This document shows positions 1 to 64,000 of a stretch of 64,000 nucleotides of DNA, piece by piece; the first letter of the stretch is position 1, and every line of letters begins with the position of its first letter. The notes beneath the pieces are model-generated. The model had not been told where the DNA came from. It searched no databases and saw only the letters and a list, made by a program, of their open reading frames with translations. The translations under genes and the position numbers were made by a program. Location of the stretch: assembly GCF_038562415.1 (NCBI RefSeq), contig NZ_JBCFBA010000001.1:496001-560000 (forward strand), in the 5' to 3' direction. Source of the DNA: Solidesulfovibrio sp. Its GTDB lineage: Bacteria; Desulfobacterota; Desulfovibrionia; Desulfovibrionales; Desulfovibrionaceae.

Positions 1-1
1 C

Positions 2-178
2 GACGCCCTGCGCGGCCACGAGGCCCGCATCATCAGCATCCTGTCGTCCTACGACCGCACCGACGCCACCCGTCGCGACGTCTCCATCCGCATCCAGGGC
101 CTGCCCGAAACCCGCGAGCGCGAACTGCGCGCCCTGCTCGAAACCGGCAACCAGATCCTCTCCTGGACCCGCGACTAG
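2..178 (+). CDS. C-terminal end of a CBS-domain (AcuB-like) protein, partial
   Basis: The window opens inside this gene; 58 codons and a TAG stop are visible. The residues include GHEARIISILSSYDRTDA and then RDVSIRIQGLPETRERELRALLE-type sequence. That pattern matches the ACT-like tail found after paired CBS domains in AcuB-like proteins of Desulfovibrio. The CBS domains themselves would lie upstream of the window and cannot be seen, so the call rests on the tail alone. The reading frame is open from base 2 and has the same codon bias as its neighbours. Confidence 0.5.
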   Translation, partial: DALRGHEARIISILSSYDRTDATRRDVSIRIQGLPETRERELRALLETGNQILSWTRD

Positions 179-263
179 CCCTCCCCCGGGGCGCCATCCC
201 TCAAACGCGGGATGCCGCCCCGGCCGTTCGCCGTTTCCGGTCGAAGGGTTCACACCCGATGCT

Positions 264-875
264 TCAGCCGGCGGCCGCTTTTCGGGCCAGCCAGACCGTA
301 TGGCCGCCGCAGTCCGGGTCCTCGACCCGGTGCACGAGCACCTCGAAGCCGCATCGGCCGAGCCGTTCCCGGTATTCCCCGGCCGACAGGCTGTAGTGGG
401 CGAAGGTGACACCGTCCATGACCCCGTCCGACCGGCCGTGCGCCGGCCCGGAGGTGAAAAGCAGCAGCCCCCCCGGCGCGACGAGCTCGCCGAATGCCGG
501 GAACATGCCCCGCTGGTCCTCGTAGGGCAGATGGAAAAAGCTGTCCCAGGCCACCACCGCCGCGAAACGGCCGCGCAGGGGCAGCGCCCGCATGTCCGCC
601 GCCACCAGCGCCATGCCCGGCAAGCGCCGCCGGCAGGCGGCAAGCATTCCCAGCGAGCCGTCCAGACCCACCACCCGCCGTCCGTGGCGCAGAAAATACC
701 CGGCCATGGGCTCGCCGCCCCCGCAACCCAGGTCCAGCACGACTCCCGCGGCGGGAAGACCGGCCAGGACCGTTTCGAGGTATTCCCGTTCCAGAAGCGG
801 CTCGTCCGCGCGACGCCTGGCCAGGAACCAGTCCGCGATTCGTTCGTAGCCATTGACAATCGCGTCGTTTCGCAT
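264..875 (-). CDS. SAM-dependent class I methyltransferase
   Basis: This is a 203-residue protein of the Methyltransf_25/11 type. The SAM-binding motif I, VVLDLGCGGGEP, lies near residues 45-56. It is followed by the motif II acidic residue in VVGLDGS, by VAADMRALPL, and by the post-motif VVAWDSFFHLPYEDQ. The ATG at 875 is chosen because GAAGGAG lies just upstream; a longer frame to 1034 would run into the divergent kinase. The substrate cannot be read from the sequence. The gene is divergent from the PocR-type histidine kinase, and the 131-base gap holds a promoter and a short palindrome. Confidence 0.8.
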   Translation of the reverse strand: MRNDAIVNGYERIADWFLARRRADEPLLEREYLETVLAGLPAAGVVLDLGCGGGEPMAGYFLRHGRRVVGLDGSLGMLAACRRRLPGMALVAADMRALPLRGRFAAVVAWDSFFHLPYEDQRGMFPAFGELVAPGGLLLFTSGPAHGRSDGVMDGVTFAHYSLSAGEYRERLGRCGFEVLVHRVEDPDCGGHTVWLARKAAAG

Positions 876-938
876 GGCGGGCTCCTTCGCCTCGCCTTGG
901 CGGAGATTCGGGCCGGGCGAGGCGGTTGCGGGAAATAG

Positions 939-971
939 TTGTTGGAAACAATGTCGTTTTTCGGGTATACA
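939..971 (+). promoter_or_regulatory. Sigma-70-like promoter for the PocR kinase, with palindrome over the -35
   Basis: TTGGAA (942-947), an 18-base spacer and TATACA (966-971) resemble a sigma-70 promoter 36 bases before the kinase ATG. The -35 lies inside the palindrome TTGTT-N3-AACAA (939-951), which could be an operator. It sits between two divergent genes. The promoter is inferred from sequence only. Confidence 0.45.
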
Positions 972-1006
972 CCGCAACAGGCACCCATAACGGAATCCGA
1001 AGGGAC

Positions 1007-2947
1007 ATGAGCAACGCATCGGACGATGGGCCAACGCCCCCCCAGCCGCGCCCGACCGAGAGGCAAGACGTCCTGCCGGACCGAAGTACGGCCGCCCCGG
1101 CGGCCGAGACCTTCCGTTTCGAAGACATCTTCCCCCTCGATGACATCCAGCGCATCCAGGACGCTTTTGCCGAGGCGGCCGACGTCGCCTCCCTCATCAC
1201 CGACCCCGACGGCCGGCCCATCACCCGGCCGAGCAATTTCACGCCCCTTTGTCGCGACATCATCCGGGCCACGCCCAAGGGCCTGGCCAACTGCCTGCGG
1301 TCGGACGCCAGGCTGGGCCGGACAACCAGCGGGGCGCCGACCATCGCCCGGTGCCTAAGCGCCGGGCTGCTCGACGGCGCCACCTGCGTCTTTTTCGGGG
1401 GCCGACACATCGCCACCTGGCTCGTCGGCCAGGTGGTCGACGAATCCACGGACCTGGAGGCGGTCCTGGCCTACGGCCGGGAGATCGGCGCCGACGCGAC
1501 GGCCTTCCGCCAGGCCCTCATGCGCGTTCCCCGCATGCCCCGGGAACGTTTCGCCAAGATCTGCCAGGCCCTGCGCCACTTCGCCAACCACCTTTCGTCC
1601 ATGGCCCTGCGCGCCCATCGCCAGTCCGAACTCATCGGCGAGCTGCGCCGGGCAAAGGACCGGGTCAAGGAGCGCGACCGGCGCCTGGCCGACATCATCG
1701 ATTTCCTGCCCGACCCCACCATGGTGGTGGACGCGGGCGGCACCGTGGTCTTCTGGAACCGGGCCATGGAAAAGCTCACCGGCGTCGGCGCCGTGGACAT
1801 GCTCGGCAAGGGGGACTTCGAGTACGGCAAGCCCTTTTACGGCTACCCGACGCCCCTGCTCGTGGACTACGCCCGGGGGGCGGTGACCCGGCCCGATCCC
1901 CGCTATGCCGTGGCCGAGCTGGCCGAGGACGCCATCATCGCCGAGGTCACGGTGGCGGCCCTGCCCGCCGGCCCGCGCCATGTCTGGGCCAAGGCCGTGG
2001 CCCTGCGCGACGAGGCCGGCCGCATCGTCGGCGGCATCGAGGCCATCCGCGACGTCACGGACCGGCACGAGGCCGAGAAAGCCCTGGCCGAGCACCGCCA
2101 GCGTCTGGAAGTGGAGGTGGAGGAGCGCACGCGCGACCTGCGCCTGCAAGCCATGGAACTGGCCGAGGCCAACATCCGCTTAAGCGAACTGGACCGGATG
2201 AAATCCGTGTTTCTGTCCACGGTCTCCCACGAACTGCGCACCCCGCTGACCTCGATCCTGGGCTTCGCCAAGCTCATCGGCCGCGATTTCAACGAGCAGT
2301 TCCTGCCCCTGACCGGGGGCAACCCCGCGCTCGCCGCCAAGGGCAAGCGCATCGCCGACAACCTGGCCGTGGTCTTCGGCGAGGCCGAACGCCTGACCAG
2401 GCTCATCAACGACGTCCTGGACCTAAGCCGCATCGAATCGGGCAGCATGCACTGGCGCGACACGCGCTTCGCCCCGGCCGAGGTCCTGGCCAGGGCGGCC
2501 AAGACCATCGAGGGGCTGCTCGGCCAGCGCCCGGAAGTCTCCTTTCGCTTCACCGCCGACGCCGCTATCCCGGACCTGCGCATGGACCCGGACCAGCTGA
2601 TCCAGGTCGTGTCCAACCTGCTGCAAAACGCGGTGAAATTCACCCGGGCCGGCGAGGTGCGCCTGGAACTGACGCACGACGGCGGCATGGTGCGCATCGC
2701 CGTGACCGACACCGGCATCGGCATCCCGGCCGAGGAGCTCGACTCCATTTTCGACAAGTTCCACCAGGTCGGACGCGGCGACACCATCCAGGAGACGGCC
2801 AAGGGCACGGGCCTGGGCCTGGCCATCTGCCGCCAGATCGTGCGCCACTACGGCGGCCGCATCTGGGCCGAATCCACCCCGGGCAAGGGGAGCGCCTTTT
2901 TCGTGCAATTGCCGGCGGTGCCCCCCGGGGATGCGGACGGAAGCTAG
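1007..2947 (+). CDS. PocR-PAS sensor histidine kinase
   Basis: This protein of 646 residues has no obvious membrane segment. The N-terminal region (about residues 35-195) contains FEDIFPLDDIQRIQDAFAEA and Cys residues in LCRDI, LANCLRS and ARCLSAG, typical of the PocR ligand-sensing domain. A PAS domain follows (from about residue 225, DIIDFLPDPTMVVDAGG), then a HisKA domain with phospho-acceptor His408 in VSHELRTPLT. An HATPase domain ends the protein, with NLLQNAVKFT, DTGIGIP and GTGLGLAICRQIV. The ATG at 1007 is chosen because GAAGGGAC precedes it; an upstream ATG at 926 lacks this and overlaps the promoter. No response regulator is adjacent, so the partner is unknown. The stop overlaps that of convergent asnS by 4 bases. 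Confidence 0.88.
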   Translation: MSNASDDGPTPPQPRPTERQDVLPDRSTAAPAAETFRFEDIFPLDDIQRIQDAFAEAADVASLITDPDGRPITRPSNFTPLCRDIIRATPKGLANCLRSDARLGRTTSGAPTIARCLSAGLLDGATCVFFGGRHIATWLVGQVVDESTDLEAVLAYGREIGADATAFRQALMRVPRMPRERFAKICQALRHFANHLSSMALRAHRQSELIGELRRAKDRVKERDRRLADIIDFLPDPTMVVDAGGTVVFWNRAMEKLTGVGAVDMLGKGDFEYGKPFYGYPTPLLVDYARGAVTRPDPRYAVAELAEDAIIAEVTVAALPAGPRHVWAKAVALRDEAGRIVGGIEAIRDVTDRHEAEKALAEHRQRLEVEVEERTRDLRLQAMELAEANIRLSELDRMKSVFLSTVSHELRTPLTSILGFAKLIGRDFNEQFLPLTGGNPALAAKGKRIADNLAVVFGEAERLTRLINDVLDLSRIESGSMHWRDTRFAPAEVLARAAKTIEGLLGQRPEVSFRFTADAAIPDLRMDPDQLIQVVSNLLQNAVKFTRAGEVRLELTHDGGMVRIAVTDTGIGIPAEELDSIFDKFHQVGRGDTIQETAKGTGLGLAICRQIVRHYGGRIWAESTPGKGSAFFVQLPAVPPGDADGS

Positions 2948-4332
2948 AATTCCAGATGCCGCCAGGTGCGGGCAAAGGGCATGACGTCGCGGATGTTGCC
3001 GATGCCCGTGACGAGCATGAGCACCCGCTCGAAGCCCAGGCCGAAGCCGGCATGGGGCACCGTGCCGAAACGCCGCGTCTCCAGGTACCACCAGTAGGCC
3101 TCCAGCGGCAGCTTGAGCTCGCGGATGCGGGCCTCGAGCAGGTCCAGGCGCTCCTCGCGGGCGCTGCCGCCCACCACCTCGCCGATGCCCGGCACCAGCA
3201 CGTCCATGGCCGCGACGGTCTCGTTGTCGTCGTTTTGGCGCATGTAAAAGGCTTTTATGGCCCTGGGGTAGTCGTACACGATGACCGGGCGGCGGAAGTG
3301 CTCCTCGGTGAGGAACCGCTCGTGCTCGCTTTGCAGATCGAGCCCCGGGCCCACGGGATAGGCGAAGTCCTTCTTGGCGGCCAGGAGAATGGAAACGGCC
3401 TCGGCATAGGGCAGGCGCACGAAGGGCTCGGCCACGAAGGCGGCCAGGCGCTCGGGCAGGCCCGGGTCCACGAATTTGGCGAAAAGCCCGAAATCCTCGG
3501 CGCAATCGCGCGTGACCACGGTCACGAGGTCCTTGAGCAGGGACTCGGCCAGGTCCATGTTGTCCTCGAGGTCGGCAAACGCCATCTCCGGCTCCACCAT
3601 CCAGAACTCGGCGGCATGGCGGGAGGTGTCGGAGTGCTCGGCCCGGAAGGTCGGGCCGAAGCTGTAGACCTTGCCGAGCGCCAGGGCCAGCGGCTCGGCC
3701 GTGAGCTGGCCCGAGACGGTGAGAAAGGCGTTTTTGCCGAAAAAATCCTTCTCGGCGCGCGCCGCGGCCGGCAGGGCGGCCTCGGCGTCGGAAAGGGCCG
3801 TGACGCGAAACATCTCGCCCGCGCCCTCGCAGTCCGAGCCGGTGATGATGGGCGTGTGGACCCAGGCGAAGCCGTTGGCGGCAAAATACCGGTGCACGGC
3901 CTGGCCCAGGGCCGAGCGCAGGCGCAGCATGGCCCCGTACTTGTTGGTGCGCGGCCGCAGGTGGGCGATGGTGCGCAGGAATTCGTCGGAATGGCGCTTT
4001 TTCTGGAGCGGATAGGCCTCGGGGTCGGCCGGTCCCAGGATTTCCAGACACGTGGCCCGCAGTTCGAACCGCTGCCCCTTGCCCGGCGAGGGCACGAGCT
4101 CGCCGAGGACGGCCACGCTGGCCCCGGTGCCCAGGTCCTTGACCAGGGCGGCGCCCTCGGCCGCGTCGTCCACCACGACCTGCAGGTTGGACAGGCAGGA
4201 GCCGTCGTTTACTTCCAAAAAGGAGAAGCCTTTGGCGTCGCGGCGGGTGCGGACCCAGCCCATGACGCGGATTTCCGTTGCGCCCTCGGCGCCGCCAAGG
4301 GCCGCCCGAACGGTGGTGCGCCGTATGCTCAT
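2944..4332 (-). CDS. asnS: Asparagine--tRNA ligase
   Basis: This 462-residue class IIb aminoacyl-tRNA synthetase charges tRNA-Asn with asparagine in the cytoplasm. It has an N-terminal OB-fold anticodon-binding domain (about residues 18-105, [16 protein letters not shown]). The catalytic core shows motif 2 ([21 protein letters not shown]) and motif 3 ([15 protein letters not shown]). Length is close to the E. coli enzyme (about 466). Asn- and Asp-specific enzymes are related; length and motif spacing favour Asn. Its ATG overlaps the stop of the upstream gene by 4 bases (ATGA), so translation is probably coupled. Confidence 0.95.
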
Positions 4333-4817
4333 GCGTTTTCCCAGGTAAAAGTGAAGGGACAGCGTCGTGCCCCGGAAGCGATGGTCTCGGGACGCGTCAG
4401 CCGCAAGTTGCCGCTGTAGCCGGCCACGAAGGCGCCGTCGCGCAGGCAGGAGATCCGGGTGGCCAATTCCTCGGGCAGGCCCATTTCCCGGTAGGCCTCG
4501 GCGTAGCGGCAGCGCGTGACGTCAAAGGAAAAGGTATCGCCCTGCCGGACGACGTTCTCGATGACAAGCGCCCCGCCGGCCCGCCAGGCCTCGGCGACCG
4601 AAGCGAAATGGTCAAGGCTCGGCCCGTCCGGTGCGGCGGCGGCAAAGGCCCGGCCCGCCTGCCGGGCGGCTTTTTCCACGATGGCCTCGATGATGGACAG
4701 CGCCGCTTCCGGCCCCAGGCGCTCGACGAGCACGGCATGGGTTTCGGCCAGCAAGGCCGCCTCGATGCGCCGCCGTTCCAAAAGCGTCACGGGGGCGCCC
4801 CCAGGGGTTGTGTTCAT
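4329..4817 (-). CDS. L-2-amino-thiazoline-4-carboxylic acid (ATC) hydrolase family protein
   Basis: This 162-residue protein has the pattern of the ATC hydrolase-like family (PF14196). The C-terminal half carries the diagnostic CRYAEAYREMGLPE, then SCLRDGAFVAGY, and ends in RRCPFTF. The family is named after a hydrolase of the D,L-ATC to L-cysteine pathway, but most members are uncharacterised and the substrate here is unknown. The ATG at 4817 has an AAAGGA site just upstream; a longer frame to 4907 lacks one. It is the first gene of a two-gene unit with asnS, joined by an ATGA overlap, which is an unusual partner for a tRNA synthetase. Confidence 0.75.
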   Translation of the reverse strand: MNTTPGGAPVTLLERRRIEAALLAETHAVLVERLGPEAALSIIEAIVEKAARQAGRAFAAAAPDGPSLDHFASVAEAWRAGGALVIENVVRQGDTFSFDVTRCRYAEAYREMGLPEELATRISCLRDGAFVAGYSGNLRLTRPETIASGARRCPFTFTWENA

Positions 4818-4958
4818 GGATTTCCTTTTCTCGCATCCCGCCGCCTGGCTGGCGGCCCAGCCCTTGTGCCACAAGGGGGCGGGCGACCACAACCGGTTGG
4901 ACGGCAATTCGCCCGCCGGGACGGCGCGTGCCCCGCAAGGGGGGCCTGGCCGTGCCGG

Positions 4959-4987
4959 TTGCGCGGGGCGTGCTTGCCGGCTATAGT
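4959..4987 (+). promoter_or_regulatory. Sigma-70-like promoter for ftsY
   Basis: TTGCGC (4959-4964), a 17-base spacer and TATAGT (4982-4987) lie 62 bases before the ftsY ATG in otherwise GC-rich sequence. The -10 matches the consensus at five of six positions. Inferred from sequence. Confidence 0.5.
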
Positions 4988-5049
4988 TTTTGGCCGCGTC
5001 GTCCGACGCGCCTTAGGAGAGACATCCCCCCAGAGCAGAAGGATCGCCC

Positions 5050-6660
5050 ATGGGTTTTTTTTCCAAGCTGAAAAAATTCTGGACATCGGAAGAGGCTCCG
5101 GTCGCGCCCGCGGCCGCGCCCATCGAAACCCCGGCCGCGCCCGCGCCCGAAGCCGCCTCGGCCGCAGGCGAGTCACCGGCCCGGGAAACCGTCCCGGCAC
5201 CGGCCGACCAACCGCTCGCCGAAACCGCCCCGCCCGAAGCGGCCCGAACCGACCAGGTCGAGGAAACGCCGGCCGTCCCCGCCGCCGCGCCCGTCACGCC
5301 CATCGACGAACCGGCCGTCGCCATGACGCCGCGCCCGGCCGAAACCCCGGCCGCGCCCGAAACCAAAGCCGCCACGTCGGACGGTTCCCCGTCAGCCCCG
5401 GCGGCCGAACGCGCCGCGACCGGGCCGGACGTATCCCGGGCCGCCCCGGCCGAGGCGGCCCCCTGGCGCAACGCGCTGATCCTCGAACTGCGCCAGGCCG
5501 AACCCAGGCTCTCGGCCTGGCTCGACATCCTGTTGACCGGCGTGGAAACGGCCGGCCCGGACCTGTGGGAGCGGCTGCGCTTTCTTTTCGCCGGCCTGGA
5601 GGCTCCGGCCGCCGAGGCCGACGCCTTCGTGAGCAAGTTCGCCGACTGGGTCGCGGTCATGGAATACGACGAGGTCGAGCTGTTCCGCTCGGAACTGCAA
5701 TACCGCCTGGCCCTGGCGTTGGACCTGGAGGACGAGGAGGACGAGCGCAACCGGCTGTTCCTCAAGCTCTCCGCGGGCCTGGCCAAGACCAAGGAACAGA
5801 TCGTCAAGCGCATCGACGGCCTGCTCGGCAACCACAAGGTCATTGACGAGGCCTTCTGGGAGGAGCTGGAGGAAATCCTGCTCATGGCCGACGTGGGCTT
5901 CGAGCCGGCGGCCAAGCTCATGGAGGGGCTTCGCGACAAGGTCCGCAAGCGCGGCCTCACCGACCCGGCCGCCTTCAAGGACATCCTGCGCGAGGAACTG
6001 GCCGGGATCTTCAAGACGACCCGGACCATCAAGGCCGTCAATCCGCCGGAAGTGGTCATGATGATCGGCGTCAACGGCGTGGGCAAGACCACCACCATCG
6101 CCAAGCTGGCCCACCGCGACATCATGCGCGGCAAGAAGGTGCTCATCGCCGCCGGCGACACCTTCCGGGCGGCGGCCATCGAGCAGCTCCAGATCTGGGC
6201 CAGGCGCGTGGGCGCGGATTTCTACAGCAAGGGCGAGGGCGCCGACCCGGCGGCCGTGGCCTTCGAGGCCATGGACAAGGTGCTCGCCGGCGGCTACGAC
6301 GTGCTCTACCTGGATACCGCCGGCAGGCTGCACACCAAGACCAACCTCATGGAAGAACTGAAAAAAATCCGCCGGGTCGTGGGCAAGAAACACCCCGGCG
6401 CCCCCCATCGCTCGGTGCTCGTGCTCGACGCCACCACCGGCCAGAACGCCCTGTCCCAGACCAAGCTTTTCGACGAGGCGGCCGGCGTGGACGAGATCAT
6501 CCTGACCAAGCTCGACGGCACGGCCAAGGGCGGCGTGGTGGTCGGCATCGCCCTGTCCTTCGGCGTGCCCATCACCTATGTCGGCCTTGGCGAAAAGATG
6601 GAAGACCTGCGGCCCTTCGTGGGCCAGGACTTCGCCCAGGCCCTGCTCGGGGTTTCCTGA
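5050..6660 (+). CDS. ftsY: Signal recognition particle receptor FtsY
   Basis: This protein of 536 residues is the SRP docking GTPase that delivers ribosome-nascent chain complexes to the inner membrane. It starts with the short amphipathic MGFFSKLKKFW. A roughly 130-residue Ala/Pro/Glu-rich acidic A domain of low complexity follows, then the N domain (four-helix bundle), and the G domain from about residue 335. The P-loop GVNGVGKTTTIAKLA is near residue 340; GDTFRAAAIEQL, DTAGRLH and TKLDGTAKGG are also present. All GTPase motifs are intact. A strong terminator follows it. Confidence 0.97.
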   Translation: MGFFSKLKKFWTSEEAPVAPAAAPIETPAAPAPEAASAAGESPARETVPAPADQPLAETAPPEAARTDQVEETPAVPAAAPVTPIDEPAVAMTPRPAETPAAPETKAATSDGSPSAPAAERAATGPDVSRAAPAEAAPWRNALILELRQAEPRLSAWLDILLTGVETAGPDLWERLRFLFAGLEAPAAEADAFVSKFADWVAVMEYDEVELFRSELQYRLALALDLEDEEDERNRLFLKLSAGLAKTKEQIVKRIDGLLGNHKVIDEAFWEELEEILLMADVGFEPAAKLMEGLRDKVRKRGLTDPAAFKDILREELAGIFKTTRTIKAVNPPEVVMMIGVNGVGKTTTIAKLAHRDIMRGKKVLIAAGDTFRAAAIEQLQIWARRVGADFYSKGEGADPAAVAFEAMDKVLAGGYDVLYLDTAGRLHTKTNLMEELKKIRRVVGKKHPGAPHRSVLVLDATTGQNALSQTKLFDEAAGVDEIILTKLDGTAKGGVVVGIALSFGVPITYVGLGEKMEDLRPFVGQDFAQALLGVS

Positions 6661-6684
6661 GCCGCCCGCGAGGATTGCCCGTGC

Positions 6685-6722
6685 AAAGCCCCGTAACGTC
6701 CCGTGGCGTTGCGGGGCTTTTG
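6685..6722 (+). terminator. Rho-independent terminator after ftsY
   Basis: A perfect 9-bp stem AAAGCCCCG (6685-6693) / CGGGGCTTT (6712-6720) is followed by more T residues. It lies between convergent ftsY and the TOBE gene and could serve both strands. Confidence 0.8.
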
Positions 6723-6746
6723 CCTGCCGCAAACGGGCCGCGGAAA

Positions 6747-7187
6747 CTACTCGGCGCTCAGGATCACGTTGAAGGCCTTGAAAAAGAAGCACACGGCGTC
6801 ATCGACCCGGATGGCCAGGCTCTCCAGCGACCTGGCGGTGATCAGGGCGCACATGGGCGGGCCGCCGTCCAGTCGCCCCGTCACTTCCACGGCCACGCCG
6901 TCACCGCGAATGGACGCGACCGTGCCCGCAAAGCTGTTGCGGGCGCTCAGGCGCGGCCGGACGCCGTCCTTGCCGACCAGGACTTCGGCCGGCTTGACCA
7001 GGGCCATGACCCCGGCCCCTTCGGAGAGGACCATCCGCTCAAAGCTCTCGCTGGTGACGACGGAGACCAAGGCCTGACCACCCGGAGTCGCCAGCGACAC
7101 CTCGGTCAGTATCGCCCCGTGGCGTACCCGGGTTATCCTGCAGGAAAAAAAATTGCTGGCGTTCGTGTCCATCGGCATCCGGGGCAT
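6747..7187 (-). CDS. Di-TOBE (Mop) molybdate-binding protein
   Basis: The protein has up to 146 residues and consists of two TOBE/Mop modules and little else. Module 1 covers about residues 12-72 (CRITRVRHGAILTEV ... VTSESFERMVL). Module 2 covers about residues 82-145 (ARNSFAGTVASIRGDGVAVEV ... ITARSLESLAI). Such di-Mop proteins bind molybdate or tungstate and buffer it in the cytoplasm. No DNA-binding domain is present, so it is not a full ModE. The start is uncertain: ATGs at 7187 and 7172 are both in frame, and neither has a strong ribosome-binding site. A solitary modA lies 54 kb away in this window. Confidence 0.8.
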   Translation of the reverse strand: MPRMPMDTNASNFFSCRITRVRHGAILTEVSLATPGGQALVSVVTSESFERMVLSEGAGVMALVKPAEVLVGKDGVRPRLSARNSFAGTVASIRGDGVAVEVTGRLDGGPPMCALITARSLESLAIRVDDAVCFFFKAFNVILSAE

Positions 7188-7223
7188 TGTCCCGGGCGAG
7201 CCGGGCGGCCAGGCTTCCCCGGC

Positions 7224-7406
7224 CTATCGCACGGGCTTTTTCGCTTCCGGCTCCCCGGGCGTGACGTCCTTCTCCTGGATCGAGGACTTGAAGCCCCGAA
7301 TCGCCTGTCCCAGCTCCTTGCCCAGGCCGGGCAGGCGGCTGGGGCCGAAAATGATCAGGACCACGCCCAACACGACGAGCCAATGCCAAAGGGAAAAAGC
7401 ACCCAT
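7224..7406 (-). CDS. tatA: Sec-independent translocase subunit TatA/E
   Basis: This 60-residue protein has one N-terminal membrane helix (LWHWLVVLGVVLIIFGP) followed by the conserved hinge and amphipathic helix FGPSRLPGLGKELGQAIRGFK and a short charged tail. This is the standard TatA/E pattern. It would form the pore of the Tat system that exports folded cofactor-bearing proteins. The ATG at 7406 is chosen because GAGGAGGAG precedes it. No tatB or tatC is adjacent. Confidence 0.92.
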   Translation of the reverse strand: MGAFSLWHWLVVLGVVLIIFGPSRLPGLGKELGQAIRGFKSSIQEKDVTPGEPEAKKPVR

Positions 7407-7717
7407 ACCGTTCTCCTCCTCATGCCGACCGGCGGTCTTTCCGCGCATCGGGCCCCGCCTGTTGCGTGCCGCATGCAGTCCCGCGAACCGGGTCGCGGCC
7501 CACGCCCCAGCCCGGGCCGTGGCGAGCCCCGCGCCGCCCCGGCAGCCAAGGCCCGGCCGCTGGAACGCGTTGCCGGCTTGTTTTGCCGCGCTTAGCAGGA
7601 ACGGGCCGCGTTGTCAGCTTGCCGTTCGGAAAATTCCCCGCCTGCCGCCGGGCCGGAAACCGGGCAGGCGACCCCGCCGGGACGCGGGGGCCACCGAGGG
7701 AAGCCTCGCGGGTTCGG
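7407..7717. other. Intergenic region upstream of tatA with no recognised gene
   Basis: This is GC-rich sequence between the tatA start and the end of the low-GC orphan ORF. Open frames here have random-looking Pro/Arg/Ala composition typical of non-coding high-GC DNA. I see no RNA gene or convincing promoter. Confidence 0.5.
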
Positions 7718-8173
7718 TCAGTACTGGTCGCTGACTTCATACGTATCGACATGATACGATACGTGTTTGTTCTCAAGCCTCGCGAAATTGATTCGAATCA
7801 GAACGCAGGCCTCGATGACGATGAAGACAGCCATGAGGACAACAAAACAATTGAAACTGATTTTGTTTACAACCGAAAGTTGTTTGACCTTGTCGAAACA
7901 GCGGTCAAGCCAAGCGCTTTTCTGTCTGCCGTCTTTTCGCGAACCCGACCATCTGTCGCCTTGGCATGCTTTAAATATGACAAGCAGATACACGACGACA
8001 GTCAGTGAAAAAATGCCTATCTCCACAAATTTTCCTGGTACGGATGTATTCTTGACAAAGAAGATAGGCCACGAGCTCCCTCCTTGTACATCGAATACGC
8101 CATTTCCTAAGAACTTGTAATCCGGCCGGCAGTCCCGGTCCCTCGGCGGCGTCGCTTTACAGGCCTCGAGCAA
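7718..8173 (-). CDS. Hypothetical two-helix membrane protein, low GC
   Basis: This ORF of about 151 residues has clearly lower GC than its surroundings. It has two convincing hydrophobic segments: IGIFSLTVVVYLLVIFKA and FNCFVVLMAVFIVIEACVLI. They are separated by a charged loop, and the C-terminus is polar (ENKHVSYHVDTYEVSDQY). I do not recognise the family. The start is doubtful: TTG at 8173 is the first in-frame candidate. In the same frame an ATG at 8200, with a good AGGGA site, runs into TGA after two codons, so the gene may be decayed at its 5' end. The base composition suggests horizontal origin. Confidence 0.45.
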   Translation of the reverse strand: MLEACKATPPRDRDCRPDYKFLGNGVFDVQGGSSWPIFFVKNTSVPGKFVEIGIFSLTVVVYLLVIFKACQGDRWSGSRKDGRQKSAWLDRCFDKVKQLSVVNKISFNCFVVLMAVFIVIEACVLIRINFARLENKHVSYHVDTYEVSDQY

Positions 8174-8250
8174 GGCGCTACAAAATTCCTTTCAGGCCAT
8201 CGTATCCCTTACGCCGAACAGCATTCGTCCTTTCGGCAAAGGAGCCCTCC

Positions 8251-9012
8251 ATGCGCCGACACTCCCAGCGAGACATTCTCCAGGCCATCGCCGACGACGC
8301 CCGGGCCGTGCCCGACGCGGCCATCACCGGCACCACCACGGGCACCTGCCTGGCCGCCGTTTCGGCGCGCTATTGCGGGCTGGCTTCGCTCGTTTCCCAC
8401 ATCGCCCCGGGCTTGGTCCCGGCCGCGCCGGCAACGGACAGCCTGCCCTCCAGCGCCCGGGAACTGGCCGCGACCCTCCCCGATCCGGCCATCGCCAACA
8501 CCGACTTCGCCTCCCTGGCCATGGCCGCCGTCAACGCCCTGCTCCCCCCGCCCGAACAACCCCTGGACCGGCCCGGCCAGGACATCGTGCTGGCCAGGGG
8601 CAAGGGTGCCAAGGTGGCGGTCATCGGCCATTTTCCCTTCGTCGACGACCTGCGCCGGGCCTGCGCCCAGGTCTGGGTGCTGGAAAAGCGCCCGCGCCCG
8701 GGCGATGTGGACGCTTCCCGGGCGGGCGAGATCCTGCCGCTGGCCGACGTGGTGGCCGTGACCGGGACGACGCTTCTTAACGGCAGCCTGGCCGGCATCC
8801 TGTCCCACTGCCGCGACGACGCCTTCGTGGTCATGCTGGGGCCGAGCACGCCTTTCGCGCCGTCGCTGTTTGCCTGCGGCCTCGACGTCCTGGCCGGCTG
8901 CGCCGTGCCCGACCCCGAGGCGGCCCTGGCCGGCATCCGGGCCGGCAAGTGCTTCAAGGGGCTGGCCGGCGTGCGCCAGGCGGCCTGGGCCCGGCCCGGC
9001 CTGGCGTTGTAG
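8251..9012 (+). CDS. DUF364 / putative heavy-metal chelation protein
   Basis: This 253-residue protein has the two-domain layout of the DUF4213-DUF364 family. The N-terminal region contains ITGTTTGTCLAAVSARYCGL. The Rossmann-like DUF364 domain contains KVAVIGHFPFVDDLR, then VVAVTGTTLLNGSLAGIL and VVMLGPSTPFAPSLF. Structures in this family suggest a heavy-metal or corrinoid-type ligand, but the role is not established. Several Desulfovibrio members lie beside molybdate or metal genes; here the neighbours are not informative. The ATG has AAAGGAG upstream. Confidence 0.8.
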   Translation: MRRHSQRDILQAIADDARAVPDAAITGTTTGTCLAAVSARYCGLASLVSHIAPGLVPAAPATDSLPSSARELAATLPDPAIANTDFASLAMAAVNALLPPPEQPLDRPGQDIVLARGKGAKVAVIGHFPFVDDLRRACAQVWVLEKRPRPGDVDASRAGEILPLADVVAVTGTTLLNGSLAGILSHCRDDAFVVMLGPSTPFAPSLFACGLDVLAGCAVPDPEAALAGIRAGKCFKGLAGVRQAAWARPGLAL

Positions 9013-9018
9013 GCGCGG

Positions 9019-9041
9019 CCGGATCGGGGAAACCGGTCCGG
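9019..9041. terminator. Possible hairpin between convergent genes
   Basis: CCGGATCGG (9019-9027) and CCGGTCCGG (9033-9041) can pair with one mismatch around a short A-rich loop, just after the DUF364 stop and before the nhaA stop. There is no T-run, so intrinsic termination is uncertain. Confidence 0.3.
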
Positions 9042-9067
9042 TGTTGCCCGGCCCGGCAGGGGGCGGC

Positions 9068-10504
9068 CTACGCGTTCCGGCAGGGGGCGGCCAGGCCCGG
9101 GCAGGCCGCCTCGGGCTCGGTTGCCTCGGGCTCGGTTGCCTCGGCGGCGCAGGCCTCGTCGCTTATCCCGCCCCGGGAACGCAACACCAGGTAGCCGAGA
9201 AGGCCCGACAGCGTCGAGGCCGCCAGCACGGCCAGCTTGGCCGTGGCGTCCAGGGCCTCCAGGTCGCCGAAGGCCAGGCCGGCGATAAAAATCGACATGG
9301 TGAAGCCGATGCCCGCCAGGCAGGACACGCCGTAGTAGTGGCCAAGTCGCGTGCCGGCCGGCAGGGAGGTCAGCCCCAGCTTGAACATGCCCAGGCAGGC
9401 GGCGAAAATGCCGAGCTGCTTGCCGAGAACCAAGCCCAGGACGATGCCCAGGGAAACGGGCTCGCCCAGGGAACGGACCGCTGCGCCGCTTAAGACCACA
9501 CCGGCGTTGGCCAGGGCGAAGACCGGCATGATGCCGTAGGCCACCACCGGATGCAGGGCGTGCTCGATGCGCGGCAGGGGCGCGCCGGCCTTGCGGCAGG
9601 CCTCCTCGATGGCGTCCAGGGCGGCCAGTTGCGCCTTGTTGGCCAAAAGCGGCCCCCCGTCCCCGCCCGCCCGCTCGAAGCAGCCGAGCAGCCGCCGGGC
9701 CTTGGCGGCGAAGGTCACACCGTCGATGCGCGTGCGGGCCGGAATGGCCATGGCCGCGACCACCCCGGCGATGGTGGCATGGACCCCGGACTTGAGGAAG
9801 GCCAGCCACAGGACCGTCCCCAGAACCAGGTAGATGGCCGGATGGCGCGCGCCCGCGACGTTGGCCGCCAGCATGGCGACGAACATGGCCCCGCCCAGAG
9901 CCAGGGCGAACAGCGACAAGTCGCCGCTGTAGAAAATGGCGATGACCAGCACCGCGCCGATGTCGTCCACGATGGCCACGGCGGCCAGGAACACCTTGAG
10001 GCTGGCCGGGACCCGGTTGCCCAAAAGCGACAGGATGCCCAGGGCGAAGGCGATGTCCGTGGCCATGGGGATGCCCCAACCCGAAAGCGAGGGTTCCCCG
10101 GCGTTGAGCGTGGCGTAGAGGGCCGCCGGCACGGCCATGCCGCCGATGGCCGCGGCCACGGGCAGGGCGGCCTGGCGCAGGGAATTGAGCTCCCCCACCA
10201 GGACCTCGCGCTTGATCTCCAGGCCCACCATGAAAAAGAAGATGGCCATGAGTCCGTCGTTGATCCAGTGCAGCAGGGCCTTGGACAGGGCCATGCCGCC
10301 GAAGCCCACGGTCACGGGTGTTTCCCACAGGGCGAAATAGGCCGGGGCATAGGGGGAATTGGCCCAGAGGAGGGCGGCGAGGGTGCAGGCGATGAGGACG
10401 ATGCCGCCCGAGGCCTCGACCTGGCTGAAGCGGATAAACGGGGCCAGGGCCTGCTCGATGAAGGGAACGGGGGCCGTCGGGCGACCGGGTTCGACTGGGG
10501 TCAT
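9068..10504 (-). CDS. nhaA: Na+/H+ antiporter NhaA
   Basis: This 478-residue inner-membrane antiporter exchanges Na+ for H+ to control pH and salt. Family signatures are clear: the GLEIKREVLVGEL loop, MATDIAFALG, and the essential double aspartate in AIVDDIGAVLVIAIFY. About twelve hydrophobic segments are visible. The ATG at 10504 follows a CCAGGAG site; the open frame continues upstream but with random composition. The C-terminal tail is unusual: EATEP is repeated in tandem because a 15-base unit is duplicated, and a second duplicated block (CCGGCAGGGGGCGGCC) spans the stop region. Confidence 0.95.
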   Translation of the reverse strand: MTPVEPGRPTAPVPFIEQALAPFIRFSQVEASGGIVLIACTLAALLWANSPYAPAYFALWETPVTVGFGGMALSKALLHWINDGLMAIFFFMVGLEIKREVLVGELNSLRQAALPVAAAIGGMAVPAALYATLNAGEPSLSGWGIPMATDIAFALGILSLLGNRVPASLKVFLAAVAIVDDIGAVLVIAIFYSGDLSLFALALGGAMFVAMLAANVAGARHPAIYLVLGTVLWLAFLKSGVHATIAGVVAAMAIPARTRIDGVTFAAKARRLLGCFERAGGDGGPLLANKAQLAALDAIEEACRKAGAPLPRIEHALHPVVAYGIMPVFALANAGVVLSGAAVRSLGEPVSLGIVLGLVLGKQLGIFAACLGMFKLGLTSLPAGTRLGHYYGVSCLAGIGFTMSIFIAGLAFGDLEALDATAKLAVLAASTLSGLLGYLVLRSRGGISDEACAAEATEPEATEPEAACPGLAAPCRNA

Positions 10505-10817
10505 GGAACTCCTGGGCGCGGCGGTCGGGCGCCGACCGGCGACTGCCGCACGGCGGGTTGTCGGGGAGTGTGGATTGCAGCGCCTGATCACGGCGAGACT
10601 GTGATGGTCTGCGGTATACGGCAAAGACGGGCGGCGCGCAAGCGTGGCCCGGCCGCAGCCCGTTGCCTTGCGGCCGGCCGGGGCGCCGACGCGTCGGCCG
10701 GGCCGGAAAAATTCGCGCGCAACAAGGGATTTGCCCTCGCCACCGTTCCTTTTTTCGGGGTAAGGTCGCAAGAGTGCGCCCTGCCAAGGCAGGCCTGCGT
10801 CAAACCAAGGAGGCGGT
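10505..10817. other. Divergent intergenic region nhaA / DUF3096
   Basis: This non-coding gap of about 310 bases lies between two divergent genes. It contains an imperfect inverted repeat ATCAC-N9-GTGAT (10587-10605) and a GTATAC sequence near 10615. Neither forms a complete promoter by eye. A ribosome-binding site (AAGGAGG) for the small downstream gene lies at its right end. Confidence 0.4.
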
Positions 10818-10961
10818 ATGCAGTTCTTCGTTTCCCTGCAACCCATCATCGCGCTGATCGCCGGGATCCTGATCCTGGTGATGCCGCGCCTGCTCAACTT
10901 CATCGTGGCCATCTACCTCATCATCGTCGGCATTCTGGGACTGACCCACGGCCGCATGTGA
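10818..10961 (+). CDS. DUF3096 small membrane protein
   Basis: This 47-residue protein is almost entirely hydrophobic, with two short helices (LQPIIALIAGILILVMPRLL and FIVAIYLIIVGILGL). The motif A-L-I-A-G-I-L-I-L-x-x-P-R-L-L-N is typical of DUF3096. The function of the family is unknown. The gene has a strong AAGGAGG site 5 bases before ATG, so it is very likely translated. It is divergent from nhaA and is followed after 89 bases by dus. Confidence 0.8.
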   Translation: MQFFVSLQPIIALIAGILILVMPRLLNFIVAIYLIIVGILGLTHGRM

Positions 10962-11050
10962 GGTCGGGGCCGGCCGGGGGCGACAGGGCCGGGGCGCCCC
11001 GTTGCCCCCGGCCGCGGCTTGGGATACAGGGCGCCCAGGACTTGTCACCC

Positions 11051-12034
11051 ATGCATCCCCTGCCCATCACACCGGACGCGCCGTGGCTGGCGCCCCTGGC
11101 CGGCTTTTCCGATCTGCCCTTCCGCCTGCTGTGCCGGGAGCTCGGCGCGGCCGTGGCCGTGACCGAGATGGTCAGCGCCAAGGGGCTTTTTTACGATGCG
11201 CGCAACACCAAGCGCCTGCTGGCCACCCATCCCGCCGACACGCCGCTGGTGGTGCAGCTTTTCGGGGCCGAGCCCGACTTCCTGCGCCGGGCCGTGGAAA
11301 CCCTGGCCGGGGAGGGCTACGCCTTCTTCGACCTCAACTGCGGCTGTTCCGTGCGCAAGGTGGTCAAGACCGGGGCCGGGGCGGCGCTGCTGTCCGATCC
11401 CGACCGCCTGGTGGCCTGCGCCCGGGCCATGGTCGCGGCCGCCGGGCCGGGGCGGGTCGGGGTCAAGCTGCGCCTGGGACCCAAGCCGCCGGATTGCACG
11501 GCCCTGGCCCTGATCGCGCCCCTGGCCGAGGCCGGCGTGGCCTGGCTGGCCCTCCATCCCCGCCATGCCAGCCAGGGCTTTTCCGGCCTGGCCGACCGGG
11601 GCGCCCTGGCCGCCTTCGTCGCCGCCTCGCCCCTGCCCGTCCTGGCCAGCGGCGACCTCATGACCGCCGCCGACGGCCTGGCCTGCCTGGCCCAAAGCGG
11701 TGCCGCGGCCGTCATGTACGCCCGGGGCGCCCTGGCCGACCCGCGCGTCTTCGCCCGCCACGCGGCAAGCCGCTCCCCCGGCCAGGGCCAGGCAGCGCCC
11801 GCCCTGCCGGCCGTGTGCGACGTCATCCGCCGCCACGCCGCCCTGTGCCGGGAGCATGCCGACGACCGCCGGGCGCTTTTGCGCATGCGCACGGTGGTGC
11901 CCCGCTATCTGCGCGAGCTGCCGGGCTGCCGCGCCTTGCGCGACCGGCTGTGTCACTGTACATCCTGGGAAGCACTCGACGCCATCATCGACGCGGCCGC
12001 CGCCCTGGCCGGCGTCACCGGAGAAACCCGATGA
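11051..12034 (+). CDS. tRNA-dihydrouridine synthase
   Basis: This flavoprotein of 327 residues reduces uridine to dihydrouridine in tRNA. The TIM-barrel start APLAGFSDLPFRLLCRELGA binds FMN. VTEMVSAKGL and the catalytic cysteine motif DLNCGCSVRKVVKTGAGAAL follow, then GVKLRLG, LHPRHASQGFSG, VLASGDLMT and AVMYARGAL. The motif after the cysteine is CSVRK rather than the usual CPSxK, a small family variation. Its stop overlaps the ispH ATG by 4 bases. The subfamily (DusA/B/C) is not clear. Confidence 0.93.
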   Translation: MHPLPITPDAPWLAPLAGFSDLPFRLLCRELGAAVAVTEMVSAKGLFYDARNTKRLLATHPADTPLVVQLFGAEPDFLRRAVETLAGEGYAFFDLNCGCSVRKVVKTGAGAALLSDPDRLVACARAMVAAAGPGRVGVKLRLGPKPPDCTALALIAPLAEAGVAWLALHPRHASQGFSGLADRGALAAFVAASPLPVLASGDLMTAADGLACLAQSGAAAVMYARGALADPRVFARHAASRSPGQGQAAPALPAVCDVIRRHAALCREHADDRRALLRMRTVVPRYLRELPGCRALRDRLCHCTSWEALDAIIDAAAALAGVTGETR

Positions 12035-12894
12035 AACTGCTGCGCGCCCAGACCGCCGGATTCTGCATGGGGGTCGACCTGGCGCTCAAGAAACTGGCCT
12101 CGCTCATCGACCACCCGGTCGAACGCACGGCAAGCGCCCCGACCATCCTCACCTTCGGCCCCATCATCCACAACCCGCAGGTCCTGGAGGAATACGCGGC
12201 CAAGGGCGTGGGCGTGGTCCACGACCCGGCGGCCATCGTTGCGGGAGCGACCGTGGTCATCCGCGCCCACGGCATCCCCGAACCCGTGCGCCAGGCCATA
12301 AAAGCCCGGGGCGCCACCATCGTCGACGCCACCTGCCCCAAGGTGAAAAAAGCCCAGACGCTCATTTCCGCCCAGGCCAGGCAGGGGAAGGTGCTGCTGC
12401 TGTTCGGCGAGGAGGACCACCCCGAGGTCAAGGGGCTTTTAAGCTACGCCACGGCCGGAGCCCACGTCTTCGGCTCCATGGCCGAGATCGAGGGCCTGGA
12501 CCCGCCCCACGGGCCGACGTATTTCCTGGCCGCCCAGACCACCCAGGACGAACAGGAGTTCCTGCGCATCCGCGACTACCTGCGGGCCCGGTTCGGCGAC
12601 GGTCTGACGGTGCTGTCCACCATCTGCAACGCCACCGTGAACCGCCAGCAGGAGGCCATGGACATGGCCGCCCTGGTGGACTTCATGGTGGTGGTGGGCG
12701 GCCGGGACTCGGGCAACACCCGCCGCCTGGCGCAAGTGGCCCGGGCCGCCGGCACGGACTGCGTCCACGTGGAGACGGCCGACGAGCTCACCCCGGAGAT
12801 GGTCGCCGGCAAGCAAACAATCGGCTTGACAGCCGGGGCTTCAACCCCCAAGAAAATAATTGACCGCGTCCAGAAGGTGCTGGAATCATTCTAG
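12031..12894 (+). CDS. ispH: 4-hydroxy-3-methylbut-2-enyl diphosphate reductase
   Basis: This 287-residue iron-sulfur enzyme of the MEP isoprenoid pathway converts HMBPP to IPP and DMAPP. The three cluster cysteines are present: Cys12 (AGFCMGV), Cys102 (DATCPKVKKA) and Cys199 (STICNATVNRQ). The substrate-binding histidines lie in IIHNPQV and RAHGIP. Length is slightly below the E. coli protein (316). It is translationally coupled to dus through an ATGA overlap. Confidence 0.96.
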   Translation: MKLLRAQTAGFCMGVDLALKKLASLIDHPVERTASAPTILTFGPIIHNPQVLEEYAAKGVGVVHDPAAIVAGATVVIRAHGIPEPVRQAIKARGATIVDATCPKVKKAQTLISAQARQGKVLLLFGEEDHPEVKGLLSYATAGAHVFGSMAEIEGLDPPHGPTYFLAAQTTQDEQEFLRIRDYLRARFGDGLTVLSTICNATVNRQQEAMDMAALVDFMVVVGGRDSGNTRRLAQVARAAGTDCVHVETADELTPEMVAGKQTIGLTAGASTPKKIIDRVQKVLESF

Positions 12895-12922
12895 CCGAAA
12901 AGGCCCGCCCCAGGAGAACCCC

Positions 12923-13915
12923 ATGGCCCAGACAAACATCCTGCTCGAAGCCGGCACCAACGAACTGGAAATCGTGGAGTTCTACATCGACGAACCGGCC
13001 CCCTCCTCCTTCACCGGCGACGCGCCCGAAGCCACCGGGGTCTACAGGGGGTATTACGGCGTCAACGTGGCCAAGGTCCTGGAGATCATCCGCCTGCCCA
13101 AGGTCACGGCCATGCCCGAGGTGTCCCATCCGAGCGTGCTTGGCGCCTTCAATCTGCGCAACCACATCATTCCCCTGGTCGACCTGTCCGTCTGGCTGGA
13201 CAAGATCCGCCAGGAAACCAACGCGCCCAAGGTCATCGTCACGGAATTCAACAACGTCACCACCTCCTTTCTCGTCACCGGCGTCACCCGTATCCACCGC
13301 ATGAGCTGGGAGGCGGTGGAACCGCCCAACCGCTACGTCTCCAAGATGAGCGGCGATTCCATCACCGGCGTGGTCAAGCTCGAGGACCGCATCGTCTTTC
13401 TGCTCGACCTGGAAAAGATCGTGGCCGACCTCAACCCCAATCTGGGCCTGCGCCTGGACATGAGCATCGAATGGAGCTCCTCCAGCCGCTACCGGGCCCT
13501 GGTGGCCGACGATTCCGTGCTCGTGCGCGAGATGCTCAAGGACCTCCTGCACAAGGCCGGCTTCGACGTCACGGCCGTGCAAAACGGCCGCGAGGCCTAC
13601 GAACTGCTCATGCAGATCAAGGCCAACGCCGAGGCCGAGCACCGGCCGCTGACCGATTTCGTCCACGTCATGGTGGCCGACATCGAGATGCCGGCCATGG
13701 ACGGCCACAACCTGACCAAGCGCATCAAGGACGACCCCCTCCTCAAGCGCCTGCCGGTGATCCTGTTCTCGTCGCTTATTACCGACAAGCTGCGCCACAA
13801 GGGCGAGGCCGTGGGCGCCGACGACCAGATTTCCAAGCCCGACGTCAGCCAACTGGCCATGCGGGCCAAGGCGCTCATCGAACAGAAGGCCGGCGACAAC
13901 AAGACCGCCGCCTAG
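12923..13915 (+). CDS. cheV: Chemotaxis protein CheV (CheW-REC)
   Basis: This 330-residue coupling protein has an N-terminal CheW domain (about residues 10-180, with GVNVAKVLEIIRLP and GAFNLRNHIIPLVDLSVWL). A C-terminal receiver domain follows (about residues 195-325), with acceptor Asp253 in VADIEMPAMDG and conserved Lys in ISKPDV. CheV links chemoreceptors to CheA and may buffer phosphate. The ATG at 12923 follows CAGGAGAACC. It stands alone, away from a chemotaxis operon. Confidence 0.93.
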   Translation: MAQTNILLEAGTNELEIVEFYIDEPAPSSFTGDAPEATGVYRGYYGVNVAKVLEIIRLPKVTAMPEVSHPSVLGAFNLRNHIIPLVDLSVWLDKIRQETNAPKVIVTEFNNVTTSFLVTGVTRIHRMSWEAVEPPNRYVSKMSGDSITGVVKLEDRIVFLLDLEKIVADLNPNLGLRLDMSIEWSSSSRYRALVADDSVLVREMLKDLLHKAGFDVTAVQNGREAYELLMQIKANAEAEHRPLTDFVHVMVADIEMPAMDGHNLTKRIKDDPLLKRLPVILFSSLITDKLRHKGEAVGADDQISKPDVSQLAMRAKALIEQKAGDNKTAA

Positions 13916-13933
13916 GCTGTCGCCCTCAAACGA

Positions 13934-13964
13934 GACGCCGGGGAAGCGTCCCCCCTTTCCTTTT
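13934..13964 (+). terminator. Possible terminator after cheV
   Basis: GACGC (13934-13938) and GCGTC (13946-13950) can form a stem, or GGGG can pair with CCCC around AAGCGT; a pyrimidine run with TTTT follows. The stem is short, so confidence is moderate. Confidence 0.45.
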
Positions 13965-14095
13965 CACCATTTCTTGCCTGACGGTAACCAAGACCGACCA
14001 AGGGCCGACGCTGTGGCGGATACCGCGCGCGGCCCTTCGCGCGTGGGGAATTCCGGAATACCACCGGGCCGGCCCCGGCCGGCGAGGCGACCGTC

Positions 14096-15622
14096 ATGCT
14101 CCACCCCACGGCGACAAGGCTTTTTAGGGCCGGATCGGCCGTCTCGCCCTCCCTGGCCGCCTGGCACCGCGCCTTCGCCGACTTACCCCCCGGCGACAGC
14201 GTCCCCGTGGAACTCTGGTTCGACCGGGCGGAGCTGGCCCCCGTGTGCGAACGCCTGCGCCTGCCGCTTCGCCCGGCTGCGGCCGAGCGCCGCCTGGCCG
14301 GCCGGTATGTCGCCGCCCTGGTCAACAACATCCTGTGCGTCCACGGCGCCCGGGCCGTGGCGGTCCTCGCGCCGGGCCGGGAAACGGCCCGGGAAGTCCG
14401 CGGCGCCCTGGAGCACCATCTGCTCCTGCACCCGGAGCGCTTCTCCGCCATGCCCCTCGACGCGCTCCACGGCCTCATCCGCCGGGTCTACGGCACGGAC
14501 CTGGCCGTCTCCGACGACCCCGGCGCCGCCATGGCCTTGCGGGAACGACGCCCCGCCCCGCCGCCGGACGGGGTCGGCGCCCCGCCGCCGCCGCGCCCGG
14601 GGCTGGCCCTGGCCGTCAACATCGGCCAACACCTGACCCGCCTGGCCCTGGTGCGCCTCGGGGACGACGGCGGGTTCGACGTGCGGGGCCTGGAACGCCT
14701 GGAAACCTGGCCCGAAGGCCGGCGGCCGTGCCTGAAGGCCCTGGCGGGGCGCGTGCTGGCGCGCTTGGGCGGCCTGACCGCCGCGGCCGGCCGGGACATC
14801 GAGGCCGTGGGCGTGAGCATCGCGGCCACGGTCCGGGACGGCGTGGTCCTGGCCGTGCCCCGATGCGGCCTGTTCGCCGCCTGCCCGGCCGAGCGGCTGG
14901 CCGGCGCCGCCGCCTGGCCGACCCGCCTGGCCCGGCAGGCCCTGCCCGGCCGGCCGGTCGCCGTGGTCAACGACGGCCTGGCCCAGGCCCTCTTCGCCTA
15001 CCGGCACGGCAACGGCCGGGACGACGCCGCGCCCGCGCCCGAACGGGGCGACCTGCTGTCCGTGCGCCTGGGGGCCTGCCCGTCGGTGCACCGCCTCGAC
15101 GGACAGGGCCGGGCCCGGCCGGGGTTCCACGAATACGGCTGGCTGGTGACGCGCCACAATCCGGGCCCGGCCTTGGAGGCGCTTTTCGCCACGCTCCATC
15201 CGGCCCTGTCGCATTTCGGCCTGGCCCTGGCCGCCCGCGAGCTCGGCCTTTTGCGCAAATACCGCCTGCCCCACGAGGCGGCCATTTCCTTTTTCCACGA
15301 GGCCCTGGGCGGCGCCGATGCGGCCCTGCGCCGCGACGCCGCCCGGGCTTTCGGTGTCCTGGGGGCGCACCTGGCCATGCTGGCGGGCGAACTGTCCCGC
15401 CACCGCCCCCTGGCCGTCATCCGGGTCCTGGGCTCGCGCACCAACCGCCTCGACGAGCGTTCCTTCGCGGCCGTGGCCTCGGGATTTGCCGGCTTCGCCG
15501 AGGCCCAGGGCCTGGGGCTGGCCGGGGTGTCCCTGGAACTCCTCGAAGACAGCTCGGCCGTGGCCGGCCTGGTGGGCGCGGCCCACCTGGCCCTGGCCCA
15601 GGCCGGGCCGGCCGGCGGCTAG
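14096..15622 (+). CDS. ROK-like ASKHA-fold protein with degenerate motifs
   Basis: The protein has 508 residues. The C-terminal two thirds resembles a ROK sugar kinase/repressor: LALAVNIGQHLTRLALVRL at the first phosphate-binding strand pair, then AVGVSIAATV, VAVVNDGLAQALF (where ROK proteins have ENDAN) and a block ending FHEYGWL (ROK: AGELGH). The usual GTGIGGG is replaced by LGACPS, and no CxCGxxGC zinc motif is seen, so kinase activity is doubtful. The N-terminal 160 residues match nothing I recognise and show no clear helix-turn-helix. It is a single gene between cheV and a strong promoter. Confidence 0.55.
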   Translation: MLHPTATRLFRAGSAVSPSLAAWHRAFADLPPGDSVPVELWFDRAELAPVCERLRLPLRPAAAERRLAGRYVAALVNNILCVHGARAVAVLAPGRETAREVRGALEHHLLLHPERFSAMPLDALHGLIRRVYGTDLAVSDDPGAAMALRERRPAPPPDGVGAPPPPRPGLALAVNIGQHLTRLALVRLGDDGGFDVRGLERLETWPEGRRPCLKALAGRVLARLGGLTAAAGRDIEAVGVSIAATVRDGVVLAVPRCGLFAACPAERLAGAAAWPTRLARQALPGRPVAVVNDGLAQALFAYRHGNGRDDAAPAPERGDLLSVRLGACPSVHRLDGQGRARPGFHEYGWLVTRHNPGPALEALFATLHPALSHFGLALAARELGLLRKYRLPHEAAISFFHEALGGADAALRRDAARAFGVLGAHLAMLAGELSRHRPLAVIRVLGSRTNRLDERSFAAVASGFAGFAEAQGLGLAGVSLELLEDSSAVAGLVGAAHLALAQAGPAGG

Positions 15623-15646
15623 GCTCGGCCGCCCGTCTGATCCCTT

Positions 15647-15675
15647 TTGACACATCCCGGCCTTTGTGCTTATCT
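15647..15675 (+). promoter_or_regulatory. Sigma-70-like promoter for the membrane TPR gene
   Basis: A perfect TTGACA (15647-15652), a 17-base spacer and TTATCT (15670-15675) lie 46 bases before the next ATG. It is among the best promoter matches in the window. Confidence 0.65.
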
Positions 15676-15720
15676 GTGTCGCTCTTTTTCACGCAATCCC
15701 CACGCTCCGGAGGCGTTTTC

Positions 15721-16377
15721 ATGACCGACCCCATTTCGTCCCCGTCCGCCAAATCACAGGCGAACGACATCGCCGCCATCCTGCAGGCGCCGCTTGTCCA
15801 CTGGAAAAAAACCCTGGCCGGCGTCCTGGTCGTCGTGGCCGCGGCGGGCGGCTACGCCCTGTTCGGCGTTTACCAGAAAAGCCAGGTCGAGAAGGCCGAA
15901 AACGAGCTCGGCGGCATCGTCACCAGCAAGGCCGGGGCCGAGCGACTGGCCGCCCTGGAAGCCCTGGCCAAGACCGCGCCGGCCGGGGCGCGCGACGGCG
16001 TCCTGCTCGAAATCGCCAAGACCGCCCAGGGCCTGGGCGATTTCGCCAAGGCCGCCACGGCCTGGCAGTCCGTTTCCGGCAACGCCCCGGCCGGCATGAA
16101 GACCGTGGCCGGGCTCGGCTATGCGTCCGCCCTGGCCAAGGCCGGCCAGGATGCCAAGGCCGTGGAAGTGCTCGAGGGCCTGGCCGTTTCCGCGCCCAAG
16201 CCCTTCGCCCTGGCCGTGGACCAGCAGCTGGCCGCCGCGGCCGAGGCCGCCGGACAGTGGCAGAAGGCCATCAGCGCCTTCGAGCGGATGAAGACCAACG
16301 GCAACGTGCAAAATACCGGCTATCTCGACGCCCGCATCGCCGCACTCAAGGACAAGGCCGCCAAGGGCAACGGCTAG
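15721..16377 (+). CDS. Single-pass membrane protein with TPR-like repeats (YfgM-like)
   Basis: This 218-residue protein has a cytoplasmic N-terminus, one membrane helix at about residues 28-50 (TLAGVLVVVAAAGGYALFGVY), and an Ala-rich helical C-terminal domain with TPR-like spacing (LLEIAKTAQGLGDFAKAATAW; YASALAKAGQDAKAVEVLEG). The layout matches YfgM/TPR_21-type proteins, ancillary SecYEG partners in enterobacteria; here this is only an analogy. A GCGTTTTC leader is present but no strong Shine-Dalgarno; CCGGAGG lies about 10 bases before ATG. Confidence 0.65.
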   Translation: MTDPISSPSAKSQANDIAAILQAPLVHWKKTLAGVLVVVAAAGGYALFGVYQKSQVEKAENELGGIVTSKAGAERLAALEALAKTAPAGARDGVLLEIAKTAQGLGDFAKAATAWQSVSGNAPAGMKTVAGLGYASALAKAGQDAKAVEVLEGLAVSAPKPFALAVDQQLAAAAEAAGQWQKAISAFERMKTNGNVQNTGYLDARIAALKDKAAKGNG

Positions 16378-16474
16378 ACACCGCGTTTTTCGTTGCGCAC
16401 CAGGTTCGGCCAGCCGGCCGCCCGCGCGGCGGCAACCGGCTTGCGGGTCGACCGTCGGTGCCGGTTTCTTTTTC

Positions 16475-16498
16475 GCCCCGGCCATCGGCCGGGGCTTT
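16475..16498 (+). terminator. Hairpin between the TPR gene and iorA
   Basis: A perfect 9-bp stem GCCCCGGCC (16475-16483) / GGCCGGGGC (16487-16495) with a 3-base loop is followed by TTT. The T-run is short, so it may only attenuate. Confidence 0.5.
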
Positions 16499-16540
16499 CG
16501 GACGCGGATACCGCGTCCCTACTTTTGGTGGAGGTTTTTC

Positions 16541-18379
16541 GTGGGCAAAGAGCTTTTGACCGCGCCGGCCGGGGAAACCCTGCTGCTGCTCGGCAACGAG
16601 GCCATCGCCAGGGGCGCCCTGGAAGGCGGGGTCCGTTTCGTGACCTGCTATCCCGGCACGCCGTCCTCGGAAGTGCCGGACACCTTTTTCCGGCTGTCCC
16701 AGGGCGCGCCGTACTACTTCGAATACTCGGTCAACGAGAAGGTCGCCCTGGAAGTGGCCGGCGGCGCCACCCTGGCCGGCCTGCCCTCGCTTGTCACCAT
16801 GAAGCACGTGGGCGTCAACGTGGCCGCCGACCCGCTCATGACCCTGGCCTACGTGTCCGCGCCGGGGGGGCTGGTCCTGCTGTCCGCCGACGACCCGGGC
16901 TGCCATTCCTCGCAAAACGAGCAGGACAACCGCATCTACGCCCGCCTGGGCGGCCTGCCCTGCTTCGAGCCGGCCACGGCCCAGGAATGCAAGGACATGG
17001 CCCGCGACGCCCTGCTCCTGTCCCGGACCCTGGAAACGCCGGTCATGCTGCGCACCACCACCCGCGTCAACCACGTGCGCGGCCCGGTAACCCTGGGCGC
17101 CGTTCCCGAATCCATCGAGGAAAAACCCTTCGTCAAGAATCCGCCCAAGTACGTCCCCCTGCCGGCCTCGGCCAGGAACATGCACGTGCGGTTGCTTGAC
17201 GTCCTGGAAAAGGCCCGGCAGGCGGCCGAGGACTCGCCCTACAACACCGAGCGCGGCCAGGGCGAGGTGGGGTTCGTCGCTTCCGGCGCGGCCCGCAACT
17301 ATTTAAGCGACGTGCTGGCCGACGACGGCCTGGAGGGCACGGTCCGGGTCCTGGAACTCGGCCAGGCCTCTCCGCTGCCCGAGGACCGCATCGCCGCCTT
17401 CCTGGCCAAGTGCCGCACGGTGGTCATCGTCGAGGAACTCGAACCCGTGCTCGAAACGGAAATCCGGGCCCTGGCCCAGAAGCGCGGCATCGCCGTGACC
17501 ATCGTCGGCAAGGGCGAGAACCTGCCCCGGCGCGGCGAATACGCCACGCCCAACGTCCGCGCCGCCGTGCGCGCCGCCCTGGGCCGGCAGACGGCCCCGG
17601 TCGAGACCCTGTCCGTGCCGGCCGACCTGCCCAAACGTCCGCCCAACCTCTGCGCCGGCTGCCCCCACCGGGCCGCCTACTACGCCGTGCGCCAGGTCTA
17701 CGGCGACAACGCCGTCTATTCCTCGGACATCGGCTGCTACACCCTGGGCTTTCTGCCGCCGTTTAAGGCCGCCGATTTCCTGCTGTGCATGGGCTCGTCC
17801 ATCTCCACGGGCGCCGGGTTCGCCCGGGCCTCGGGCAAGCCGGTGGTGGCCTTCATCGGCGACTCCACTTTCTTTCATTCCGGCATCACCGGGCTCATCG
17901 ACGCCGTGGCCTACGACCACGACCTGCTGGTGGTGATCCTCGACAACCGCACCACGGCCATGACCGGCCATCAGCCCAACCCCGGGGTGGACACCACCAT
18001 CTTCGGCGAAAACCCCAATCCGGTGGACCTGCTGGCCCTCATTCGCGCCTGCGGCATCGAACCGGTCAAGGTCAACCCCCTCAACCACAAGGCCATGGTC
18101 GCCGCCCTGGAGAACCTCGCCGGGCGGCATGGCCCGCGCGTGCTCGTGGCCGAGTATCCCTGCCCCATCCATGCCCGGCGCGTGGGCAAGGCAAAAAAGA
18201 CCCCGCCCGCCCGGGTCGCCGGCGATCCGGCCGCCTGCCTGGCCGTGCGCGACAACCTGGCCTGTCCGGCCTTCGCCATGGAAGGGGACGTTTTCACCAT
18301 CAACGCCGAACAATGCGACGGCTGCATGTACTGCGTGCAGCTTTCGGCCGACATCAAGCCCGGCAAAAAGGAAGCATGA
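16541..18379 (+). CDS. iorA: Indolepyruvate:ferredoxin oxidoreductase alpha subunit
   Basis: With IorB, this 612-residue TPP enzyme oxidatively decarboxylates aryl pyruvates to aryl-acetyl-CoA and reduces ferredoxin. The N-terminal pyrimidine-binding part has CYPGTPSSEVPDTFF. The TPP-binding part has GDSTFFHSGITGLIDAV and DNRTTAMTGHQPNPG. The C-terminal ferredoxin-like domain is reduced: the second motif keeps C-x2-C-x2-C (EQCDGCMYC) but its fourth cysteine is Ser, and the first motif keeps only two cysteines, one of them the CP. By the ligand-crossing rule of 2[4Fe-4S] ferredoxins, one cluster can form and the other cannot. The GTG start has GGTGGAGG upstream. Confidence 0.94.
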   Translation: MGKELLTAPAGETLLLLGNEAIARGALEGGVRFVTCYPGTPSSEVPDTFFRLSQGAPYYFEYSVNEKVALEVAGGATLAGLPSLVTMKHVGVNVAADPLMTLAYVSAPGGLVLLSADDPGCHSSQNEQDNRIYARLGGLPCFEPATAQECKDMARDALLLSRTLETPVMLRTTTRVNHVRGPVTLGAVPESIEEKPFVKNPPKYVPLPASARNMHVRLLDVLEKARQAAEDSPYNTERGQGEVGFVASGAARNYLSDVLADDGLEGTVRVLELGQASPLPEDRIAAFLAKCRTVVIVEELEPVLETEIRALAQKRGIAVTIVGKGENLPRRGEYATPNVRAAVRAALGRQTAPVETLSVPADLPKRPPNLCAGCPHRAAYYAVRQVYGDNAVYSSDIGCYTLGFLPPFKAADFLLCMGSSISTGAGFARASGKPVVAFIGDSTFFHSGITGLIDAVAYDHDLLVVILDNRTTAMTGHQPNPGVDTTIFGENPNPVDLLALIRACGIEPVKVNPLNHKAMVAALENLAGRHGPRVLVAEYPCPIHARRVGKAKKTPPARVAGDPAACLAVRDNLACPAFAMEGDVFTINAEQCDGCMYCVQLSADIKPGKKEA

Positions 18380-18981
18380 TGCAGCGCGCCCGAATCTTCC
18401 TCACCGGCGTCGGCGGCCAGGGCACCCTGACCGCCACCACCCTGCTCGCCCGCACCGCCCTGGACGCGGGATTGCCCGTCACCTCGGGCGAGATCCACGG
18501 CATGGCCCAGCGCGGCGGCGTGGTCGAATCGACGCTTCTCATCGGCGGCTACAAAAGCGCGGTCATCGCCCCGGGCGAAGCCGACACCCTGCTCGGCTTC
18601 GAACTGCTGGAAACCCTGCGCGCCCTGCCGATGCTTCGGCGCGGCGGCCGGGTGGTCGGCAATGCCGAGGCCCTCCAGCCCGTGGGCGTGTGCCTGGGCC
18701 GGGAATGCTATCCGCCGCTTGAAGCCGTGCTGGAGACGGCCCGGGGCTACGCCGCCGGCGTCACCATGGTCCCGGCCATCAGCCTGGCCGAAAAAGCCGG
18801 CACGGCCAAGGCCGCCAACATGGTGCTCCTTGGCGCGGCGGCGGCCTGCGGCGCCCTGCCCTTCGATCTGGACGCCCTGGCGCGGTCCGTGGAGAAATAC
18901 CTCAAGCCCAAGATCGTGGCCCTGAACCGCAAGGCCCTGGAACTGGGCGCGGCGGCGGCCCAGGCGGGACAGGCGGCGTGA
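18379..18981 (+). CDS. iorB: Indolepyruvate:ferredoxin oxidoreductase beta subunit
   Basis: The protein has 200 residues. The gamma/beta-type domain shows FLTGVGGQGTLTATTLLARTAL, GEIHGMAQRGGVVESTLLIGG and ANMVLLGAAAACGALPF, all typical of IorB and related 2-oxoacid oxidoreductase subunits that bind CoA and channel electrons. It overlaps the iorA stop; an in-frame ATG at 18376 is also possible, but ATG 18379 is better spaced from AAGGA. Its own stop overlaps the GTG of the next gene, so the three genes form one coupled unit. Confidence 0.93.
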   Translation: MQRARIFLTGVGGQGTLTATTLLARTALDAGLPVTSGEIHGMAQRGGVVESTLLIGGYKSAVIAPGEADTLLGFELLETLRALPMLRRGGRVVGNAEALQPVGVCLGRECYPPLEAVLETARGYAAGVTMVPAISLAEKAGTAKAANMVLLGAAAACGALPFDLDALARSVEKYLKPKIVALNRKALELGAAAAQAGQAA

Positions 18982-20591
18982 TCGATCCGCTGACGACCTT
19001 CGACAGCGCCGGCCCGGCCTTCTACGGGGCGCTTTCCCGCATCGCGGCGTCGACCGGCCCCGGCCGGGCCGTGCGGCGCGGCCTGGAGGAGGCGCTGGTC
19101 ATCCTGGTGGAAACCCTGGGCTACCGCCGGGCCTGCCTGGAACTTCACGACCTGCCCCAGGAAGGCGCCCGCATCCTGCTCACCCACGGCAAGGAGCAGG
19201 GCCTGGACCACCTCTACGGCCCGGCCCCCCTGTCCACGGGGCAGGTCATCGGCTCCCGGCGCTCCCTGGTGCTCCAGGACGTCAAGGACCATCCGGACTT
19301 CCTCGGCCGGCCGCCCCAGGAACTGGCCACCCTGTCCTACATCTGCGTGCCCGTGACCATTCCCGAACCCGACGGCCAGGTGGAGGGCTTCGAGCCCCTG
19401 GCCACCTCCGGGGTGGTGGGGGCGCTGTCCGTGGACCTGCCCAAGGCGCCCATGGTCTTTCTGGAGGCCCACCGGGAATTTCTCACCGTGGTCGGGGCCA
19501 TGATCGGCAACGCCGCGTTGCGCCTTCGCGACGAACTGGACCGCTCCCGGCGCCGGCCGCCGGCCGTCCTGGCCGACAGCCCGTCCGTCAAGGAAGACCG
19601 GCTTGCCCACGACGGCCACGAGAGCCAGGCCGCGCCGCCCGTGGCCGTGTCCAAAAGCATGCGCCTGCTGTTGCGCCAGATCGCCCAGGCCGCCGACGCC
19701 GCCGAACCGGTCTTGCTGCGCGGCGAGGAAGGCACGGGCAAGGAGGCCCTGGCCCGCTTCCTCCATGGCCAGGGCAACCGCCGCCACCGGCCGTTTCTGC
19801 GCCTGGGCTGCGGCGAGATGCCGGGCGAGTCGGCCATGGAAGCCCTGTTCGGCGTGCAGAAGGGCGAGAAGGCCAAGGCCACCCGGTCGCGTCGGGGCGT
19901 CTTCGAACTGGCCCAGGGCGGCGTGGTCTTTCTCGACGACATCGACGAACTGCCGCTGGCCGCCCAGCAGCGCGTGCTGCGGGTCATCCAGGAAGGCACC
20001 ATGCAGCGCGCCGGCAGCGACACGCCCCTTTCCGTCGACGCCCGCGTCGTGGCCACCAGCCGGGCCTCCCTGGAGGACGCCCTGGCCGCCGGGGAATTCC
20101 TCGAAGACCTCTACTACGCCCTGGGGGTTTTTTCGCTCTTCGTGCCGCCGCTACGCGACCGCACCGGCGACATCCTGCCCCTGGCCGAACGCTTCCTGGA
20201 GGATTTCTCCCAACGCACCGGCAAGATCGTGCGCCGCATCTCCACGCCGGCCATCGATCTGCTCAACCAGTACCACTGGCCGGGCAACGTCAGGGAACTG
20301 GCCAGCTGCATGGACCGGGCGGCGACCGTGTGCGACGAGGCCGTGGTGCGCACGTACCACCTGCCGCCGACCCTGCAAACCGGCGAGTCCTCGGGCACGG
20401 AACCGTCCCTGTCCTTTGGCGACGCCGTGGCCACCTTCGAGCAGGAACTGCTCGTGGAAGCGCTGAAAAAGGCCCGGGGCAACATGTACCAGGCCGCCCG
20501 CAACCTGCGCGAGAGCTATCGGGTGGTCAACTACAAGGTCAAGAAATACGGCATCGACCCCAAGCGCTTCACTCCGGGCCGTCGCGGCTGA
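18978..20591 (+). CDS. NifA-like GAF-AAA+-Fis regulator lacking GAFTGA
   Basis: This 537-residue protein has the layout of a sigma-54 activator. It has a GAF sensor (about residues 15-190, YRRACLELHDLP) and a AAA+ domain (about residues 225-460) with Walker A GEEGTGKEAL, Walker B GGVVFLDDIDEL, arginine-finger region and HWPGNVREL. A Fis-type helix-turn-helix ends it (ALKKARGNMYQAARNLRESYRVVNYKVKKYGI). The sigma-54 contact loop GAFTGA is absent; the equivalent stretch reads GVQKGEKAKATRSRRG. It probably does not activate sigma-54 polymerase in the usual way. The GTG start overlaps the iorB stop, so it likely controls or senses ior function; pckA lies downstream. Confidence 0.85.
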   Translation: MIDPLTTFDSAGPAFYGALSRIAASTGPGRAVRRGLEEALVILVETLGYRRACLELHDLPQEGARILLTHGKEQGLDHLYGPAPLSTGQVIGSRRSLVLQDVKDHPDFLGRPPQELATLSYICVPVTIPEPDGQVEGFEPLATSGVVGALSVDLPKAPMVFLEAHREFLTVVGAMIGNAALRLRDELDRSRRRPPAVLADSPSVKEDRLAHDGHESQAAPPVAVSKSMRLLLRQIAQAADAAEPVLLRGEEGTGKEALARFLHGQGNRRHRPFLRLGCGEMPGESAMEALFGVQKGEKAKATRSRRGVFELAQGGVVFLDDIDELPLAAQQRVLRVIQEGTMQRAGSDTPLSVDARVVATSRASLEDALAAGEFLEDLYYALGVFSLFVPPLRDRTGDILPLAERFLEDFSQRTGKIVRRISTPAIDLLNQYHWPGNVRELASCMDRAATVCDEAVVRTYHLPPTLQTGESSGTEPSLSFGDAVATFEQELLVEALKKARGNMYQAARNLRESYRVVNYKVKKYGIDPKRFTPGRRG

Positions 20592-20607
20592 GCAATCGAG
20601 AAAACGG

Positions 20608-20636
20608 TTTACCACATAGCGCCAACCGCGTATAAA
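20608..20636 (+). promoter_or_regulatory. Sigma-70-like promoter for pckA
   Basis: TTTACC (20608-20613), a 17-base spacer and TATAAA (20631-20636) lie 33 bases before the pckA ATG, with CGGAGGG close to the start codon. Spacing and -10 match are both good. Confidence 0.65.
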
Positions 20637-20668
20637 TCTCCATCAAATACGTCCCTTTCGGAGGGTTC

Positions 20669-22402
20669 ATGGCCAGCCTTGCCAGCCACGAGTATTACCG
20701 CGACGACATGACCAGGATGCCGGCGCTGCGCTCCATCGCCCAGACCCTTTGCCTGGACGGGCGGGTGCGCAAGGTCACGGCCGCCGAGGCCTACGCCCTG
20801 GCCAAGGCCCAGCACGACGTCATGGTCACGGACCTGCCCATCTATCCCCCGGCGGCCGCCCGGCTGGGCCTGCCCGAGGGCGCGACCGTGCTCAACAACT
20901 GCCACGGCCGCATCGTCGGCCGCACGGCCAAGGCCCGGCGCTTCTATACCCGCATGGAGCCCGTGGAACGGCGCAAGGTCGAGGCCGACCTGCGCGAGGC
21001 CGTCTACGAGATGCGGCGCCATCCGCTGATCAAGGCCGAGGCTGTCCTTGGCCTCGACCCCGACCTCATGATCAAGGCGACCATCGTCGCCACCGAGGAC
21101 GACGCGGTCAACGTCTTCAACTGGCTGGCCAACTTCACCCCCTACGAGGAGCTGGCCGAGGTTTATGCTAAAAGCCCGCGCCTGCCCATTCCCGACATCC
21201 TCGTCGTCGGCTTCAACCACTGGAAGACCACCGACCCCTACTACCACAACGAGGGCGGTTCCCAACTCGCCCTGGTCGACGAGGACGCCAACGTCATCTT
21301 CAACCTCGGCATGCGCTATTTCGGCGAACGCAAGAAAGGCACCCTCACGCTCGCCTGGACCTCGGGCATGCGCCTTCGCATGGCCGCCTGCCACGGCGGC
21401 ATCAAGGAAATCGACTTCTCCGGCTGCGCCGCGCCCGAGGCCCGGCGCCTGGGCAAGCGCTCCATCGCCTTTTTCGGCCTCTCCGGCACGGGCAAGTCCT
21501 CCCACACCAATTCCCACGACAACGGCGGCACCCTGCCCGAGGGCTTCTCCAAGGTGGTGCTCCACGACGACGCCTTCCAGATCGACTGCCAGGCCAAGGT
21601 CTGCCGGGTCTGGGAACCGACGCTGTTCGACAAGACCGATTCGCGCCCGCTGGGCCATCCGGACTGGCGCTACATGATCTCCACCATGAACCTGGGGCTC
21701 ACCGAACACGAGGGCAAGGTGCTGCCGCTGGGCCAGGACGTACGCAACCCCAACGGCCGGGCGCTCATCGACCGCGACCTGCTCGGCAGCTACGTCAACC
21801 GTTGCGCCTTCCCGGACGTCATGGTCTGGCTCATGAAGGACACCTGCCTGCCGCCGGTGGTCCGTTTCGCCGACAAGGGGCTGGCCGTGGCCATGGGGGC
21901 GTCGCTGATGACCCGGCGCAACCTGGCCGAGAACGTCAGCGAGGAGGAGCTTAAAAAGCTCGTGTTCGAGCCCTTCGCCAACCCCTTCCGGGTCTACGAG
22001 CTGTGGAAGGACGTGGAAGCCTTCCTGCAGGTCTTCGCCGCCGGCGCCGTGGGCTACGCCTTCAACTCCGTGGGCTTCTGGAAGACCTCGGACCGCGACC
22101 TGCGCAAGATTCCCCTGGCCACGTCGCTGACCCTGCAAACGGCCCTGCTGCTGGAACAGCTCACCTGGCGCGACTGGGACAGGCTGCCCGGCGCCCAGCT
22201 GCCCACCCGGGAAAGCGTGGATGCGCTCATCCCGGGCTACACCGACGCCTACGACCCGGCGGGCGTGGAAAACCGCGACCGCTACGCCGAGACCCTCAAG
22301 GACCGCTTCCACCAGCGCCGGGTGTTCCTCCAGAATTCCGACCTGCACAACCGGCCGGAACTGCTCATGACCCTGGTCAACGCGCTGATGGCCAGGGCCT
22401 AG
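20669..22402 (+). CDS. pckA: Phosphoenolpyruvate carboxykinase (ATP)
   Basis: This 577-residue cytoplasmic enzyme interconverts oxaloacetate and PEP. The kinase-1a P-loop GLSGTGKSSHT lies at about residues 269-279. The metal-binding kinase-2 motif is HDDAFQID, and the ATP-type signature region is present around FNLGMRYFGERKKGTLTLAW. It is about 35 residues longer than E. coli PckA. It has its own promoter and an RBS (CGGAGGG). Its position after the ior operon and its regulator suggests a link to amino-acid or gluconeogenic carbon flow, but this is inference. Confidence 0.92.
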   Translation: MASLASHEYYRDDMTRMPALRSIAQTLCLDGRVRKVTAAEAYALAKAQHDVMVTDLPIYPPAAARLGLPEGATVLNNCHGRIVGRTAKARRFYTRMEPVERRKVEADLREAVYEMRRHPLIKAEAVLGLDPDLMIKATIVATEDDAVNVFNWLANFTPYEELAEVYAKSPRLPIPDILVVGFNHWKTTDPYYHNEGGSQLALVDEDANVIFNLGMRYFGERKKGTLTLAWTSGMRLRMAACHGGIKEIDFSGCAAPEARRLGKRSIAFFGLSGTGKSSHTNSHDNGGTLPEGFSKVVLHDDAFQIDCQAKVCRVWEPTLFDKTDSRPLGHPDWRYMISTMNLGLTEHEGKVLPLGQDVRNPNGRALIDRDLLGSYVNRCAFPDVMVWLMKDTCLPPVVRFADKGLAVAMGASLMTRRNLAENVSEEELKKLVFEPFANPFRVYELWKDVEAFLQVFAAGAVGYAFNSVGFWKTSDRDLRKIPLATSLTLQTALLLEQLTWRDWDRLPGAQLPTRESVDALIPGYTDAYDPAGVENRDRYAETLKDRFHQRRVFLQNSDLHNRPELLMTLVNALMARA

Positions 22403-22503
22403 GCAAGGACCCCGACCATGCCCATGGCCGCCTCCCCCACCGACCGCCGCGCGCCCCCTTCGGCCCGCGCGCGCCGACGCCGCGCGGGAGGCGGCCAGCC
22501 ATC

Positions 22504-22986
22504 ATGAGCCTGCGCGCCATCCTGGGGGCCATCGGCCTGGCCGTTTCGCTGCCCTTCCTGGTCTACCTGGTCTATCTGAGCCAGGCCAAGTCCACGAGCC
22601 CGGACCAGATCATCTTCCTGGCCTTCGCCTTTTCCATCACCTTTCCCACGCTCATCCTGCTGTCGCTGGTGCTGTTTCGCAGCCTGGTCATCCTGGCCGT
22701 GTCGCTGCCGGTCTACGCCGTGTGCGTCATCGCCGGCTATGCTCGGACGTTTATGGCCTTCCAGATCGTGTGCAACGGCAAGATCACGGAATCCTTCAAG
22801 GATTGCCTCTATTTCAGCGTGTCGCTTTTCACCAACACCGGCTGCGCCGATTGCGCCCCAACGCCCCAGTTGCGCCTGCTGGCCGCCTCGGAAGCCTTTT
22901 TCGGCTACCTGTCCCTGGGCGTGTTCACCGCCTGCCTCATCGTCATCCTGGTGCGCCTTATTACCACCGACAAGCTGCGGCCGTAA
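22504..22986 (+). CDS. Ion-channel-domain membrane protein with non-canonical filter
   Basis: This 160-residue protein has about four hydrophobic segments: near residues 3-26, 36-60, 63-85, and a last one, FFGYLSLGVFTACLIVILVRLI. Before the last helix lies a pore-loop-like stretch SVSLFTNTGCADCAPTP. In potassium channels this position holds T-x-x-T-V-G-Y-G-D, so the filter here is altered to TNTGCAD with two cysteines. The pore-loop plus last-helix layout fits the Ion_trans_2 family. There is no RCK domain and no partner gene. Function and selectivity cannot be read from the sequence. Confidence 0.6.
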   Translation: MSLRAILGAIGLAVSLPFLVYLVYLSQAKSTSPDQIIFLAFAFSITFPTLILLSLVLFRSLVILAVSLPVYAVCVIAGYARTFMAFQIVCNGKITESFKDCLYFSVSLFTNTGCADCAPTPQLRLLAASEAFFGYLSLGVFTACLIVILVRLITTDKLRP

Positions 22987-22998
22987 CGTCCCGGCGCC

Positions 22999-23385
22999 CT
23001 AGCTTCCCGCGCCTTCCACGAACACGAGCTTGCGCGACAGGGTGCGCCGCACCGGACAGGCCTTGGCCGCGCGCAGAAGCTTCCGGCGCTGCTCGTCGGT
23101 CAGTTCGCCCGCCAGTTCGATGGCGCAGACAAAGGCCGGGCCATCGGGATGGTTGCGGTCCAGGGACACGCGCACCGTCACCCCCGCCAGGGGAATGCCG
23201 TGGTTGTCGGCGTACATGCGCACGACCATGGCCGTGCAGCTGCCCAGGGCCGCCTCCAGCAGCTCGTGGGGCCGAAAGCCCTGTCCCGCGCCGCCCTTGT
23301 CCGGGCTGGCGTCGCAGGTGGCGGCAAACGCCGCGTTGGAGAAGGAGACTTGGTACGGCGTGTCCAGGCTGGCGCAGGTGATCAT
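22999..23385 (-). CDS. OsmC/Ohr family protein
   Basis: This 128-residue protein carries both conserved family cysteines: one in LLEAALGSCTAMVVRMYAD and one in AKACPVRRTLS. The conserved Glu of ELLEAALG and Arg-rich loop are also present. OsmC/Ohr proteins reduce organic hydroperoxides through this thiol pair. The ATG at 23385 has GGAGGCACG upstream; a longer frame to 23445 lacks a site and would enter the terminator. Its strong relatives are the YhfA-like OsmC subgroup; a peroxidase role is likely but not proven. Confidence 0.87.
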   Translation of the reverse strand: MITCASLDTPYQVSFSNAAFAATCDASPDKGGAGQGFRPHELLEAALGSCTAMVVRMYADNHGIPLAGVTVRVSLDRNHPDGPAFVCAIELAGELTDEQRRKLLRAAKACPVRRTLSRKLVFVEGAGS

Positions 23386-23443
23386 CGTGCCTCCGGCAGG
23401 GTATTTTCCAAAAAAATGGCACCAACCGCCCGGCGCGGCAAGC

Positions 23444-23475
23444 AAAAAGCCCCCGGGCCTTGCGGCCGGGGGCTT
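23444..23475 (-). terminator. Rho-independent terminator after the M16 protease
   Basis: A stem of about 12 bp, AAGCCCCCGGGCC / GGCCGGGGGCTT (23447-23459 / 23464-23475), is followed on the minus strand by a T-run (plus-strand AAAAA, 23444-23448). It lies just after the leftward M16 gene stop. Confidence 0.85.
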
Positions 23476-23501
23476 CGTTGCGTGCTGTTGCGGGGCCCTG
23501 C

Positions 23502-26138
23502 TTACGGTTCGACCTTGAACACGTAGGCCGCCTCGGGGCGCAGGTATTTCGCGGCCAGGTCGCGCAGGGCCTCCGGGGAAAGCGTCTGGGCCGCCTCCAC
23601 CACCTGCCGGTCATGATCCAGGGGCAGGCCCAGGGACAGCGCCTTGGCCGCCTCGTCGCTGCGGGCGGCCAGGGCCTGGCGTTCGCGGTAGTAGTCGCCG
23701 GTCATGGCGTTTTTGGCTCGCAGCATCAGCTCGTCGGGCAGCGCCGTCTGGCGCAGGTCGCCGGCGACGCGTTTGAAGCCTTCCAGGGCGGCGGCGTCCT
23801 TGTCCGGCGAGGTGCCGATGTAAAAGGCCAGGAAACCGGCCGTGTCCGACTGCCACAGAAAGGAGGTCACGGAATAGCCCAGGCTCTCGCCGTCGCGCAG
23901 GCGCGAGAACAGCAGCCCGCTCTGGCCGGCCAGGACTTCGTTGACGAGTTCCAGGCCCGGCGTGTCGGGCGAGGTCAGGCCGGGCACGGGGAAGACCAGG
24001 AACAGGTGGCTCTGGTTGCGCCCGGCCAGGCTGACCGCGTCCTCGCGCTTGGCGCCCCATTGGGGCGTGGGGAAGGCAAACGGCTTGGCCGGGCCGGCGG
24101 CCTTGGCCAGCTTGTCGGCCAGGGCGCGCACGGCCGTGGCGTCGAAATCGCCGCACACGGCCAGCACCCAGGGCATGGCCCGCTGGTCGGCCCAGAAGCC
24201 GGCGACATCCTTGGCCGTGAAGGCCTTGACCGTGGCCGGGTCGCCCAGGCGGGTGTAGGCATAGGCGGTATCGCTGAACAGGAACGGGAAGAGCTTGCGG
24301 AAGGCCAGGGCCATGGGCTGGTCCTCCTTGTCCTTGATGGCGGCCAGCTGGTCGGCCACCTCCCGTTCCACCTCGGCCTTGAGGAAGGCCGGCGTGAGCA
24401 GCACGTCGGCCATGAGGCCATAGAGGTCCTTCTGGAAGCGGCTGGGGAATTTCGCCGCCACGCTGAAGGAATCCCGGCCCGAAGCGGCCGACAGATTGGC
24501 CGCCCGGTCGGCCAGGAAGTCTTCCAGGGCGTTGGCCGAGAGCTTGGCCGTGCCCGTGGTCAGGCTCTGGGCGGCCAGTTCGGCCAGGCCCTGTTTGTCC
24601 TTGGCCAGCAGCGCGTCGCCGCCGTTGTAGGCCAGGGACACGGCCACGTAGGGCAGGGTCGTGTCGGGCAAAAGGACCAGCCTGTGGCCGCCGCCGAGGT
24701 CAACCACCTCGGGCGCGGCGGCCGCGCCGCCGTCCTTGGCCGCGGCCTGGGCGGCCGCGTCCTTGGGGCCGGGCCAGGCCTTGGCCGCCATCGCGGCCAG
24801 GGAGGCCTCGGTGACGGCCCCCTCGGCCTCCTTGGGGGCCAGGACCGCGGTCAACATGCGCTCGGGGCGCAGCGTGGCCTCGATAATGGCGTCCAGGGCC
24901 TTCTGGTCGACAAGGCGCACGGAACGCAGGTAGTTGGCCTCGCCGTCGGGGTCGTAGCCGTGGAAACGGAAAAAGCCGGCCTTCATGGCCAGCCCGGGCA
25001 ACGTCTCCTTGGCCTGGTACAGGCCGTCCTCGATGCCCAGGCGCACGCGCGCGATCTCGCGGTCGGTAAACGACGTGCCCTTGAGCCGGGCCAGCTCGGC
25101 CAGCAGCCCCTGCCAGAAGGCGGCGACGTTTTTGGCGTCGAGGGTGGCGCTGACCAGGAACAGCCCGGAGCGCTCCAGGGTCAGCGACGAGCAGGACACG
25201 TCGTCCACGAGCTTCTTGTCGTACTTGAAGGTCCGGTAGAGCCGGCTCGTCTCGTCGCCGGCCAAAAGCTGGGCCAGGACTTCCAGGCCGGCTTCGTCGG
25301 CGCCGCGCACCCCGGCCGTGGGGAAGGCGATCTGTAGCCGCACCTTGTTCCAGGGGCCGTATTCCACCGTGATTTCGGGCTTGGCCGGGCCGTGGGCCGG
25401 GGCATAGGGCGCCGGCGGCACGAGGATGCGGTCGTTGGCCAGGTCGCCGAAAAGGGCCGTGGCCTGGCGCACCACGTCGTCGACCTTGACCTTGCCGGTC
25501 ACGACCAGGAGCATGGACTGGGGCTGGTAGTGCTCGCGCACGTACTGGCGCAGGTCCTCGGCCGTAAAGCCCGAAACCGTTTCCTTGAAACCGATGACCG
25601 GCCAGCCGTAGGCGTTGCCCGGCCAGGCCATGGCCTGGGTCATCTGGAAGAGGCGGTTGTCGGGGTTGTCCTTGCCCCGGGCCAACTCGGACAGCACGAC
25701 CTGGCGCTCGCTGTCGAGCTCCTCCGGGGCGAACTTGGCCCCGAAGATCATGTCTCCGATGACGTCGAGGCCGAGCTGCCAGCGGTCGGAGGGCAGATCC
25801 ACCCGGTAGACCGTGCTGTCGAAGCTGGTGGAGGCGTTGAGTTCGCCGCCGGCGCTTTCGATGTCCGAGGCCACCTGGCCGGCCGGGCGCTTGGCCGTGG
25901 ATTTGAAGACCATGTGTTCGAGCAGGTGGCTTAAGCCCGCCTGGCTCGGGGCCTCGTAGCCCGAGCCGGCATGCACGAACAGGCGCACCGAGACCAGGGG
26001 GAAGCGCTCGTCCTCCATGACCATGACGGTCAGCCCGTTGGGCAGGACCACGACCTTGGGCGGCTCGGCGGCCAGGGCCGCACCGGCCGTAAGGATGCAA
26101 AACGCCGCCACGGCGGCGCAAAAAAATCGCCAACGCAT
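23502..26138 (-). CDS. Exported M16 zinc metallopeptidase, two-half form
   Basis: This protein of 878 residues starts with a signal peptide (basic MRWR, then FFCAAVAAFCILTAGAALA, cleavage near residue 24). The N-terminal half has the inverted zinc motif HLLEH (HxxEH) and the downstream Glu region typical of active M16 peptidases (RQVVLSELARGKDNPDN). The C-terminal half (from about residue 440) repeats the fold without HxxEH and is the usual non-catalytic half. Bacterial relatives are often split into two genes; here both halves are one chain. It acts in the periplasm or at the outer membrane, probably on peptides. AAAGGAG precedes the ATG. A terminator follows. Confidence 0.92.
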   Translation of the reverse strand: MRWRFFCAAVAAFCILTAGAALAAEPPKVVVLPNGLTVMVMEDERFPLVSVRLFVHAGSGYEAPSQAGLSHLLEHMVFKSTAKRPAGQVASDIESAGGELNASTSFDSTVYRVDLPSDRWQLGLDVIGDMIFGAKFAPEELDSERQVVLSELARGKDNPDNRLFQMTQAMAWPGNAYGWPVIGFKETVSGFTAEDLRQYVREHYQPQSMLLVVTGKVKVDDVVRQATALFGDLANDRILVPPAPYAPAHGPAKPEITVEYGPWNKVRLQIAFPTAGVRGADEAGLEVLAQLLAGDETSRLYRTFKYDKKLVDDVSCSSLTLERSGLFLVSATLDAKNVAAFWQGLLAELARLKGTSFTDREIARVRLGIEDGLYQAKETLPGLAMKAGFFRFHGYDPDGEANYLRSVRLVDQKALDAIIEATLRPERMLTAVLAPKEAEGAVTEASLAAMAAKAWPGPKDAAAQAAAKDGGAAAAPEVVDLGGGHRLVLLPDTTLPYVAVSLAYNGGDALLAKDKQGLAELAAQSLTTGTAKLSANALEDFLADRAANLSAASGRDSFSVAAKFPSRFQKDLYGLMADVLLTPAFLKAEVEREVADQLAAIKDKEDQPMALAFRKLFPFLFSDTAYAYTRLGDPATVKAFTAKDVAGFWADQRAMPWVLAVCGDFDATAVRALADKLAKAAGPAKPFAFPTPQWGAKREDAVSLAGRNQSHLFLVFPVPGLTSPDTPGLELVNEVLAGQSGLLFSRLRDGESLGYSVTSFLWQSDTAGFLAFYIGTSPDKDAAALEGFKRVAGDLRQTALPDELMLRAKNAMTGDYYRERQALAARSDEAAKALSLGLPLDHDRQVVEAAQTLSPEALRDLAAKYLRPEAAYVFKVEP

Positions 26139-26148
26139 GCCATACTCC

Positions 26149-26220
26149 TTTCGTTTCGGCCGGTTCCGGGAAGAAGGAAACGGACCGTCCAGAGCTACGT
26201 GCTCCCGGCCGGAAACGAAA
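26149..26220 (-). repeat. Long inverted repeat in the leader of the M16 gene
   Basis: TTTCGTTTCGGCCGG (26149-26163) and CCGGCCGGAAACGAAA (26205-26220) are inverted copies that differ by one inserted base, with a loop of about 41 bases. The inner arm touches the AAAGGAG ribosome-binding site of the M16 gene. It lies between the stop of the radical SAM gene and the protease ATG and could act as an attenuator or RNA switch. Confidence 0.6.
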
Positions 26221-26221
26221 C

Positions 26222-28786
26222 TTAATTTTGGTTCATCGTAGGAGGAAAGGCGGCCGTGCCGTCGGCGTAGGCGACGCCGATCTTGGTCAGCTCGTAGCTC
26301 CCCCGGACAAGGCCCGGGCAGACCGCCTCGACCAGGCGCAAAGGACTGACGTAGGTCTCGGTGAAGGTGCAGGTGAAGCGCACCATGGCCGGTTCGAGGA
26401 TGGACACGGCCGCAACCAGCGGCCGGGCGTCGAGGCTGCGCGGGCCTTTTTTCGACTCCCAGGTCACGGGAAAGCTCGCGGCGTCGGCAAAGGCGCGCCA
26501 GGCCTCCAGGCAGGCCTCGGCGCAGGCCTCGGGCACGGTCAGGCCGAAGGTCTCGATGGCCGGCTGGGCGACCTTGCGCCCCGGGGCCAGGGGCTCGACG
26601 CCGAGCACGGCCATGCCCTCGGGCAGGTTGGGGTTGAGGCGCTCGGCGAATTCCCGGGGCGTGACGGCCTGGCGCAGGAAAATGGCCAGCCATTCGGCCC
26701 GGCTCGCCACGCCGACCGGCAAGGCCCGGCCGAAGGACAGCTGGGGCAGCGGATGGTAGCCGGCGGAAAAGCTGGGCTTGAGCCCGCCCCGGCGCAGGGC
26801 CCGCTCGAACAGGCGCGTGAGTTCGAGCTGGCTCAGGTAGACGGCGCTGCCGACCTTGGAAAACCAGACGCGCAGATGGGCTTCCTTGCGCGTGAGGTCC
26901 TCGCGCGGCGGGGCCGGGGGCGCGGCGACCAGGTCGTGCTCCCGGGCCGCCCGGTTGAGCCTGGGGCGAATGTCCCCCTGCCCGGCCGGGTCCAGGCCGG
27001 ATTTGCGGCCTTCGAAGGAACACACGCCGCAGCCCGAACAGTCGCCGTAGCGGCAGTCGGCGGTTGCGGCGCCGCGCAGGGCCTTTTCCCGTTCGCGGCG
27101 CAGGTAGCCGGGGGTCACGCCGCAGGAGAGGTGGTCCCAGGGCAGGGGCGCGTCAGGGTCGCGGGCGGCCAGCCAGCGGGCCGGGTCCAGCCCGGCGGCC
27201 TCGAACGCGCGTCGCCAGGGAGCCAGGTCGAAGCGGTCCACCCAGGAGCAAAAAAGCGCCCCGTCGCGGTAGGCGGCCTCGATCAGGGGGGCGAGCTCCC
27301 GGCCGGCCCGGGAAAACACCCCTTCGAGAAAGCTCATTTCCGGTTCGTGCCAGCGCAGGGTCAGCCGCCGGTCGGTGGAAAAAAGCTCGCGCAGCCGGGC
27401 AACCCGCTCACGGACGGTCTCCAAGCCGATCTGCGCCTCCCACTGGAAGGGCGTGTGGGGCTTGGGCACGAAGGGCGAAATGGCGGCCGTGACCTGCAGG
27501 CGCTTGGTGCCCGGCGGGGCGGCGGCCAGGACCTTTTTGGCCAGGTGGAAGATGCCCTCCACGTCCTCGTCGGTTTCCGTGGGCAGGCCGATCATGAAAT
27601 AGAGCTTCACCTGCTGCCAGCCGTGGGCGAACAGGCGCGATGCGTGGTCGAGGATGTCGTCCTCGGTGATGCCCTTGTTGATGACGTCGCGCAGGCGCTG
27701 GGTGGCGGCCTCCGGGGCCATGGTGGCGCCGGTGCGGCGGATGCCGGCCATCATCGACAAAATGGCATCGGACAGCGTGCCGGCCCGAAGCGACGGCAGG
27801 GACACGGCCACCTGATCGCGGCGGCAGCGGTCGATGCTGCGGGCAAAAAGGCTCTCCAGGGCGGAAAAATCGCCGGTGGAAAGCGAAAGGAAGGACAGCT
27901 CCTCGTAGCCGGTGCGATTGAGGCCCTCGGTGACGAGTGTTTCCAGCCCGTCGAGGCTTCGTTCGCGCACCGGCCGGTAGATCATGCCGGCGTGGCAGAA
28001 CCGGCAGCCGCGCGTGCAGCCCCGGGCGATCTCCACGGCCAGGCGGTCGTGCACGGATTGGGCAAAGGGCACGATCTGGCAGGTGGGAAAGGGTGCGGCG
28101 TCGAGGTCGGCCACGATGGCTTTTTCCACCGTGTCGTAGCCGGGAACCAGGGGCCTTGGGCCGCCGTCCGGGCCCACGTCGAAAAAGGCTGGAATGTAGA
28201 CGCCCTGGATGGCGGTCAGGCGCGTCAGCAGCTCGCGGCGGGTCATCCCCTGCCCCTTGGCCGCTTCCACGGCGCGCAGGATGTCCACCAGGGCTTGTTC
28301 GCCGTCGCCGATGACCATGGCGTCGAAAAAGGGCGCCACGGGCTCGGCGTTAAAGGCGCAGCCGCCGCCGGCGATGACAAGCGGCGCGTCCTCGCCCCGG
28401 TCGGCGGCGCGAAAGGCCAAGCCGGCGAGGTCCAGCATGTAGAGGACGTTGGTGTAGCACAGCTCGTGGGTCAGGTGAAAGGCCAGCACGTCGCAGGCGC
28501 CAAGCGGCGTGTCGGACTCCAGGGTGCAAAGGGGCGCGCCCTGCCCGCGCAGCATGGCCGCGGCCTCGTCGGAGGGGGTGAAGACGCGTTCGGCGGCCAG
28601 GCCGTCCTGCCGGTTGACGGCCTCGTAGAGGATGCGGCCGCCCACATAGGACATGCCGACCTCGTAGAGGTCGGGGAAGGCCAGGGCGACGCGCAGGCGC
28701 ACGCTTTGCGGGTCCTTGGCCACGCGGCCCCATTCCGCGCCCAGGTACTGGGTGGGCTTTTGCAGGCTGGCGACGCATTCACGCAT
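26222..28786 (-). CDS. B12-binding-type radical SAM protein fused to DUF2344
   Basis: The protein has 854 residues. Residues 20-230 form a cobalamin-binding-like domain (VALAFPDLYEVGMSYVGGRIL). The radical SAM core follows with its cluster motif C-x3-C-x2-C in ARGCTRGCRFCHAG. Next comes a Cys-rich segment (DCRYGDCSGCGVC), which could hold a second cluster. The last 230 residues (RVWFSKVGSAVYLSQLELTRLFERALRR) are the DUF2344 domain. This matches the TIGR03960 plus TIGR03936 fusion found in many anaerobes. The reaction is unknown. ATG 28786 with GGAG upstream is preferred. Confidence 0.88.
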   Translation of the reverse strand: MRECVASLQKPTQYLGAEWGRVAKDPQSVRLRVALAFPDLYEVGMSYVGGRILYEAVNRQDGLAAERVFTPSDEAAAMLRGQGAPLCTLESDTPLGACDVLAFHLTHELCYTNVLYMLDLAGLAFRAADRGEDAPLVIAGGGCAFNAEPVAPFFDAMVIGDGEQALVDILRAVEAAKGQGMTRRELLTRLTAIQGVYIPAFFDVGPDGGPRPLVPGYDTVEKAIVADLDAAPFPTCQIVPFAQSVHDRLAVEIARGCTRGCRFCHAGMIYRPVRERSLDGLETLVTEGLNRTGYEELSFLSLSTGDFSALESLFARSIDRCRRDQVAVSLPSLRAGTLSDAILSMMAGIRRTGATMAPEAATQRLRDVINKGITEDDILDHASRLFAHGWQQVKLYFMIGLPTETDEDVEGIFHLAKKVLAAAPPGTKRLQVTAAISPFVPKPHTPFQWEAQIGLETVRERVARLRELFSTDRRLTLRWHEPEMSFLEGVFSRAGRELAPLIEAAYRDGALFCSWVDRFDLAPWRRAFEAAGLDPARWLAARDPDAPLPWDHLSCGVTPGYLRREREKALRGAATADCRYGDCSGCGVCSFEGRKSGLDPAGQGDIRPRLNRAAREHDLVAAPPAPPREDLTRKEAHLRVWFSKVGSAVYLSQLELTRLFERALRRGGLKPSFSAGYHPLPQLSFGRALPVGVASRAEWLAIFLRQAVTPREFAERLNPNLPEGMAVLGVEPLAPGRKVAQPAIETFGLTVPEACAEACLEAWRAFADAASFPVTWESKKGPRSLDARPLVAAVSILEPAMVRFTCTFTETYVSPLRLVEAVCPGLVRGSYELTKIGVAYADGTAAFPPTMNQN

Positions 28787-28832
28787 GGACGACTCCGGCC
28801 GCCGGGGGGGCCGGGGCGCTGGGTTACGGTGG

Positions 28833-28868
28833 AAAAAAAGCCTCCCCCGGCCGACGGCCGGGGGAGGC
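28833..28868 (-). terminator. Rho-independent terminator
   Basis: A perfect 13-bp stem GCCTCCCCCGGCC / GGCCGGGGGAGGC (28840-28852 / 28856-28868) ends on the minus strand in seven T residues. It follows the leftward small gene at 28882-29226. Confidence 0.9.
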
Positions 28869-28881
28869 GCACGTCGGACGG

Positions 28882-29226
28882 CTATTTTTTGAGCAGATTG
28901 GAGATGTTGCCCTTGCCGGCCAGGCCGGACAAGGTCTTGAGGTCGCCGGTGGTGGACAGGGTCAGGTTGCTGGTGGCTTCCAGGTAGCGGGTCTTGAGTT
29001 CGTCGGGGAACTTCTTGAACTGGTAGAGCACGTGGGAAAGGTCGATTTCCCCGCCCACTTCGGTCTCGAAGGGGTAGCCGAAGGGCAAAAGCAGCATCTG
29101 GACGCCCTGCTGGGAGGGAATGGTCTGGAGCAGGGCCACGTCGGTCAGCTTGCCGGCGGCTTCGTCCCATTTGCCGAGCACGGTTTCGCCGTTTATCAAC
29201 TTCACGAGGCGGATGTCGTAAGCCAT
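28882..29226 (-). CDS. Conserved hypothetical protein, 114 residues
   Basis: This small soluble protein starts MAYDIRLVKLINGETVLGKWDE, and has a beta-rich N-terminal half (LTDVALLQTIPSQQGVQMLLLPFGYPF) followed by a charged helical part. The pattern 'KLINGETVLGKW' recalls Sm-like barrels, but this is only an impression. I do not recognise the family. The ATG has AAAAGGAG upstream, and a strong terminator follows, so it is an independently expressed single gene. Confidence 0.7.
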   Translation of the reverse strand: MAYDIRLVKLINGETVLGKWDEAAGKLTDVALLQTIPSQQGVQMLLLPFGYPFETEVGGEIDLSHVLYQFKKFPDELKTRYLEATSNLTLSTTGDLKTLSGLAGKGNISNLLKK

Positions 29227-29303
29227 GAGGTTCTCCTTTTGGCGGCGCCTGGCGCCGGGCCTTGAGCTAGATATCCGACGGCTCCCTGTCAAGGGAAGCC
29301 GGG

Positions 29304-30395
29304 CTATTCATTGAAGTCGAAGACGCTGAACCCCTGGCTTTTGCACAGGGAATCGCGCTCGGCCTCGCGCAGGTCGGCCTGCACCATCTCGGCGACCATC
29401 CGCTCCAGGGTGATGCGCGGCCGCCAGCCCAGTTTTTCCCGGGCCTTGGTCGGGTCGCCAAGCAGCGTCTCCACCTCGGTTGGCCGGAAATAGCGCGGGT
29501 CCACGGCCACGATGGCCTTGCCGGTGGCGGCGTCGATGCCCTTTTCCTCGGCGCCCTCGCCCTCGAAACGCAGGGTGATCCCCAGTTCGGCGGCGGCCAT
29601 GGTCACGAAATCGCGCACGGAATACTGCCTGCCCGTGGCGATGACGTAGTCCTCGGGGGCGTCCTGCTGGAGCATGAGCCACTGCATTTCCACGTAGTCG
29701 CGGGCATGGCCCCAATCGCGCAGGGCGCTTAAGTTGCCGAGGTAGAGGCAGTCCTGCAGGCCGAGCTTGATGCGGGCCAGGGCCCGGGTGATCTTGCGGG
29801 TGACGAAGGTCTCGCCGCGAAGCGGCGACTCGTGGTTAAAAAGGATGCCGTTGCAGGCGTACATGCCGTAGGCTTCGCGGTAGTTGACCGTGATCCAGTA
29901 GGCGTAGAGCTTGGCCACGGCGTAGGGGCTGCGGGGATAAAAAGGTGTTTTTTCGGTCTGGGGGGTCTCCGCGACCTTGCCGAAGAGTTCCGAGGTCGAG
30001 GCCTGGTAGAAACGCGTCGTTTTTTCCAGGCCCAGGATGCGGATGGCCTCGAGCAGGCGCAGGGTTCCCAGGGCGTCCACGTCGGCGGTGTATTCCGGCG
30101 ATTCGAAGGAGACCTTGACGTGGCTCTGGGCGGCCAGGTTGTAGACCTCGTCGGGGCGGACTTCCTGCATGACGCGGATCAGGTTGGTGGAATCGGACAG
30201 GTCGCCGTAATGCAGGATCAGCTTGCGGCCGAGGTCGTGGGGGTCGCGGTAGAGGTGGTCGATGCGCTGGGTGTTGAAAAGCGAGGCCCGGCGCTTGATG
30301 CCGTGGACCTCGTAGCCTTTTTTGAGCAGCAGTTCGGCCAGATAGGCGCCGTCCTGGCCGGTGATGCCGGTTACAAGCGCGACTTTGCTCTTCAT
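29304..30395 (-). CDS. gmd: GDP-mannose 4,6-dehydratase
   Basis: This 363-residue extended SDR enzyme converts GDP-D-mannose to GDP-4-keto-6-deoxymannose, the precursor of fucose, rhamnose-type and perosamine sugars. The NADP-binding start is [31 protein letters not shown]. Active-site residues are in ASTSELFG and the [10 protein letters not shown] Tyr-x3-Lys pair. The motifs [16 protein letters not shown] and [19 protein letters not shown] are diagnostic. It overlaps the next gene by 4 bases. The polysaccharide genes lie to its right beyond the zinc operon. Confidence 0.95.
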
Positions 30396-31372
30396 GAGGC
30401 AGTGTTCTCCGATGCGTGGTGGTTGCGCGTATGGGCGACCATGGCCCGGGCCACCTCGCCCGGCCCGAGGGTCGCCCGCCAGCCCAGGCGGGCATGGGCC
30501 TTGGCCGGGTTGGCCCGGCTGACGGCGATGTCAGCCGGCCGGAACAGGGAAGGGTCCACGTCGACGTGGTCGCGCCAGTCGAGGCCGGCGGCGGCGAAGG
30601 CCTCGGCCGTGAATTCGCGAAGGGTGATGGTCTGGCCGGTTGCGATGACGTAGTCCTCGGGCGCGTCTTGCTGCAACATGGCCCACATGGCCTTGACGTA
30701 TTCCGGCGCATAGCCCCAGTCCCGGGCCACCTCGATGTTGCCCAGGCGCAGGCGCTCCTTGGACCCGGCGGCGATGCGGCAGGCGGCGGCGACGATTTTC
30801 TGGGTCACGAAGCGCGGCGGGCGCAGGGGCGACTCGTGGTTAAAAAGGATGCCCGAGCAGGCGAACAGGTTGTAGGCCTCGCGGTAGTTGGCCACCTCGA
30901 AATGGGCGGCCGCCTTGGCCACGGCGTAGGGGCTGCGCGGGGAAAAGGGTGTTACCTCCGTGGCCGGCTCACCGCCGGTGTCGCCGAAGCAGTCGCTGGA
31001 GGAGGCGTTGTAGAGCCTCACCGGCCGGCCGAGGAAACGCACGGCCTCGAGCAGGTTGAGGGTGCCCACGCCGATGGAAAAAAACGTCTCCACCGGCTGC
31101 TCGAAGGACAGCCCCACCGAGGACTGGCCGGCCAGGTGGTAGATCTCGTCGGGCTCGACCTTGGTCAGGACGGTCAGGACGCTACGGAAATCGGTGAGCG
31201 TCACGGAATAAAGCGCCAGCCGGTCCCGAAGGCCCAAGGCGGCGAGGTTGCGGAAGGAGGACATCTGGGCGTCGCGGGAGGTGCCGGCCACCTGGTAGCC
31301 CTCCTCCAGGAGCAGCCTGGCCAGATAGGCGCCATCCTGGCCGGATATGCCGAAAATCAGCGCTTTTTTCAT
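30392..31372 (-). CDS. Second Gmd-family NAD(P)-dependent sugar-nucleotide dehydratase
   Basis: This 326-residue extended SDR is clearly a paralogue of the adjacent gmd: [62 protein letters not shown] and [19 protein letters not shown] are all shared in form. It is about 37 residues shorter and differs in the early region, which reads [19 protein letters not shown] rather than the gmd sequence around [13 protein letters not shown]. That region contacts substrate and cofactor, so specificity may differ. The YxxxK catalytic pair is intact. It is the upstream partner of gmd, sharing an ATGA overlap. It may be a second dehydratase or a related enzyme on the same product. Confidence 0.85.
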
Positions 31373-31417
31373 GCAAACGATGTCCAGGGAAGGAGGCGTT
31401 GGTGGAAGCGAGGAAGG

Positions 31418-31882
31418 CTAATTTTTTCCCGCCCCGGCGTCAACACCGTCGCCGCGGCAGGCGGCGCACACGCCGTCGATGCGCACCTCCACGCCGAGGA
31501 CCTCCATGGACAGCCGGCGGCCCAGGGCCTCCACGTCGATGAGGCCCTCGGTGCCGGGCAGGCATTCCATGCGGCCGCAGCGCAGGCAGTAGGCATGGCC
31601 GTGGGCCCGGCCGGAAAAACGCGGCCCCAGGCAATAGCGAAAGGCCCGGTCGCCGCAACTGTGGCGGTTGGCCAGGCCCTTTTCCACGAACAGGTCCAGG
31701 ATGCGGTAGAGGGTGACCTTGTTGACGGGCATGGCCCGGCGCACGGCGGCCAGGATGTCGGCGGCGGGAAAGGCCCGGTCCTCGCCGGCCAGGGCGCGCA
31801 GCACGGCCAGGCGCACGGCCGTGGGGTCGAGCCCGGCCCGGGCCAGCACGGCCGTCAGGTCCTCGTCGGCCCGGCCGGTCAC
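31418..31882 (-). CDS. zur: Fur-family regulator, probably Zur
   Basis: This 154-residue Fur-fold repressor has an N-terminal winged helix (VNKVTLYRILDLFVEKGLANRH) and a C-terminal dimerisation domain. HGHAYCLRCG supplies sensory His residues and the first structural CxxC; the second is CAAC near the C-terminus. It is the last gene of znuA-znuC-znuB-zur, joined to znuB by a GTGA overlap, so zinc sensing is the best guess. The GTG start is chosen for the overlap; there is no in-frame ATG before the DNA-binding helix. It likely represses the operon through the palindrome at 34511-34525. Confidence 0.85.
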   Translation of the reverse strand: MTGRADEDLTAVLARAGLDPTAVRLAVLRALAGEDRAFPAADILAAVRRAMPVNKVTLYRILDLFVEKGLANRHSCGDRAFRYCLGPRFSGRAHGHAYCLRCGRMECLPGTEGLIDVEALGRRLSMEVLGVEVRIDGVCAACRGDGVDAGAGKN

Positions 31883-32706
31883 CTGCCGCCCCCGCCGTGG
31901 CGGCGGCGCCGCAACAATTCGGCGGCCAGGGCCAGGAAATAGGTCGCGGCGGCCACGGCGATGATCGCCGCGCCCGAGGTCAGGTCGCAGCCGTAGGCCA
32001 GGGCCAGCCCGGCCAGGCAGAAAAAGGCGTTGAGCGCCGTGGCCAGGACCATGGCCCGGCCCAGGGAGGCGGCCCGGCGCATGGCCAGGCTCGGGGCCAC
32101 GGAAACCAGGGCGATGACCAGGATCAGGCCGGCCACGCGGATGAGGAGCACCACCGTGACGGCGGCCAGGGCCGTGAGCAGGTAATGGAGGAAGGTCACG
32201 GGCGCGCCGCGCACGGCGGCGAATTCCCGGTCGAAGGCCATGGCCACGAAGCCGTTGTAGTGGCGCAGGGTCACGGCCACGAGCACCACGGACAGGCCGG
32301 CCAGGGCGTAGAGGTCGGACACGGGCACGGTGATGATGCTGCCGAACAGGTAGCTCATGAGGTCGGGCTTGTAGCCCGGGGTCACGTCGAGGAGGATGAT
32401 GCCGCAGGCCATGCCGGCCGCCCAGAGCACGCCGATGACGGTGTCCGTGTCTTCGATGCGTTTTAGCGTCAGGGCGGCCATGCACAGGGCCGCGCCCACG
32501 GTGAAGCCCACGGTGACGGGCAGCACGGGCAGGGCCAGGAAATAGGCCAGCCCCACTCCGCCATAAGCGGCATGGGCCGCGCCGCCGGCCAGAAAGACCA
32601 TGCGGTTGGCCACAACCAGGGTGCCCATGACGCCGCAGCACAGCGCGGCCAAAAGGGCGGCCACCAGCGCATGCTGGACGAACGGCAGGGAAAGGTCGGC
32701 GATCAT
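31879..32706 (-). CDS. znuB: Zinc ABC transporter permease
   Basis: This 275-residue inner-membrane protein of the ABC-3 family has seven to eight hydrophobic helices. Typical features are MVFLAGGAAHAAYGGVGLAY near the N-terminus, the cytoplasmic loop AFDREFAAVRGAP, and VAGLILVIALVSVAPSLAM. It forms the membrane channel of the ZnuABC importer. Its ATG overlaps the end of znuC and its stop overlaps zur, each by 4 bases. Confidence 0.92.
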   Translation of the reverse strand: MIADLSLPFVQHALVAALLAALCCGVMGTLVVANRMVFLAGGAAHAAYGGVGLAYFLALPVLPVTVGFTVGAALCMAALTLKRIEDTDTVIGVLWAAGMACGIILLDVTPGYKPDLMSYLFGSIITVPVSDLYALAGLSVVLVAVTLRHYNGFVAMAFDREFAAVRGAPVTFLHYLLTALAAVTVVLLIRVAGLILVIALVSVAPSLAMRRAASLGRAMVLATALNAFFCLAGLALAYGCDLTSGAAIIAVAAATYFLALAAELLRRRRHGGGGR

Positions 32707-33494
32707 CGGGTCTCCGGGGACGCCAGTCCGGCCAGGTCCGGCGGCATGCGCCGCAGGAAGGCCTCCATGGGACAGCTGGGGCTGTGCACGCCGTAGAGCA
32801 GGTCGACCATCTCCTTGGTCAGGGCGGGCCTGGGCGCGTGGAGCAGCCGGCCGTTGACGCAGGCCACGGCCGTGACCCCGGCGGCCAGGATGCTCATGTC
32901 GTGGCTGACCACGATCGAGGTCACGCCCTGGCCGATGCGCGCGAGCACCTCGTAGAGGCAGAATTTCCCTTGGGGGTCGATGTTGGCCGTGGGCTCGTCG
33001 AGGATGAGCAGGTCCGGGTCCGAGACCAGGGCCCGGGCAATGAGCGTGCGCTGCTGCTGGCCGCCCGAGAGGTCGCAGAAACGGCGGTCGGCGAAGGGCA
33101 GCATCTCGACCTTGTCCAGGGCGGCCTTGGCTCGGGCGATTTCGCCCCCGGAAAACCGGAAGCCGTGCCGCCCCGGAGCGAGCAGGCCCATGAGCGTCAC
33201 CTCGAGCACGCGCACGGGCAGGTCCTTGCGCGCCGAGGCGCCTTCCAGGCGCTGGGGCACGTAGCCGATGCGCGGGCTGTTGCGCCCGGGCTCCTGGCCG
33301 AAAACCCGGATGGTGCCGGCACTCGGGCGCAGGATGCCCAGCACGAGCTTGAGCAGGGTCGTCTTGCCCCCGCCGTTGGGGCCAAGCACGGCCAGCCGCT
33401 CCCCGGGCGCGACGGCCAGGTCGACCCCCGAAAGGACCGCCTGGCCGTTGTAGGCGAACGTCAGGTCGCGGATGGCGACCACGGGTTGGTTCAC
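32703..33494 (-). CDS. znuC: Zinc ABC transporter ATP-binding protein
   Basis: This 263-residue ATPase of a metal importer has Walker A GPNGGGKTTLLKL, Q-loop VPQRLE, signature LSGGQQQR, Walker B LLILDEPTANID and the switch His in VVSHDMS. The FFS-type YVPQR region is typical of the ZnuC/ZurA group. The GTG start overlaps the znuA stop (GTGA). The C-terminal tail (about 40 residues, ending PDLAGLASPETR) is somewhat longer than in core ABC proteins. Confidence 0.93.
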   Translation of the reverse strand: MNQPVVAIRDLTFAYNGQAVLSGVDLAVAPGERLAVLGPNGGGKTTLLKLVLGILRPSAGTIRVFGQEPGRNSPRIGYVPQRLEGASARKDLPVRVLEVTLMGLLAPGRHGFRFSGGEIARAKAALDKVEMLPFADRRFCDLSGGQQQRTLIARALVSDPDLLILDEPTANIDPQGKFCLYEVLARIGQGVTSIVVSHDMSILAAGVTAVACVNGRLLHAPRPALTKEMVDLLYGVHSPSCPMEAFLRRMPPDLAGLASPETR

Positions 33495-34408
33495 TTGGGC
33501 TCCGTTTGTCCGGCCAGGCCCTGGCGCAGGGCCGTGGCCGCCTTGTCGAGGTTGGCCGCCCAGTCCCCGGCCAGGGGATCGAGGGGAGCCACCGTGCCGC
33601 CGATGGCCTGGGCGATGGTCTGGGCCGCCCGGGCACTGAACTGCGGCTGCACGAAAATCACCTTCACGCCGTCTTTTTGGGCCTCGCGCACGAGCCGGGC
33701 CAGGGCCTTGGGGCCGGGTTCGCGGCCAAGCTCCTCGATGGGCTCCTGGGTCAGGCCGAAGTCCCGGGCGAAATACCCCCAGGACGGATGAAACACCATG
33801 AATTTGTGCTCGCCCGGGGGCAAGTCGGCAAACTTCGTTTGTATGTCGGCGGCCAGCGCATCGCAAGAGGCGGCGAAGCGTTCGTAGCCCGCCGCATAGG
33901 CCGCCGCGCCCTCGGGGTCGGCCTTGGCCAGGGCGTCGCGCATGGAGGCGGCCAGGACCTTGGCCAGGGCGGGCGACAGCCAGACATGGGGATCGGGCTC
34001 GCCGGCCTCGTGATGGTGGGCCTCCTCCTTGCCCTTGGCCTTCCCCTTGTCGTGGGCGTCATCCTCGTGGGCGACCATGGGGATTTTCTCGATGCCGGCA
34101 TCGGTGCGGACGATGGCCATGGCCGGGTTGGCCGCCGTGAACCGGGGCAGCCAGGCCGGCTCGAAGTCCATGCCCACGGCGAAATAGACGGCCGCCTTGC
34201 CCAGTTCGGCCAATTGCTTGGGCCTGGGCTCATAGGTGTGGGCATCGGCCCCGGGCGGCACCATGACCAGCACATCCACCCGGTCCCCGGCGATCTGCCT
34301 GAGGAAATAGGCTTGCGGCGCGATGCTCACGGCCACCAGCGGCTTGGCCAGGGCCGGGGCGGCCCAAGTGAAAACGATTCCCGCGATCAACACAAGCAGT
34401 TTCTGCAT
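33491..34408 (-). CDS. znuA: Zinc ABC transporter substrate-binding protein
   Basis: This 305-residue periplasmic protein has an N-terminal signal peptide (MQKLLVLIAGIVFTWAAPALA). The cluster A-I fold is evident: VMVPPGADAHTYEP holds the first metal-binding His and DPHVWLSP the second, and FHPSWGYFARDFGL the third. Between the first two lies a His/Asp/Lys-rich loop (about residues 115-140, with HEDDAH and HHHEAGE) typical of zinc-specific ZnuA, where it acts as a zinc sponge. The ATG at 34408 has AAAGGAG upstream. It heads the operon znuA-znuC-znuB-zur. Confidence 0.93.
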   Translation of the reverse strand: MQKLLVLIAGIVFTWAAPALAKPLVAVSIAPQAYFLRQIAGDRVDVLVMVPPGADAHTYEPRPKQLAELGKAAVYFAVGMDFEPAWLPRFTAANPAMAIVRTDAGIEKIPMVAHEDDAHDKGKAKGKEEAHHHEAGEPDPHVWLSPALAKVLAASMRDALAKADPEGAAAYAAGYERFAASCDALAADIQTKFADLPPGEHKFMVFHPSWGYFARDFGLTQEPIEELGREPGPKALARLVREAQKDGVKVIFVQPQFSARAAQTIAQAIGGTVAPLDPLAGDWAANLDKAATALRQGLAGQTEPK

Positions 34409-34736
34409 GACGTCTCCTTTGGCGCGTCCACGGGCGGTTACAGCACGGCCGCACGTGATCGCACATGGGGCTTGTGCCATCGCCGCGCCCGGGCGCTGCC
34501 GATGGCTTCATGCAACAGAGTTGCACGCCAAAGTCAAGCCCGTCCCCAAAGGTTTCAAGCGGGCAATCCCGGATACGCCTTGTCGCCCGGGCCGCCCTGC
34601 CGTAGCCTTGCCCGGCATCTTCCAACAAAGGCCCCTCCTCGGTGACGGGGCCGCCAGGAGCCCCCGCCATGATCGCCATGACGCGCCCGGTTTCCCTTGG
34701 CCCGGCCACCGGCCAGGCAGCCCGACTGCCTCTGTC
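34409..34736. other. Non-coding region between znuA and the Cys-rich gene
   Basis: The znuA leader (about 95 bases), its promoter and operator lie in 34409-34540. From 34541 to 34736 the sequence is GC-rich with no recognised element. A short frame at 34669-34740 has two ATGs but stops at TGA just before the Cys-rich frame begins. Confidence 0.5.
34509..34537 (-). promoter_or_regulatory. znuA promoter with putative Zur operator
   Basis: On the minus strand TTGACT (34537-34532) is a near-consensus -35. A weak -10 (TTGCAT or TGCATG) lies 16-17 bases downstream. Between them sits the perfect palindrome TGCAAC-N3-GTTGCA (34511-34525). A repressor bound there would block polymerase. As the operon carries its own Fur-family gene, Zur is the obvious candidate, though I cannot confirm the motif for this group. 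Confidence 0.65.
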
Positions 34737-34988
34737 CTGAGTTCCCTGCCCTGCCTGGGCTGCGGCTGGTGCTGCCTTGCGGACCCCTGTGTGGAGTCGC
34801 ACATCCGCTACGGCTATCTGCGCCGTTGCCCGGACCTCTACTGGCACGAGGCAAGCGGCCGCTACCGCTGCCGGATGGCCGAGGACCCGGAGCATGGCGA
34901 GCGGATGCGCTTTCTGCTGGGGATCGGGCACGGCTGCTGCGCGCCGCTCAATGCCTGGCGTAGCGACGTGCGCGACCGGGAAGGATAG
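34737..34988 (+). CDS. Small Cys-rich protein (CxxCxxCC), start unclear
   Basis: A convincing frame of about 83 residues contains LPCLGCGWCCLADPCVESH near its start, then RYGYLRRCPDLYWHEASGRYRCRM, EHGERMRFLLGIGHGCCAPLNAW. Nine or ten cysteines in this arrangement look like a metal- or cluster-binding protein conserved in Desulfovibrio, function unknown. The problem is the start: no ATG, GTG or TTG lies in frame close before the first cysteine. I give the CTG at 34737 as a placeholder. Either a rare start codon is used, or a frameshift separates it from the ATGs at 34669/34678. Confidence 0.6.
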   Translation: MSSLPCLGCGWCCLADPCVESHIRYGYLRRCPDLYWHEASGRYRCRMAEDPEHGERMRFLLGIGHGCCAPLNAWRSDVRDREG

Positions 34989-35000
34989 CCGGACGCCTGG

Positions 35001-36152
35001 TCAGGCCCGCCGGGGCATGGCCATCACCCGGTCGTAGGCCCCACGGACGATGGCGGCCGTTTTCTCCCAGGAAAAAAGTCCGGCCCGGGCCAGCGATGCC
35101 GCCCGGAGCCGCTCGCGCAGGGCCGCGTCGGCCGAAACGGCGGCCATGGCCCGGGCCAGGCCGGCCACGTCCAGGGGATCGACCAGCAGCGCCGCCTCAC
35201 CGGCCACCTCGGGCAGCGAGGTGGCGTCGGAACAGACCACCGGCGCGCCCAGGCTCATGGCTTCGAGCACCGGCAGGCCGAAACCCTCGAAGAGCGACGG
35301 ATAGAGGAAGGCCCGGCACGAGGCGTACAGCCAGGCCAGCTCGGCGTCCGTGACGTAGCCGGTGAAAACGAGCCGGTCGGCGATGCCGAGGCTTTTGACC
35401 GTGCGGGCCACATCGTCCATGAGCCAGCCCTTGCCCCCGGCCAAGACCAGCGGCATGTCGCCGCCCGTTTCCCGGCGCCATTGGGCATAGGCGGCAAAGA
35501 GCCGCTCGTGGTTTTTGCGCGGCTCGATGGTGCCCACGCACAGCCAGAAGGCGCCCGGTTCCAGGCCGCCCACGGCTTGCGGCTTCCCGCGCGGCGAAGT
35601 GGCGGTAAACCGACTGGCCAGGGGCGCGACAACCGCCCGGTCTTGCGGGAATTTCGGAAAAACCTTCAAGAAGTGCTTGAGGGAATAATCCGAAATGGAA
35701 ACCAGGAAATCGGCCCGGCCCGCGGCCCGGAACACGCCGTCGAAACAGCCGGTGCGGTTGCCCTCGGTGGTCCAGGCCGGGTTTTCCAGAAACGACAGGT
35801 CGTAAAGCGTGTAGACGAGCCTGGCCGTTGTCAGGCCCGTTGGGCAGAAGAAATTGTTGGCATGGACGATGTCCGGCGCGCCCAGGCGCTTTTCGAAATC
35901 CGGCGGCGGCTGCCGGAAAAAGCGCTTCTGGGCCGTGAACCGGCGAAAGGCCGGCCCCTGCGCGAACCGGGAACCAGCCGGGCGCAGGCAGGCCTTGGGG
36001 CGCGGCTCCCAGAAAAAATCGCCGAAGGCCGGATAGAGGACGTAGTCGTTGGCCGTATCCCCCCGGGCCAGGGCGGCCAGCAGCCCGGCGGCGAAATAGC
36101 CGCAACCCGCCTTGCCGGCCCCCGTCTGGGAGACGTCGAAGCCGATCCTCAC
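35001..36152 (-). CDS. Glycosyltransferase family 4 (GT-B)
   Basis: This 383-residue retaining glycosyltransferase has a start (VRIGFDVSQTGAGKAGCGYFAAGLLAAL) holding the glycine-rich N-terminal loop. The C-terminal Rossmann domain has VGTIEPRKNHERLFAAY and YPSLFEGFGLPVLEAMSLGAPVV, whose EGFGLPxLE is the donor-binding EX7E-type motif. It is a cytoplasmic or membrane-associated enzyme adding a sugar to the surface polysaccharide. The GTG start overlaps the stop of the GT2 gene (GTGA). It is the last gene of the leftward block that starts at 39623. Confidence 0.9.
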   Translation of the reverse strand: MRIGFDVSQTGAGKAGCGYFAAGLLAALARGDTANDYVLYPAFGDFFWEPRPKACLRPAGSRFAQGPAFRRFTAQKRFFRQPPPDFEKRLGAPDIVHANNFFCPTGLTTARLVYTLYDLSFLENPAWTTEGNRTGCFDGVFRAAGRADFLVSISDYSLKHFLKVFPKFPQDRAVVAPLASRFTATSPRGKPQAVGGLEPGAFWLCVGTIEPRKNHERLFAAYAQWRRETGGDMPLVLAGGKGWLMDDVARTVKSLGIADRLVFTGYVTDAELAWLYASCRAFLYPSLFEGFGLPVLEAMSLGAPVVCSDATSLPEVAGEAALLVDPLDVAGLARAMAAVSADAALRERLRAASLARAGLFSWEKTAAIVRGAYDRVMAMPRRA

Positions 36153-37039
36153 AGGCCCTCGCCCGGCCGCACCAGGCCCCGGGTCAGCCACGAGGCCACC
36201 GTGCGCGCCAGTGCCGGCGACACGCCCCGGTTCCAGCGAAACGACGCCCCCAGGCTGGCCGCGGCCAGGGCCGGCGTGGATACAAGACTCCCCTCGCCCA
36301 CCTTCCACTTTTCGCGCACCAGGGCATGGGCGTAGTTGCACAGCCACCGGTCCGGCACGGAGCCGAAGGTGTGGGCCAGCATGTCGTTGATCTCGGCATG
36401 GACCTTGAGCCGGGCGCCGGAGGTCTTGGTTTGCGGGTAGAACCGCGAGCCGGCCAGCTTTCGCGGCAGGTAGGCAAAAACCGCCCCACCCTTGGCCAGA
36501 CGCAGCCAGAACTCGTAATCGAGGGTGTACTGCCAGCGCAAATCCAGCGCCCCCAACCGCGCAACCGCCCGGCGCCGGAAAAAGGCCGCCGGCTGGCAGA
36601 TGATGCAACGCGTCTTGAAGCGCTCCAGGTCATAGGGCTCGACCGGATAGGGCTCGATGAAGGCGTCGTTGACGTCGATGTGGTCCCCATCGCCGTAAAC
36701 AACATCCACTTCGGGGTTTTTCTCGAAAACCTCAAGTACCGCCTTAAGTGCGCCCGGGAAGTAGACGTCGTCGGAATTGAGCCAGGCGATGACCTCGCCG
36801 GAGGTGGCGGCGATGCCCTTGTTGACGGCGTCGGGCTGGCCCTTGTCGCGCTCGCTGACATAGCGCAGGCGGCCAGCGTAGCTTTCCAGCACGGCCACGG
36901 TCTCGTCCGTGCTGCCGCCGTCCATGACCACGTATTCGAGGCCGTCGATGCCCTGGGACAGGACGCTGTCGATGGTGCGGCCGATGAACCGTCCCTGGTT
37001 GTAGGACGGCGTGATGGCACTCACGCGCAAGCTAGGCAT
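36149..37039 (-). CDS. Glycosyltransferase family 2 (GT-A)
   Basis: This 296-residue inverting glycosyltransferase has SAITPSYNQGRFIGRTIDSVLSQ at the nucleotide-binding start. DGGSTDETV and WLNSDDVYFPG hold the acidic metal-binding residues, and LDYEFWLRL is typical of the acceptor side. It overlaps the upstream MT-GT4 gene by 8 bases and the downstream GT4 by 4. Its sequence is close in pattern to the C-terminal half of the fusion at 42199-44196 (VTPSFNQAAFLPQTLESV; WLNSDDCLF), so the two probably share origin and type of linkage. Confidence 0.9.
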   Translation of the reverse strand: MPSLRVSAITPSYNQGRFIGRTIDSVLSQGIDGLEYVVMDGGSTDETVAVLESYAGRLRYVSERDKGQPDAVNKGIAATSGEVIAWLNSDDVYFPGALKAVLEVFEKNPEVDVVYGDGDHIDVNDAFIEPYPVEPYDLERFKTRCIICQPAAFFRRRAVARLGALDLRWQYTLDYEFWLRLAKGGAVFAYLPRKLAGSRFYPQTKTSGARLKVHAEINDMLAHTFGSVPDRWLCNYAHALVREKWKVGEGSLVSTPALAAASLGASFRWNRGVSPALARTVASWLTRGLVRPGEGL

Positions 37040-39623
37040 GGGCCGCCTCCCCGTAGCGCAAATCGACGTCGCGGGCGCCGTCGGTCAGGCGCAGCTCCCG
37101 GCACAGGGCCGAGAGCACCCGCCGGTCGGCGCCCGGGCCGGACGCCTCGCCGCGCCGGGCGCCGGTAAAAAGAAATTCCACGTAGCCGCCGTGGGGGGCC
37201 AGATCCAGGGAATAGGCGGTGTCCTTGCCCCGGCCGAGGGACCGGGCCCGGCCGGCCGGCTTGCCGTCCACGAACACTTCCAGCCGGACCTTGGCCGACG
37301 GCGCGCCCGGCGGCAGGGCGAAGGCCGCCCGCAGCCACTGGCGGTGAGCCGCCGGGCCGTAGGCGACGAAAAGCCGCGCACCGCACCAGCCGTCGGCGTA
37401 GAGTCCCCGCACGGCCGTACTCTGGGACACGGGCCGGGAAAGCACGTCCTCGAACACGGCCAGATACCTGGCGGCCATGTCCTCGGGGCCGCCAAAGACG
37501 GCCAGACGCTCCCGGCCCTTGGCCACGAGCTCCCCGGCCAGCCCCGGTTCGTCCAGGAGGCGGGCCAAGGCTTCGGCCATGTCGCCCGGGCGGCGGGGAT
37601 CGAAATACAGTGCCGCCTCGCCGCCGACCTCGGGCAGGCTGGTCACGTCGGAACAGACGATGGGCGTGCCCACGTGCATGGCCTCGACCAGGGGCATGCC
37701 GAAGCCCTCGAAAAGGGACGGGAAAACCAGGGCCTTCGCGCCGGTCAGCAGCGCCGAGAGGTCCGCGTCGGACACATAGCCGGCGAACGTCACCCGCTCG
37801 GCCAGCCCCAGCCCGGCGACCGCCTCGCCCAGTTCCCGGCGCAGCCCCGTGTCCGCGCCGGTCAGCACCAGGCGCACCGTCTCCCCGGGCCGGGCCTGGC
37901 ACAGCATGCCAAACGCCGTCAGCAGCATGCGGTGGTTCTTGTGGGGCCAGAAATTGGCCGGATAGAGGAAATACGCGTCCTGCCCCAGGCCCAGGCCGCG
38001 GCGCACGGCGGCCACGGCCGCGTCGTCGGTGCGCGAGAGCCGGCGCGGCAGGGAGATGTGGACCGTGGCCGTGCGCCCGGGCGGGACGTTGCCCTGCTCC
38101 AGCACGGTCTTGCGGGCGAAATCCGAGATGCACACCAGCCGTTCGCTCACCCGGGCGGCGGTCAGGAAGGTGCGCTCCCGGCCGGCCTCCTCGTCGGGCG
38201 TGAAAAACTGCGGATAATAGGCGTATTGCAGGTCGTAGATGACCGAGACCACCGGCACGTCGGGGTGGTGGTAATACGGCATGGTGAAGGGGCAAAAAAG
38301 GAGGTCGACCCGCCGGCCCTTCCAGCGGTCGAGGCCCCGGGCCAGGCCGATGACGCCGGAGCGGACGCGCTCCATGTTGGGCGCCTCCAGGTGCGACAGT
38401 TCGTCGTACGCCGCGTCGGACACAATGCACACGAACCGCCAGTCGGGGCGCATGACGCGCAGGGCATGCAGCAGCAGCACGGTCATGAGCTTGGCCCCGC
38501 CGTTGTCGCCGCCGGGCAGCACCGGCGTGAGGTCGACCAGGACCAGGACCTCGCCGCCGGGATCGCGGGTGCCAAGCTCCTTGTGCCCCATCCGCCTGGC
38601 CAGTACGTGTTTGACGGCCTTGTTGTACAGCCAGGCCACCCGGCCCCAGCGCGCCAGCACCTTGCCGACGATCTCCGGCAGCCGGCCCTGGCTCACCCAG
38701 CCCGAGGCCGTCTCGCGGATGACGCCTTCCAGCCCGCCGAGGCTGGCCGCTTCGTCGCCGCACAGTTTCGCGGCTTGCGCCTCGGCCGCCTCGGCCCGGT
38801 CGGACAAATCCAGCATGGCCAGGGACAGGCGCCCGCCGGGCGTGGCGCAAAGCGCCGCTTCCACCGCCTCCCGGCCATGCTCGGGAATGGGCTGCCGGCC
38901 GGCCACGAAAAGCATGTCATAAGGGAAAAGCGCCTTCTCGAAGCGGAACTGCCCCAGGCCGGCGAAGGCGAACAGTTCGCGCACGGCCTTTTCGCTGTAC
39001 AGATACAGGTGTTCGGCCGGCAGCAGCATGCGGGCGAAGGGGTCGCCGTCGGCCAGGAGCCGGCCGTGGCTGGCGCCGGCCGGAAAACGCGGCGTCTGGA
39101 CGAAGACGATGCCACCCGGCGCTAATAGCCCCATCAGCCGGCGCAAAAATTCCACCGGCTCGGGCAGGTGCTCGAGCACGTCCATGAGCACCACGGCGGC
39201 CAGGCTCCCCGGGGCGATGTCCTGTTCCTCCAGGGGGCCGGCAAGCATGGTCACGCCGAAGGTCTTGGCGGCCAGCGCCGCCACCGAGCCGTCGAGTTCC
39301 AGGCCGCTGGCGGCGAAACCGGCCTGGTGCAAAAGCGCCGTGAAACCGCCGTGGGCGCAGCCGAGCTCCAGCACCGCCCCCGGCGGCAGGCAGGCCCGCA
39401 TAAAACGCCGCAGCCAGTAGACGCAGCGCTCGGGCAGGTCGAGCCGGGCGCGCGCCTCGATGGACGGCTGGCCGAGCTCGGCCACCTGATGCTCGTACCA
39501 GTAGTCGCGGCCGTAGCCCTCGGGCCGCTCCTCGCGCGAGACCAGCGTGCCGCAGGCCGGACACAGCATGTAGCCGTCGCTAAAGGGCTCCAGCCCGCCC
39601 ACTCCACACCAACACTGCCGCAT
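37032..39623 (-). CDS. Methyltransferase-glycosyltransferase 4 fusion
   Basis: The protein has 863 residues. The N-terminus (CWCGVGGLEPFSDGYMLCPACGTL) is a small zinc-ribbon-like segment. It is followed by a class I methyltransferase (GAVLELGCAHGGFTALLHQAGF, VVLMDVLEHLPEPVEFL, LLAPGGIVFVQTP). After a linker, a GT-B glycosyltransferase begins near residue 360 (VLVDLTPVLPGGDNGGAKLM) and ends with YPANFWPHKNHRMLLTAF and FPSLFEGFGMPLVEAMHVG. The last 120 residues form a further beta-rich domain of unknown role. Such fusions couple sugar addition with methylation, often of chain ends. The ATG at 39623 follows CAAGGAGCGGCC. Confidence 0.88.
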   Translation of the reverse strand: MRQCWCGVGGLEPFSDGYMLCPACGTLVSREERPEGYGRDYWYEHQVAELGQPSIEARARLDLPERCVYWLRRFMRACLPPGAVLELGCAHGGFTALLHQAGFAASGLELDGSVAALAAKTFGVTMLAGPLEEQDIAPGSLAAVVLMDVLEHLPEPVEFLRRLMGLLAPGGIVFVQTPRFPAGASHGRLLADGDPFARMLLPAEHLYLYSEKAVRELFAFAGLGQFRFEKALFPYDMLFVAGRQPIPEHGREAVEAALCATPGGRLSLAMLDLSDRAEAAEAQAAKLCGDEAASLGGLEGVIRETASGWVSQGRLPEIVGKVLARWGRVAWLYNKAVKHVLARRMGHKELGTRDPGGEVLVLVDLTPVLPGGDNGGAKLMTVLLLHALRVMRPDWRFVCIVSDAAYDELSHLEAPNMERVRSGVIGLARGLDRWKGRRVDLLFCPFTMPYYHHPDVPVVSVIYDLQYAYYPQFFTPDEEAGRERTFLTAARVSERLVCISDFARKTVLEQGNVPPGRTATVHISLPRRLSRTDDAAVAAVRRGLGLGQDAYFLYPANFWPHKNHRMLLTAFGMLCQARPGETVRLVLTGADTGLRRELGEAVAGLGLAERVTFAGYVSDADLSALLTGAKALVFPSLFEGFGMPLVEAMHVGTPIVCSDVTSLPEVGGEAALYFDPRRPGDMAEALARLLDEPGLAGELVAKGRERLAVFGGPEDMAARYLAVFEDVLSRPVSQSTAVRGLYADGWCGARLFVAYGPAAHRQWLRAAFALPPGAPSAKVRLEVFVDGKPAGRARSLGRGKDTAYSLDLAPHGGYVEFLFTGARRGEASGPGADRRVLSALCRELRLTDGARDVDLRYGEAAHA

Positions 39624-39651
39624 GGCCGCTCCTTGGGGATGCCTCCGGCGG

Positions 39652-39715
39652 CCAGGAGGGGCTTTGCCCCTCCTGGACCACCCCATCGGGGGGGATAATC
39701 CCCCCCGAACCCCCT
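39652..39715. repeat. Two-hairpin GC-rich intergenic repeat, copy 1
   Basis: The first hairpin is CCAGGAGGGGC / GCCCCTCCTGG (39652-39662 / 39666-39676), a perfect 11-bp stem with loop TTT. The second is G7-ATAAT-C7 (39688-39706). Read on the minus strand, the order and sequence match the copy at 52905 (G-rich lead, G7 hairpin, then GGGGCAAAGCCCC hairpin). It lies between the MT-GT4 start and the wzt stop. Confidence 0.75.
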
Positions 39716-39789
39716 TGACGATTTAAATATTGTTCATTTCGCCGCCATGCGCGCCGACACAGGCGAGACATCCCAAAACCCCACCATTG

Positions 39790-39839
39790 CGGGGTCCGGG
39801 GGGATCATCCCCCCGGCGGGTCCAGGGCGGCGCCCTGGT
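39790..39839. repeat. Two-hairpin GC-rich intergenic repeat, copy 2
   Basis: This copy starts GGGGTCCGG, has the hairpin G6-ATCAT-C6 (39798-39814) and then CCAGGGC / GCCCTGG (39822-39839). It overlaps the 3' end of wzt, where it encodes the last residues (AALDPPGG). It is opposite in direction to copy 1, 75 bases away. Confidence 0.7.
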
Positions 39840-41232
39840 CGCCGAAGGCTTCCTCCCCATCCGCTCTCCCGCCATACAACACCAGGCTCGCCTGGCCCGG
39901 CAGGTTGGCCAGGCCGTGGTGGGTGAGCTGCACGGGTGTGGTGTCGCGGCTGCGGAAGGTGACCATGAAATCGCCGGCCCGGGTCAGGATGGAAATCACC
40001 GTGGCCCGGCTTTCCAGCTCCTGGTGCGACAGGGACGACCGACGCTCGTAATCCTCGCGGCTGATGGTCGAAAAGCCCAGGTTGAACGTGTATTCGCCCG
40101 GCGCCAGGGCCAGCGTCAGGTCGAAGCGCACCCGCACCACCGTGCCGGCCGGGGTGGCCAGCGGATGTTCGCAGTCGAATTGCAGGGTGTTTTTGCCGAA
40201 CACGATGACGCGCTTGTCGTTGATGAGTTCCACGCCGGCCACGGCCACGGCGATGTCACGACTGACGACGTAGCGGCAGAAGAGGGAAACGGTCTCGCCC
40301 TGCTCGAAGGCCCGGCAGGGCTGGCCCGAGGCGTCACATACGGCCACGTCCGTCAGTGTGGCGAAACCGTTCTCGGCGGCGGCCGCCTCGGCGAGGTCCA
40401 GGAAGGCCTCGGGCGCGGGCCAAAAGCCGTCGGCCCCCTGCTCGGCCGGCAGGCCCAAGGCCTGGGCGGACACCTCGGGCGCGGCCACGGCGGCGGCCGG
40501 GCCGCCGACCATGTAGCGTTTGACTGCCGCGGCCGCGTCGCCGCAGAAAACGACCTTGCCCCGTTCGAGGAAAAGCGCCCGGTGGCAGAACTGGGCCACG
40601 TCGTTCATGGCGTGGGAGACGAGCACCACCACCGTGCCCCGCGCCAGGAGCCCCTCCAGGCGCTGGTAGCATTTCTGGCGGAAAAAGACGTCGCCCACGG
40701 CCAAGGCCTCGTCGATGATGAGGACGTCCGGCGCGAGGCTCGTGGTCACGGCAAAGGCCAGGCGCAAAAACATGCCGCTGGAATAGGTCCTGACCGGCTG
40801 GTCGAAATGCGGGCCGATGTCGGCGAAGGCGGCGATGTCGTCCATTTTCGCCGCGACGACGCTGCGCGGGATGCCGAGCACGGCGGCGTTGACGTGGACG
40901 TTTTGCCGGCCGGTGAATTCCGGCTTGAAGCCCGAGCCCAGTTCCAGAAGGGCCGTGGTGTGCTCGGGCAGGGTCACTTCCCCGGCGGTCGGCTCCAGCA
41001 CGCCGGCCAGGATTTGCAGCAGGGTCGATTTGCCGGCCCCGTTTTTGCCGATGATGCCGAAGGCCTCGCCGGGGCGCACCTCGAAGGACACGTCGCGCAG
41101 GGCCCAGTGCTCGCGGTAAAGCGGCTTGCCGCCGGGCAGGAGCATCTGGCGCAGCCTGTCCTGGGGCCGGCGGTAGAGCTCGTACATCTTGGACACGCCC
41201 CGGGCGGCGATGAGGGGGGACTCAGAGGGCAT
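39805..41232 (-). CDS. wzt: Polysaccharide ABC exporter ATPase (Wzt-like) with C-terminal carbohydrate-binding domain
   Basis: The protein has 475 residues. The N-terminal ATPase domain has Walker [33 protein letters not shown] typical of Wzt/TagH, signature [12 protein letters not shown] and Walker [13 protein letters not shown] linker leads to a C-terminal beta-sandwich of about 150 residues ([28 protein letters not shown]). In Wzt proteins this domain binds the modified non-reducing end of the glycan before export. With the adjacent Wzm it moves undecaprenyl-linked polysaccharide across the inner membrane. The first 11 bases overlap wzm. A GC-rich repeat overlaps its 3' end. Confidence 0.92.
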
Positions 41233-42088
41233 CGGCGAAAAGCCTCTTGACGCTGGCGAAAAAGGCGTAGCCGGCCAGCATGATGGCGGCGCAGGCGGCC
41301 GTGACCCAGCCGAGCGCCGCCCAGTCGGGCGCCTGGCCGAAGATGAGGCAGCGGCGCAGGTGGTCCACCACCGGATGGAGCGGGTTTAGGGCCAGGAGCT
41401 TGCGGAAGGGCTCGGGCACGGCCGTCAGGGGATAAAGGATGGGCGTGGCGAAAAAATAAAGCTGTACGGCCACGCCCACGATGTTGCCGAGGTCCTTGAG
41501 GAAAACGCCCACCGGTGCCAGGAACCAGCACACGCCGAGCGTCAGCATGGCCAGGGCCGGATAGGCCAGGGGGGCGAGCACGATGGTCCAGTGCACGGTG
41601 CCCGTGGTGACGAGGACGCCAAGGACCACGAGCAGCAGGCTGAGGGCCGATTCCATGACCGCGGCGCACAGGATGCCCACAGGCAGGATTTCCAGGGGAA
41701 AGAGCACCTTCTTGATGAAATTGACGTTTTCCGAAAGCAGCCTGGGCGTGCGGTTGACGCAGCCGGCGAAGACCTCGAACACGGCCAGGCCGGTGAAAAG
41801 GATCAGCGCATAGCCGGCCACGCCCCCTTCCCCGCCGCCGGCCCAGGACGGCTTGAAGACCACGGAGAAAACGAAGGTGTAGACGGCCAGGGTGGCCAGG
41901 GGCGAAACCAGGCCCCACAGCAGCCCGAGCTGGGCGCCGTGGTAGCGGGAGAGGAACTCGATGCGGGCGAAGGTGGCCAGCACCTCGCGCAGCTTCCAGA
42001 AATGCCGGGCAAAAGCCACGGGCGACAGGCCGGCGGCAAGACCCGACCACCACGAGCCGGGGCGCGGCCGCCGAACGACCATGACCAT
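41222..42088 (-). CDS. wzm: Polysaccharide ABC exporter permease (Wzm-like)
   Basis: This permease of about 288 residues belongs to the ABC-2 type. It has six hydrophobic helices, the amphipathic entry helix [31 protein letters not shown], and [18 protein letters not shown] near the end, all typical of Wzm/TagG. The start is uncertain: ATGs at 42103, 42088 and 42082 are in frame. I prefer 42088 because the predicted -10 and transcription start lie at about 42106-42118, and AGG lies 8 bases upstream. It heads a wzm-wzt unit. Confidence 0.9.
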
Positions 42089-42112
42089 TTTCGACGCCTG
42101 CATGGAGCCGGT

Positions 42113-42142
42113 TGCATATTCGATGGAATTGACGCATGTCAA
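42113..42142 (-). promoter_or_regulatory. Sigma-70-like promoter for wzm-wzt, -35 within a palindrome
   Basis: On the minus strand a perfect TTGACA (42142-42137), an 18-base spacer and TATGCA (42118-42113) form a promoter. The -35 overlaps the palindrome TTGAC-N4-GTCAA (42129-42142), which could bind a regulator acting on the divergent glycosyltransferase gene as well. Confidence 0.55.
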
Positions 42143-42198
42143 CGCATCCGCCGCCCCGGCCGCGCCGCGAGGACCTGGCGGAAACCACCGGACACCCC

Positions 42199-44196
42199 AT
42201 GCGCATCACCATCGACGCCTCGACCCTGGCCCATCCCCAGCGCACCGGCATCGGCCGCTGCCTGGAATCCATCCTGCCGCGCCTGGCCGAGCTGGCCGCC
42301 GCCAAGGGGGACACGATCACCCTGCTTGCCGGCAAGCCGCTGGTCAGCGCCACGGCCCTGGGCCTCGTGGCCAAGGGGCTGCTCGGCGCCCGCACGGTCA
42401 ACGTGCCCTCGCTCTACGCCTGGCAGCAGGCCGGCATGGCCTGGCAGATCAAGGAGGCCGGCGCGGACGCGCATTACGCCCCGGATGGGCTGTTGCCCCT
42501 GGGCTTTACCGGCAAAAGCGTGGGCGTGGTCAACGACGTGCTCTACAAGCGCCAGCCGCAAACCCTGGCCTGGCACATCCGGCTGGTGTTCGCCCTGCGC
42601 CAGCGGGCCAGCCTGGCCCGGCTCACCATACCGCTTTGCCTTTCGGCCTTCACCCGGCGCGAACTGCTGCGCCTGTACGGCGCAATGGCCGCCCGCACCC
42701 GGCCAACGGACCTGTGCGCCGTGGACCACGGCCGCTTCCGGCCGCTTGTGCCCGAGGACGCCCCGGCCCTGGCCGCCTTTCGCGCCAAAAACAAGCTGCC
42801 GGGCGACTATCTCCTGTGCGTGGGCAACCTGATGCCCCACAAGAACCTGGGCGTGGCCCTGCGGGCCCTGGCCAGGCTGTACCGGCAAAATACCGGTGAC
42901 GCGCCCAAGCTCGTGGTTATCGGCCACGGCGACGCGGCCGCCGTTCGGGCGCTGCTGCCGGCCGGCGCGCCGGCCGACAGCGTCGTGTGCCCGGGCTATC
43001 TGCCCGACGCGGAGGTGGCCCTGGCCTACCGGGGTGCGGCGGCGTTCGTTTTTCCCTCCCGCTACGAGGGCTTCGGCCTGCCCATCCTGGAGGCCATGGC
43101 CAGCGGCGTGCCGGTGGCCTATGCCGATGCCGCCTCCCTGCCCGAGGCCGCCGGCATCGCCGGCCTGCCGTTCGCGGCCGACGACGACGCGGCCCTGGCC
43201 GACATCCTCGCCCGGCTGCTGGCCGACGCGGCACTTCGAGACCGGCAAATCGCCCTGGGCCTGGCCCGGGCGGCCGCATTCTCCTGGGAAACCTGCGCCG
43301 ACACCGTCTACGCCGCCCTCCACGAAGCATCCGGCCTGCCGCCGCTGCGCCTGCCCAAGGTGACGGTGGTCACGCCGTCGTTCAACCAGGCGGCCTTCCT
43401 GCCCCAGACACTTGAAAGCGTGGCCGGCCAGAAAGGCGTGGCGGTGGAACACCTCGTCCTCGACGGCGGCTCCACGGACGCGACCCCCGACATCCTGCGC
43501 GCCTGGGACGGCAGGCTGGCCTACTGGCGCAGCGCCCCGGACGGCGGCCAGACGGCGGCCCTGGCCGAAGGCTTCGCCCTGGCCACGGGCGAGGTCATGG
43601 GCTGGCTCAATTCCGACGACTGCCTTTTCGCCGACGACGTCCTGGCCGCCGTGGCCGAGGCCTTCGCCCGCCATCCCGAGGCGGTCATGGTCACGGGCGA
43701 CACGCTCCTCACCGACCCGGCCGGCAAACCGGTCATGATCGACATGGTCCTGGCCCCGTCCCATCGCCAGATGCGCTACGTCATGGCCGTGCCCCAGCAG
43801 TCGACCTTTTTCCGCCGAGAGGCTTACGAGGCCGCCGGCGGCATGGACGGCCGCTTCACCTACTGCATGGACTACGACCTGTTCGAGCGTATCAGCCGCC
43901 AGGGAAAAATCGTGCGCATCCCGCGTGTCGTCGCCACCTTCCGCCTGCATCCCTCGGCCAAGACCGCCACCTGGCACGACGTGTTCAAGCGCGACCTCCA
44001 CGCCTGCCAGCACCGCCACGGCGCGGGGCCGTGGCATGAACTGCTGATCAAGCTCGTGACCATGGAAACGCGGCTGGGCTCGATCGCGGCCCAGCTCGGC
44101 GCCCGCATCAAGGGCCGCAAGCTGCCGACGCAGGTCAACGCGCGCCTGGAGCCCATGCGCGCCTCTGCCCGCAAAAAGCACGGGCTTAGCGGTTGA
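42199..44196 (+). CDS. Glycosyltransferase family 4-family 2 fusion
   Basis: This protein of 665 residues carries two catalytic domains. Residues 1-385 form a GT-B glycosyltransferase (MRITIDASTLAHPQRTGIGR; LLCVGNLMPHKNLGVALRAL; FPSRYEGFGLPILEAMASGVPV). Residues 395-620 form a GT-A family 2 domain (VTVVTPSFNQAAFLPQTLESV; LDGGSTDATP; GWLNSDDCLF; DYDLFERIS). One chain could therefore add two successive sugars or repeat a disaccharide unit. The ATG at 42199 starts the typical GT4 N-terminus; an upstream ATG at 42136 lies in the divergent promoter. The gene is 4 bases from the next GT4 gene. Confidence 0.9.
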   Translation: MRITIDASTLAHPQRTGIGRCLESILPRLAELAAAKGDTITLLAGKPLVSATALGLVAKGLLGARTVNVPSLYAWQQAGMAWQIKEAGADAHYAPDGLLPLGFTGKSVGVVNDVLYKRQPQTLAWHIRLVFALRQRASLARLTIPLCLSAFTRRELLRLYGAMAARTRPTDLCAVDHGRFRPLVPEDAPALAAFRAKNKLPGDYLLCVGNLMPHKNLGVALRALARLYRQNTGDAPKLVVIGHGDAAAVRALLPAGAPADSVVCPGYLPDAEVALAYRGAAAFVFPSRYEGFGLPILEAMASGVPVAYADAASLPEAAGIAGLPFAADDDAALADILARLLADAALRDRQIALGLARAAAFSWETCADTVYAALHEASGLPPLRLPKVTVVTPSFNQAAFLPQTLESVAGQKGVAVEHLVLDGGSTDATPDILRAWDGRLAYWRSAPDGGQTAALAEGFALATGEVMGWLNSDDCLFADDVLAAVAEAFARHPEAVMVTGDTLLTDPAGKPVMIDMVLAPSHRQMRYVMAVPQQSTFFRREAYEAAGGMDGRFTYCMDYDLFERISRQGKIVRIPRVVATFRLHPSAKTATWHDVFKRDLHACQHRHGAGPWHELLIKLVTMETRLGSIAAQLGARIKGRKLPTQVNARLEPMRASARKKHGLSG

Positions 44197-44200
44197 CGCC

Positions 44201-45307
44201 ATGCGCATCGCCGTAAACGCCCGCACCCTGGACTATCCGGCCTGCGGCCCCAAGGAATACCTGGCCTGCCTGGTGCGGGCGCTCCTGGACGGCGGCGGCC
44301 ACGAACTGGTCCTCTACTATCCCCACGCAAGCCACCTGGGGACGTTTCCCGAAGCCACCGAGACGGTCCTGCCCGTGCGCAACCGCCTGGCCTTCGACTG
44401 GCTGGCCCTGCCGCTGGCCCTGCGGCGCGACAAGCCGGACGTGGCCTTTTTCCCCTCCTCTAACATGCCCCCCGGCATCCCCTGCCCGGCCGTGACGGCC
44501 ATGCTGGACCTGGGCTATTTCCACCCGACGCTTCGCATGTACAAGCGCGGCGACACGCTTTATATGCGCCGCTTCATCCGCTACGCCGCCCGGCGCAGCC
44601 AGCGTCTGGTGGCCATCTCCGAACACACCCGCCGCGACGTGCTGCGCCTGACCCGCGCCCGGCCCGAACACGTCACGGTCACGCCGCTGGCCTGCGATCC
44701 CCTCTACAGGGCGCCCGCGCGCCCCGAAGCCGTGGCCGCCTTCCGGGAAAGAAACGGCCTGGCGCGGCCCTACGTCCTGTATGCCGGCAACATCTCGCCG
44801 CGAAAAAACCTGGGGACCCTGCTTCAGGCCTTTGCCCTGGCCGGCCAGGCCCTGCCCTGCGACCTGGCCCTGACCGGCGGCATGGCCTGGAGCGAGGATT
44901 TCGCCGCCAGTGTGGCCCGGCTCGGCCTGGCCGGCCGGGTCAAGCGGCTGGGGCAAGTGGCCAAGGACGACATGCCCCTGCTGTACCGGGGGGCCACGGC
45001 CCTAGCCTTTCCGTCGCTGTTCGAGGGCTTCGGCCTGCCCATCCTGGAGGCGCAGGCCTGCGGCACGCCGGTGGTCTGCGCCGCAGCCACCTCGCTGCCG
45101 GAAGTGGCCGGCGACGGGGCCCTGCTCGTCGATCCCGGCGACGCCGTCGCCTGGGCCGAGGCCCTTTGCCGCGTGGCAACCGACCCCGGGCTGCGGGAAG
45201 CGCTCATCCGCCGGGGCCACGACAACGAGGCCCGCTTCACCTGGGAGCGCACCGCCCGCCTGACCCTGGACGCCCTGGCCGCGGCCGCCGCCTGGCGCGA
45301 CCGTTAA
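44201..45307 (+). CDS. Glycosyltransferase family 4 (GT-B)
   Basis: This 368-residue glycosyltransferase starts with MRIAVNARTLDYPACGPKEYL. The C-terminal domain has LYAGNISPRKNLGTLLQAF and FPSLFEGFGLPILEAQACGTPVV with the EX7E motif. It is most like WbaZ/mannosyltransferase-type members by pattern, but the sugar is unknown. It follows the GT4-GT2 fusion by 4 bases in one unit. Its last 23 bases are repeated with four mismatches 40 bases further on (45321-45343), outside the gene. Confidence 0.9.
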   Translation: MRIAVNARTLDYPACGPKEYLACLVRALLDGGGHELVLYYPHASHLGTFPEATETVLPVRNRLAFDWLALPLALRRDKPDVAFFPSSNMPPGIPCPAVTAMLDLGYFHPTLRMYKRGDTLYMRRFIRYAARRSQRLVAISEHTRRDVLRLTRARPEHVTVTPLACDPLYRAPARPEAVAAFRERNGLARPYVLYAGNISPRKNLGTLLQAFALAGQALPCDLALTGGMAWSEDFAASVARLGLAGRVKRLGQVAKDDMPLLYRGATALAFPSLFEGFGLPILEAQACGTPVVCAAATSLPEVAGDGALLVDPGDAVAWAEALCRVATDPGLREALIRRGHDNEARFTWERTARLTLDALAAAAAWRDR

Positions 45308-45609
45308 GGCCCGTCCGGCCGTGGCCGTCGCCTGGTGCGACCGCGAAGCCCCGCCCTGGCGGCGTACCCGTCGCGGATGGCCAAACGGGGCGAACAGAGC
45401 CTCGCGTAACGGCCCTTTTTTGCGGTTCCTCCCCACCCCCTCCCCACATTCCCCTGTTGGCTTTTGAAAGGCTTTGTTTTCGGGGCCTTGGATTTTCCTG
45501 TTGCGGGATCATTTAGTTTACAGTATGAACTGTACCGAAATTGCGCGCCCGTCCCCCAGGCCGCGGCAGCGGTCAAACCATAGCCCACGACGCAACGGAG
45601 AACGCACCC
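45308..45609. other. Intergenic region between GT4 and the CoA-disulfide reductase
   Basis: The left part holds an imperfect direct repeat of the glycosyltransferase 3' end (45281-45303 and 45321-45343) and a weak terminator-like GGCCC followed by six T (45411-45421). The right part is AT-richer and holds a promoter and a palindrome for the next gene. No ORF of coding character is visible. Confidence 0.5.
45501..45534 (+). promoter_or_regulatory. Promoter and palindromic operator of the CoA-disulfide reductase gene
   Basis: TTGCGG (45501-45506), a 17-base spacer and TATGAA (45524-45529) form a plausible promoter. The perfect palindrome TACAGT-N4-ACTGTA (45519-45534) covers the -10 completely, as repressor sites often do. 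It does not match the Rex, HcpR or Fur/PerR motifs I know, so the regulator is open. The start codon is 76 bases downstream. Confidence 0.55.
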
Positions 45610-47304
45610 ATGAGCACCAAACGCATCGTCGTCATCGGCGGCACGGCGGCCGGCCCGAAAGCCGCCGCCCGGGCCAAACGGCTGGATGAAACGGCCCAGG
45701 TCACCCTGCTGCAAAAGGCCCCGGAACTGTCCATGGCCTCCTGCGGCTATCCCTATTATGTCGCCGGCGAGGTCAAGGCCCGCGACAGCCTGCTGGCCAC
45801 CCCGGCCGGCGTGGTGCGCGACCCGGCCTTTTTCGCCGGGGCCAAGGGGATCACGGCCATGGTCGGCACGGAAGTCATGGCCATCGACCGCACGGCCAAG
45901 ACCGTGGCCTGGAAAAAGGCCGCCACGGGCGAGACAGGGGTAGTGCCCTACGACAAGCTCATCCTGGCCACGGGTTCGGTGGCCAAGGTGCCGCCCATCC
46001 CGGGCCGGGAGCTGGCCGGCGTGACCACGCTCGCGAGCCTAGCCGACGCCGACCGGCTGCGGGAGCTGGCCGCGTCCGGCAAGGGCAAGCCGGCCGTCAT
46101 CGTCGGCGGCGGGCTCATCGGCATGGAGAGCTGCGAGGCACTGGTCGCCGCCGGGATGGAGGTGACGGTTGTCGAGGCCTTGCCGACCATTTTGAGCTTC
46201 CTCGACCCCGAACTGGCCCTGATCGTGGAAAAGCACGCCCGGTCCAAGGGGGCCAGGATCGTCACCGGTGTCGGCATCGCCGAAATCCTCGGAGAAGGCG
46301 GCGCGGTGACGGGCGTGCGCCTGGCCGACGGCCGGGAGCTGCCGGCCGCGCTTGTGGTCATGGCCATCGGCGTGGCCCCCAACACCGCCCTGGCCAAGGC
46401 GGCCGGCCTGGCGCTCGGCAAATCGGGCGGCATCGTCGTCGATGCCCACATGCGCACGTCCGATCCGGACATCTACGCCGCCGGCGACTGTGTGGAGGTG
46501 AAAAACCGCCTGACCGGCCAGCCCATGCACGCGCCCTTCGGCGACCTGGCCAACCTGGAGGGCCGGGTGGCCGGTGAAAACGCCGTTTTGGGCGATGTGG
46601 CCACCTTCCCCGGCACCATCGGCAGCGGCATCTGCAAGGTGTTCGATTGCGCCGCCGCCTCGACGGGCCTGTCCGAGCGCCGGGCCCGGGAGGCCGGTTT
46701 CGAGGTCGTCACGGCAGTCAATGCCAGCCCGGACAAGCCCGGGTTCATGGGGGCCAAGCCGGTGGTGTCCAAGCTCATCGCCGAGGCGGGCACGGGGCGC
46801 ATCCTGGGCTTTGCCTGCGTGGGGCTCGGCAACGTCAACCGCCAAGCGGCGGAGATGGCCATGGCCATTCTCGGCGGGCTCACCGTGGACGACGTGGCCA
46901 TGGCCGACCTGCCCTACGCGCCGCCCTTCTCCCTGGCCATCGACCATGCCATCGCCACGGCCCATGTGCTGCAAAACAAGATGCGCGGGCTCATGCGCGG
47001 CGAAACGAGCGTCGCGGTCAAGGCGCGCCTGGAGGCCGGGGAAAAACCCTTCCTGCTCGACGTGCGCGGCCCCAAGGAGTTCGAGGAGATGCGCCTGGGG
47101 CTTGGCGAGACCCTCGTGCCGCTCGGGCAATTACGCAAGCGCCTGGGCGAGCTGCCGGCCGACAGGCACGCGCCCGTCGTGGCCTACTGCAAGGTGTCCA
47201 TGCGCGGCTACGAGGCCCAGCGCGTGCTCGAGGCGGCCGGCTACGACAACGTGACGGTCATGGAGGGGGGGCTGGTGGCCTGGCCGTTTCGGCTGGAACA
47301 TTAG
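45610..47304 (+). CDS. CoA-disulfide reductase with C-terminal rhodanese domain
   Basis: This 564-residue flavoprotein has an FAD-binding start ([20 protein letters not shown]) and the single redox cysteine Cys45 in [13 protein letters not shown]. An NAD(P)H-binding motif ([20 protein letters not shown]), the FAD motif YAAGDCVEV and the dimerisation domain follow. The last 110 residues are a rhodanese domain with active-site Cys527 in [11 protein letters not shown]. The layout matches CoADR-RHD enzymes, which reduce CoA disulfides, CoA persulfides or polysulfide. Here it may detoxify oxygen stress or handle sulfane sulfur. It is monocistronic or co-transcribed with yjbQ, 85 bases on. Confidence 0.92.
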
Positions 47305-47389
47305 AGGCAATGCCGGCGCGGCTTCGGGGACGCCCGGGACAATCGCTCGGGCCTCGGATACAAGGCCGAAAACGCCCTGGAGCCGCGCC

Positions 47390-47806
<417 letters not shown>

Positions 47807-47835
47807 CCGCCCGGGAGCCGGTCGGGCCGAAACAA

Positions 47836-47872
47836 GGCCGCCGGCCCCCTCTCGCGGGGGTGGCCGGCGGCC
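47836..47872. terminator. Strong hairpin between convergent yjbQ and rubredoxin genes
   Basis: A perfect 11-bp stem GGCCGCCGGCC (47836-47846) / GGCCGGCGGCC (47862-47872) encloses a further C-run/G-run pairing. There is little T-run on either strand. Confidence 0.55.
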
Positions 47873-47876
47873 CACG

Positions 47877-47901
47877 AAAACGGCGGCCCTTGCGGGCCGC
47901 C
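47877..47901 (-). terminator. Terminator of the perR-rubrerythrin-rubredoxin operon
   Basis: A perfect 8-bp stem GGCGGCCC (47882-47889) / GGGCCGCC (47894-47901) with loop TTGC is followed on the minus strand by GTTTTC. It starts 6 bases after the rubredoxin stop. Confidence 0.7.
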
Positions 47902-47906
47902 TCGAT

Positions 47907-48122
47907 TCAGACGGGACAGTTGATTTCCTTGGTCGAACCCGGTCCGGCCAGGGGGCGGAAACACTTCTTGCCGCCGCCGCAGATCGGGCACTTCCAGCCT
48001 TCGGGCAGGTCGGCAAAGGACGTGCCGGCCGGGATCTTGCCCTTGCGGTCGCCTTTGTCCGGATCGTAGATGTAGCCGCAGTTGGTGGTCTGGCACTGCC
48101 ACATCGCTTCGGGCGCTGCCAT
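47907..48122 (-). CDS. Rubredoxin, C-x4-C type
   Basis: This 71-residue one-iron electron carrier has its first iron-binding loop as WQCQTTNCGYIYD, spaced C-x4-C rather than the usual C-x2-C, and its second as CPICGGGKKCF. The C-x4-C form is known from Desulfovibrio rubredoxin-2 proteins. Length is longer than the classical 52 residues through insertions between the loops and a C-terminal tail. It lies 43 bases after rubrerythrin and probably supplies electrons to it in peroxide reduction. Confidence 0.92.
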   Translation of the reverse strand: MAAPEAMWQCQTTNCGYIYDPDKGDRKGKIPAGTSFADLPEGWKCPICGGGKKCFRPLAGPGSTKEINCPV

Positions 48123-48165
48123 GCTCGCTCCTTTGGGCCGCTTGGGCGCGGCGAACCGGACGTGC

Positions 48166-48660
48166 CTAGTCGACCTTGAAAAACGCCTTGGCCAGAGCCT
48201 GGCAGACCGGACACTTGTCCGGGGCCGCGCCGGCGACGGTGTAGCCGCACACCGAGCAGACGTACCAGTCCTGGTCGGGATAGCCGGCGATGTCCTTGGC
48301 CGCGGCGGCGTACAGATTGGCGTGCAGCTCCTCCACGGCGTTGGCGAAAGTGAAGCCGCGCTCGGCCGCCTTGTCGCCTTCGGCCTTGGCGTCCTCGATC
48401 ATGCCCGGGTACATGCTCTTGAATTCGTGGGTCTCGCCGGCGATGGCGTCCTGGAGGTTGGCGGCCGTGTCGCCGATACCCTTCATGTTGCGCAGATGGG
48501 TATGGGCGTGGATGGTTTCGGCGGCGGCGGCGGCCTTGAACAGCTTGGCCACGCCGATATGCCCTTCCTTCTCGGCCTGGGCGGCGAAAGCGAGGTACTT
48601 GCGGTTGGCCTGGGACTCGCCGGCAAAAGCGGCCTTCAAATCTTCGAGGGTCTTGCTCAT
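48166..48660 (-). CDS. rbr: Rubrerythrin
   Basis: This 164-residue non-haem di-iron peroxidase has an N-terminal four-helix domain that supplies iron ligands in AGESQANRKY, AETIHAH, AGETHEFKSMYP and VEELHANLY. The C-terminal rubredoxin-like domain has CSVCGYTV and CPVCQA. It reduces H2O2 to water in the cytoplasm of anaerobes. Its ATG overlaps the perR stop by 4 bases, and AAAGGAG lies upstream within perR. It is shorter than D. vulgaris rubrerythrin (191), consistent with the compact form. Confidence 0.95.
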   Translation of the reverse strand: MSKTLEDLKAAFAGESQANRKYLAFAAQAEKEGHIGVAKLFKAAAAAETIHAHTHLRNMKGIGDTAANLQDAIAGETHEFKSMYPGMIEDAKAEGDKAAERGFTFANAVEELHANLYAAAAKDIAGYPDQDWYVCSVCGYTVAGAAPDKCPVCQALAKAFFKVD

Positions 48661-49121
48661 TTCGAATAGCTCCTTTGGTTTTCTTGCGGTTTCGTCTGTC
48701 GCATGCGCCCAAGACAGGCCCGGCACACGCCGCGAACCAGAACCTGGGCGTCGCGGACCTGCCCCCACTCGGCGACCAGGGGCGGCAGGTCGGACAGCGC
48801 CGCCCCCGGCATGGTGAAATCCTCGATGGCGCCGCAGGTCAAGCACACCAGATGGTGGTGCGGCGACACATCCCCGTCGAAGCGCCCCTCGTCGCCGCCG
48901 CCCGGCACCCGGCTCACCAGCCCCCGCGATTCCAGGGCGGCCAGGGTGCGGTAGACCGTGTCCAGGGAAATGGCCGGGGCCTCCTCGCGAACCCGCCTCC
49001 AGACCGCCTCGGCCGAAGGATGGTCCTTGGCCGACGCCATGGCCTTGTACACCAGATAGCGCTGGTTGGTAAACTTGAGGCCGCTTTTGGCGAACAGGCT
49101 TTTCAGGGGTTCCATCGACAT
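48657..49121 (-). CDS. perR: Fur-family peroxide regulator PerR
   Basis: This 154-residue Fur-fold regulator has a winged helix (SLDTVYRTLAALESRGLVSRV) preceded by the His-containing AKDHPSAEAVWRRV. Its dimer domain has DVSPHHHLVCLTCGAIEDF and a second CxxC (CRAC) for structural zinc. The regulatory iron site residues His37-type and Asp-type positions look conserved. It is coupled to rubrerythrin, and perR-rbr-rubredoxin is a standard arrangement in Desulfovibrio. The ATG at 49121 is preferred over 49130, as TAGGA is 9 bases upstream of it. Confidence 0.92.
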   Translation of the reverse strand: MSMEPLKSLFAKSGLKFTNQRYLVYKAMASAKDHPSAEAVWRRVREEAPAISLDTVYRTLAALESRGLVSRVPGGGDEGRFDGDVSPHHHLVCLTCGAIEDFTMPGAALSDLPPLVAEWGQVRDAQVLVRGVCRACLGRMRQTKPQENQRSYSK

Positions 49122-49132
49122 AGTTTTCATTC

Positions 49133-49179
49133 CTAGTTGCTGTTGATTCCTAACTAGAGAATTCGGCCCGGCCCGTCAA
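49133..49179 (-). promoter_or_regulatory. perR promoter with putative operator
   Basis: On the minus strand TTGACG (49179-49174), 17 bases and a weak TAGTTA (49156-49151) form a possible promoter. The inverted repeat CTAGTT / AACTAG (49133-49138 / 49152-49157) covers the -10 and start region. The heptamer TAGGAAT also occurs twice on the minus strand. Autoregulation by PerR is the likely role, but the site does not match the Bacillus Per box. Confidence 0.45.
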
Positions 49180-49197
49180 CAGCTTTTTTCACTTTTC

Positions 49198-49926
49198 TCA
49201 GCCCCACCACATCCGGCCGGCCCGCCACAGGCCGGAAAGGGTCAGGGGCCGGCCCCGGGCGCATTTGCGGGCCAGGTAGACGAAGAGATAGGCGGCGGCC
49301 AGGGCGTCGCTACGGGCATCATGGGCCGGAAAGACCGGCAGGCCGTAGCGGCGGCAAAGGGCTGGCAAGCCGTAGTCCAGGGACTGGGCATCGCCGCAGC
49401 CGCCGCTGGCCACCAGGCGCTTTTCCTCGAAAACCATGGCCAGGCGCAGGGTGTCGATGCAGGGCGCGGCCAGGTCGCCGCCCAGATGGCGACGGCTGGC
49501 GGCATGCAAAAAGCCCATGTCCAGATGCACGTGGTGGCCGACCATGACGGCCGGGCCCAGGAATTGGAGGAACCGGGCCAGGGCCTCGGATTCGGCCGGC
49601 GCGGCGGCCAGGCCCGAGGCGGTCAGGCGGTGGATGAGGGAACTGTCCCGGGGAACCTCGCCCTCGGGCCGCACCAGGGTGTAGAATGTCTCCCCGGGGC
49701 AGATGTCCAGCCCGCGAAGGCGCACCGCGCCGATGGAAACCAGGGCGTGGCGGCGCGGGTCGAAGCCGGTCAGCTCCGTATCCACGGCCACGAAGTCCAG
49801 TTCGCCCAGGCAGGCCCGAGTGTCGCGGCCTTGCTGCGCCCGGCGGTGGGCGGCCAGCGCGGGCGCCACCTCGGTTTGCCCCGAAGCGCCGAAAAAGCGG
49901 CGCAACCAGCCGGCCGGGCGGGTCAT
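49198..49926 (-). CDS. DnaQ-like 3'-5' exonuclease (DEDDh)
   Basis: The protein has 242 residues. The exonuclease core starts near residue 42: FVAVDTELTGFDPRRHALVSIGAVRL holds the DxE motif, VGHHVHLDMGFL the second acidic residue region, and HDARSDALA the final His and Asp. It resembles the epsilon subunit of polymerase III but has an N-terminal extension of about 40 residues (MTRPAGWLRRFFGAS). It overlaps the upstream CBS gene by 4 bases. Exonucleases of this type regularly sit beside DUF294 genes and acetate-type symporters; the reason is unknown. Confidence 0.85.
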   Translation of the reverse strand: MTRPAGWLRRFFGASGQTEVAPALAAHRRAQQGRDTRACLGELDFVAVDTELTGFDPRRHALVSIGAVRLRGLDICPGETFYTLVRPEGEVPRDSSLIHRLTASGLAAAPAESEALARFLQFLGPAVMVGHHVHLDMGFLHAASRRHLGGDLAAPCIDTLRLAMVFEEKRLVASGGCGDAQSLDYGLPALCRRYGLPVFPAHDARSDALAAAYLFVYLARKCARGRPLTLSGLWRAGRMWWG

Positions 49927-51806
49927 GGCACGCCTCCCTCGGCCCCAAGCCCGACGGACAGGGCCAGGCGCAGGCCTTCCAGGGCGGCGAAGGCGGCCTT
50001 GTAGGCATGGCGGCGGCGCGGGGAGATGGTTTCCGGCGCGAGCGCCACCTCCTCCCGGCCCGGGCCGTCGCCGGCGGCCAGCATTGCCAGCAGCCGCTCG
50101 CCCTCGAAAAAGCCGAAGGCCTCCACGGCCGCCCGGGCCGTTTCACCCGGCAGGAGGCCCCGCCGGGCCAGGGCCTCCAGGCGGCTGACGGTGCCGGTCG
50201 CGGTGATGCCGCCATGCAGCGCGGCGAGCCGGGCCAGGGCGGTCACGGGCCGCGAACCCCGGCCGGCCACGTCCAGGACGGACGCCGATCCGCCGTCGCG
50301 CTCCATGAGCCGGCCCTTATAAAGCCCCAGGGGGGCCGGACGGGCCACGGCCGCGCGCAGCATGGCGTCGAGCACCGGCGGCGGCGGGCTCGGCACGAGT
50401 CCCCGATCCGCCTCGGGCGCCTCGCGGCCGCAACCCGGCAGTTCCCGGGCGTCGAAGCCTTCCAGCGAGGCCTCGTGGTCCAGGGGGTCGCCGTCGGCGG
50501 CGAAGCCGGTGGGGTCGAACAGGGCCCGGGGATCGCCCAGGCAAAGCCCGGACCGCCCTCCCCGCAGGCCGCAACGGTCAAGCCCCTCGCCGAGCCTGGG
50601 CAACAGCGCCTGCAAATACGTCCGGGCCGCCCGGGCGATGACCGCATCGCCGCCGTCGCCCGGCACCACGGCCAGGGACAGGCCGGTTGCGGGCAGCATC
50701 TCCCGCCGCCCGGCCGCGCCCAGGGCCAGCCAGCGACACGGCGCGGGCGAGGGGCCGCAGCGTTTTTCCAGCAGGGCAAGCAGCCGGGCCAGCACCTGCT
50801 CGGCGAGCAGGGTCAGGATGTGGGACACGGCCCCGGCAGCCGCGCCGCGCGCGGCCAGGGCGGCGGCCAGGGGCCGGATGTTGCGGCAAAGCGCCTCCAG
50901 GTCGTCGGCGTCGTCGGCCCGGCGGATGGCCCGCAGCAAGGCCATGGGCGAGCGGCCATGGGCAAGCAGCAGGTCGCTGGCCGTGACCATGCCGGCCGGT
51001 TCGCCGTCGCGGGTCACGAGCAGGTGGCGGATGCCGGCCCCGGTCATGCGCAGGAGCCCCTCGAAACAGGCTGCCTCGGCGGCCATGGCGGCCACCGGCG
51101 CGGACATCAGCGTCTCGACGGTGGCGGAAAGCGGCAGCCCGGTGGCCACGGCCCGGCGCAGGTCGCGGTCGGTGACGATGCCGATGACCGCGCCGGAGGC
51201 CTCGCACACGAGCACCGAGCCGACCTGCCCGGCCTCCATGACCCGGGCGGCCTGGGGCAAGTCCGTGCCGCGCGGCACCCGCACCAGGCTGCGCGACGCC
51301 ACCTCGCCGGCAAGGCGGGTAAACAGGTAGTCGCCGTCGTCGGGCTCGGGGCAGGCGGCCAGGTTCGCGGCCCGGCTGTCGGCCCTGGCCTGGCCCAGGG
51401 CGTCGTGAAAATAGGCGGCCACTTCGGGGTGGCGGCGGCACACGGCGGCAAAGGCCTCCCCGGGCAGGCGCACGAGAAAGGTGTCCTCCAGGGCCGTGGC
51501 CTGGCAGGCACCGGGCACGGCGCCAGGCACGGCCCCCAGGCCGAAACACTCCCCCGGGCCGCGCAGGTCGTCCCGGGCGCGGCCGTCGTCCGGGCCGCGC
51601 AGGCGCAGGCCGCCGCGCTGCACGCAACACAGCCAGCCCCCGTCGCCGCCCTCCACGGGCACGGGTTCGTCCTTGAGGTACAGGGCCACCCGGCTCCCGG
51701 CGGCCAGGGCGGCCAGTTCCAGGGGCGGCAGGCGGTCGAAGGGCGGCACGCCGGCCAGGAAGGCCTGGACGGATTCGGGTTGGTGCGAAGGATCGCGGGC
51801 CTGCAT
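49923..51806 (-). CDS. cNMP-CBS-DUF294 protein with degenerate nucleotidyltransferase motif
   Basis: The protein has 627 residues. Residues 10-130 resemble a cyclic-nucleotide-binding domain (ECFGLGAVPG; FLVRLPGEAFAAVCRRHPEVA). Residues 165-285 are a CBS pair (GQVGSVLVCEASGAVIGIVTDRDL; IRHLLVTRDGEPAGMVTASDL). A DUF294 nucleotidyltransferase-like region and DUF294_C follow. In active members the motif is GSxGRxE...TDQDN; here it reads LGAAGRREMLPATGLSLAV, so the catalytic Asp pair is lost. The next gene upstream keeps that motif intact. The protein therefore looks like a sensor partner, not an enzyme. An operon with the symporter and exonuclease is likely. Confidence 0.85.
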   Translation of the reverse strand: MQARDPSHQPESVQAFLAGVPPFDRLPPLELAALAAGSRVALYLKDEPVPVEGGDGGWLCCVQRGGLRLRGPDDGRARDDLRGPGECFGLGAVPGAVPGACQATALEDTFLVRLPGEAFAAVCRRHPEVAAYFHDALGQARADSRAANLAACPEPDDGDYLFTRLAGEVASRSLVRVPRGTDLPQAARVMEAGQVGSVLVCEASGAVIGIVTDRDLRRAVATGLPLSATVETLMSAPVAAMAAEAACFEGLLRMTGAGIRHLLVTRDGEPAGMVTASDLLLAHGRSPMALLRAIRRADDADDLEALCRNIRPLAAALAARGAAAGAVSHILTLLAEQVLARLLALLEKRCGPSPAPCRWLALGAAGRREMLPATGLSLAVVPGDGGDAVIARAARTYLQALLPRLGEGLDRCGLRGGRSGLCLGDPRALFDPTGFAADGDPLDHEASLEGFDARELPGCGREAPEADRGLVPSPPPPVLDAMLRAAVARPAPLGLYKGRLMERDGGSASVLDVAGRGSRPVTALARLAALHGGITATGTVSRLEALARRGLLPGETARAAVEAFGFFEGERLLAMLAAGDGPGREEVALAPETISPRRRHAYKAAFAALEGLRLALSVGLGAEGGVP

Positions 51807-51821
51807 GGTTCCTCCGTCGGG

Positions 51822-52883
51822 TCAGGTCAGGTAGGCCAGACCGAAATGGTGTTCAAGGATGGCGCACAGCTCGGCCACGGCGCGAAACGCCCGGTGCAAG
51901 CCTTCCTTGGCGGCCAGGGGCAGGCGGTCCGGGTCCAGGCGGTTGCCCGGGGCCGCGCCCTCGCGCCAGGCCCGGGCCTGGCCGTCCAGGCGCACGGCCT
52001 GGACGGCGGCGAACGCGCGGACAAGGCGCTCGGCCAGTTCCCGGCCGACGCGCCCGCGACCGGCCAGGGCCTCTATGCGGGAGACTGTCCCTGTTTGCTG
52101 GAGACCGGCCTCCAGGGCCAGGGCCTTGACGCCGAGGACCAGGGGATAGACGGCCGCGCGCTTGCTGTCGCAGGGGGCGTGGCCAAAACCGAACAAGCCC
52201 AGGGACAGATGGCCGCCAAAGGGCGTGGACGGGGCGAAGCGGATGGCTTCCCGGGCCAGGCCGCGCACGAGCAGCGGCGCCTCGGCCGCCCGGCGCCGGA
52301 CATGGCCGGCCAGGGCCTGGGCCAGGCGCTCGTCGCCGGCCACGGCCCGACCGTCGGCCAGCAGCGAAACCAGCAGCACGCCGGCTTCGTCGGGGCGTTC
52401 GGCGGCGGCGTCCACGGCGGCGAGCCAACGCCCGAGGGGCTTTCGCCACGCGGGCGTTGCGGCCATGATGCCCTTGGGGCACGGCGGCAGGCCGCAGGCA
52501 TCGAGAATGTCGCGCAGCCGCCCGGCGAAAGTGGCGCATTCCCCGCCCTCCCCCTCCCCTTCGGGAACGATGAGCAGGTTGTCCTGGTCTGTGGCCAGAA
52601 ACTGCTCGCCGCGCCCCTGGCTGCCGAGGACCAGCAGGCACCAGCCGTCCGGGGGCCTGCCCGGCCCGTCCCGGGCCAGGGCGGCGGCGCGCGCGAGCAG
52701 CCTGTCGTTGAGCGCGGCGGCCAGCCGCCCCGTCTCCAGGGCGTCGCCCGCCCCGGCCGATGCGGCGACGAACGCCTGGATATCCTGGAAAAGCCCGGCC
52801 AACAGGCCTGGTTCGGCCACGACGTCCAGGGCAGCCGCCAATTCCGCCGCCTTCCCATGCATGGCCAACACCATTTCGCCCAT
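51822..52883 (-). CDS. DUF294 nucleotidyltransferase-like protein, sensor-less
   Basis: This protein of 353 residues lacks CBS and cNMP domains. The nucleotidyltransferase motif is intact: LVLGSQGRGEQFLATDQDNLLIVPEG, with Gly-Ser and the Asp-x-Asp pair seen in GlnD-like enzymes. The remainder is the helical DUF294_C region (FGHAPCDSKRAAVYPLVLGVKALALEAGL; TGTVSRIEALAGRGRVG). It is the complementary half of the downstream protein, whose motif is decayed. The two share the C-terminal pattern 'QTGTVSRIEALAxRG / ATGTVSRLEALARRG', so they are paralogues. The target could be nucleotidylation of a protein or a small molecule, unknown. Confidence 0.82.
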   Translation of the reverse strand: MGEMVLAMHGKAAELAAALDVVAEPGLLAGLFQDIQAFVAASAGAGDALETGRLAAALNDRLLARAAALARDGPGRPPDGWCLLVLGSQGRGEQFLATDQDNLLIVPEGEGEGGECATFAGRLRDILDACGLPPCPKGIMAATPAWRKPLGRWLAAVDAAAERPDEAGVLLVSLLADGRAVAGDERLAQALAGHVRRRAAEAPLLVRGLAREAIRFAPSTPFGGHLSLGLFGFGHAPCDSKRAAVYPLVLGVKALALEAGLQQTGTVSRIEALAGRGRVGRELAERLVRAFAAVQAVRLDGQARAWREGAAPGNRLDPDRLPLAAKEGLHRAFRAVAELCAILEHHFGLAYLT

Positions 52884-52904
52884 GCCTGCCCTCCTCCCCC
52901 TTCC

Positions 52905-53010
52905 AGGGGGTCCGGGGGGGATGATCCCCCCCGGTGGGGAAGTCCAGAAGGGGCAAAGCCCCTTTTGGCCCCCGGTGGGGTGGGTTCGGGAGGGGCGACG
53001 CCCCTCCCGA
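52905..53010. repeat. GC-rich multi-hairpin intergenic repeat, copy 3
   Basis: GGGGGTCCGG leads into G7-ATGAT-C7 (52914-52932). The second hairpin is centred on GGGGCAAAGCCCC (near 52950-52962). A third, CGGGAGGGGC / GCCCCTCCCG, lies at 52987-53010. It fills the gap between the DUF294 gene start and the symporter stop. It matches copy 1 (reversed) in two hairpins. Confidence 0.7.
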
Positions 53011-53015
53011 TATTT

Positions 53016-54563
53016 TCACTCGGCGCCGACGCCGAGGTAGTTGCGGATCTGCTGGGCTTCGTAGAGGGAGCGGGCCTTGGCGTCGGGCACGAGCACCGAG
53101 CCGAGCCAGCCGGCGGCAAAGGCGGCGGGCATGGAGATCAGCGCCGGGTTTTTCCAGGGGAAGATGGCGGCGGGATTGCCGAAGATATCCACCCAGACCG
53201 TGGGCGAGAGCAGGATCAGCCCGGCGGCGGTCACGGTGCCGGTGACGATGGCGGCCGTGGCGCCGAAGGTGCTGGTGCCCTTCCAGAGGATGGAGAGGAG
53301 CAGGGCCGGGAAGTTGGCGCTGGCGGCGATGGCGAAGGCCAGGCCGACCATGAAGGCCACGTTTTGGCCCTTGAAGGCCAGGCCGAGCAGCATGGCCACC
53401 ACGCCAAGGCCCAGCGTCGCCCGCTTGGCCACCTTCATTTCGTCCTCTTCCGAGGAGTTCCCGCTACGCCAGACATTGGCGTAGAGGTCGTGGGAAAGGG
53501 TGGTCGCGCCGGCCAAGGTCAGCCCGGCCACCACGGCCAGGATGGTGGCGAAGGCCACCGCCGCGATGAAGCCCAGAAACACCGTGCCGCCGGTCACCTC
53601 GGCCAGGAGCAGGGCGGCCATGTTGCCGCCGGCGTCCACCTTGGCCACCACGTCGCGGCCCACGAGCACCATGGCGGCGAAGCCGATGATGAAGGTGAGC
53701 ACGTAGAAGTAGCCGATGAGTCCCGTGGCGTAGAACACGGATTTGCGGGCGGCCTTGGCGTCGGGCACGGTGTAGAAGCGCATGAGGATGTGCGGCAGGC
53801 CGGCCGTGCCGAACATCAGCGCGATGCCCAGGGACACGGCGTCCAGGGGGTTGGCCACGAGCCCCCCGGGGTTGAGCACTTTTTCGCCGTAGGTCGCGGC
53901 GGCGGCGTTGAAAAGCCCCACCACGTTGAAGCCGAACTTGGACAGGGCCATGCCCACCATGACCGTGGCCCCGGCGAGCAGGAGCACGGCCTTGATGATC
54001 TGCACCCAGGTGGTGGCCAGCATGCCGCCGAAGAGCACGTAGGCGATCATGACCGCGCCGACGAGGATGATGGCCGTTTCGTAGGGCAGCCCGAACATCA
54101 TCTTGATCAGCGCCCCGGAGCCCACCATCTGGGCGATGAGGTAGAAGCAGACCGTCAAAAGCGAGCCCACCGAGGCGGCGATGCGGATGGGCTTTTGCGA
54201 CAGGCGGTAGGCCACCACGTCGGCGAAGGTGTACTTGCCGAGGTTGCGCAGGGGCTCGGCGATGAGGAACATGATGACCGGCCAGCCGACGAGGAAGCCG
54301 ATGGAATAGATGAGCCCGTCGTAGCCCTTGAGCGACACCAGGCCGGCGATGCCCAGAAACGAGGCGGCGGACATGTAGTCGCCGGCCAGGGCCAGGCCGT
54401 TTTGCCAGCCCGTGACCGAACGGCCGGCGGCGTAGAACTGGGAGGCGCCCCGGCTTTTCTTGGCCGCGAAATAGGTGATGGCCAGAGTGCCGGCGATGAA
54501 AAAGAAAAAGAAGATGATGGACGTGGCGTTGGGTTGGCCGATGGTGGTGGCGAAGGTGTTCAT
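53016..54563 (-). CDS. actP: Cation/acetate symporter of the SSS family
   Basis: This 515-residue Na+/solute symporter has about 13 hydrophobic segments. Family features are [33 protein letters not shown], then [32 protein letters not shown] and a Ser/Thr-rich sodium site region [14 protein letters not shown]. These match ActP, which takes up acetate and other short-chain acids. Its ATG overlaps the stop of the DUF485 gene (ATGA), the usual partner. Acetate is relevant for a sulfate reducer, though the exact substrate is inferred. Confidence 0.92.
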
Positions 54564-54871
54564 CCCCGGTTCTCCCGCATGGCGTGTTTGATGTTGTCGA
54601 CGGCGGTGTCGTAGTCGTCGTTGGCCCAGCGCACGTAGATGCCCGTGGCCAGCCAGGACACGACGATGACGCCAAGCCCGATGGGAATGCCCACGGTCAT
54701 GTGCTCGCCGATGCGGGTGGCGAACAGGTCCGGCCGAAAGGCCAGGACGGCGATGAAGCCGTAATAGACGGCCAGCATGAAGGCGGTCAGCGTCAGGGAG
54801 ACGCCCCAGCGTTTGCGCACGAGCTGGGAAAACAGCCGGGAGTGGGTCGGGTCGGCCGTGGACGTTGGCAT
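54560..54871 (-). CDS. DUF485 membrane protein
   Basis: This 103-residue protein has two membrane helices ([20 protein letters not shown] and [19 protein letters not shown]) and the C-terminal [17 protein letters not shown] typical of DUF485, the YjcH family. It is encoded just before ActP in many bacteria and may assist the symporter. It has AAAGGAG upstream of ATG and heads the leftward cluster symporter-DUF294-CBS-exonuclease. Confidence 0.92.
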
Positions 54872-55240
54872 GGCTCGCTCCTTTGGGCCGGCGGTCGGCC
54901 GGGCCGCGTGTTCCGGGGCGGCGCCCATCGCCGTCCCGGCCGGCGGGCGGGTTCCCGGGCCGGCATGGGACCCTTGTAGGCGGCCAGCGACGGCGGTGCC
55001 CGCGAATTTCGGCGGACGGCGGCAACGAGCCCATGGAAGGGGAGCGGAGAAACGAGGGGGCGCTTGGCCGTTCGCCGGCCAAAACACGCCGTCCGCCGGG
55101 GCAAACGGCCGTGTCCGCCCGAACGCGCCGGCGCCGGGGGACGGGGCGGCCCCAGGCCGGCAACCGGGAATGGAGTCGAACGGGCGGTTCCCAGCCGAGA
55201 CCTGATGTGTTAGGCAGGCTCCGCTTCGAGGGCCTATCCC
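54872..55240. other. Divergent intergenic region, DUF485 / REC-GGDEF
   Basis: This is 369 bases of GC-rich sequence without coding character. GGGAA (near 55167) and TTCCC (near 55190) can pair in a small hairpin. I could not identify a clear promoter for either gene. A stretch near 55194-55205 looks like the end of a cobalamin riboswitch (AGCC-GAGACCTG) but the rest of that structure is absent. Confidence 0.45.
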
Positions 55241-56527
55241 ATGAGCCAACCGCAACCGTCGCTCCCGTCCCGCCGCGTGCTCCTCGTCGAGGACAGCGAT
55301 CTGTTCGGCCGCCTGCTGGCCGGAAAGCTCAAGCTGGAACTGGGCCTGGGCACCGTCTGGCTCAAAACCTTCGGCGACTGCCTGCGACTGCTCGACAGCG
55401 GCGACACGGCCTTTGACGCGGCCCTGCTCGACATCACCCTGCCCGACGCGCCCCACGGGGAAATCATCGACCTGGTGCTGTCCCACGGCATCCCGGGCAT
55501 CGTCTTTACCGGGAGCGTCAACGACGCCCAGCGCGAGGCCTTTTGGGCCAAGCGCATCGTGGACTACATTCTCAAGCAGTCCGAATGCGGCCTGGACATC
55601 GCCGTGCGCCAGGTCAAACGCATCATCGACAACAGGGACATGCGCTGCCTGGTGGTGGACGATTCGAGGCTCTACCGGAAAAGCATCGCCAACCTGCTGC
55701 GGGCCCACGGCTTCCATGTCCACGAAGCGGCCTCGGGCCGGGAGGCCCTGGCCATTCTGGCGGCGCACCGGGACATCAAACTGGCCCTGGTCGACTACAC
55801 CATGCCGGAGATGGACGGCGTGGCGCTGACCCGGGAGATACGGCGCCTCGGCCGCATCGACGAACTGGCCGTCATCGGCCTGTCCAACAGCGAAGACAAG
55901 GCGACGCCGATCCGGTTCCTCAAAAACGGGGCCAACGACTACATCAAAAAACCCTTCGAGGTGGAGGAGTTCTACTGCCGCGTGTCGCTTAATATCGACA
56001 TGCTCAACCAGTTCGCGACGATCAGGGAGCTGGCCTACACCGATCCCCTGACCGCGACGGCCAACCGGCGGGCGCTTTTTTCGAGCGGCCAGGCCGCTCT
56101 GGCCCAGGCCCGGGAAACGGCCAGCCCGATCACCGTGGCCATGATCGACATCGACCGCTTCAAGCACGTCAACGACACCTTCGGCCACGAAGCCGGCGAT
56201 GACGTCATCCGCCACCTCGGCGCCACCCTGCGGGAATATTTCCCCCAGGGCGAGCACCATATCGGCCGCATCGGCGGCGAGGAATTCTGCGTCGCCAGCC
56301 CCGGGCGCACGGCGGCACAATTGCTGCCCGTCTACGAGGCCTTTCGCCGCCACATCGCCGGTGCCGTCGTGGCCGCGCGCGGGTACGGCATCGCCTACAC
56401 CGTCAGCGTCGGCCTCCATGACGCCGCGGGTGCCTCCTTCGAGGACATGCTCAAGGAAGCGGACGTAAAGCTGTACAAGGCGAAGACGCTCGGCCGCAAC
56501 CGCATCGTCGTCACGGCCGCGCCGTAA
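55241..56527 (+). CDS. Diguanylate cyclase with two receiver domains (REC-REC-GGDEF)
   Basis: This 428-residue PleD-like protein has a first receiver with Asp64 (LLDITLPD) and a second with Asp185 ([11 protein letters not shown]) and Lys in [10 protein letters not shown]. The GGDEF domain starts near residue 265 ([12 protein letters not shown]) with active-site GGEEF at 345-349. No RxxD inhibitory site is evident just before it ([10 protein letters not shown]), so product inhibition may be absent. It would make c-di-GMP when phosphorylated. No kinase is adjacent. The ATG has GAGGG upstream. Confidence 0.92.
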
Positions 56528-56611
56528 GGCGCGACCTCCCGGCCCCGTCGGCGCCGACGAGGCCGACCCGGCCGGCGGGCAGGCACGGACGTTTTCCGTG
56601 CGGGCGCCCGG

Positions 56612-56965
56612 CTAGAGCGGCAGGTCGAGCTGCTTGGGGCGCTTTTTTTCGGCGATGAGGCGTTTGAGCTTTTTGGGCGAGACCCCCACCCGGTAGGGCC
56701 AGACCGGACAGGCCTCCCGTTCGGTGCAGCGGCGCACGGCGTCGCGGTCGCCCACCGTGCAGCGCAGGCAAAACCGCCGCACCACCCGTACCACCCGCAC
56801 GCCGAAGCCCTCGGGAACCTCCTTCATGCGCAACGCGTGAAAGGGGCAGGCCCTGTCCGTGCAGGCCGCGACCAGGCTTCGCTGCCCGCCCATGCAGGCG
56901 GCCAGGCAGTAGCGCCGCACGGCCTCGATGGGCGAAAGGGTTTTTGGGGCATCGCCCTGGCGCAT
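56612..56965 (-). CDS. Small Cys-rich protein made of two copies of one motif
   Basis: This 117-residue protein contains two copies of a Cys-rich unit. Copy 1 (about residues 16-46) reads RRYC...C...ACTDRACP...LR; copy 2 (about residues 62-92) reads RRFCLRC...RRCTEREACP...YR. Each unit has four cysteines ending in a CP pair. The unit resembles a short phage- and prophage-associated protein pattern (CLxCC-G-x-VRxC-CPLxPYR), usually present once. The C-terminus is basic (KKLKRLIAEKKRPKQLDLPL). The fold and function are unknown; zinc or cluster binding is plausible. Confidence 0.7.
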   Translation of the reverse strand: MRQGDAPKTLSPIEAVRRYCLAACMGGQRSLVAACTDRACPFHALRMKEVPEGFGVRVVRVVRRFCLRCTVGDRDAVRRCTEREACPVWPYRVGVSPKKLKRLIAEKKRPKQLDLPL

Positions 56966-57381
56966 GGAACCTCGCGGGGTTGGCGCGGCCGTGGCCGCGC
57001 GGGGTTGCCCTTTCCATAGACCGCCCCTTGCCCGCTGGCAACCGCCCGGCGCCGGATTTCCGGCGGCGGCAACCGGCCTGGCCGGGCAGGATCATGGTTC
57101 GATGCGTATCCTGTCATCGATATGCGGCCATGTTGGCCATGTCTCAGGCATGCTTGGGGCCACAAGTCGGGCCAAGCCGGCAACGACACGCTTTATCCAA
57201 TACAAGTGTCAGTAACAAGGGAACTTTACAGAAAGATCATAAAAGCCTATTCCCATGATACTGCAGTACCCGCACGGCTGGCTTCCGCCGTAGTCGCGAG
57301 CGCAGCTTGCGTCGGCCGGCGCGCTACAGTGGCTTCTGCCGCCGGCCACCGCCTGTTTCCGGTCGGCAAGGACGATTGGAC
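56966..57381. other. Long leader region before the histidine kinase operon
   Basis: This gap of 416 bases lies between divergent genes. The part 57140-57270 is AT-richer than its surroundings. It contains a possible promoter (57225-57253), then the palindrome TACTGCAGTA, a small ACGGC/GCCGT hairpin and a longer GGCCGGCG/CGCCGGCC hairpin before the start codon. No riboswitch class I know matches. Confidence 0.45.
57225..57253 (+). promoter_or_regulatory. Possible promoter of the kinase-REC-GGDEF operon
   Basis: TTTACA (57225-57230), a 17-base spacer and TATTCC (57248-57253) lie about 130 bases before the GTG start. The -35 is good and the -10 weak. The leader would contain two hairpins. Confidence 0.4.
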
Positions 57382-59241
57382 GTGAATCCCAGCCTGCCCC
57401 CCTCTTCCGCGCCATCGCGCCCGGCCTCGCCGGGGCTTCGCGCCACCCTCGTGGCCCTCGTGCTCCTGGCCGTGCTGCCGGCCCTGGGGCTGGCCCTGTA
57501 CCACGGCCTGGACCAGCGGGCCAAGGCCAGGGACGAGGCCAAGGCCGCCGTGGCCAACCGCGCCCGCTCCCTGGCCGCCGCCCAGGCGGAACAGCTGGCC
57601 GGGACGCATCGGCTGGTGGAAAGCCTGGCCGCGACCACGGTGGTGCGCGTCATCGACCCGCAGGGCTGTTCGTTGCTCTTCTCCCAGCTGCTGCGCCAAT
57701 GGGGCCCGGGCATGGCCAACATCCTGGCCGTGTCCGGCAGCGGCGAACGCATCGCCGAGGCCGTGGAAAACGCCGGCGACGCCTTCCCGCCCGGCCGCAC
57801 CCCCCTGGGCGGGGTCAGTTTCGCCGACCGCGACTGGTTCCGCCAGGCCCAACGCGAAAAGGCCTGCCGGATCGGCCCGTTTAGCCTGACCGCCGACGGC
57901 CGGCCCGTGGCCGTGGTCGCCTGTCCGGCCCTGGGCTGGGACGGCGAGGTCAAGGCCGTGGTGGCGGCCAGCCTCACCCTGGACGCCCTGGGCCGGTCGT
58001 TCGCCGCCACGCCCGGTTCGCCCGGCGAAACGGGCGGCGTGGTGGCCGCCTCGGGGGGCCTTTTGGCGCGCTTTCCCGAGGCGTCGCCGGCCGAAGGCCC
58101 GAACATCGCCGACACGCCCCTGGGCCGGTCCGTGCTGAGGACGGCCGCGGGCAGCCTGGAGGCCACGGGGCTCGACGGCGAAGCCAAGCTCGTGGGCGTG
58201 GCCCGGCTGAACCCGCAGGCCGCCGATTCGCCGGCCGTGTTCGTGGCCATGCCGCTGGCCGAGGCCTATGCCCCGGCCCAAAGCCTGCTTTTCCACCAGA
58301 TGGCCTGGCTGGTCGTGGTCGGCCTGGTGGGCCTGGGCGCGGCCTGGTTTTGCGGCTCGCGGCTGCTGGTTTCCCCCATCGTGGCCCTGGTCGAGGCCGC
58401 CGAGGCCATCGGCCGGGGCGAATTCGCCACCCGGCTGACGACGCCGTCCCGCATCCGGGAACTGGCCCGGCTCGGCCGGGCCTTCAACGCCATGGCCGGG
58501 GGGCTGATGGAGCGCGAACGCGTGCTGGCCGAAAAAACCGCCGCCCTGGAGCACTCCAACCAGGACCTGGAGCAGTTCGCCTACGTGGCCTCCCACGACC
58601 TCCAGGAACCGTTGCGCAAGATCACGAGTTTCGCCGATCTCCTGGCCAAGCGCTGCGCCGGCAGCCTCGACGAGACGGGCGAGCGCTACGTGGCCTACAT
58701 GGTGGACGGGGCCAGGCGCATGAGCCAGCTCATCAACCATCTGCTGGCCTATTCGCGCCTGGGCACGCGCGGGGCGGCCTTTGCCCCCATGGAGCTCGCA
58801 GCGGCCCTGGATGCGGCCCTGGACAACCTGGAGCTGCCCCTGGCCGAAGCCGGCGCCACGGTCACGCGCGGCGAGTTGCCGACGCTTGTGGCCGACGCCA
58901 CGCAGCTGACCCAGCTTTTCCAGAACATCATCGGCAATGCCGTCAAATACCGGGCCGACCGGCCGCCGGTCATCCATGTCTCGGCCCGGCGCGAGGACGG
59001 CGGCTGGACGGTCGCCGTGGCCGACAACGGCCAAGGCATCGCGCCCCGGCATTTCGAACGGATCTTTCGCATGTTCCAGCGCCTGGACACGGCCAAGGAA
59101 CGACAAGGAGCCGGCATCGGCCTGGCCTTTTGCAAACGCATCGTCGAACGCCACGGCGGCCGCATCTGGGTGGAATCCGAGGAGGGCACGGGTTCCACGT
59201 TCCGTTTCACCCTGCCCGACCTGGAGGCCGGCCCGGCATGA
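57382..59241 (+). CDS. Membrane histidine kinase with Cache-like sensor, HAMP and phytochrome-type kinase core
   Basis: The protein has 619 residues. A first membrane helix (about 21-40) and a second (about 307-325) enclose a periplasmic domain of some 260 residues; the segment ADRDWFRQAQ is typical of Cache sensors. A HAMP domain and coiled linker follow. The HisKA domain has His405 in VASHDLQEPLRKI, the phytochrome-like subtype, and the HATPase domain has NIIGNAVKYRADRPP, DNGQGI and GAGIGLAFCKRIVERHGG. The GTG start follows AAGGA. It overlaps the next gene by 4 bases, forming a coupled trio. Confidence 0.9.
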   Translation: MNPSLPPSSAPSRPASPGLRATLVALVLLAVLPALGLALYHGLDQRAKARDEAKAAVANRARSLAAAQAEQLAGTHRLVESLAATTVVRVIDPQGCSLLFSQLLRQWGPGMANILAVSGSGERIAEAVENAGDAFPPGRTPLGGVSFADRDWFRQAQREKACRIGPFSLTADGRPVAVVACPALGWDGEVKAVVAASLTLDALGRSFAATPGSPGETGGVVAASGGLLARFPEASPAEGPNIADTPLGRSVLRTAAGSLEATGLDGEAKLVGVARLNPQAADSPAVFVAMPLAEAYAPAQSLLFHQMAWLVVVGLVGLGAAWFCGSRLLVSPIVALVEAAEAIGRGEFATRLTTPSRIRELARLGRAFNAMAGGLMERERVLAEKTAALEHSNQDLEQFAYVASHDLQEPLRKITSFADLLAKRCAGSLDETGERYVAYMVDGARRMSQLINHLLAYSRLGTRGAAFAPMELAAALDAALDNLELPLAEAGATVTRGELPTLVADATQLTQLFQNIIGNAVKYRADRPPVIHVSARREDGGWTVAVADNGQGIAPRHFERIFRMFQRLDTAKERQGAGIGLAFCKRIVERHGGRIWVESEEGTGSTFRFTLPDLEAGPA

Positions 59242-59696
59242 ACGCCACCCCGGTGCGCATCCTGCTCATGGAAGACGATCCCGGCGATGTGGAGCTGATC
59301 CGGGTGGCGCTGGCCGACGCCAAGATCGCGCTTTGCATCGACCGCGTGGCCGACGGCGAGGAAGGCATGCGTTTCCTGCGCCGCCAAGGCGAGCACGGCG
59401 GGGCCACGCGCCCGGACCTGATCCTGCTCGACCTCAACATGCCGCGCATGGACGGTCGCGAGGTGCTCTCGGCCATGAAAAACGACCAAGCGCTCCGCTC
59501 GATCCCCGTGGTCGTCCTGACCACCTCCGACGCCGAGAGCGACATCCTGGGCAGCTACGACCTGGGGGCCAATTGCTACCTGAAAAAACCGCTGGAATTC
59601 ACGGATTTCCTCCAAGTGGTCAAAAGCGTCGAGAATTTTTGGCTGACCCTGGTCAAGCTCCCGCCGCGGGAGGCGAGCCCGGGAGCGCGGCCATGA
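59238..59696 (+). CDS. Stand-alone response regulator (Rcp1-like)
   Basis: This 152-residue protein is a single receiver domain: LLMEDDPGDVELIRVAL at the acidic pocket, Asp65 in LLDLNMPRMDG, Thr in LTTSDAE and Lys in YLKKPLEF. The 'EDDPGDVELI' opening and length match the Rcp1 group that pairs with phytochrome-type kinases. With no output domain it likely passes phosphate or binds a target protein. It is coupled on both sides by ATGA overlaps. Confidence 0.92.
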   Translation: MNATPVRILLMEDDPGDVELIRVALADAKIALCIDRVADGEEGMRFLRRQGEHGGATRPDLILLDLNMPRMDGREVLSAMKNDQALRSIPVVVLTTSDAESDILGSYDLGANCYLKKPLEFTDFLQVVKSVENFWLTLVKLPPREASPGARP

Positions 59697-60691
59697 CGCT
59701 TCGCATCACGCTCATCGAGGACGACTTCGGCGACGCGGAACTGGTGCGGGCCTACCTGGAGGACGGCGCGGACGCCGCCTTCGAGATGCGCCACGCCTGC
59801 CTGCTGGCCGACGGCGTCGACCTGCTCGCCGCCGACGGGGCCGACATCGCCCTGCTCGACTTGAACCTTCCCGATTCCACGGGCCTGACGACCTTCACGT
59901 CGCTTCGGGCCCGCTTCCCGGAAACGCCCATCATCGTGCTCTCGGGACTGGACGACCGGGAGATCTCCACCATGGCCGTGCGCGAGGGAGCGCAAGACTT
60001 CCTGGTCAAGGGCGCCTTCGACGGCCAAACGCTCTTCCGGGCCATCCTCCACGCCATCGAGCGGCACCAGCTTTACAGGCAGCTGGCCGGCGCGGCGCTG
60101 TCCGACGAGCTCACGGGCCTTTTCAACCGCCGGGGCTTCCTGACCCTGGCCGGCCAGCTGTTCAAATCCGCCCGCCGCCTGGCCCGGGGGGCGTTTCTGC
60201 TCTACGTGGACCTCGACGGCATGAAGCGCGTCAACGACGGCCTGGGCCACCGCGAGGGCGACCGGATGCTCGGGGACATGGCCGACATCCTGCGGGCCAC
60301 CTTTCGCGAATCCGACGTGGCGGCCCGGCTCGGCGGCGACGAATTCGCCGTGTTCGGCCTGGAGGAGACGGCCCACGCGGCCGTGGAGCCCAAGGAGCGG
60401 CTGCTTGCGCGCATGGCCGACTTCAATGCCCAGGGCCGGCGCGCCTACACGCTTTCCGCCAGCATCGGCCTGTCCTGCCTGGATATCGACTGCGCCGGCT
60501 CCCTGGCCGACCTGCTCGCCTGCGCCGACGCCCGCATGTACGAGGAAAAGCGCACCCGTTCCGACCGGCGCGGCCCGCGCCCGGCCGCGCCGGCCGGTTG
60601 CCTGCCGCCGCAGGCCGCGCCCGACGCCGGGGAGCGCACCGCTCCGGCCGCTCCCGGGGAACCTGCCCCGGGGCGGCTGCGCATTGCCTGA
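59693..60691 (+). CDS. Response regulator diguanylate cyclase (REC-GGDEF)
   Basis: This 332-residue protein has a receiver with Asp56 (LLDLNLPDSTG) and a GGDEF domain from about residue 140 (DELTGLFNRRGF) with intact GGDEF at 214-218. No RxxD inhibitory motif lies just before the active site. The last 45 residues are Pro/Ala-rich and probably disordered. It is the output of the preceding kinase and single-domain regulator, so the trio converts a periplasmic signal into c-di-GMP. Confidence 0.92.
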   Translation: MTLRITLIEDDFGDAELVRAYLEDGADAAFEMRHACLLADGVDLLAADGADIALLDLNLPDSTGLTTFTSLRARFPETPIIVLSGLDDREISTMAVREGAQDFLVKGAFDGQTLFRAILHAIERHQLYRQLAGAALSDELTGLFNRRGFLTLAGQLFKSARRLARGAFLLYVDLDGMKRVNDGLGHREGDRMLGDMADILRATFRESDVAARLGGDEFAVFGLEETAHAAVEPKERLLARMADFNAQGRRAYTLSASIGLSCLDIDCAGSLADLLACADARMYEEKRTRSDRRGPRPAAPAGCLPPQAAPDAGERTAPAAPGEPAPGRLRIA

Positions 60692-60712
60692 AAACCGTCA
60701 AGGAGTGCCGTC

Positions 60713-61480
60713 ATGACGCGGTCCCGCCTTTCCGCCGCCCTTCTCCTGGCCAGCCTTGCCCTGCTCCTCGCCCGCCCCGGCCGCTGCGAGGAACTGATCG
60801 TCTCCGGGGCGGCCAGCCTGACGGCGGCCATGACGGAAATCAAAAAGGCGTTCGAATCCGAGCATCCGGGCATCACGGTCTTCACCAATTTCGCCGCCTC
60901 GGGGCAGCTGCTCCAGCAGATCCAGGCCGGCGCGCCCGTGGACGTCTTCGCCCCGGCCGATCAGGTCACCATGGACCGGGCCGCCCAGGGTGGCCTCATC
61001 GACCCGGCCACCCGGCTCGACTTCACGGCCAACGACCTGATGCTGACCGTGCCGTCCGATACGGCCATCGTCACCTGCCTCGAGGACCTCGCCGGCCCCA
61101 AGGTCGGCCGGCTGGCCCTGGGCGAGCCCGACGCCGTGCCCGCCGGCAGCTACACCAAGCAGGCCCTGGACAAGCTCAAGCTGTGGGAGCGGCTTGCGCC
61201 CAAGATGGTCTATGGCCTGTCCGTCAAGCAGGCCCTCGACTACGTGGCCCTGGGCGAGGTGGACGCGGCCTTCGTCTACGCCACCGACGCCCGCATGGCC
61301 CAAAAGCGCGTGCGCGTCGTGGCCACCCTCACCGACCACGCGCCCATCGTCTATCCGGCGGCCATGGTCGCCGCCTGTCCGCGAAAGGACGCGGCCAAGG
61401 CCTTCATCGCCTTTCTGGCCGGGGAAAAGGGCCAGGCCATCCTGGCCTCCTTCGGCTTCAAGCCCCTGGCCGCCAGGTGA
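60713..61480 (+). CDS. modA: Molybdate ABC transporter substrate-binding protein
   Basis: This 255-residue periplasmic protein has a signal peptide (SAALLLASLALLLARPGRC, about residues 5-25). The fold motifs are VSGAASLTAAMTEIKKAFE with oxyanion-binding Ser residues, FAASGQLLQQIQAGAPVDVFAPA and EVDAAFVYATDA. These match ModA, which binds molybdate or tungstate. No modB or modC follows; the next genes are on the other strand. It lies 21 bases after the REC-GGDEF gene and may be read from the same message. Confidence 0.9.
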   Translation: MTRSRLSAALLLASLALLLARPGRCEELIVSGAASLTAAMTEIKKAFESEHPGITVFTNFAASGQLLQQIQAGAPVDVFAPADQVTMDRAAQGGLIDPATRLDFTANDLMLTVPSDTAIVTCLEDLAGPKVGRLALGEPDAVPAGSYTKQALDKLKLWERLAPKMVYGLSVKQALDYVALGEVDAAFVYATDARMAQKRVRVVATLTDHAPIVYPAAMVAACPRKDAAKAFIAFLAGEKGQAILASFGFKPLAAR

Positions 61481-61483
61481 GGC

Positions 61484-62926
61484 CTACCGCCCGACAAGCC
61501 CGGTTGCGGCTTGGACGGTCAGGACGAGGCCTAGCCCGGTCACGGCCAGGGCGGCAACCAGGGGCAGCAGGCGGGCCGCCCGGCCCAGGGACGGGACGGC
61601 CTCCAGAAACCGCGCCCCCTTGAGGAAAAGCAGCCCCACCGCCGTCAGCACCAGGGCCAGGCCCAGGCTGAAGGCCGCGACCAGGAGCAAGCCGAAGCCG
61701 ACGCGGCCCACGGCCACGGCCCCCAGCAGCAGGACCAACGCCCCGGGGCACGGCACCAGCCCGCCCGAAACGCCCAGGGCGGCAAGCGAGCGCCAGCCCG
61801 CCCCGGCCGGGTCGTGGCCGGCGCCCCCGTGGCCGTGGGCCAGGGGCCGGCCGCCATGGCCATGGGCCGGACCGCCGTGGCTGTGGACGAGGCCGCCGTG
61901 GCTGTGCGGCACGGCGCCTCCCCGGCCGAGCCCGCGCCAGCGCGACAGGCAAAGCGCCCCGCCGATCATCGCGACACCGAGCCCCGAAGCCAGGGACAGC
62001 CAGGGGGCCAGGCGCCCCTGGTCCAGGCTGCCCGAGGCCAGCCAGGCCGCGCCGCCCAAGAGAAACACGCCCAGGGTGTGGGTCAGGGTGACGATGGCGC
62101 CAAGGGCCAAGGCCTGGGCCGGGCTGCCCCGCGAACCGACCAGGTAGGCGCCGATCAGCGCCTTGCCATGCCCCGGGGTCAGGGCGTGGCCCGCGCCCCA
62201 GGCAAAGGCCCCGAACAGCGCGGCCGCCATCAGCCCCGGGCTCCGACCGGCCGCGCCGGCCAGGGCCTCGAGCTCCTTTTCGCCCGGCAGCCGGGGCAGC
62301 CCGGCCGCAACCGGCGCGCCGCCGAGCAGCCCAAGGCCCATGGCGAGCCCGGCGCCGCCGACGATGGTGCCCACGGCCAGGCGGATGGCGCCCGTCCGGC
62401 CGCCGGCCAGCCGGGGCAGCCAGGCCGCGACCACGGCCACGACGGCCAGGCCCGTGGCCGCCACACCGGGAACGAATCGCCAGCCGGCCGGGGAAGCGGC
62501 GAAATCCCCGCCGCCGCGCCAGCCCAGCACAAGCCCCATGACCAGGGCGGCCACGGCCGCGACCGGCCGGCCATGGCCCAGGCGCGGCGCGGCCATGACA
62601 GCGAAGCCAAGGCCCACCGTGCCCAGGGCGTCGGCGTAAAACGAGGCCCGAGGCGCGGGGAAGCCCGAACCGGCCAGGATGCCGGCCGCCAGGGCCAAGG
62701 GGAAAAGGACGATGGCCGCCCGGGAGGCGGCCTTGCCGCACTGGCCGGCCAGAAGGGCCAGGGCCAGCATGGGGAGCAGGTGCTCGGCCGAGGTCAGGGG
62801 ATGGAGCAGGCCGGCGTAGAAATCCCCCACTGCGGCGCTGACCAGGTGGGCCCTGGCCGGCGCGGCGGCAAGGGTGGCGAGGAGCGTGAAAAAACCGGTG
62901 GCCAGGATGCGGCGCGGGCTGGCCAT
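61484..62926 (-). CDS. HupE/UreJ-NicO fusion, nickel/cobalt permease
   Basis: This protein of 480 residues joins two metal-transporter types. A signal-like N-terminus leads to a HupE-like domain (residues 27-205; FYAGLLHPLTSAEHLLPMLALALLAG). The C-terminal half is a NicO/RcnA-type domain with GAGHALTPGHGKALIGAYLVG and ALGAIVTLTHTLGVFLLG. A cytoplasmic loop between them is rich in His-Gly repeats (HSHGG, HGHGG; about residues 340-375), typical of nickel or cobalt binding. A sulfate reducer needs nickel for NiFe hydrogenase. It follows another HupE-like gene, one base apart. Confidence 0.85.
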   Translation of the reverse strand: MASPRRILATGFFTLLATLAAAPARAHLVSAAVGDFYAGLLHPLTSAEHLLPMLALALLAGQCGKAASRAAIVLFPLALAAGILAGSGFPAPRASFYADALGTVGLGFAVMAAPRLGHGRPVAAVAALVMGLVLGWRGGGDFAASPAGWRFVPGVAATGLAVVAVVAAWLPRLAGGRTGAIRLAVGTIVGGAGLAMGLGLLGGAPVAAGLPRLPGEKELEALAGAAGRSPGLMAAALFGAFAWGAGHALTPGHGKALIGAYLVGSRGSPAQALALGAIVTLTHTLGVFLLGGAAWLASGSLDQGRLAPWLSLASGLGVAMIGGALCLSRWRGLGRGGAVPHSHGGLVHSHGGPAHGHGGRPLAHGHGGAGHDPAGAGWRSLAALGVSGGLVPCPGALVLLLGAVAVGRVGFGLLLVAAFSLGLALVLTAVGLLFLKGARFLEAVPSLGRAARLLPLVAALAVTGLGLVLTVQAATGLVGR

Positions 62927-62927
62927 G

Positions 62928-63917
62928 TCACCTCCCCCAAAAAACGGCCGTGCGGGCCAGGGTCAGATAGGCCCCGGCCGTGCCCACGACGTAGGCCGGG
63001 ACCAGCCCCGCCCAGGGCGGCAGGTGAAAGTCCAGGCGCGCCAGCGTCGCCCCAAGGCCCAGCAGCAGGCAGGCGAAGCCGAGCTGGCCCATTTCCACGC
63101 CGCAATTGAACCCGAGAAGCGCCGGGACGAGTTCCCGGGACGAAAGCCCAAGGCCCGTCAGGGAGCCGGCGAAACCGAACCCGTGGAGCAGCCCGAAAGC
63201 GAAGGCGGCCAGCCACGGCCAGCGCACGGTCAGGCTCGCCTCCCCCCGGCGGCGGCGCACGATCTCCGGCCCCAGAAACAGGATGCTCAAGGCCACCACG
63301 GCGTTGACCGCCGCAACCGGCACCGTGACCAGGCCGAAGCTGGCGGCGGCCAGGGTCAGGCTGTGGGCCACGGTGAAGGCCGTGACCGTGGCGAAAAGCG
63401 CCCGCCAGCCCGACACGAGGCACAAAAGCCCCAGGATGAAGAGCAGATGGTCGATGCCGTAGAGGATATGACGCAGGCCGGAACACAGGAAATCGACGAA
63501 ACCGGCCGGCGCGCCGCCAAGGACGGCCGCGTCGCGGCTGGGCGGCACGACCAGGGTCCGGGGCGGCCCATCGAGCGGGATCAGGCGCACCACCACGCCG
63601 GCCGTGGTGGCGTCGTGGCCGCGAAAGAGGATTTTTTTGCCTTCCAGCCCGCCCTCGGCTTCCACTCGCCAGGTCTCCAGGTGCCAGTCCGGCAAGTCGA
63701 CGGTGCGCGGCGCGGCAAGCGGGCGCGTCCCCTCGGGCAGGCGCAGGTCGAAGGGTAGGCGCAGGCCTTCGTAGAGCGGCGTGCGCCACAGGACGTCGTA
63801 GCGCCCCGGGGCGGCCTCGCGCAGCTCCAGGTAGGCCGGCCGCGTCTCGTGGGCCAGGGCCGGGCCGGCCAGGGCGAGCAGCAGGAAAAGCGCGGGCAGG
63901 CAGACGCGCCGTTTCAT
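62928..63917 (-). CDS. HupE/UreJ-like membrane protein
   Basis: The protein has 329 residues. A signal peptide (KRRVCLPALFLLLALAGPALA) is followed by a periplasmic beta domain of about 110 residues. The HupE/UreJ_2 membrane domain follows with GLRHILYGIDHLLFILGLL (the H-x4-DH metal motif), VTAFTVAHSLTLAAAS and FGLLHGFGFAGSL. Such proteins are predicted nickel or cobalt transporters. Its ATG overlaps the stop of the next upstream gene, and the NicO fusion gene follows it directly, making a metal-uptake unit. Confidence 0.88.
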   Translation of the reverse strand: MKRRVCLPALFLLLALAGPALAHETRPAYLELREAAPGRYDVLWRTPLYEGLRLPFDLRLPEGTRPLAAPRTVDLPDWHLETWRVEAEGGLEGKKILFRGHDATTAGVVVRLIPLDGPPRTLVVPPSRDAAVLGGAPAGFVDFLCSGLRHILYGIDHLLFILGLLCLVSGWRALFATVTAFTVAHSLTLAAASFGLVTVPVAAVNAVVALSILFLGPEIVRRRRGEASLTVRWPWLAAFAFGLLHGFGFAGSLTGLGLSSRELVPALLGFNCGVEMGQLGFACLLLGLGATLARLDFHLPPWAGLVPAYVVGTAGAYLTLARTAVFWGR

Positions 63918-64000
63918 GGCGCGCCCGGGGCCGTATCCGGCAGGGCCACGGCGTAGCGCGCCCGGGCGGCGGCGTAGGCCCGCTGCCGGCTCTCCTCCCG
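63914..64000 (-). CDS. C-terminal end of an upstream gene, possibly a parvulin-type peptidyl-prolyl isomerase
   Basis: The last 28 codons of a leftward gene are visible before the window ends. They read REESRQRAYAAARARYAVAL and end TAPGAP. It overlaps the HupE ATG by 4 bases. The tail resembles the last helix of PpiC-like isomerases that often precede HupE genes, but with so little sequence this is a guess. Confidence 0.35.
   Translation of the reverse strand, partial: REESRQRAYAAARARYAVALPDTAPGAP

What the first reader, a model, noticed from the sequence alone, without database searches (positions are those of the whole stretch)
49198..54871. DUF294 enzyme divided into a sensor half with a dead site and a catalytic half, beside an acetate symporter and an exonuclease
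Seen: two adjacent paralogues. The first (49923-51806) has cNMP-like and CBS domains but its nucleotidyltransferase motif is decayed (TGLSLAV in place of TDQDNL). The second (51822-52883) has no sensor domains but an intact GSQGRGE...TDQDN motif. Known: DUF485-ActP genes are often linked to a CBS-DUF294 protein and a DnaQ-like exonuclease. Inferred: the pair acts as a regulator/enzyme complex that modifies the symporter or a nucleotide signal, with the exonuclease as the possible removing activity.
Basis: partly seen in the sequence, partly recalled or inferred. Interest (0 to 1): 0.72.

Follow-up and report, generated by a model that had tools for sequence, protein, structure and literature searches.

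The report
Enzyme with a catalytically dead sensor twin
Next to an acetate-type transporter, this bacterium keeps two sister proteins, one an intact nucleotide-attaching enzyme stripped of its sensors and the other a sensor-bearing copy with a ruined active site; the same kind of pair appears to have arisen several separate times, which makes an almost unstudied enzyme family testable.

Summary
On the minus strand lie DUF485, an ActP-type symporter, a sensorless DUF294 enzyme with intact GSQGRGE...TDQDN (A), a cNMP-like/CBS/DUF294 protein reading GAAGRRE...TGLSL (B), and a DEDDh exonuclease. It is not one enzyme split in two: A and B are old paralogues. Relatives of A lie beside DUF485-ActP; relatives of B mostly lie beside a VC_2705 symporter and an exonuclease. 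Here A lacks sensors and B lacks catalysis; one genus (L077) has the same operon with both still full length. In the window's genus B is dead in 13 of 13 readable copies. Among 145 loci examined (not a random sample), 36 cNMP-bearing copies have lost the Asp pair; 35 lie within 3.3 kb of a live copy, and the 36th sits on an 8.2 kb contig. All 36 keep the motif's G, R and E. Trees need seven changes. The dead domain evolves under constraint and is predicted to keep a GlnE-like fold. Best reading: B is a pseudoenzyme sensor subunit acting on A. Binding, target and chemistry are untested.

The parts
54560..54871 (-). DUF485 small membrane protein, first gene of the cluster
   Evidence: PF04341 105.5 bits; overlaps ActP by 4 bases
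53016..54563 (-). ActP-type sodium/solute symporter (probable acetate/monocarboxylate symporter)
   Evidence: PF00474 353.1 bits; best NCBIfam match ActP NF006903 737.6 bits, just under its cut-off of 750
52884..53015 (-). 132-base gap between ActP and the enzyme with strong hairpins
   Evidence: RNA fold -88.9 kcal/mol, z -4.22; includes a palindrome present 35 times in the genome
51822..52883 (-). Protein A: sensorless, intact DUF294 nucleotidyltransferase (DUF294 + DUF294_C), 353 aa
   Evidence: PF03445 and PF10335 over cut-off; AlphaFold mean pLDDT 93.1; nearest solved folds GlnE and DrrA adenylyltransferase domains
52578..52625 (-). Intact motif GSQGRGEQFLATDQDN of protein A
   Evidence: G87, R91, E93, D99, Q100, D101 and the later D177 invariant in 65 aligned live sequences
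49923..51806 (-). Protein B: cNMP-like domain + CBS pair + catalytically dead DUF294 + DUF294_C, 627 aa
   Evidence: AlphaFold mean pLDDT 83.9
51429..51674 (-). cNMP-like domain of protein B
   Evidence: PF00027 25.9 bits, below cut-off 27.5
50952..51308 (-). CBS pair of protein B
   Evidence: PF00571, two stretches, best at residues 167-221; solved CBS pairs align at Z 15-18 over about 160-287
50667..50720 (-). Decayed motif GAAGRREMLPATGLSLAV of protein B (Ser and both Asp of the DxD lost; G, R, E kept)
49959..50375 (-). DUF294_C of protein B
   Evidence: PF10335 77.3 bits
49198..49926 (-). DEDDh-type 3'-5' exonuclease, start overlapping the end of protein B by 4 bases
   Evidence: PF00929 91.1 bits; DTE, LDMG and HDARSD present

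Best explanation
Protein A is a GlnE-like nucleotidyltransferase whose built-in sensors were lost. Protein B is its paralogue turned into a pseudoenzyme: it keeps the sensor domains and a folded, conserved pseudo-active domain but cannot bind Mg-NTP in the usual way. The most likely working is that B, on sensing adenine nucleotides or another ligand through its CBS and cNMP-like domains, binds A through the paired DUF294/DUF294_C domains and switches in trans the nucleotidylation of a target in acetate uptake (DUF485/ActP or a protein acting with it). Shown here by sequence, tree and model: paralogy, loss of the Asp pair, predicted fold and sequence constraint, pairing with a live copy, more than one origin. 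Inferred: binding of A and B, the ligand, the target, the nucleotide, the order of events.
For: Pairing: 35 of 36 dead cNMP-bearing copies have a live DUF294 copy in the same fetched stretch, at most 3.3 kb away; the 36th (L081) is on an 8.2 kb contig and its genome has a live copy beside ActP on another contig (L124); 0 of 40 multi-copy loci have only dead copies. Selective loss: in the 36 dead copies Ser is kept in 2, first Asp in 0, second Asp in 10, but Gly, Arg and Glu in 36 each and the third Asp in 33; in 149 live copies the third Asp, Gly, Arg and Glu are kept in 149 and Ser in 148. Constraint: pairwise dN/dS of the dead domain 0.09-0.40 in 10 within-genus pairs, against 0.23-0.57 for the live domain. 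Fold: residues 285-618 of the B model align to the GlnE AR domain at Z 23.1 and to the AT domain at Z 21.7. Complementary loss: no cNMP and no CBS match in A in 13 of 13 genus copies, no cNMP match in 7 of 7 g10 copies and in the 3 g38 copies not cut by a contig end. L077 has the same gene order with both copies full length. Full-length single proteins carry sensor and enzyme in one chain, so the two functions belong together.
Against: Some intact copies lack sensors with no dead partner in the stretch: L088, L143, L144, L145, L148 and the sensorless g5 copies; L125-L127 and L129-L131 have CBS but no cNMP match. L078 has a dead B near an A that still has its sensors. The independent-pairs test of 'paired' against 'dead' has too few informative pairs (2-4 of 10, none contrary; p 0.125-0.5). 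L165 is a sensorless copy with a decayed motif beside a VC_2705-type symporter, with no second copy in the stretch. Five of 40 multi-copy loci have no dead copy (L077, L080, L149, L150, L157). The one studied full-length relative, Pflu5625, showed no deletion phenotype (PMC5715377, passages).
Confidence: 0.55

Rival explanations
1. B is a stand-alone ligand-binding adaptor whose real partner is the exonuclease; it and A share an operon because both serve acetate metabolism but they do not touch.
For: An exonuclease gene is beside 35 of 36 dead cNMP-bearing copies and beside 23 of 27 live copies that sit next to a VC_2705 symporter; it overlaps B by 4 bases here. None of 21 intact copies alone in their stretch and next to ActP has one beside it.
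Against: Does not explain why dead sensor copies were seen only where a live DUF294 copy is near, nor why A lacks sensors in the same operons in g1, g10 and g38. In L158 the exonuclease is beside the live copy.
Confidence: 0.2
2. B is a decaying relic: after the two loci joined, B's enzyme domain was redundant and is drifting away.
For: Long branch of B on the DUF294 trees (1.6-1.8 changes per column for g1 and g10, 1.5-1.8) and no DUF294_C match left in g10 and g38.
Against: Open frame in the 12 genus copies read in full, dN/dS 0.09-0.40, G/R/E kept in 36 of 36 and third Asp in 33 of 36 dead copies, and a GlnE-like predicted fold.
Confidence: 0.1
3. B has a changed chemistry rather than none, for example removing the group that A adds, as the two related domains of GlnE do opposite jobs.
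For: Best structural match of B is the adenylyl-removing domain of GlnE (Z 23.1 v 21.7 for the adenylating one, not a clear gap); third Asp kept in 33 of 36.
Against: No dead copy has both Asp of the pair that all live copies keep, and the replacing residues differ between lineages (the pair defines live and dead). That both GlnE domains need their Asp pairs is recalled, not tested.
Confidence: 0.08
4. A makes or consumes a small nucleotide signal that B's CBS or cNMP-like domain reads; no protein is modified.
For: CBS pairs are solved with adenine nucleotides in relatives such as AcuB (entry titles).
Against: The whole-length fold match of A is to protein-adenylylating enzymes GlnE and DrrA.
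Confidence: 0.07

Closest known systems
Full-length cNMP-CBS-DUF294-type proteins (e.g. Pflu5625 of Pseudomonas fluorescens, CrbS/R regulon)
   Same: Described as cAMP-binding, CBS and nucleotidyltransferase domains in one protein, lowered in a crbS mutant together with ActP and its operon partner Pflu1813 (PMC5715377, passages read)
   Different: There one protein; here sensor and active site sit on two paralogous proteins, the sensor one dead. The sequence of Pflu5625 was not compared here
GlnE, glutamine synthetase adenylyltransferase
   Same: Predicted fold of both A and B; two homologous nucleotidyltransferase units that act together
   Different: GlnE is one chain with two active domains (recalled); here two chains, one unit dead, with CBS and cNMP-like sensors; A has no sequence match to solved structures
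DrrA adenylyltransferase domain (structure hit only)
   Same: Fold over nearly the whole length of A, TM 0.67
   Different: Known only as a name in the hit lists here; biology not compared
Pseudoenzyme-enzyme pairs in general (recalled)
   Same: A dead paralogue that may regulate a live one
   Different: No held paper linking this idea to DUF294 was found

Membership tests
DUF294 / DUF294_C (PF03445, PF10335) | Curated Pfam scores reached | tested here: met
   A: 121.5 and 98.8 bits; B: 55.4 and 77.3 bits; cut-offs 21 and 22.5
Active DUF294 nucleotidyltransferase | GS..R.E....[TSA]DQD motif plus later Asp: protein A | tested here: met
   GSQGRGEQFLATDQDN and ADGR; the G, R, E and three Asp invariant in 65 aligned live sequences
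Active DUF294 nucleotidyltransferase | Same motif: protein B | tested here: not met
   GAAGRREMLPATGLSL; Ser and both Asp lost, later Asp kept
GlnE-like protein adenylyltransferase | Fold | tested here: met
   Predicted models only. A: E 1.1e-6 (1v4a), 3.3e-6 (3k7d_A); B: Z 23.1 and 21.7
GlnE-like protein adenylyltransferase | Transfer of AMP to a protein | not testable with these tools
   needs enzyme assay
Cyclic nucleotide-binding domain | Pfam cut-off | tested here: not met
   25.9 v 27.5 bits in B; the Arg expected in the phosphate-binding loop (consensus recalled) is not evident in the alignment. Some other dead copies pass the cut-off (L154, L158, L161)
CBS pair | Two CBS motifs and fold | tested here: met
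   60.4 bits, two stretches; Z up to 18.1
ActP acetate symporter | NCBIfam cut-off | tested here: not met
   737.6 v 750 bits for NF006903, 657.7 v 1099.25 for TIGR02711; SSF superfamily met. Acetate transport is therefore inferred from the near-miss and from DUF485
DEDDh exonuclease | RNase_T match and D-E-D-H-D residues | tested here: met
   91.1 bits; DTE, LDMG, HDARSD

The most novel reading that the evidence does not exclude
DUF294 proteins are converted again and again into pseudoenzyme sensor subunits: when a second, active DUF294 copy is close by, the sensor-bearing copy loses Mg-NTP binding but keeps its fold, its sensor and its exonuclease, giving a two-protein, trans-sensed protein nucleotidyltransferase that controls acetate-type symporters. 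Within the family Desulfovibrionaceae the loss falls on copies that do not sit beside a VC_2705 symporter, while all 27 copies found beside one are live, which points to the symporter as what a live copy serves.
Probability: 0.45. Interest if true: 0.75.

Novelty: new variant of a known kind. Interest (0 to 1): 0.6.

Why it matters
DUF294 proteins are common beside acetate-type symporters in the loci seen here, yet no held paper found shows what they do: a whole-word search for DUF294 listed 2 papers, neither on this by title, and the one deletion reported had no phenotype (PMC5715377, passages). Lineages in which an enzyme without sensors stands beside a sensor without chemistry give clean tests. 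The pattern of loss names a candidate target (the cognate symporter) and suggests that the exonuclease goes with the sensor protein. If right, acetate uptake in sulfate reducers would be set by protein nucleotidylation through a two-protein switch.

Tried and rejected
Fission of one gene: rejected, because the genus's A and B fall in different clades on the DUF294 trees.

One origin of all dead copies in Desulfovibrionaceae: rejected on the 51-row sensor-region tree (AU p 0.017). On that tree g1+g41 (p 0.061) and g1+g10+g38 (p 0.086) as one clade were not rejected, nor was g1+g41 on the DUF294 tree (p 0.289); on the 58-row tree with outgroups g1+g41 was rejected (p 0.024). Two further tests did not finish and were not repeated on that tree. 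The groups were named after trees had been seen, which makes these p values lenient.

Place of the genus's B: next to the B of L077 (95/97) on the 58-row tree, but on the 51-row tree it branched outside live B plus L077 (88/95, not starred), and the 92-row quick tree left it open. All three put it on the B side.

'Paired' against 'dead' by independent pairs: no power. The 145-locus count is not a random sample. In the family I took most matches listed; in the phylum I took the tandem pairs that I could see in a listing cut at 150 rows, 20 single-match genomes chosen by hand for long frames, and some others. Dropped before the count: L001-L036, L046, L047, L117-L123, L147, L152, L153, L193 (repeats of the same genomes, contig-split pieces, stubs), so the split dead copy of G010 is not among the 36. 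'Single' means alone in the fetched stretch, not in the genome.

A first count of VC_2705-type neighbours used the score against an ActP profile and gave 27 cNMP-bearing live copies; on recount two of these, L157 and L162, are not shown to be of that family (L157 scores 287.6, under the 320.75 cut-off), leaving 25 cNMP-bearing and 2 others, all in Desulfovibrionaceae and all live.

Exonuclease as remover of A's modification: weakened, not excluded. The phosphate-loop Arg consensus and the roles of GlnE residues are recalled. The structure list is dominated by CBS chains; nothing is concluded from absences in it. Cache-PAS-CBS-DUF294 proteins were first suspected of being symporter fusions; Pfam showed Cache and PAS, not SSF. 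One search (DUF294 with acetate, word start) listed five papers; I opened none of them. Aravind and Koonin 1999 could not be read.
Full report
WHAT IS THERE. The cluster on the minus strand is DUF485 (54560-54871), ActP-type symporter (53016-54563), A (51822-52883), B (49923-51806) and a DEDDh exonuclease (49198-49926). DUF485/ActP and B/exonuclease overlap by 4 bases, A and B are 15 bases apart, and 132 bases separate ActP from A. A has DUF294 and DUF294_C only; B has a cNMP-like domain (below cut-off), a CBS pair, DUF294 and DUF294_C. The rest of the genome has no further DUF294_C match at E 0.001; two weak DUF294 matches lie elsewhere, one in a 1004-aa frame just over the cut-off and one below it, not identified further.

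THE MOTIF. Aligned columns: A GSQGRGEQFLATDQDN, B GAAGRREMLPATGLSL. Six records found by name share contig lengths with genomes of this genus; five are titled Solidesulfovibrio and one Desulfovibrio sp. In the genus 13 of 14 genomes have both copies; the Asp pair is intact in 13 of 13 short copies and lost in 13 of 13 readable long copies. B is unlikely to be a relic: pairwise dN/dS over 10 within-genus pairs is 0.09-0.40 for its dead domain and 0.15-0.38 for its DUF294_C, against 0.23-0.57 and 0.09-0.57 for the same parts of A, 0.08-0.25 for the CBS pair, 0.15-0.61 for the cNMP-like domain and 0.05-0.11 for ActP (own Nei-Gojobori script, pairs not independent).

TWO PARALOGUES, NOT TWO HALVES. 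In Desulfovibrionaceae there are two main kinds of locus. A copies lie beside DUF485-ActP with no exonuclease beside them; B copies mostly lie beside a different, about 600-aa symporter and an exonuclease. That symporter is of the VC_2705 family (TIGR03648, 855 bits in L080). It was found in 30 of 199 family genomes; in 27 of these a DUF294_C match lies next to it on the same contig, and in 3 the two are on different contigs (comparison by hand). These 27 copies are all live; 25 have a cNMP match and 23 an exonuclease beside them. The symporter was not found at E 1e-150 in any of the 14 genomes of the window's genus; in the g10, g38 and g24 genomes tested only matches of 173-181 bits were seen, or none, the level of their ActP genes. 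Genomes such as G118, G029 and G100 have both loci, both live. On the DUF294+DUF294_C tree the genus's A copies fall with other ActP-linked copies (100/99) and its B copies with B copies (98/95). On trees of the cNMP+CBS part, which leave out the decayed columns, the genus's B is on the B side in all three. In the 58-row one it lies inside live B copies (98/98), next to the B of L077 (95/97); the 51-row tree put it outside them (88/95).

THE INTERMEDIATE. L077 (g24) has DUF485-ActP-A-B-exonuclease in the same order as the window, with A and B both full length and both with an Asp pair, B already reading GGEGRGERNLASDQDN. The likely history is that B with its exonuclease came to lie in the A operon, without its own symporter, then lost catalysis while A lost its sensors. 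The order of these steps is inferred.

REPETITION. Dead, sensor-bearing copies also occur in g10, g38 and g41 of the same family and in other families of the phylum: L154-L156, L158, L159/L160/L186/L187/L188, L161. In L154-L156 the order is DUF485-ActP-dead-exonuclease-live. In L159 an acetate-CoA ligase lies between the dead and live copies, and L161 has regulators whose best NCBIfam matches are AtoS and AtoC, below cut-off. The L078 copy reads GEEGRVEASLGTEQET (both Asp to Glu) and may keep some activity. On the careful sensor-region tree of 58 rows the dead state needs 7 changes, and well-supported branches alone force 7; on a quick tree of 92 rows it needs 7, and well-supported branches force 5. 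Within Desulfovibrionaceae alone it needs 3. Rows were thinned by hand. The count cannot itself tell loss from gain; loss is the natural reading because live copies are widespread and keep the same residues.

COUNTS. In 145 loci with 186 DUF294 proteins: 105 loci with one copy (103 live, 2 dead: L081, on an 8.2 kb contig, whose genome has a live copy beside ActP on another contig (L124), and L165) and 40 with two or more (46 live, 35 dead); 35 of these 40 have a dead copy and none has only dead copies. Of cNMP-bearing proteins, 64 of 65 single ones are live and 35 of 54 in multi-copy loci are dead. The dead copy is at most 3.3 kb from the live one in all 35. 20 of 20 single-match phylum genomes picked by hand are live, two of them of the Cache-PAS type. 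In the 36 dead cNMP-bearing copies Gly, Arg and Glu of the motif are kept in 36, the third Asp in 33, Ser in 2, first Asp in 0, second Asp in 10, both in 0; in 149 live copies Gly, Arg, Glu and all three Asp are kept in 149 and Ser in 148 (live and dead were defined by the Asp pair). An exonuclease is beside 35 of 36 dead copies, L158 being the exception; an ActP-adjacent single live copy has none beside it in 21 of 21. These rows are related and not a random sample.

AGAINST THE SIMPLE STORY. Live copies without sensors also occur with no dead partner in the stretch (L088, L143-L145, L148; sensorless g5 copies L050-L065; CBS-only copies L125-L127, L129-L131). L078 has a dead B near an A that keeps its sensors. 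Five of 40 multi-copy loci have no dead copy. Live full-length copies without a VC_2705 symporter beside them exist in this family too: L077, L066, and L074-L076 and L110, where an intact copy, an exonuclease, DUF485 and ActP form one cluster; they are common outside it. So the link between lacking that symporter and catalytic death runs one way only: no copy beside the symporter is dead in this family, but not every copy without it is. L165 is sensorless, decayed and beside a VC_2705-type symporter in another family.

STRUCTURE. A is modelled with mean pLDDT 93.1. Its four Foldseek matches at E 0.001 or better are DrrA (TM 0.67) and the two halves of GlnE. B is modelled with mean pLDDT 83.9; residues 285-618 align to the GlnE AR domain (Z 23.1, rmsd 3.5, 299 residues), the AT domain (Z 21.7) and DrrA (Z 21.4). 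So B is predicted to keep the fold of an adenylyltransferase with an emptied active site. CBS pairs of AcuB structures with AMP, ADP and ATP are among the matches of B's CBS pair, which makes adenine nucleotides a fair guess for the ligand. The phosphate-loop Arg expected of a cyclic nucleotide site is not evident in the cNMP-like domain (consensus recalled).

MECHANISM. Most likely B is the sensor subunit and A the catalytic subunit of one protein nucleotidyltransferase aimed at acetate uptake. The steps shown are the loss of the Asp pair, conservation, pairing and more than one origin. The steps inferred are A-B binding through the paired homologous domains, ligand control, and the target. 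The exonuclease goes with B; what it cuts is unknown.

LITERATURE. DUF294 as a whole word: 2 papers, neither on acetate by title; only the listing was seen. ActP with nucleotidyltransferase, exonuclease and acetate, and pseudoenzyme with nucleotidyltransferase and CBS domain: none. CrbR with nucleotidyltransferase and acetate, CBS with nucleotidyltransferase domain, cAMP-binding and acetate, and DUF485 with symporter and nucleotidyltransferase: one paper, PMC5715377. Of it I read passages only: Pflu5625, ActP and Pflu1813 rise on acetate and fall in a crbS mutant, and the pflu5625 deletion had no phenotype. The held library lacks most subscription papers.

VERDICT. The larger finding is that it looks like one case of a repeated conversion of a sensor-enzyme into a pseudoenzyme partner. 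Novelty: a new variant of a known kind.

Noticed in passing
window 52916-52930 (and 34 other places in the genome): Palindrome GGGGGATCATCCCCC occurs 35 times in the 5.07 Mb genome, none for the reversed control; it sits among strong hairpins in the ActP-A gap and looks like an interspersed REP-like element.
   Followed up: partly
L165:6678-7913: Sensorless DUF294 protein with decayed motif GGAGRAEGTIAGECDA beside a VC_2705-type symporter; its genome has other DUF294_C copies. Does not fit the dead-sensor rule.
   Followed up: partly
L084:3802-6825, L184:3408-6356, L185:3365-6382: About 1000-aa proteins with Cache, PAS, CBS and DUF294 domains: DUF294 enzymes with what look like outward-facing sensors.
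   Followed up: no
L050-L065 (g5): Stand-alone DUF294-DUF294_C enzyme with intact motif (e.g. GSGGRDEQVIGSDQDN) beside a divergent SSF symporter, with no DUF485, sensor or exonuclease match in the stretch.
   Followed up: partly
L146:8677-9357: A separate CBS-pair protein just downstream of the symporter in a locus with a sensorless intact DUF294 enzyme: a possible other way to supply the sensor in trans.
   Followed up: no
L074-L076, L110 (g40 and a relative): Intact full-length DUF294 protein followed by an exonuclease, DUF485 and ActP in one cluster, a different block order from the window.
   Followed up: no
L080:11236-11487: Small 83-aa membrane-like ORF just before the VC_2705-type symporter, perhaps its small subunit (not searched against families).
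   Followed up: no
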